A DNA stretch of 20,849 bases from a virus, in the IMG/VR virus record IMGVR_UViG_3300025133_000727, positions 1 to 20,849 of that record. One strand, given 5' to 3'. Shown one piece after another: positions 1-20,849 of the stretch. Below the pieces are notes generated by a model, which made no database searches, had not been told where the DNA came from, and was given only the letters and a program-made list of their open reading frames with translations. The first letter of the stretch is position 1, and the number at the start of each line of letters is the position of its first letter. The translations under genes were made by a program, and so were the position numbers.

Positions 1-235
1 CCTTTTTGATCCGCACCATCCAGTACCGTCGCTGGGCTGGGCTGCGCTGAGCCAAATCAATAACGATTTGCTTAAGCTCCTGAGGATCTCTCCCTAGCAA
101 GAAACAAATATCTCTACAGCGCTGAGTACGAAACCAATCCACTGCGACAGCCATCTCTCTTGTAGTGCGGGAGCGTGCCACATCATTGACCGCAAGGAGC
201 AACACCTCTTGCCAGAGCCGCTGCTCACCGGGCAT
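1..235 (-). CDS. Small phage protein, partial (3' end beyond left edge)
   Basis: An open minus-strand frame begins with ATG at 235 and is still open at base 1, giving at least 78 residues (starts MPGEQRLWQEVLLLAVNDVA). The ATG lies inside the end of the resolvase gene, overlapping it by 11 bases (225-235), so the two are probably translationally coupled. The protein is predicted mainly helical, with a Trp-rich pattern (LWQEVLLLAVNDV, AVDWFRTQ, CRDICFLLGRDPQELKQ). This resembles small proteins common in phage and prophage replication regions, typically with a W-F-x-S/T motif followed by a C-x-L-x-G-x-D-P-x-x-L motif. I cannot name a function. The frame, the overlap and the protein-like composition support a real gene. 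The family resemblance is from memory. Confidence 0.7.
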   Translation of the reverse strand, partial: MPGEQRLWQEVLLLAVNDVARSRTTREMAVAVDWFRTQRCRDICFLLGRDPQELKQIVIDLAQRSPAQRRYWMVRIKK

Positions 236-575
236 TAATTTCGACCTCAACTCTTGGGTTGGTGCGGTCCAAGCCCCAATAAATATGCTTCTCTTTTACC
301 TGACGATCATTCTTGTAGATGAAATTCTGCATGGCATCCAACACCACCGATTCGTCAAGGTCGGGGCGACGAGAAGAATAATAGATAGTCATACTTATCG
401 AGAGGTCTTCCTCAAGAAGTGGGTCTACCTTGGGGCATTGAAGCTGGAAGGCCTGTAAAAAGGACAGTGCTTTCGCACTTTTGATAAAACGTGGCACTTT
501 CCCGTGCATGACGAGGCGTCGGCTGTTGCTCTTGGATGCTGGCTCTCCTAACGCTGTGAACTTTATAGTTGACAT
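225..575 (-). CDS. rusA: RusA-like Holliday junction resolvase
   Basis: This 116-residue protein matches the size and layout of the RusA family, dimeric metal-dependent endonucleases that resolve four-way DNA junctions during phage recombination and replication. The N-terminus has the family pattern G-x-P-x-SKSNSRR (residues 10-20). The acidic active-site block RRPDLDESVVLDAM follows around residues 69-82, and the third conserved aspartate is in the KNDRQV segment near residue 90. In E. coli RusA, DLDN is followed by a catalytic lysine (Lys76); here that position is valine, so the catalytic set is incomplete by that comparison. The start ATG sits under the -35 box of the divergent promoter. 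No strong Shine-Dalgarno is visible upstream. It is transcribed away from the nuclease/annealase operon, but its role fits that module. Confidence 0.82.
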   Translation of the reverse strand: MSTIKFTALGEPASKSNSRRLVMHGKVPRFIKSAKALSFLQAFQLQCPKVDPLLEEDLSISMTIYYSSRRPDLDESVVLDAMQNFIYKNDRQVKEKHIYWGLDRTNPRVEVEINAR

Positions 576-597
576 GGGGAACAGAGCAACCTATGTT
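569..597 (+). promoter_or_regulatory. Sigma70-type promoter for the rightward operon
   Basis: TTGACA at 569-574 is a perfect -35 consensus. After exactly 17 bases, TATGTT at 592-597 matches the -10 consensus at four of six positions, including the first T, the A and the last T. Transcription would start near 604, just before the AGGAGG at 606-611 and the ATG at 617, giving a very short leader. The -35 box overlaps the start codon of the divergent resolvase gene (573-575), so polymerase binding here would compete with expression of that gene. Read from sequence only. Confidence 0.7.
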
Positions 598-605
598 CTG
601 AAACT

Positions 606-611
606 AGGAGG
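606..611 (+). promoter_or_regulatory. Ribosome binding site AGGAGG
   Basis: A full AGGAGG lies five bases before the ATG at 617 and fixes the start of the first gene of the rightward operon. Confidence 0.8.
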
Positions 612-616
612 AAGAA

Positions 617-1507
617 ATGAAAATCACGAATAAATTTAATTTACCCCAAACTATAGCCGATGCGTTGGCAACTTCGCAAGCCCGGTACAGCAAGGGTGAC
701 GCTTGGATGAGCGTCACGGGCCTTCAGAGGTCTCCGCGCATCAGCCTTCTTTCCAAAAAACACTGGAAGAAATTAGAAGAAGATGTTTCCGATTCAGTAT
801 GGAAGCTCTTCGGCTCTGCCGTACATACCATCTTGGAAGATGGTGGCACAGGATCAAATGCTCTCATAAAAGAAGAGCGTCTCTCTATGGATATCTTGGG
901 GCAGACCATCAGTGGAGCTATCGACATTCAAGAGATCACCGACTTTGGCATTGAGATCACTGACTACAAAGTCACCCGTGCCATCTCTGCCATGCCTAAT
1001 TCTTTTTCTCTACCATCTTGGACAGAGCAACTGAACGCTTACGCGACACTCGTGGAAGAGAACAAAGGATTGCCGGTCACCCGTCTTTCTATATGCGCAA
1101 TTCTCAGGGATCACTCCCCCGCACAGGTTGAGCGACAGGCAGACTATCCAGCCGCGCCTATCGTCACAGTAGAGATCGAACTCTGGCCCAAGGAACAACG
1201 CCTAGAGTGGCTAGAGAAGCGCGTACAGGCGCATCTCGGGGCAGAGCTAACCCTCAACACCCTCGACACACTACCCCTCTGCACGGACGAGGAGCGCTGG
1301 AAGCGTGGGGATAAGTGGGCAATCAAAACCAACGCCAGCGCAACACGTGCCAAAAAAGTTTTTGATTCAGAGGCTGATGCCCTTGAGTTCAAAGCCGACA
1401 ACTCTAGCTGGGTTGTTGAACACCGACCCGCACTACCAGTGCGGTGCACGAGCTACTGTGAAGTAGCAAAATTCTGCAACCAATATCAAACGGAGATACT
1501 CAAATGA
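617..1507 (+). CDS. Cas4/RecB-like PD-(D/E)XK nuclease with probable Fe-S cluster
   Basis: This 296-residue protein carries the motif series of the RecB/AddB/Cas4 nuclease clade. H70 is in GSAVHTILEDG, D103 is in SGAID, D116-Y-K118 is in EITDYK, and Q138-x3-Y142 is in the EQLNAY segment. Four cysteines are arranged as in Fe-S-containing members: C222 upstream and a C-terminal cluster C277-x3-C281-x5-C287. The likely role is a DNA exonuclease that resects ends for the annealing protein encoded three genes downstream. It is the first gene of the rightward operon, with a strong AGGAGG and the promoter at 569-597. Its stop overlaps the next start (ATGA, 1504-1507). There are no CRISPR repeats or other cas genes here, so a CRISPR adaptation role is not supported. 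The motifs are seen directly; the Fe-S cluster and exonuclease polarity are inferred from the family. Confidence 0.85.
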   Translation: MKITNKFNLPQTIADALATSQARYSKGDAWMSVTGLQRSPRISLLSKKHWKKLEEDVSDSVWKLFGSAVHTILEDGGTGSNALIKEERLSMDILGQTISGAIDIQEITDFGIEITDYKVTRAISAMPNSFSLPSWTEQLNAYATLVEENKGLPVTRLSICAILRDHSPAQVERQADYPAAPIVTVEIELWPKEQRLEWLEKRVQAHLGAELTLNTLDTLPLCTDEERWKRGDKWAIKTNASATRAKKVFDSEADALEFKADNSSWVVEHRPALPVRCTSYCEVAKFCNQYQTEILK

Positions 1508-1800
1508 AACGATCAGACAAAAGCGTTAGGGATAGGCTACTTGTCGAGAACTACATCATGCAAAAAAGTTTGGGCCGATCTGGAATCGTTCGGGTTTTAG
1601 CGCGCGCATTCTCACTGACCCCAGCTTACATTTACAAGCTCATAGAAGAGTATCGCTCTCAACACCCGGAAATCTGGGAACAACTGCATATTCAAAATGC
1701 GCAGTTGCACGCGGAGCGACTAGGTATTTCCAACGCCATTACAACAGAGCAGCGTCCTACCCGTGGTTGGTGGAAACGTCTCCTCAACAAGTTGTCTTAG
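1504..1800 (+). CDS. Small basic HTH-like protein
   Basis: A 98-residue protein with no family I can name. Residues 24-50 (GRSGIVRVLARAFSLTPAYI plus the following helix) look like a helix-turn-helix: a small helix, the turn FSLTPAY, then a recognition-like helix IYKLIEEYR. The C-terminus is basic and Trp-containing (RGWWKRLLNKLS), which could bind nucleic acid or a membrane. It starts inside the stop of the nuclease gene (ATGA overlap), with a GGAG about ten bases upstream. That coupling suggests it acts with the nuclease/annealase module, perhaps as a regulator. DNA binding is an inference from the helix pattern only. Confidence 0.65.
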   Translation: MKRSDKSVRDRLLVENYIMQKSLGRSGIVRVLARAFSLTPAYIYKLIEEYRSQHPEIWEQLHIQNAQLHAERLGISNAITTEQRPTRGWWKRLLNKLS

Positions 1801-1804
1801 GAGG
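1799..1804 (+). promoter_or_regulatory. Ribosome binding site deciding a GTG start
   Basis: AGGAGG, sharing its first bases with the preceding stop codon, sits five bases upstream of GTG at 1810. No ATG in the same frame is near, so this site decides the start. Confidence 0.75.
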
Positions 1805-1809
1805 CTGCG

Positions 1810-2055
1810 GTGACAAGCGCAGAGATAAACAATCTGACGATTGAAGAGCTAGAGCGGATCATTACGCTCCGTGCCAAGGACATCACGGTCTTTATTGGCA
1901 CCGTACCGGGAAAAGTTTTGCTCACTAGCGACATTCACAATGTCTCTTTAAACGGTTCGATGGTTCAACTCAACCTAGAGACAGCAGCGCTTGACAGCGT
2001 GATGGAGAACAACTCTTTCCAAGCAGCATTCGGGAGTAAATATGATGACAACTAA
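1810..2055 (+). CDS. Small hypothetical protein, GTG start
   Basis: An 81-residue acidic protein starting with GTG. The choice of GTG is supported by a perfect AGGAGG at 1799-1804, five bases before it. The N-terminal third is predicted helical (AEINNLTIEELERIITLRAK). It is followed by short hydrophobic strands (ITVFIGTVPGKVLL, SDIHNVSLNGSMVQLNL) and a helical end, suggesting a small alpha/beta fold. The stop overlaps the start of the annealing protein gene by 14 bases, so the two are likely co-translated, and a role as its partner or modulator is possible. I recognise no family. Confidence 0.65.
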   Translation: MTSAEINNLTIEELERIITLRAKDITVFIGTVPGKVLLTSDIHNVSLNGSMVQLNLETAALDSVMENNSFQAAFGSKYDDN

Positions 2056-2869
2056 AAAGAAAACTGTGTGGGAAACCCTCACCACAGACGAGGTCAAGAT
2101 TGAGGTGGATGAGCACCGGCAAAAGAAAGGTAACCTCGACTACCTTTCCTGGGCATGGGCGTGGGGCAAGCTCAAGGATCACTACCCTGATGCTTCTTTT
2201 GAGAAGCACTGGTTTGAAAGTGGTGACTGTTGGGTTCCTTATAGCTGCGACGAACATGGGTTCGCCTATGTGCAGGTTGCTGTTACAGTGGAGGGGTCCA
2301 CACTAACTGAAACCCTCCCGGTTCTTAATCACAACAATAAACCCGTAACCAAACCTGATTCATTTGAGGTTAACACCGCATTACAGCGCTGCTTGTGCAA
2401 GGCCATTGCTTACCACGGCTTAGGCTTTCATATCTATGCTGGCGAGGACCTTCAAGATTACACCCCTGACAAGCCGGTAAAAAAGGTGGAGAAAGAAGGA
2501 CCTGTCTTAGCCAAGGCTGTCACAGAAAACCCGGTGGTTGCTGCGGCGCAAGAGAAACTAGGTGCGGAAATAAAGACGGTCACCTCAGAGGTGGATTATC
2601 ACAATACTTACGACTCTAACGGTGTTTTGTTACATGGCTTTGACGACGACACTCTGACATTCGTTATGGATGCTAGTGTACCGGTCGATCAGCAGCACAA
2701 ATATGTGTCAGACCACATGCCCGGTATTCTGAAAACGATATCAACGACTGATGACTTGTCCAAGTTGTTGGGGAACTCATCCACTCTACTACACACCATT
2801 GCAAAGTCCACTGGCATCGCTGTCGGTGAACTGGATGTGGTGAAGTTAATCAAAAACCACAAGACATAG
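2042..2869 (+). CDS. Sak3-type single-strand annealing protein (DUF1071)
   Basis: This 275-residue protein has the features of the DUF1071 family, phage single-strand annealing proteins of the Sak3 type, which pair complementary ssDNA during phage recombination. Seen directly are the N-terminal LDYLSWAWAWGKLK (residues 32-45), the central DSFEVNTALQRCLCKAIA (106-123) and GLGFHIYAGEDL (126-137). The conserved core ends near residue 140. The remainder is a charged linker and a variable helical tail, perhaps for partner binding. GGGAG at 2032-2036 lies five bases before the first of two adjacent ATGs (2042, 2045). It sits in one operon with a Cas4-like nuclease, the usual exonuclease/annealase arrangement. 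Family assignment is by motif recognition; the recombination role is established for the family but not shown here. Confidence 0.85.
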   Translation: MMTTKKKTVWETLTTDEVKIEVDEHRQKKGNLDYLSWAWAWGKLKDHYPDASFEKHWFESGDCWVPYSCDEHGFAYVQVAVTVEGSTLTETLPVLNHNNKPVTKPDSFEVNTALQRCLCKAIAYHGLGFHIYAGEDLQDYTPDKPVKKVEKEGPVLAKAVTENPVVAAAQEKLGAEIKTVTSEVDYHNTYDSNGVLLHGFDDDTLTFVMDASVPVDQQHKYVSDHMPGILKTISTTDDLSKLLGNSSTLLHTIAKSTGIAVGELDVVKLIKNHKT

Positions 2870-2882
2870 GAGTAAAAAAACA

Positions 2883-3170
2883 ATGGCTATCGGAAACCTT
2901 TTCGACAACCGCTCTCAAAACCCACCGGCATGGCGTGAATGGAGTGGCGATGTCTCATTCCGCAAGGAGGACATCGACTATCTCGTGATGCAATACAATG
3001 ACAAGGGCGAAGCAAAGATGACCATGAACGGGGAGACCAAGCAGGGCAAGAAGGGGGCTTACATCAATGTTAGGCTCAAAGAACTTTACCAGAAAGACGC
3101 AGCGTCTACGCCGAAAGCCGCACCTGTTGAGGAGCCTTCTCCACCAACCCTTACGTTGGATGATCTCTAG
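2883..3170 (+). CDS. Small hypothetical protein with acidic C-terminal tail
   Basis: A 95-residue protein with a clear AGGAG at 2868-2872 before the ATG. The N-terminal two thirds look globular and strand-rich (WREWSGDVSFRKEDIDYLVM, then MTMNGETKQGKKGAYINVRL). After residue 74 comes a Pro/Glu-rich linker ending in TLTLDDL. A basic beta core plus a flexible acidic tail directly downstream of an annealing protein recalls ssDNA-binding accessory proteins with acidic tails. However, no OB-fold signature can be confirmed by eye, so this is only a suggestion. The stop overlaps the start of the HNH gene by 11 bases. Confidence 0.65.
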   Translation: MAIGNLFDNRSQNPPAWREWSGDVSFRKEDIDYLVMQYNDKGEAKMTMNGETKQGKKGAYINVRLKELYQKDAASTPKAAPVEEPSPPTLTLDDL

Positions 3171-3459
3171 GTTCAAGCAGCGCCGTGTGCGAGATAAGAA
3201 ATATCTTGCGCACGTGCGGCAACTACCCTGTCTCTCATGCAGAGTGCATTGGTGTGGTGACGCGCACCACATCACTTACGCAGAACCCAACGCACTGGGC
3301 ATGAAGGTGGGAGACAACTGGGTGGTGCCGCTCTGCCGATCTTGTCATCACCTTCTTCACATGGATGGAAATGAAAGAAAGTTTTGGGAGATCGTTGACC
3401 GCGATCCCATTGAGTGGGCCACCAAAGAATGGAAGGAGTGGCAAGATGGAAGTACGTGA
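3160..3459 (+). CDS. HNH endonuclease-like zinc protein
   Basis: A 99-residue protein with a beta-beta-alpha HNH layout. It has a zinc knuckle at C24-x2-C27 (LPCLSC), the core DAHHI (H36, H37), then N53 and the second knuckle C59-x2-C62-H63-H64-x2-H67 in VVPLCRSCHHLLH. It resembles small phage HNH proteins of the DUF968/Ref/NinG neighbourhood type that accompany recombination modules and nick or cut DNA. The ATG at 3160 was chosen because it overlaps the preceding stop and gives the usual short N-terminus; an in-frame ATG at 3067 lies deep inside the previous gene. The 3' end overlaps the next gene by 14 bases. Nuclease activity is inferred. Confidence 0.8.
   Translation: MISRFKQRRVRDKKYLAHVRQLPCLSCRVHWCGDAHHITYAEPNALGMKVGDNWVVPLCRSCHHLLHMDGNERKFWEIVDRDPIEWATKEWKEWQDGST
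3433..3438 (+). promoter_or_regulatory. Ribosome binding site deciding the 3446 start
   Basis: AAGGAG inside the end of the HNH gene, seven bases before the ATG at 3446. It selects this start over longer in-frame possibilities. Confidence 0.7.
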
Positions 3460-3886
3460 CGCAACCTTTACCTTTGAGGCGCAACTTCATAGCGTCCTCA
3501 ACAACATGAAAGCACAGACAGGTGTGGTGATTAAGCTACTCATCCACCCGGACGACGTACCTGTAGGGCTGTTGTCCCACACAACGGCTACCCGTTTCGG
3601 TGTGGCTATGGTGGAACTGGACGATCATGAAGAACCGGTGCCCCCGAAGGATGGCAACCTCGTCGCCAACGCTTCCATGTTGTGCAAGGAAGCCGGGTTT
3701 CAATTTTACATGCACGCATGGGCGGAAGCTAACAATGCGCCGCTGACTTTAACAGACGACGAGGAGCAAGTGGCGCGTGAGCGCGTGCGCTTTGCTATTG
3801 GGGTGGAATCTTTATCTGAGTTGAGTGAAAACAAAACTGCTCAGAGAAAGTTCCGAGAACTACGAACTGCTTACGAGAAGGATTAG
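3446..3886 (+). CDS. Conserved phage hypothetical protein
   Basis: A 146-residue protein. The start at 3446 is set by AAGGAG at 3433-3438, seven bases upstream; in-frame ATGs further upstream lie inside the HNH gene. The N-terminal half has an alpha/beta pattern with VVIKLLIHPDDVP, then TATRFGVAMVELDDHEEP. This resembles conserved hypothetical proteins in phage replication regions that share the IHPxDxP and TRxxxAMVEL segments. The C-terminal third is helical and charged. I recognise the pattern but not a function. The overlap with the HNH gene implies co-expression. Confidence 0.72.
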   Translation: MEVRDATFTFEAQLHSVLNNMKAQTGVVIKLLIHPDDVPVGLLSHTTATRFGVAMVELDDHEEPVPPKDGNLVANASMLCKEAGFQFYMHAWAEANNAPLTLTDDEEQVARERVRFAIGVESLSELSENKTAQRKFRELRTAYEKD

Positions 3887-3890
3887 AAAG

Positions 3891-4088
3891 ATGAATCAGT
3901 TAATGAACAGACCCGCCAAGCTTAAGGGTGAGTACACCAAGTACAGTGTGTTAATTCCCAACACGTTGCTTGAGGCCATGCGCCTCGTGGCTGAAAGCCA
4001 AGACATGACTGCCGCTACAGTATTTCGTACTGCCGTCGAGCGGTATGTCATGGAACACCGCCTGTTCAAGGAAGACTCCGATGGCTGA
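3891..4088 (+). CDS. Ribbon-helix-helix-like small protein
   Basis: A 65-residue protein. Its centre (residues 17-55) has a short strand KYSVLIPNTL, a helix LLEAMRLVAESQD, a turn MTAATV and a second helix FRTAVERYVMEH. This is the layout of MetJ/Arc-type ribbon-helix-helix DNA-binding proteins. The ATG at 3891 lies four bases after the previous stop, with a purine-rich AAGGAT upstream; a longer in-frame start at 3825 would sit inside the previous gene. It may be a phage repressor or autoregulator of this operon. DNA binding is inferred from the pattern. Confidence 0.7.
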   Translation: MNQLMNRPAKLKGEYTKYSVLIPNTLLEAMRLVAESQDMTAATVFRTAVERYVMEHRLFKEDSDG

Positions 4089-4416
4089 AGAAACCCCAGC
4101 TTATACGCTCTATAGAAGAGACGCGCCGAACACGAGCATCGAAGCAGCCGAAGAACTGGATGTAACGACACGGGAAAAGATGGTGCTGGAAGCGATCAGT
4201 GCCTTCCCTACCGGCTGCATATCCGATGATGTGCGTCACTACTGCGCACAGCATCACAACATTCACAGCTACTCCAGCGTTACCGCCCGGTACAAATCCT
4301 TGGAAGAGAAAGAGTTGATTGAATACACGGGAGAGAAACGTAAGGGAGATAGTGGGCGCAACCAAAGAGTGATGGTTCGTAAAGAACGCCAACTGGAACT
4401 CCCATGGAGTATTTAA
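4081..4416 (+). CDS. Winged-helix domain protein
   Basis: A 111-residue protein. Residues 29-98 have a winged-helix pattern: helix REKMVLEAISAFP, the segment GCISDDVRHYCAQ, then a recognition-like helix SYSSVTARYKSLEEKELI. A basic wing follows with strands either side (YTGEKRKGDSGRNQRVMV). Such small winged-helix proteins are common in phage early regions. The ATG at 4081 overlaps the stop of the ribbon-helix-helix gene by 8 bases, so the two putative DNA-binding proteins are coupled. A function as transcription regulator or replication accessory is inferred; no target site was identified. Confidence 0.72.
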   Translation: MAEETPAYTLYRRDAPNTSIEAAEELDVTTREKMVLEAISAFPTGCISDDVRHYCAQHHNIHSYSSVTARYKSLEEKELIEYTGEKRKGDSGRNQRVMVRKERQLELPWSI

Positions 4417-5207
4417 GCGTAGGCATAGGGTTGTTGCGTTTATTAATGGAGGCTGGTTCTCCAGACGCACCCCCTATCATCTTGGATGAGTGGGTGTACG
4501 GGCGAGCCGACTATGTAATCCACTCTGACATTACAGAAGCAGAAGCCTGTCGCAAAGCGGAAGCACGTGCCAAGCTTAATGCTATTCAAACATTCAATGG
4601 AGAGTATGTATCATCCGACAGCTTCATGTCCTGTAAAGAATCAGGAGAGAATGTCGAGTGTCCCATGCACACCTTCACGTGGTCTATGCTAGATGGACTC
4701 ATCAGTGGAATTCGTAACCGAACAGTACGTGCCACAGACAATCTTGAAGACCAGCGCGTGTGCCGTGTTGTTCTGGAGGCGCGCGTTACCTCACGGGCAG
4801 AGCCTGTAGATCCTAACTTTGATATACATGTAGGTTTGTCGAGCATGGTTCTCAGGGATGGTGACCCACTAACTATTACACTGGAACCTACGCAGGATAT
4901 GCACGTTAATATTCTGGTGGAAGATCACACCAGTACCCTAACTCGCATCTTCCCGAACCAGTTCAACAGGAACAGCGCAATATCAAACAGAACTCTAATT
5001 CCTGGCAGTGAGGATTATTCTCTCCAAGCCAGGTTCCCTTCCCAGTTGACAGGGAACGAGACATACGAAGTAGTCCACGTCCTTACGACGCAGCGCAAGC
5101 TGGCGTTGCTGGATACCTATTCAATAGAAGACTTCAATCTAAAACTATTGGAGATACCAAACGATGAGAAGCGGTACGTTAAGAAGGCGTATCGTCTGGT
5201 TAAATAG
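4404..5207 (+). CDS. DUF4384-domain protein with FlgT/LPP20-like N-terminal half
   Basis: A 267-residue protein of two parts. Residues 28-130 resemble the N-terminal domain of FlgT-type and LPP20-type envelope proteins, with the helix EAEACRKAEARAKLNAIQTF and four cysteines (C49, C77, C86, C120) that could form disulfides. Residues 147-232 match the DUF4384 pattern (RDGDPLTITLEP, VNILVEDHT, RIFPNQF, LIPGSEDYSL, ETYEVVHVLTTQ), a beta-sandwich domain of bacterial periplasmic or outer-membrane proteins. The N-terminus (MEYLSVGIGLLRLLMEAGSP) is mildly hydrophobic but lacks a basic n-region, so export is uncertain. The ATG at 4404 overlaps the previous stop; an in-frame ATG at 4446 is an alternative, and neither has a strong ribosome site. 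It probably works with the lipoprotein gene two positions downstream. Confidence 0.72.
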   Translation: MEYLSVGIGLLRLLMEAGSPDAPPIILDEWVYGRADYVIHSDITEAEACRKAEARAKLNAIQTFNGEYVSSDSFMSCKESGENVECPMHTFTWSMLDGLISGIRNRTVRATDNLEDQRVCRVVLEARVTSRAEPVDPNFDIHVGLSSMVLRDGDPLTITLEPTQDMHVNILVEDHTSTLTRIFPNQFNRNSAISNRTLIPGSEDYSLQARFPSQLTGNETYEVVHVLTTQRKLALLDTYSIEDFNLKLLEIPNDEKRYVKKAYRLVK

Positions 5208-5211
5208 GAGG
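5206..5211 (+). promoter_or_regulatory. Ribosome binding site deciding ATG 5217
   Basis: AGGAGG begins at the end of the previous stop codon and lies five bases before ATG 5217, favouring that start over the adjacent GTG at 5214. Confidence 0.7.
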
Positions 5212-5216
5212 AAGTG

Positions 5217-5423
5217 ATGACAAATTCTACCCATGTCACCGGAACAGACAATGATGTGTACCATTTAATGGTAAAGAAATTTCCACAACAACAGCAACGT
5301 ATCAGCGCATTACGCGAGGCACTAGAAGAGATACGTGATGTAGCACGAGTGAGCGAGGGCGTAGAGTTTTATGCGATGCTTGCAGAGAAAGCTTTAACTA
5401 AAGACGAGGAGGAAAATCAATGA
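5217..5423 (+). CDS. Small helical hypothetical protein
   Basis: A 68-residue protein. ATG 5217 is preferred over GTG 5214 because of AGGAGG at 5206-5211. Residues 20-60 form a likely amphipathic helix or coiled coil (KKFPQQQQRISALREALEEI, then a helix ending AMLAEKALTKDEEENQ). There is no membrane segment or recognised motif. It lies between two envelope-type genes and its stop overlaps the lipoprotein start (ATGA at 5420-5423), so it belongs to the same translational unit. Function unknown. Confidence 0.65.
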   Translation: MTNSTHVTGTDNDVYHLMVKKFPQQQQRISALREALEEIRDVARVSEGVEFYAMLAEKALTKDEEENQ

Positions 5424-6043
5424 GCATACTAACAGGAATAGGAATCTATTTAGCTGCCACCTTCTTACTGGTAACACTCCAGGGGTGCGCAACACCAACG
5501 CCCGGTTCACCAGAAGCATTCCTCAAGAAGCAGGAAGACAGGCGTGAGCAGCAGCGGGAAATGGTAATAGATACTATTGAAGACTTACCCGAGTGGTTTG
5601 TCGAGCTACCCGAAGAGGACAATGCCATTCATTCAGTAGGAAGCGGCACCTCTCCAGACCTACAGCTAGCCATAGACAAAAGCATTCTACACGCCAAGCG
5701 CACACTGGCTGATCGCATCGAAGGCAAGCTCAGTTCTCAAGTAAAGGAATATATAACAGAAACAGGGAAGGGAGTAGCGCCGCCCACTCTTACTGACACA
5801 GAACGTGTAACCAAGAACATCATGCGAGAGGTGAACGTGGCGGGGTACAGTGTGAAAGAGATGGAGATCAAGCCACACCAAACATTCTTTCGTGTTTATG
5901 TGCTGTTGATGTACCCTACAGGGGAAGCCAACGAACTGTTGCATCTATATCAACAGCGCAGGGGACTGTCCCACGGACCTGATGCAGCCCGAAAAGGCTA
6001 TGAAGAACTCGACAAAGAAAGGTTGAAGGGGGAAACCCTATGA
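5420..6043 (+). CDS. LPP20-type lipoprotein
   Basis: A 207-residue protein with a lipoprotein signal peptide: hydrophobic residues 4-20, then L20-Q21-G22-C23, so Cys23 would be lipidated after cleavage. Ala at +2 does not signal inner-membrane retention in the Lol scheme, so the outer membrane is expected in a Gram-negative host. Residues 53-175 follow the LPP20 family pattern (LPEWFVELP, IHSVGSGTSPDLQLAIDKS, HAKRTLADRIEGKLSSQVKE, then a C-terminal strand FFRVYVLLMYP). This family includes FlgP-like envelope lipoproteins. A GAGGAGG ribosome site lies just upstream. It is unusual for a phage early/middle operon; possible roles are superinfection exclusion, envelope remodelling or interaction with the host motility apparatus. 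These roles are inference only. Confidence 0.8.
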   Translation: MSILTGIGIYLAATFLLVTLQGCATPTPGSPEAFLKKQEDRREQQREMVIDTIEDLPEWFVELPEEDNAIHSVGSGTSPDLQLAIDKSILHAKRTLADRIEGKLSSQVKEYITETGKGVAPPTLTDTERVTKNIMREVNVAGYSVKEMEIKPHQTFFRVYVLLMYPTGEANELLHLYQQRRGLSHGPDAARKGYEELDKERLKGETL

Positions 6044-6369
6044 AGTGCTGGCACTGTAATACCGAACTTATTTGGGGAGGGGATGAGGATCTGGAAGATG
6101 ATGAGGACTTTGTGATGGTCACCAACTTAAGCTGTCCCACGTGCAACAGCTTTGTTTTGGTAAGCCTACCCCATCAACCGAAGCCAGATACGGGCACACA
6201 TACCTGTCCCACTTGTCAGGGAGAGGGGCGTGTCAAAGTGGAAAGAACAAAGCTCGGGGAGCAAGCCAGCGATAGGTTTGCTCCCCCTATTTATTACCAA
6301 TCTGAAAGAGAGTGCGAAGACTGTGGTGGTGTGGGACACACCACACCCGACACAGACTGCGCTATCTAA
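6040..6369 (+). CDS. Zinc-ribbon / DnaJ-type zinc-finger protein
   Basis: A 109-residue protein with two zinc modules. The first uses C3-x2-C6 and C32-x2-C35, with the conserved start MKCWHCNTELIWGGDEDLED. I associate this N-terminal module with many marine phages. The second uses C56-x2-C59-QGEG and C92-x2-C95-GGVG, the CxxCxGxG signature of DnaJ-type zinc fingers, separated by a charged linker. So this looks like a fusion of a common phage zinc ribbon with a DnaJ-like finger pair. It may bind nucleic acid or protein. It is the last gene of the rightward operon, its ATG overlaps the lipoprotein stop, and its stop overlaps the stop of the convergent late operon by 8 bases. Confidence 0.78.
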   Translation: MKCWHCNTELIWGGDEDLEDDEDFVMVTNLSCPTCNSFVLVSLPHQPKPDTGTHTCPTCQGEGRVKVERTKLGEQASDRFAPPIYYQSERECEDCGGVGHTTPDTDCAI

Positions 6370-6907
6370 CCTTCGGGGCGGTTGCGGCATAGTATAAGAA
6401 CCACCCGACACCCGCCACAAAACACAGCAGGAACACCACCTTGCCCGATTCCACCAACACTTTATGCCAGAAGACTTTGTCGTCTAGCTTTTTTTGCAAC
6501 GCGGCTTCTTTCGCCCGCTTCTTAGCCTCTGCTTTTTCCTTAAGCAACTTCTGACGCTGATCAATTATCTGGTCCCAAGTGGGTTTCTCTCCCGGACCTG
6601 ACGGCCACTTGCGGTTAATCTCATCCGCAAGACTCTTCAACTCCAATGCTTGGTTCTTCTGCTCAATAATCTGATTTGCCACGGATGAGATAGAGGTCTC
6701 ATCATCGTACCCCTCATCTCCAGCCCTCATCCTCAGCACCTGTTGGCGTCGCGTCGATGCTTGCTTGCGCTTTTCTTTTTTCTCCTCACCATCGTGCGAG
6801 TCAAATAATTTTTCCAAGCTGCTCCCTAAATCCTTGATTGACTGCGCCGTCTCCACGGCAGACTTAGCGGCAGCGATAATTGCAATTGTGGCACTTATAG
6901 GTTCCAT
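6362..6907 (-). CDS. Tail-anchored coiled-coil phage protein
   Basis: A 181-residue protein, last gene of the leftward late operon. Residues 1-33 form a small-residue-rich amphipathic helix (ISATIAIIAAAKSAVETAQS). Residues 36-56 are highly charged and basic, RMRAGDEGYDDETSISSVA follows, residues 112-145 are a Lys/Ala/Glu coiled coil, and residues 154-174 are a single transmembrane helix close to the C-terminus. GGTGAG just before the ATG serves as ribosome site. I recall similar proteins in marine podoviruses and cyanophages near structural or lysis genes, with no settled function. The topology would allow a spanin-like or membrane-anchoring role, but no lipobox or partner gene is visible. 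Confidence 0.72.
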   Translation of the reverse strand: MEPISATIAIIAAAKSAVETAQSIKDLGSSLEKLFDSHDGEEKKEKRKQASTRRQQVLRMRAGDEGYDDETSISSVANQIIEQKNQALELKSLADEINRKWPSGPGEKPTWDQIIDQRQKLLKEKAEAKKRAKEAALQKKLDDKVFWHKVLVESGKVVFLLCFVAGVGWFLYYAATAPKVR

Positions 6908-6926
6908 GGCTCACCATTGATCTGGT

Positions 6927-7013
6927 TCAATTAACTAGCAGTGCAATAAGCACAACAGCAATAACAACCCAGACTCCAATAATCCATTTCAAATGTTCTT
7001 TCATATAGTCCAT
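6927..7013 (-). CDS. 28-residue single-TM peptide
   Basis: A very short frame encodes MDYMKEHLKWIIGVWVVIAV followed by VLIALLVN. It has a charged N-terminal segment and one clean transmembrane helix of about 18 residues reaching the C-terminus. The ATG overlaps the stop of the upstream three-TM gene (TAATG), the same junction style used elsewhere in this late operon, which supports translation by coupling. It fills the only gap between the neighbouring genes. It could be a small holin/pinholin-like or regulatory membrane peptide. The role is inferred from composition and position only. Confidence 0.6.
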   Translation of the reverse strand: MDYMKEHLKWIIGVWVVIAVVLIALLVN

Positions 7014-7450
7014 TATTTCTTGTCCCTTTCATCTCTCGCAGCCTTAATCAAATCTTCCTTTTCGATTAACCACTCCATCCCCGCATCACTGAGCAACGCT
7101 TCGCGTAGGCGGCGCTGCGTAATCTCCGACTCTGTCTGCTTGATGTCATCACCAGCAATAAGTTTTCTCGCTCTGGCTTCCAGCACGGGCAACAAGCGCA
7201 GCCCTGAATACCCCACTACAAACGCGATAGCTGGACCCCAGATCATCTCAAGCGCCCAGTGTTTCATGATCGGGGGGATAAAAAACTCCGCAGCAATCCA
7301 GCCTACGATCACAGCTACGAGAATATCTTTAAGACCATCCAAGTTAAACGCACGCTTGGTCAGTGCGTTGGTCGCACCTCCGGCTCCAGCCGCTGCGATA
7401 CAACAGGTCTTAGCACCAATGGTCATAATCCAATATTCAAGACCGCCCAT
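7013..7450 (-). CDS. Three-TM membrane protein, possible second holin
   Basis: A 145-residue protein with three likely transmembrane segments (about residues 8-25, 38-59 and 66-86), then a charged cytoplasmic helical tail (ARARKLIAGDDIKQTESEIT and a Lys-rich end DERDKK). The first segment is rich in small residues (CCIAAAGAGGATNALTKRAF). Size, three TM helices and a hydrophilic C-terminal tail fit class I holins, and it lies two genes after the lysozyme. However, a better holin match is present at 8351-8800, so this may be an antiholin, a holin partner or an unrelated membrane protein. It begins eight bases after the EF-hand gene stop, with a weak GAAGTGAG upstream; Met9 is an alternative start. 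Confidence 0.68.
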   Translation of the reverse strand: MGGLEYWIMTIGAKTCCIAAAGAGGATNALTKRAFNLDGLKDILVAVIVGWIAAEFFIPPIMKHWALEMIWGPAIAFVVGYSGLRLLPVLEARARKLIAGDDIKQTESEITQRRLREALLSDAGMEWLIEKEDLIKAARDERDKK

Positions 7451-7458
7451 GTTCTATC

Positions 7459-7902
7459 TCACTTCTTTCCATTTGTTGACATGTACGCCGTCATACCCAT
7501 GTACGCACCGACGACCCCAGCCATAGCAACATAGAACAGGGAGCTAAGATCGCCCAATAGCTTAACCCTAGCATCAGGCACAACAGGCAGAAAAAGCACA
7601 ATGGTAAAAATAATAATGCTTGCCATAGCCAGCCACGCCATGTGTCGTTGAGCATCTGCTTTCTGTTCCTGTGATGTAGCTTCATGAATCGCTTTAACGG
7701 TAGCAAGCTCTTCGTCAGTGACTACGCCATCGCCATCGACATCATAGCCATTATACTCACTGTGCCTCTGAAGTTTCTTCTGCTCTTTCTCCATCGCAAC
7801 AATCCAGTACAGGTTTCTGGCACGCATTACATACATAATGTGCGCGAAGTAAAACCATTCTGCCGTGCTGACCGCACCACGGGCAGACGAACTCCTCCCC
7901 AT
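7459..7902 (-). CDS. EF-hand membrane protein of the lysis region
   Basis: A 147-residue protein with a canonical EF-hand calcium loop at residues 54-65 (DVDGDGVVTDEE). Asp is at positions 1, 3 and 5, Gly at 6, Val at 8 and Glu at 12, all as in calcium-binding loops. Two transmembrane segments follow at about residues 88-107 and 119-140. Before the loop lies an aromatic amphipathic segment (AEWFYFAHIMYVMRARNLYW). The start is taken as ATG 7902, which overlaps the lysozyme stop as TGATG, the junction style of this operon. ATGs at 7833 and 7794 are alternatives; the last would begin just before the EF-hand region. The gene is coupled to the lysozyme, so a role in lysis control or membrane attachment is plausible. 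Calcium binding is inferred from the loop. Confidence 0.75.
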   Translation of the reverse strand: MGRSSSARGAVSTAEWFYFAHIMYVMRARNLYWIVAMEKEQKKLQRHSEYNGYDVDGDGVVTDEELATVKAIHEATSQEQKADAQRHMAWLAMASIIIFTIVLFLPVVPDARVKLLGDLSSLFYVAMAGVVGAYMGMTAYMSTNGKK

Positions 7903-8354
7903 CAACCGTCATACAAGAACAAGGCGCGCTCAGCCGCCCGCCTCCGCACTAACCCCGGTAGTATTCTCCCGCCAGCCCTTCTCCACTTAGGAAGCTCATC
8001 CGCAACTTGTTCTCTGGGAGCGTTCCTGTTCAACAGGGATCTTAAGGTGCTCGATTGTAAGCGACCACTCCCTAAATTATATACGAAACTTTGCAGCGCC
8101 GAGTGCTCATTCTGGTTTAACTCCACCTTGATGAGGCGGCTAACCGCTCTTTCGCAATGACCGACCTCTCGTAATAATAGCTCCTCGGCCTCTGCCTCAT
8201 CAATCGTGGGGTGATGTAAGGCAACACGACTGCCATCAAAGGTGCGAGTAGAGCCATAGCCAATAGTCGGCACGGCTGCGGGGCATAGGTACGGTTCAGA
8301 ACGGAAGCCCTCAAAGAGCTTTATAATCTTTAACCCCCGCTCATTGATCCTCAT
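7902..8354 (-). CDS. GH24 phage lysozyme (endolysin) with Glu-Cys-Thr site
   Basis: A 150-residue soluble endolysin of the T4-lysozyme/GH24 family, which cleaves the MurNAc-GlcNAc bond of peptidoglycan. Catalytic Glu15 is in IIKLFEGFRSEPY, and Thr30 is in the signature PTIGYGS. Spacing from Glu to Thr is 15, as in T4 (Glu11/Thr26). The position of T4 Asp20 is Cys24 (YLCPAAVPTIGYG). Cysteine at this position is known to be functional: T4 D20C keeps activity, and P1 Lyz uses Cys51. There is no signal-anchor N-terminus, so export needs the adjacent holin. The start at 8354 overlaps the holin stop (ATGA); a longer frame to 8390 lies inside the holin gene. C-terminal segments LNQNEHSALQSFVYNLGSG and LPGLVRRRAAERALFL are typical of the family. 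Confidence 0.9.
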   Translation of the reverse strand: MRINERGLKIIKLFEGFRSEPYLCPAAVPTIGYGSTRTFDGSRVALHHPTIDEAEAEELLLREVGHCERAVSRLIKVELNQNEHSALQSFVYNLGSGRLQSSTLRSLLNRNAPREQVADELPKWRRAGGRILPGLVRRRAAERALFLYDG

Positions 8355-8800
8355 TTTCTTGCACGCGATATTGCTCGCCCGCCAAACCAAAATGCGATAA
8401 CGGCAGCAAAAAGCGCTTTTGTTTCTTCATCCCAAACGGCATTGACTGCATCCAATCCAGATACCCCGGCGGCAGTGAGAGATAGATAGGCGGAGACTTC
8501 AACGAAAATGAACAGCCCGAAGAAACTATAGGTAATAACAGGGCGCACAGAACCACGAAGACCGTCAATCCACTTGACCCCTGTGGGCTGCATGGATTTG
8601 TGAAGCGATTCAATCTCGCGTATATCAGCTTCAACATTAATGGCCTCCAGCTTCTGGGCGGCTAGCTCTTTCTGTTGACGGATCTGAACTTCCATTACAG
8701 CCAGTTCATGTTTCTTGTCCTGCTTGTCTTGGAAAAAATCCATGACCTTTGGCAAAAAACTTGTACCAAATCCCAACAGGGACCCAAGCAAACTAAGCAT
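8351..8800 (-). CDS. 3TM-type phage holin (GTA_holin_3TM-like)
   Basis: A 149-residue membrane protein. It has an N-terminal hydrophobic helix (MLSLLGSLLGFGTSFLPKVM), a long charged coiled-coil region at residues 24-68, and two C-terminal transmembrane segments: SVRPVITYSFFGLFIFVEVS (84-103) and ETKALFAAVIAFWFGGRAI (126-144). The VRPVITY and FWFGGRAI segments are characteristic of the 3TM holin family first named from gene transfer agents. It would form inner-membrane holes to release the lysozyme, whose start overlaps its stop. ATG 8800 is chosen because GGAG lies six bases upstream at 8807-8810; an in-frame TTG at 8812 is the only longer option. Confidence 0.85.
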   Translation of the reverse strand: MLSLLGSLLGFGTSFLPKVMDFFQDKQDKKHELAVMEVQIRQQKELAAQKLEAINVEADIREIESLHKSMQPTGVKWIDGLRGSVRPVITYSFFGLFIFVEVSAYLSLTAAGVSGLDAVNAVWDEETKALFAAVIAFWFGGRAISRARK

Positions 8801-8806
8801 ACTTTT

Positions 8807-8810
8807 CTCC
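8807..8810 (-). promoter_or_regulatory. Ribosome binding site of the holin gene
   Basis: GGAG (within TTGGAGAAAAGTATG, read on the minus strand) six bases before ATG 8800. It lies in the 50-base gap between the giant gene and the holin, the largest intergenic gap of the late operon. An AT-rich CATATAAAAC stretch in the same gap could be a promoter element, but no matching -35 was found. Confidence 0.6.
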
Positions 8811-8850
8811 AAGTTTTATATGTAGACTACCCACTTGATGAGGAGTGTTC

Positions 8851-11800
8851 CTACCGAAACGCCTCTTGGCGCATCTCAGGTAGAGACTCCACAGCCAGCA
8901 GTTCCATAGCTGTAATATCATCAATCAATTTTCGTTTTGCTTCCCCACTTATAGCCGATGTCAGAACCCTTTTTCGTTCATCCCGCAACTCAGAAAGCAC
9001 ACCCGATATCTCTTTTACTTCATCCTCCAAAGCTAACAGCGCAAAGCGTTCTTCTGAAAACTCTTCGCTCTCAGGCAGCGTTAGCTCCCCTTCTTCAAGC
9101 ATCTTTGCGGTCTTAACCGCTTGATTAACTGCCTTACGCAAGTCATAGAACTGTGTCACCAGACCACGCGCATCAGGTCGGGCGAGAAAGCGCTTAACAA
9201 AAGGATACTCACTAAGCTGTTTAGCAGGGCGCTCACCCAGATCAGAAGCAACATCCCTTATTACACCGTCCACCGTATCCAAAAGAACGGTGCCTAATGT
9301 ACCGCCATAGCCACGTATCATGTGATCTATTTTTACAGGCGCATAATTAAACTGTTTACCTAAGTTTATAGCGAGCGCTGATGTTCGACTGTTTGCTCTA
9401 TACCCAGGATCTAGCCCTTCAAGATATTGGCCCTCTATTTTACGCCCGGTCCAGAAGCTATAATTAGTTATTGCTTCAACAGCGGGCAATGCTGCTTGAG
9501 GAATAGGATTAAACTCAAAGGTATTAATCAAGCCCTGACGCACCGAACGAGTAATATCACGCGGCACATCCTTGCCAAAGTAAAGAGCCATCACCCTTTC
9601 AGGTATTGTCTTGAACAAGAACCCAACTTCAAATGGAATCGGGATCTTGAGGGGTGGTCCGTCATAACCGGGTATCCATGACGCCGGGATGATCCAGTAG
9701 TTATCCTTAATCTCTGGGTTCTGATTGATATATTCTTCATCATCATGTACTAGCGCCCAGTATGCAGCGCTACTCATACCAACTAGCAACGCTTTCATAT
9801 AGAATTGCCGCTTAACAATGTCCGACTCAGGCCGTGCTGCAAATCCCTTGCGCCCCATGGAGGAGCGATACAGCACATCCAAGCCTTGGATACGTGCATT
9901 TAAGAAGGGAATCATCACGGCAAGATTTTGAATTAGCGGTGACGATCCTCGTGCGGAGAAGTTTATTACCTCTTGTGCTTCAAAAAATGCCTGAACCTCA
10001 TCTCCTGTATCCTTGAGTACCCGCTCATATACAGCAATACGAGTAGCCGCATCAGATGAGCGTGATGCTTTGCCTGTTGCATCCCATATTGCCTTCAAAG
10101 GATTGCGTATGAAGCGACCAGCAGCAGAGGGATACTTATACTTGAGAAGTTCCTTCTCTATAAACTGCGTCATCTTGGTGGGGTCACCACCGAAATCAAA
10201 GCCCGTCATTAAGCCCGCAGAGGCCAATGCTTCTGCCGATGTGCTGCCGCGCAAGGCTTGAGAAAAGCCACCGATAGTTCCAGCTAGTGCTCTAGTCTTA
10301 CGGCCACTGGTTACCCACGCCGACAGCGAATCACGTAGCATGTTTGCTGCCATGAAGTCGGGTGATCGGGTAATCATCTCACGCAAGAACCGCGCAGGCA
10401 TTCCTAATAAATTCACCCATGGGGGGATTGATTGGTTTTGCAGATAATTGCTTAAAGAAGAATACAAAGCTTGGTCAGGAACCATCAAAGTTAAGTCCTC
10501 TCCCTTAACTCTGAAAGTGACACTACCATATGTGCCCTTCTTAACTTTTACAGTCTGTATTGGATCAATCAATACCATGTTGCGCATCACACGCTGCACA
10601 CCTACGTTCATCATTCCAGTCTGAACCGCAGACAAAGCATTCTCAGTGATGGTTTCAAGAAACCCGCCTATGGGCATCCCTCGCTTAACCACCTTCACAT
10701 CCATACCCGTTTCTTGCTTAAACTTTTCAGCATATGCGTCTGCTTGTTTTTTCTCATTTCCTCTAAACGTGGTAGGAAGAGCCGTAGAGACCTTGTTAGC
10801 ATCCGTTGCTATCACCGACCATATAGCCCCCTGACCGCTCAGCGGAGGAGGAGGAGCGGCAGCTACTATTCCATTAAATAGATCGGGGTCTCCCGGAATA
10901 GCATCTTGCTTGTTATCAAGCTGACGATAGAACGGTATATAGTCTGCTGTTTCCTTCCAGACATCAGCCTTTTCTCTAGTTAGAACGCCCGTATCTACTA
11001 AGAAGTCTACGAAGTAACCGTTCCACACCTGATAGTCTTGGAAGATGTTGGAAAAATCATCGTTATATACAATGCTCTTTCCCTCTAAAATCTGCGCTAC
11101 CTCCGCTTCACTAATCTCCATAACTTGCGCGATCTCTGGAACAGTATTTCCCATCGCCAAATATTCTGCGATCTGCTGCTGCGTAAGGAGGCGCTCTCGC
11201 CCCTCTCTTATGAGACGCGCAGCCCTGCGTGCTATAGAATATAACTGGAATGTATCAAAGCGATTGCCTTTTCGTAGCGGCTCAATGATAGGAATAAATC
11301 CTGTAGAAGTTCCCGCAATCCGGCTTTGCTCTATAGTCCCATCAACATTAGTTTGCTGTGCATCTTCAGGTATATCTCTAACTGAAGTACCTCCATTCTT
11401 ATAAACCGGGACTCCTTTAGATAGAGCATAAGCCGTAAGAGCAGTAGCTCTACGCGCTGACCGTAACGCCGACCAAGCCGAACCTGAAGCGCTTAGGAAA
11501 TTAGAATACCGCTCATCTTTTTCAGAGAGCGCTACATCCCCGCGCCTAGCAGGGTCCCACTCATCAACATGTGCTCTACGAAACCACGTAAAGAACTCTC
11601 CGAAACTATCTAAAGGAGTCCCGCCAAGCATACCAAGCTTGGTTAAGAACTTTTCTCCCAGTGTCTCATGCTGTTGAACAGCAACTATACCCGAAGGAAT
11701 GTCCACGCCCATATCCATGGGTTGAGACTTCATAGACCATTCTTGAGAGATGGGGCGAGCCGCCATTTCAGGTTTGTATTCATACTCTTCATAGAACGAT

Positions 11801-14800
11801 ACCGTCTCTGGCTTTCCTCTCCTTTCCCCAAACTCTTTCATAGCTTGAAGAAGCTCTGGATCAGTAGGTCCGGGATCGCTTTCTGTAATCCATTTCCTCT
11901 GCAACTCCTCCTTCATCTGCACAACAGTGTCTTTAGACAGGCCTAATCTACGCGCTGCATAAGCATCTATATCCCCATCAAGAGCAGCTAGCACATCAGG
12001 ATCTGCGTACCGCCCCAAAAAATCGTCCATGCGTATCTTGTCCCCATTGGGCATGTACAAAAATACTTGGGTGGGAACTTGTGCCTGTCCTATTTCTTCC
12101 TCCACAGCCTTCATACGGTGACGGCCTTCATGTCCCTGAACGCGCCACTGGCTTTGGTCCTCATCCCATATAAGCGCAAGCCATGGATTGGCAATCTTTT
12201 GATCCACCTCCCCCCGCAGGATTTGTTTAATATACTCTACTGTGGGGAGGTCACGCCCAGGAGCGCGAACTAAACCAGTAGACTCCATTGCCCAATCTAC
12301 TGGTTTAGCAAGGGCAAGGAATCTTTTGGGGGTCAGGGATGTAGTGATATTGGCATAGTCATCCATTTGATTGGGCACCACACCCACAGCACCTTCCTTA
12401 TTTCCAAAGAACTGTCGCGCATATGCCTTAAAATAATTGTCCGTCTTGCGAATAACCCTACGTCTAGTCGGAGGAGGCCCCAACCTAGGCCGCGCCATAG
12501 GGCGTGCCGATTTATCTTTCTTGATCTTTGACTTAAACGCCATAATCGCAGCGTCTCGACCTGCGGGAGAAAGATTATCTAATTGCGTTGTGCCGTCCTT
12601 CTTTAATTCTTTCCTGGCCTCTTGATACGCAGGATTTTCTTTGCCCGTCACAGGAAAGATCGTGTCCATTATAAACATCGGATCTTGCAATCCCGTAAGC
12701 TCTGCGGGATCAAGTAGATAAAACGCTGCACGAATAGGATGTTTAGACGCAGGGTCCCGCCACTCTAATGCAACAAAGTCATCCCGAATGCGCCCTCGAC
12801 TAGTCTCCGCTGTAACGTCAGCTACAGCATACCCTTTCCTTGGGGCTTGCAATTCAGGATTCCAATATGCTTTTAGTAAAGACTCTAAAGCTCGCTTAAC
12901 GGTAGTACGTTCATTTCTAATGGGTCCCCATCCATAGGGGGTATGCTGTCTAAAATCGTACATATGATCTTCATTAGAAAGAACATGCAATAGCCCACGA
13001 TCTTGTGGGGTGCCGACAGGCAGCACTACAGGTATGTCTTTACCTAGATGCCTAATGGTTCCAAACTTTGCAGTAGCATTGCCATCTGTGTCATAGCCCG
13101 CGACAACCAACTTCTTTGCTGCGGGCGGAAGATCAGTGAAGCGCCTAGCTTCTTTGTCTGTGGAGGTGGCAGCAGCGACCTGCTCTCCCAAAATCTCTAC
13201 ATCAGAAATGGGTGGTGCATACTTCTCAATAGCAGAATCTAATTCTGCTTCTGCATTTTCTAAACCCGCAGGGTCAACGGGATGGCTTTGATCTAGCTCT
13301 ACTCTTAGCTCCTTAAAGGCGGGGGACAGGTCTACAATATCTTCAACGCCTACCTCCTCACTATACATATGAGGTTCTTCTAAAATCAAACCTGTCAGCT
13401 TCCCCATCCGTGCGTCATGGTACTCAGGACTCTTCCATCGGTCAGCTTCCACAAAAGCATCTGAATAATCCTTTCCTGCTTGCCGAAGGATATTGATTCT
13501 CTTCATATATTCTTCGACCTCAAGGCCTTGGTTGGTTTCAAAATCCTCACCCGCATGCTCTTCAGCGTAAGTAAGAAAGGGTTGATTCGGATAAGCTTCC
13601 CCCACAATCTCCCTGACACGCCGCCACTCTGCCGCGCCACGGTCTTCTAACTTTCCACGTTCATTCAGAACTGCTGTCACAGCATCTTCCAGTACAAAAG
13701 ACCGTGCCGACTTCTCAACCCCCTCCTGAGAAACCTCTACCATCTCCTGATCCAATACAGGATCACCTGTCATGGTGTACTGTATAGGAAGTAGGGCGGT
13801 CTTTTGTTCAGCGTATCCACGCTCTGTAAGTGGCAGAGTATCAGCACGTTTTGTAGGAGCTATCCCTAAGTTGTGGAAATTAACCCAGCTATTCTGCCCC
13901 CGTGTCTCGGAAGTCAGCGCCCACCTAGCCCATGGGCTGCGGGTCATACGCATGTGGTTCTGCCACGCAGCTTCCTCACCTAAGGGACCAAACTTATTCG
14001 GCTCCATAGTGTGCGCATAGTAATCGTGAACTGCCCTGAATATGTCGTTGATAAGCAGAGGTCGCCCGGTTATGTCTGTGAAGCCACTGTCTTGTAATAA
14101 GGGATGATTGTCATAGGCAACTCCTTGAGGCCCAAACGCCGCCGCATTAGTAGCAAGAATGCGCAACCTATTATTGTCCAGTATATCTTTGCGCATTGCA
14201 TCGCTACTGGAATACACATCATCAATGGCTATGTTCGATGGGGCATCTTCATCACGCACCACCGTCTCAACTTTAATGGGAAGCGCCCTGTACTGGCTCT
14301 TTAGCTCACGCGCTAGTTCATCATAGGCTTTGCGCACTTGAGGATTGCCCAGATCATTAACGGGCATGTCATCAAATGCATCTGCTATGTCTGATTGAAG
14401 ATCACGCTGCTCTGGAGTGAGGGATTGTTGCGGAGGAACAGGAACAAACGGACGGCCACGTAGCCGTTGGGCTACTCGCCAACTGGTTCTGTTCCCCTCT
14501 TCCGCGTCCGGGGGACGAAGTGGGCCTTGTATGTCGGAGAACGGGTTGGTTGCTCCATCACCTCCTCCGTAAACCCATAATCTTTGAACGCCTTGACCAA
14601 ATGTTTGGACGCGCTCTCCAAGAGATTTTCCGAATCGCTCAACGGTGTCACTAAATCGCTGGATCTCTTCTGCATTAGTAGGATCTCCTACAAAGTAAGT
14701 CTCGATAACATTATCAAAAGCAGTAACTCCGGGCAAGTTTTCCTCTTGTAGAGCCGCCTCTATATCTTCACGTGAAATCGGTTCAGACAACGTAAATTGA

Positions 14801-17800
14801 AAAACAGGTGTGTTAAAGGAGCCATCTATATATTGGTATCCTTCTTTATTCCAACCCAACCCCATCCCAGGCTGCACAAATGTCATATCTTTTTGGCGCT
14901 GCATCCCTTCTTTTAAGGACATAAGATTTTGACGGACATGAATTTCTTCTTGATTAAAATTATCCGCAAACTTAGCCAACGCTCTTAATACATCCTTGCG
15001 CCCCCTTTCTTCAAATCCAACATCAAGCCTAATGGATGGCTCTAAATCTCCAAACCACAAACCCTCTGCTGGTATCGGAAGGATACTCGTCTCAGGAATG
15101 CCGCTCAACAAGTAAGCAAGAGAGTCCGCCGCAATATCTTGCAGCACTTGTTTTGCCCCTACATCCCCTAAGCTTGACTGATCCCGTAATTCCCGTAGCC
15201 CCTGAATGCTGCCGGTAGCAGCCGAAAGATTAACAGCTATTTGATTGACAGGGACCTCATTGATGCCCCTAATCTCAGATCGGTTCAGAACATCTTGGTC
15301 CCATACAACGAAGTTACGGGTGCCTCTTAGTCTCCTTAAAGCACTATCCCTGCTAAATTTATCCCAAAATTGTAGGCCCGGAATATCCGCATCCCGAAGC
15401 AATTCAGATGTAGCTTGAGACTTTCCAAGAATGCTCATTAAGTCTGAGCCTGTTGAGCGGGAATTAATCCTGAATTGGGGGACCGACCTTGTCGCAAACC
15501 CGCTTGGATCTTCATTGAGATAATTTAAAAGATAGCCTATTTTCTGATTCTTAGAAAGCTCGTCTAACTGATACCGCTTAAGGCGCTCCTTTGAAGGAAC
15601 TAAACTTATTAGCTCTTCTGCTGACAAGCCTGTTGATCTAACAATTTTCTCTATAATTTCTGGCTGGTCTCTTAAGGGAGCATCCCAATCAAGAAATTTT
15701 GCCACCGCATCATCAGGAATATCTAGTTCATACATAAAGCCAATGGGCTTTTCCAACACACGCTCTATCTCTTTAGGATCAGGAAGAGTGGTATGTCTGC
15801 GTGGCCTTGCGCCGGGTTTGGGATTGCCTTTGCTATCAACAGAAATTACATCGACCGACCAATTTTGCCCCGTTGTCTCATCAGAAGGATTAAAGCCCAA
15901 GACCTTGTCAGGACCACCATAGCCCTTAACAATTCGTCCTGGAGTAAAATACTCAGGCAGCAAAGATAATATTGCGTGATGGTTATTGTGCCCAACATTA
16001 ATCCGATACTGTTTTCCCGTACCTAAAGCTTGTCCTGAATAAAATCCCCATCCAAAAGCCGTGGTTCCTTCCCCTTCTCTTACAAAAGATAGATCAGGAG
16101 TGCCCAATGCCCGCCCCGCTTCAGGCTTCCACCTAACAGCACCACCATGGAAAGTACGTGCTGCCTTGTCTTCTTTCTCAGTCTGCAAGGATGTTACAAG
16201 TTCATCTCCAAAGTCCTCGGCTGGAGCCGCAGCGGTGGCAGCTACAAAATCAGGAGAGGTCTGTATACGTTCAAAGACCTGCGCCGCTTTGTATATGTCA
16301 GCCTCAGCCAAGCCGCCCTTTAGATTCCTGAAGAAGTTAAGGATACGTTGCCATATTGACAGGGGACGCCCCTTGAGAACCACGTGCCCACCAGCATGGC
16401 CCCTGAACATTTCCGCCGCAGCTTCTTCTATCTGCGCGGCTGGACTAAGGTCTTTGTAAATCTCTTGAATAACCTGCATTACAGTCTTGTCAGGATCAGA
16501 CCAATGTGGGGCTTGGCTCGCAGCCTTTGCCAAGGCGCTCATATCCTTGTTATTGATGACCCCAAGATCCACCCATGAATGCACGGTCTCATGATCGGTC
16601 AGCCCAGCCAAATACTCAGCCATTTCCTTGGGCTTTTTCAACGATGATTGGGGGATCGCATCAAGGGCCAGGATGATAGCACCCTTGGCAGCCTTGGTTC
16701 GGGGAATATACTTGGCCTCTTGAGGTCCAGCATCAAGCGTGCCTGTTATTTCCTGACGACTAAGGGTGTCAATGATTGCTAACGGCACATCATCAGACAA
16801 CCCACGCGCACGCAAACGGCGCACAAGATTGTCGCGGATACGCTGTATAATATGAGGGGGAATTTCCTGCTTAGGCCCGGTGCTTTCGGCTGCGTCAAAT
16901 AGGGCCGTTACTGTTGAGGCAGTTAGAAGCTCGGGTTCAGCAGGTGATACGGGCACTGTATCCAAAGAGCTTGCTTGGAACTCAGGATCAAGTTCCTCAA
17001 ACCCTGGAACATCCGGCACCGTTACTGCTGAAGGAACTGTTTCGTCTATAGTCCCGTCAGGTGGCGCAGGAATGTCCACCTGCTGCATCTCTTCGGGTGC
17101 TGTTTCTTCTACAGGAAGCCCTGTTAAATCCAGAGGCATTTCTGAGGGGGGAACCGTTTCGTCTATAGGCCCCTGATCTAAAGCTCTTGCTTGCAACGCT
17201 GCAACAACGTCCTCAGGCTTCATGCCTGAAGTAACTTGCACCCCATTCTCTTGGGCTATTCGGCGTAGATTATTGGTAATAGCTGTCGGCATTCCCTGCG
17301 CCGCAGCCGCTAAGAAGTCTACCGCCTCCTGCGTTAGGCCTGTAGAAACATCGACTTGCTGAACACCCCCCTCAACCTCCTCTCCAGCAAGACCCGTTAA
17401 ATCCAGGGGAATTTCTGAGGGGGGGACCGTTTTGTCTGCTGCTACGGTTTCCATTTCATCCGCAGCTACCGCAGCACCAACAGCAGCGTCGGCTTCAGGG
17501 TCTATCTCCGCAGTTGTTACGGTCTGCTCCGCAGCATCTGCGCTGTCTTCTTCTAATGTTTCAGGTAAGGTTTCGGGCAATCCTTCAGTAACATCGGGGA
17601 GTGTCGTTGGCTTTTCTTGAGTCGGGCGAACCAATGGAGAAGTGACAGTGCTAATAGCACCACCACCAAACCCACCAATAAGAAAGGAATTAATAGCGCT
17701 CTCCAAACGCTGAGCAAATTGAATGTCTTCAGGGGACGCTCCTGTTGCTTCCGTGATTTCACCTGTAATGTTCTTTATAATATCTTGAGCCGCTTCAGTA

Positions 17801-18603
17801 AAAGCTTCTATGGTGTACCCACGCCCGCCTAATTGAATGGCCCGCTTCGCTAAGTTCTTGGCTATTTTTTTACCTGTTAAGCCAGCCAGTGGCTTAACTA
17901 TTTTGGTCAAGCCCAAGGTGTCAAGGCCAGCCATCAACGCACCGGGTACCACTGCTATCTTAGCGGCCAACTCTCGGTCAACTTTTTCTTCTTCAACTAA
18001 AAACTTAAATGTTTCGCCATAGTTTAGTGCAAAAGAACCACTAGCTGCACCCGCTATGCCACCTACCAGAGTGCCCCCTGGACCCACCAAGCTTCCAACA
18101 GCCGCGCCTGTTGCTCCAGTTGCAACCGGCACCACGAATGACCCTGCCGCTTGCCCTATTCCCTGCCCCGCATAATCAATCAGAGATTCTAAGTCTTCTA
18201 CCTGTTTGTAAGTTTGTATTCGTGGAACAAAGTCTTCGGTGGGGTTGTCTTTAAATTCTTTCTGAAGGTACCCGCCCCACTCATTAAGATCATCTAAGCC
18301 TGATACAGTACCTAAGCCTTCAGCAGCCCATCCCAATAGCTCAGGATTAGACTGCCGCACCGTGTCCACAAAGGTACCACTAAGCTGGTTCCAGAATCCT
18401 GGGTCACTGGGTTGGGGGGAGGTCTGTTCTGCTCCGCCCATCAGATAATTAACGATAGCCTGATCTACGTGTCCAGCTTCCCGTGCCTGTTGAAGCTGCT
18501 CAACATTAACGCCCATATTTTCTTGCGCTAAATAGTCTAATATCTGAGCATCATTGTAACCAGCTTGGAGGGCTTGATTATATTGCTGTTGATTAAACGG
18601 CAT
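8851..18603 (-). CDS. Giant 3250-residue polyvalent protein (zincin, ART-like, LPD38-like)
   Basis: One uninterrupted frame of 3250 residues. From the N-terminus: two short helical repeats (8-56); a glycine-rich membrane-like segment (145-230); an acidic Pro/Glu-rich linker with internal repeats (330-530); a zincin-type peptidase site H671-E-T-V-H675; an ADP-ribosyltransferase-like module (815-1105); an unassigned module (1187-1325); a conserved FRAVHDY/ETRGQN module (1425-1575); a possible barnase-like module (1825-1960); a ParB-like GHEGRHR motif (2157-2163); an HTH-like segment (2472-2510); and an LPD38-like region (about 2735-3010). This matches the large polyvalent proteins of phages and conjugative elements, thought to be packaged and injected to act on the new host. 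It lies between a probable virion protein and the holin, in the late operon. ATG 18603 is three bases after the previous stop, with only a weak GGGG upstream. Virion localisation is inferred. Confidence 0.88.
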   Translation of the reverse strand: MPFNQQQYNQALQAGYNDAQILDYLAQENMGVNVEQLQQAREAGHVDQAIVNYLMGGAEQTSPQPSDPGFWNQLSGTFVDTVRQSNPELLGWAAEGLGTVSGLDDLNEWGGYLQKEFKDNPTEDFVPRIQTYKQVEDLESLIDYAGQGIGQAAGSFVVPVATGATGAAVGSLVGPGGTLVGGIAGAASGSFALNYGETFKFLVEEEKVDRELAAKIAVVPGALMAGLDTLGLTKIVKPLAGLTGKKIAKNLAKRAIQLGGRGYTIEAFTEAAQDIIKNITGEITEATGASPEDIQFAQRLESAINSFLIGGFGGGAISTVTSPLVRPTQEKPTTLPDVTEGLPETLPETLEEDSADAAEQTVTTAEIDPEADAAVGAAVAADEMETVAADKTVPPSEIPLDLTGLAGEEVEGGVQQVDVSTGLTQEAVDFLAAAAQGMPTAITNNLRRIAQENGVQVTSGMKPEDVVAALQARALDQGPIDETVPPSEMPLDLTGLPVEETAPEEMQQVDIPAPPDGTIDETVPSAVTVPDVPGFEELDPEFQASSLDTVPVSPAEPELLTASTVTALFDAAESTGPKQEIPPHIIQRIRDNLVRRLRARGLSDDVPLAIIDTLSRQEITGTLDAGPQEAKYIPRTKAAKGAIILALDAIPQSSLKKPKEMAEYLAGLTDHETVHSWVDLGVINNKDMSALAKAASQAPHWSDPDKTVMQVIQEIYKDLSPAAQIEEAAAEMFRGHAGGHVVLKGRPLSIWQRILNFFRNLKGGLAEADIYKAAQVFERIQTSPDFVAATAAAPAEDFGDELVTSLQTEKEDKAARTFHGGAVRWKPEAGRALGTPDLSFVREGEGTTAFGWGFYSGQALGTGKQYRINVGHNNHHAILSLLPEYFTPGRIVKGYGGPDKVLGFNPSDETTGQNWSVDVISVDSKGNPKPGARPRRHTTLPDPKEIERVLEKPIGFMYELDIPDDAVAKFLDWDAPLRDQPEIIEKIVRSTGLSAEELISLVPSKERLKRYQLDELSKNQKIGYLLNYLNEDPSGFATRSVPQFRINSRSTGSDLMSILGKSQATSELLRDADIPGLQFWDKFSRDSALRRLRGTRNFVVWDQDVLNRSEIRGINEVPVNQIAVNLSAATGSIQGLRELRDQSSLGDVGAKQVLQDIAADSLAYLLSGIPETSILPIPAEGLWFGDLEPSIRLDVGFEERGRKDVLRALAKFADNFNQEEIHVRQNLMSLKEGMQRQKDMTFVQPGMGLGWNKEGYQYIDGSFNTPVFQFTLSEPISREDIEAALQEENLPGVTAFDNVIETYFVGDPTNAEEIQRFSDTVERFGKSLGERVQTFGQGVQRLWVYGGGDGATNPFSDIQGPLRPPDAEEGNRTSWRVAQRLRGRPFVPVPPQQSLTPEQRDLQSDIADAFDDMPVNDLGNPQVRKAYDELARELKSQYRALPIKVETVVRDEDAPSNIAIDDVYSSSDAMRKDILDNNRLRILATNAAAFGPQGVAYDNHPLLQDSGFTDITGRPLLINDIFRAVHDYYAHTMEPNKFGPLGEEAAWQNHMRMTRSPWARWALTSETRGQNSWVNFHNLGIAPTKRADTLPLTERGYAEQKTALLPIQYTMTGDPVLDQEMVEVSQEGVEKSARSFVLEDAVTAVLNERGKLEDRGAAEWRRVREIVGEAYPNQPFLTYAEEHAGEDFETNQGLEVEEYMKRINILRQAGKDYSDAFVEADRWKSPEYHDARMGKLTGLILEEPHMYSEEVGVEDIVDLSPAFKELRVELDQSHPVDPAGLENAEAELDSAIEKYAPPISDVEILGEQVAAATSTDKEARRFTDLPPAAKKLVVAGYDTDGNATAKFGTIRHLGKDIPVVLPVGTPQDRGLLHVLSNEDHMYDFRQHTPYGWGPIRNERTTVKRALESLLKAYWNPELQAPRKGYAVADVTAETSRGRIRDDFVALEWRDPASKHPIRAAFYLLDPAELTGLQDPMFIMDTIFPVTGKENPAYQEARKELKKDGTTQLDNLSPAGRDAAIMAFKSKIKKDKSARPMARPRLGPPPTRRRVIRKTDNYFKAYARQFFGNKEGAVGVVPNQMDDYANITTSLTPKRFLALAKPVDWAMESTGLVRAPGRDLPTVEYIKQILRGEVDQKIANPWLALIWDEDQSQWRVQGHEGRHRMKAVEEEIGQAQVPTQVFLYMPNGDKIRMDDFLGRYADPDVLAALDGDIDAYAARRLGLSKDTVVQMKEELQRKWITESDPGPTDPELLQAMKEFGERRGKPETVSFYEEYEYKPEMAARPISQEWSMKSQPMDMGVDIPSGIVAVQQHETLGEKFLTKLGMLGGTPLDSFGEFFTWFRRAHVDEWDPARRGDVALSEKDERYSNFLSASGSAWSALRSARRATALTAYALSKGVPVYKNGGTSVRDIPEDAQQTNVDGTIEQSRIAGTSTGFIPIIEPLRKGNRFDTFQLYSIARRAARLIREGRERLLTQQQIAEYLAMGNTVPEIAQVMEISEAEVAQILEGKSIVYNDDFSNIFQDYQVWNGYFVDFLVDTGVLTREKADVWKETADYIPFYRQLDNKQDAIPGDPDLFNGIVAAAPPPPLSGQGAIWSVIATDANKVSTALPTTFRGNEKKQADAYAEKFKQETGMDVKVVKRGMPIGGFLETITENALSAVQTGMMNVGVQRVMRNMVLIDPIQTVKVKKGTYGSVTFRVKGEDLTLMVPDQALYSSLSNYLQNQSIPPWVNLLGMPARFLREMITRSPDFMAANMLRDSLSAWVTSGRKTRALAGTIGGFSQALRGSTSAEALASAGLMTGFDFGGDPTKMTQFIEKELLKYKYPSAAGRFIRNPLKAIWDATGKASRSSDAATRIAVYERVLKDTGDEVQAFFEAQEVINFSARGSSPLIQNLAVMIPFLNARIQGLDVLYRSSMGRKGFAARPESDIVKRQFYMKALLVGMSSAAYWALVHDDEEYINQNPEIKDNYWIIPASWIPGYDGPPLKIPIPFEVGFLFKTIPERVMALYFGKDVPRDITRSVRQGLINTFEFNPIPQAALPAVEAITNYSFWTGRKIEGQYLEGLDPGYRANSRTSALAINLGKQFNYAPVKIDHMIRGYGGTLGTVLLDTVDGVIRDVASDLGERPAKQLSEYPFVKRFLARPDARGLVTQFYDLRKAVNQAVKTAKMLEEGELTLPESEEFSEERFALLALEDEVKEISGVLSELRDERKRVLTSAISGEAKRKLIDDITAMELLAVESLPEMRQEAFR
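9574..10401 (-). other. LPD38-like C-terminal region of the giant protein
   Basis: Residues 2735-3010 have the ordered features I associate with LPD38 (large polyvalent protein-associated domain 38). These are MITRSPDFMAANMLRDSLSA (2743-2762), SSDAATRIAVYERVLKDTGD (2849-2868), VINFSARGSSPLIQNLAVMI then PFLNARIQGLDVLYR (2879-2913), DNYWIIPASWIPGYDGPPLK (2967-2986) and IPIPFEVGFLFKTIPERVMA (2987-3006). Hydrophobic helices within it (for example FYMKALLVGMSSAAYWALVH) may be membrane-active. LPD38 is typically the C-terminal portion of such giant proteins. A charged helical tail (about 3150-3250) follows. Confidence 0.68.
11074..11190 (-). other. HTH-like segment inside the giant protein
   Basis: Residues 2472-2510 read as two short helix-turn-helix-like units: TQQQIAEYLAMGNTVPEIAQ then VMEISEAEVAQILEGKS. 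The pattern I-A-x-x-M-x-I-S-x-x-x-V is typical of sigma-region-4-like or resolvase-like HTHs. DNA binding in a mainly structural protein would be unusual, so the segment may only be helical. Confidence 0.4.
12064..12261 (-). other. ParB-like GHEGRHR motif region
   Basis: Residues 2115-2180 contain PTVEYIKQILRGEVDQKIAN, PWLALIWDED, then WRVQGHEGRHRMKAVEEEIG (2153-2172) and VPTQVFLY. The order of strand, strand, G-H-E-G-R-H-R and helix resembles the ParB/sulfiredoxin-like fold, where a G-x-x-R-x-x-A motif binds nucleotide or DNA. It is followed by ARRLGLSKDTVVQMKEEL (2217-2234), which looks like a helical DNA-binding segment. Activity is inferred. Confidence 0.5.
12727..13131 (-). other. Possible barnase/EndoU-like nuclease module
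   Basis: Residues 1825-1959 run from LPPAAKKLVVAGYDTDGNAT through KFGTIRHLGKDIPVVLPVG and RGLLHVLSNEDHMYDFRQH to DDFVALEWRDPASKHPIRAA. The order (a strand leading to an LPVG turn, a GLLHVL-x4-H helix, then paired strands) recalls the phage barnase-EndoU-colicin-RelE-type (PBECR) nuclease domains of polyvalent proteins. The key residues differ from any version I can quote, so this is tentative. Confidence 0.3.
13879..14331 (-). other. FRAVHDY / ETRGQN module of the giant protein
   Basis: Residues 1425-1575 contain a dense set of invariant-looking polar residues: NHPLL (1499-1503), INDIFRAVHDYYAHTM (1518-1533), KFGPLGEEAAWQNHMRM (1537-1553) and ETRGQNSWVNF (1566-1576). The His/Asp/Glu/Arg pattern (H1526, D1527, H1531, E1543/E1544, H1550, E1566, R1568, N1571) looks like an enzymatic site, possibly metal-dependent. 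I associate this motif set with large phage proteins but know of no demonstrated activity. Confidence 0.55.
14629..15045 (-). other. Unassigned module following the ART-like domain
   Basis: Residues 1187-1325 begin EPSIRLDVGFEERG and contain FNQEEIHVRQNLMSLKEGM, GYQYIDGSFNTPVFQFTLSE, PISREDIEAAL, LPGVTAFDNVIETYFVGDP and a helix ERFGKSLGE. The alternating strands and helices look like a compact alpha/beta domain with well-ordered motifs. I recognise the style of a large-polyvalent-protein-associated domain but cannot assign it. Confidence 0.45.
15289..16161 (-). other. ADP-ribosyltransferase-like (ART-PolyVal) module
   Basis: Residues 815-1105 of the giant protein match the layout of the ART domain of polyvalent proteins. 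FHG is at 818-820, followed by GTPDLSFVREGEGTTAFGWG and FYSGQALGTGKQYRINVG (847-870), where the GWGFYS pattern is typical. Then come MYELDIPDDAVAKFLDWD (957-974) and DIPGLQFWDKFSRD with RNFVVWD (1073-1102). A role in modifying host proteins or nucleotides after injection is known or proposed for such toxins. The middle part (about 890-950) is longer than I expect and may be an insertion. Catalytic residues cannot be fixed by eye beyond H819 and the SR at 1084-1085. Confidence 0.7.
16399..16686 (-). other. Zincin-type metallopeptidase module
   Basis: Residues 640-735 of the giant protein contain MAEYLAGLTDHETVHSWVDL, with the zinc-binding HExxH motif at 671-675. A downstream acidic helix IEEAAAEMFRGHA (725-737) provides a third-ligand glutamate candidate (E726, E727 or E731), as in gluzincins. 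An upstream strand GAIILALDAI precedes it. Expected role: proteolysis of a host or virion target, or self-processing of the polyprotein-like chain. The specific family and substrate are not known. Confidence 0.72.
17071..17433 (-). repeat. Imperfect direct repeat in the giant gene's linker
   Basis: Residues 391-419 (beginning KTVPPSEIPLDLTGL) and 481-511 (beginning DETVPPSEMPLDLTGL) are near copies, both continuing to QQVDV/QQVDI. A third fragment DETVP starts at residue 520. The DNA copies (17347-17433 and 17071-17163) remain clearly similar, so the duplication is fairly recent or under conversion. The linker is rich in Pro, Glu, Asp and Thr and is probably disordered. Confidence 0.75.
17914..18171 (-). 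other. Glycine-rich membrane-like segment of the giant protein
   Basis: Residues 145-230 contain long stretches of Gly, Ala, Val and Leu (GSFVVPVATGATGAAVGSLV and GGTLVGGIAGAASGSFALNY, then a second hydrophobic stretch IAVVPGALMAGLDTLGLTKI). The small-residue spacing resembles glycine-zipper transmembrane helices. In an injected virion protein this could insert into the host membrane during DNA entry. The composition is seen; insertion is inferred. Confidence 0.55.
18436..18582 (-). repeat. Two helical repeats at the N-terminus of the giant protein
   Basis: Residues 8-27 (YNQALQAGYNDAQILDYLAQ) and 37-56 (LQQAREAGHVDQAIVNYLMG) share the pattern A-x-x-AG-x-x-D/x-x-I-x-x-YL. Each would be a small two-helix unit resembling the short UBA-like segments I have seen at the start of phage internal proteins. 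They may serve as a packaging or docking signal; this is inference. Confidence 0.55.
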
Positions 18604-18606
18604 CGG

Positions 18607-20849
18607 TTACCCCGTTTTTGGTATAATGCTACTTAATGACTTGGTGGGAGTGCCTGCTGATTGAGCGCTGCCGCCAGAAAGAAACTCTCGGCGCAAAATA
18701 AGAGGAGCCTCCCTAAATGCCGTCGCCTCATCCATGCCATGTTTGTCAATTAAAGCCTTTCTAATTTGACTCAACCTTGCCTTCCCTGCCTTTGACCCCT
18801 CATACTTCACATATGTTTGCTCTACACGAGACGCTGTTAATGAGGGGTCAAGAGTACGCGCATACGTCTTCCTAATCTCAGATCGCACCGTGGGCTTAAC
18901 ACGCCCCGGCTTTCCTGTCCCATCATCGAAGAAATACTTTTCCCAATTAGGAGAATTTTTCCAATCATCCAGCACATCTCTTTCGTACCGCTCATACGCA
19001 TCAGGCTTGGCTGCTCTTTGTGCAGCAATCCTTGTTGCTTCCTGCTGGTTAGCAAGGGTGGCAAGCGCCATCTGTTGCTTGGCAAGGTTAGCTTTATCCG
19101 CACTGTACTGCTTGACCCCTGCGGCTGCGCCAGGAATAGAGCTTAACAAGGTGGCTCCAGGCTGGCTGGCCTGCTGCATGATCCCAAGACCAGCGGTGAG
19201 CAGGCCCATAGCCTTGGCATCGTCACGGCCCGCTGCAATCTGTGCCATTAGTTCTTGTATTCCCCCAGCACCACCAGTTGGTGGAGGCAGTCCTCCTGCG
19301 CCAGGAGCAGGACGAGGGGGTGGCCCTCCTGATACAGAAGGACCGTCCATATCTAGCGCTGGGTCCTCACTGCTAACCACACGCCCCGATGCCGGGACGT
19401 TGAATCCTGGCTGGGTACGTTGTTGTGCATCGTAGGCGGCTTTAAAAGCCTCAGCCGAAGGGATATTAGCACCCGTCGCAATATCCGCCTGTGTAAACTG
19501 AGTCATATCAGGTGGATTCTCTGCAAGCCTTGCTCTTTCTTCCGCATAAACAAACGGATCATAAGAGAGGGGCACATCAACAGGAGCCTGCGCAGCAGGA
19601 TCATAGCCTGCTACATCTAAAGAATAGTCAGGACTACGAACCTGATCCGCCGATGTCCTAGCAGGAGTGATTTGCCCCTTACTCGCTTCAGCCACTTCCT
19701 TAATACGCTCAATAACGGGTTCTACCACCTCATACGGACCTGTTGTAATAAAAGGCCCCTTCTTTTCGTAGGCTTCTTTTAATGGCGCTTGTAATTCAGC
19801 AAGCCGCCGCTTTACTTCATCGGTAGGAATAGGCGGAACGTCTCCCGGCCCACCAAACGCACGCAATGGATCTTCATAATATTTCATCCCTTCACGCACC
19901 TGCGCCAAAGGACTCTGGGGGGTTATCTTTTCTCCTATAGGAATTTTTTCTGGAGGAACAGTTAATCGTTTAGCCACTTCACTTCGCTCCCCTGGGCTAA
20001 AATCAGGGAGCAACGCCAGCATTTGATTTAGCCACGACTGCTCTGTCTGGGGCGTGCTCTCAGAAGGAACAAAGTCACCACCCCTAACGCCCGCCAGTTG
20101 TGGCAGCACACCCTTTGAAATGGGTTGCGTTGTATCAACCGCTTCCCGCCCAGCCCTAAGCAAATCACGTCGATCCCTAGCAATAGGCGAGGGAACAGGC
20201 ACTGCCTCCGCTGGGATAGCGGCTGCTTCCACAGGAGACTCAACAATAGGCGGTATGTTAGCTGTAACTTGACGACGAACACTGCCAAGTCCTTCCGTTA
20301 TAGGCTCACCAACAGGAATCGGAGGGCGAGACGGGCGCAATCTTTCTGCTACGCCACTTTTCAACCCCACATCATCAGCAAGACCAAGAGCCGCTAACTG
20401 ATCCGCCCTACGCACTTCATCTTGCCCACGCGCTAATGCCGCAGCCCCCTCTTTATAGCGCCGTTCCCACTCTTTCTCCGCCCCTTCTGTAGAAGAAGGT
20501 ACAACTGGAGGCGGTTCAGAAGGTGCCCTCGCTATTTGTGTTTGATCTTCTTCAGGAACAACTTCTTCCCCAGCAACAAAGTTCATCATCGTCTCTGTGC
20601 CCACTGAAGAAATCAACCTGCCCCTATCCGCTTCGGTCAGCGCCGATGCTTGAACAGTATAAACAGCAGGCTCAAGTCTAGGCTGAGGATCGGTAGTGCG
20701 ATACCGTGTTGTAAACACATGATCCCCTACTTTTTTTACATCAGGGTCAAAAGGCTCGTTGTTGCGAGTAAAGTTTTTACGAGTTCCGTCATAGTTTTTC
20801 CCCACAGACGGGAATATCAAATCCGAAATCTCGGGGTTCTGATAATAAA
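18607..20849 (-). CDS. Large Pro/Gly-rich probable virion protein, partial (5' end beyond right edge)
   Basis: The frame stays open to the right edge: codons 20823 upward encode YYQNPEISD before the TTG at 20820, so the true start lies outside. At least 746 residues are present. Most of it is low-complexity, with Pro-rich linkers (PSEPPPVVPSS, GGPPPRPAPGAGG) alternating with short charged helices (GAEKEWERRYKEGAAALARG). Near residues 520-610 of the portion after the TTG comes a small-residue helical part (AKAMGLLTAGLGIMQQASQP, then SIPGAAAGVKQYSADKANLA). That style is common in internal or ejected proteins of podoviruses, which is the best guess. The C-terminal 120 residues are charged and helical, ending SLSSIIPKTG. 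The stop lies three bases before the giant gene, so the two are co-translated. No enzymatic motif seen. Confidence 0.78.
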   Translation of the reverse strand, partial: YYQNPEISDLIFPSVGKNYDGTRKNFTRNNEPFDPDVKKVGDHVFTTRYRTTDPQPRLEPAVYTVQASALTEADRGRLISSVGTETMMNFVAGEEVVPEEDQTQIARAPSEPPPVVPSSTEGAEKEWERRYKEGAAALARGQDEVRRADQLAALGLADDVGLKSGVAERLRPSRPPIPVGEPITEGLGSVRRQVTANIPPIVESPVEAAAIPAEAVPVPSPIARDRRDLLRAGREAVDTTQPISKGVLPQLAGVRGGDFVPSESTPQTEQSWLNQMLALLPDFSPGERSEVAKRLTVPPEKIPIGEKITPQSPLAQVREGMKYYEDPLRAFGGPGDVPPIPTDEVKRRLAELQAPLKEAYEKKGPFITTGPYEVVEPVIERIKEVAEASKGQITPARTSADQVRSPDYSLDVAGYDPAAQAPVDVPLSYDPFVYAEERARLAENPPDMTQFTQADIATGANIPSAEAFKAAYDAQQRTQPGFNVPASGRVVSSEDPALDMDGPSVSGGPPPRPAPGAGGLPPPTGGAGGIQELMAQIAAGRDDAKAMGLLTAGLGIMQQASQPGATLLSSIPGAAAGVKQYSADKANLAKQQMALATLANQQEATRIAAQRAAKPDAYERYERDVLDDWKNSPNWEKYFFDDGTGKPGRVKPTVRSEIRKTYARTLDPSLTASRVEQTYVKYEGSKAGKARLSQIRKALIDKHGMDEATAFREAPLILRREFLSGGSAQSAGTPTKSLSSIIPKTG

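Follow-up and report, generated by a model that had tools for sequence, protein, structure and literature searches.

A conserved phage protein family with one EF-hand and a predicted membrane hairpin recurs in lysis modules and T4-like hub operons

What is a calcium-binding loop doing in a small membrane protein encoded among the lysis genes of a phage? The question arises from a 20.8-kb virus record (20,849 nucleotides, referred to here in its entirety as the window), in which the gene for an EF-hand protein with two predicted transmembrane (TM) helices and its lysis neighbours all lie on the minus strand. Holins time the killing of the host, yet what triggers them is understood only in part, and most of the cultured marine phages examined have no annotated holin. 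We describe a conserved phage family in which one canonical EF-hand precedes a predicted two-helix membrane hairpin, and which recurs both in lysis modules and in T4-like hub operons. It provides a concrete candidate in the cultured phages CRP-9, CRP-345, DC31 and HTVC008M.

The locus and its gene model

Read along the minus strand, the gene order is a 3250-aa ORF, a GTA-holin-like gene, the lysozyme gene, a 51-aa zinc-ribbon ORF, the EF-hand gene, a holin-like gene and a gene for a tail-anchored protein. The relevant features are as follows.

8351..8800, minus strand: GTA_holin_3TM-like protein, a second holin candidate (PF11351, 19.6 bits, not reaching the cut-off of 24.8; phrog_6637, E=4e-35, unknown function)
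7902..8354, minus strand: endolysin, a phage lysozyme (PF00959, E=1.2e-39; phrog_7 endolysin, E=3.2e-52)
7757..7912, minus strand: 51-aa zinc-ribbon ORF (CPWCG...CNAC; weak zinc-ribbon matches)
7459..7794, minus strand: EF-hand two-TM protein, 111 aa (P0001; ATG at 7794, stop codon 7459-7461; 414 homologous loci)
7708..7743, minus strand: EF-hand calcium loop DVDGDGVVTDEE, residues 18-29 (PROSITE-type pattern, family profile, conserved ligand positions)
7594..7716, minus strand: predicted continuous helix, residues 27-67 (AlphaFold, hydropathy, alignments)
7471..7575, minus strand: predicted second helix, residues 74-108, with TM2 (AGVVGAYMGMTAYM) (AlphaFold, hydropathy, alignments)
7013..7450, minus strand: small membrane protein downstream of the EF-hand gene (weak phrog_2359 holin match, E=3.1e-5; hydrophobic segment)
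6362..6907, minus strand: tail-anchored protein (MEPISATIAI...) of the 'partner' cluster (C-terminal hydrophobic segment; recurrent neighbour of the EF-hand gene)

The homologues align from the sequence MEKEQKKL, which begins at ATG 7794, and nearly all of them start at the equivalent position, with ATG or GTG. L003 and L004, the nearest syntenic relatives, have the EF-hand frame closed four codons 5' of their start. An earlier note on this DNA had begun the gene at 7902/7905, overlapping the lysozyme stop, and this start is wrong on both counts. The ATG that does overlap the lysozyme stop (7902-7904) is that at 7912, which belongs to the zinc-ribbon ORF in a different frame. Since the homology and the starts of the homologues place the N-terminus at ATG 7794, the protein has 111 residues rather than ~147, and its soluble part comprises residues 1-51 instead of the 40-85 previously assigned. 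The 36 extra N-terminal residues, which lie largely over the zinc-ribbon ORF but in a different frame from it, were rejected as coding because they are not conserved in the EF-hand frame. The EF-hand gene overlaps the zinc-ribbon ORF by 38 nt and does not overlap the lysozyme gene. Because the zinc-ribbon ORF lies between the two, as it also does, with conserved cysteines, in L003 and L004, the direct coupling to the lysozyme that had been proposed has to be given up. At the far end of the gene order, the 3250-aa ORF (window 8851-18603, minus strand) has a C-terminal part that is 23-31% identical to proteins of Vibrio, Escherichia and Pelagibacter phages.

An EF-hand loop ahead of a predicted membrane hairpin

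The central claim of the earlier note, that the two-TM protein contains an EF-hand calcium loop, was borne out: when all six frames are scanned with a PROSITE-type pattern for EF-hands, DVDGDGVVTDEE, in the minus-strand frame, is the sole match in the window, with ~0.03 matches expected from residue shuffling of all open frames of at least 50 aa. Homologues were collected from six samplings and fall into five subfamilies with about 25-70% identity. The loop, with the pattern D-x-[DNS]-x-D-G-x-[IV]-x-x-x-E, was present in all 408 readable loci, or 408 of the 409 complete ones, the remaining locus (L103) having an unreadable base inside the loop. Ligand positions 1, 3, 5 and 12 are near-invariant as D, D/N, D and E, and the codons used there vary synonymously, such that both GAT/GAC and GAA/GAG occur. 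The outcome that the note had set against its own proposal, homologues without the acidic residues, was looked for, and the loop held, being near-invariant in the five subfamilies. Some search seeds overlap the loop and the sampling is therefore biased towards it; in a genome scan whose patterns lay outside the loop, each of the 13 readable copies nevertheless carried it. The homologue in the Stenotrophomonas phage isolate DLP_6 is without the loop; the isolates phiM19 and CRP-345 keep it.

The 12-residue loop has oxygen ligands at positions 1, 3, 5 and 12, glycine at 6 and a hydrophobic residue at 8, and it is flanked by helices (a short helix at residues 13-17 and the helix at 27-67). Compared with the PDB, the family profile hits the EF-hands of calmodulin, with a best E of 3.4e-9; single sequences are below the Pfam EF-hand cut-offs. 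In its canonical loop, flanking helices and profile match the protein resembles the calmodulin family and bacterial single EF-hands, but it differs from them in that its one hand is joined to a predicted membrane hairpin, and in being encoded by phages. The loop probably binds calcium. A chance motif in an overlong spurious ORF, as the unconserved 36 codons of the earlier gene model might have suggested, is refuted by the hundreds of homologues, in which the loop is under purifying selection.

The two membrane crossings of the earlier note also held as a prediction, hydropathy and AlphaFold both placing two hydrophobic helices, joined by a short turn, after the loop. An AlphaFold model built from 56 sequences has a short helix, the loop, helix 27-67 and helix 74-108 (mean pLDDT 81; pTM 0.46, such that the relative placement of these elements is unreliable). 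Helix 27-67 combines the EF exit helix, a charged linker with a conserved ADAQRxMAW motif, and the start of TM1 (about residues 54-72). A structure search against viral and PDB libraries gave no significant match for the protein, which is expected for a low-pTM helical hairpin. Lysine and arginine together number about 2-3 over the 15 residues that lead into TM1, falling to 0.5-1.8 between the helices and rising to 2-4 in the tail, a distribution that predicts both termini inside (N-in/C-in).

Genomic settings of the family

The settings of the gene were read from its neighbour clusters, as annotated by Pfam and PHROGs. By context, 196 of the 414 loci are in lysis modules, 125 in T4-like hub operons and 93 among other late genes, counts that depend on the queries used. 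The lysis-cassette placement proposed earlier thus holds for about half of the loci, with unrelated endolysins and spanins, but not for the 125 in hub operons. Since the same protein occurs there as well, a pure lysis-cassette reading is insufficient.

Within lysis modules several arrangements recur. One is lysozyme-(EF-hand protein)-i-spanin-o-spanin, with an Rz-like spanin pair (e.g. L022, L023 and L038). The CRP-9 group has the order (EF-hand protein)-endolysin-spanin, with the endolysin in 73 and the spanin in 72 of 80 loci, and the DC31 group the order tail-anchored partner-(EF-hand protein)-Rz-like spanin-endolysin (partner 72/80, i-spanin 73/80, endolysin 69/80). In the complete phages CRP-9, CRP-345 and DC31 the EF-hand gene lies beside an endolysin and a spanin, and in CRP-810 it is directly upstream of a PF11351 holin, followed by a GH108 endolysin. 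In many of the 414 loci a member of the partner cluster lies no more than four genes from the EF-hand gene. The cluster comprises 151 ORFs, one representative of which matches phrog_32327 (unknown function), and members in CRP-9, CRP-345 and DC31 are sometimes distant from the cassette. Gp73 of Roseobacter phage CRP-207 (L086:2393-2974), annotated as a 'putative lysozyme', was rejected as an endolysin neighbour, as it groups with a one-TM coiled-coil cluster; this cluster often precedes the EF-hand gene.

In the T4-like operons the order is gp26-gp51-(EF-hand protein)-tape measure, and identity between these copies and the window protein reaches about 68%. In DLP_6, the protein at the tape-measure position after the family member (L088:5319-7478) matches, along most of its length, an endolysin family (phrog_315). 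In a tree of 90 sequences, built on few columns, lysis and hub contexts interchange, with 9 parsimony changes if 'other' is ignored; well-supported branches require the lysis label to change 6 times or more. This movement between lysis modules and hub operons poses the puzzle of what the two processes share.

A proposed calcium-sensing holin or holin regulator, and the alternatives

Class II holins have two TM helices and an N-in/C-in topology (PMC9636201). The EF-hand protein resembles these holins (e.g. the S21 pinholin of phage 21) in being small, with two predicted TM helices, a short turn and predicted N-in/C-in topology, and in being encoded alongside endolysin and spanins in a lysis cassette, as in the window and the 196 lysis loci. 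Its modelled anatomy fits a class II holin. It differs in having a canonical EF-hand before TM1 and in occurring also in hub operons; its hole formation is putative, and no holin family was matched over its cut-off. Against PF11351 (GTA_holin_3TM) it scored 20.0 and 19.4 bits, below the curated cut-off of 24.8, and against PF07332 it was likewise sub-threshold. Although similar in size and neighbourhood to PF11351 proteins, with a weak local match (19-20 bits), it has no profile-profile similarity to them, and the two are different genes because they are adjacent in several phages. Profile comparison likewise detected no homology between it and the PF11351-like neighbours, or between it and the holin-like protein encoded downstream. 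The protein does match phrog_27150 (E=1.5e-8), which is the same family (42 of 56 aligned members match) and is listed in PHROGs as of unknown function. Searches of open-licence papers listed no EF-hand holin and no calcium-controlled lysis. Lysis proteins with two TM helices are themselves familiar; what is new here is the putative EF-hand sensor.

The loop is almost unchanged in hundreds of aquatic phages and is often beside lysis genes, which points to a calcium-sensing holin or holin regulator. We therefore favour, as an evenly balanced proposition, that the protein is a class II-like holin, or a partner that sets holin firing, with a cytosolic calcium-sensing N-terminus. A role for the family at the membrane during lysis seems reasonably likely; that the protein is itself the pore-former is a tentative suggestion, a little short of even. 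In late regions of CRP-9 and CRP-345 it was the only small two-TM protein besides the spanin (the scanned part of CRP-9 lies beyond its first 6.1 kb, and an early ORF of 56 aa in CRP-345 has two segments as well). However, a clear PF11351 holin adjoins the gene in CRP-810, L041/L042, L063 and L094, and the window encodes two more holin-like proteins, so that the EF-hand protein is not the only holin everywhere. Given that a real holin adjoins the gene in some phages, some members of the family may form pores and others regulate.

How might calcium act on such a protein? With both termini in the cytosol, where calcium is low, the loop would be empty while the protein accumulates in the inner membrane. 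The EF exit helix is predicted to be continuous with TM1, and calcium binding could therefore be transmitted to the membrane helix. Single EF-hands usually function as pairs. A first membrane leak would admit calcium, the loops of neighbouring subunits would fill and pair, and the paired loops would switch the assembly of the hairpins, with positive feedback leading to abrupt opening. We regard calcium influx as a rather doubtful trigger, and the wider suggestion, that calcium-gated holins are a widespread class in aquatic phages in which influx-filled EF-hands drive subunit pairing and all-or-none opening, as a speculative one. If the family is calcium-gated, it would add an ion signal to lysis timing; and were the wider class real, ion influx would trigger lysis, beyond protein density and membrane potential.

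The closest competitor, itself unlikely, is that the protein acts as an antiholin or lysis-timing regulator, binding a separate holin (PF11351-like or other) and restraining or releasing it according to calcium. The position directly upstream of the CRP-810 holin, the holins adjoining the gene in the other four loci and the two holin-like neighbours in the window all suit such a role. Yet the complete genomes of CRP-9, CRP-207, CRP-345 and DC31 are without a PF11351 holin, so that a regulator would require an unrecognised holin there.

Alternatively, the protein could provide a platform at the membrane on which the tail or hub is assembled, or could itself belong to the hub or virion. In T4, gp27 and gp28 are encoded in the general region near gp51 and the tape measure, and it is in this region, between gp51 and the tape measure, that the 125 hub-operon copies lie. 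The T4 proteins gp26 and gp51 act as chaperones in hub assembly, and gp28 is a small hub protein whose place there is poorly defined (PMC3004832); the likeness of the EF-hand gene to that of gp28 is a positional analogy only. The CRP-9 and DC31 groups, however, keep the gene among lysis genes, with no hub genes near it. Furthermore, T4 holin T was absent from the four T4-like genomes tested, and the EF-hand protein could therefore equally be their holin. We consider a dedicated role in assembly or in the virion improbable.

Finally, the N-terminus might face outwards, in which case a periplasmic loop, filled whenever outside calcium suffices, would serve structurally, as a clamp or anchor, and not as a sensor. 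Extracellular, structural roles are common among the EF-hand and dockerin loops of bacteria, and the loop described here was never lost in the sampled loci, both of which suit this topology. Against it, the charge distribution predicts both ends inside, and the loop is kept equally in freshwater phages, namely Limnohabitans phage DC31 with its 80-locus relatives; we therefore consider an outward N-terminus quite improbable. The same freshwater phages weaken the argument, made in the earlier note, that the high calcium of seawater would change the state of the loop abruptly at membrane rupture: a marine setting is not required for the loop to be retained.
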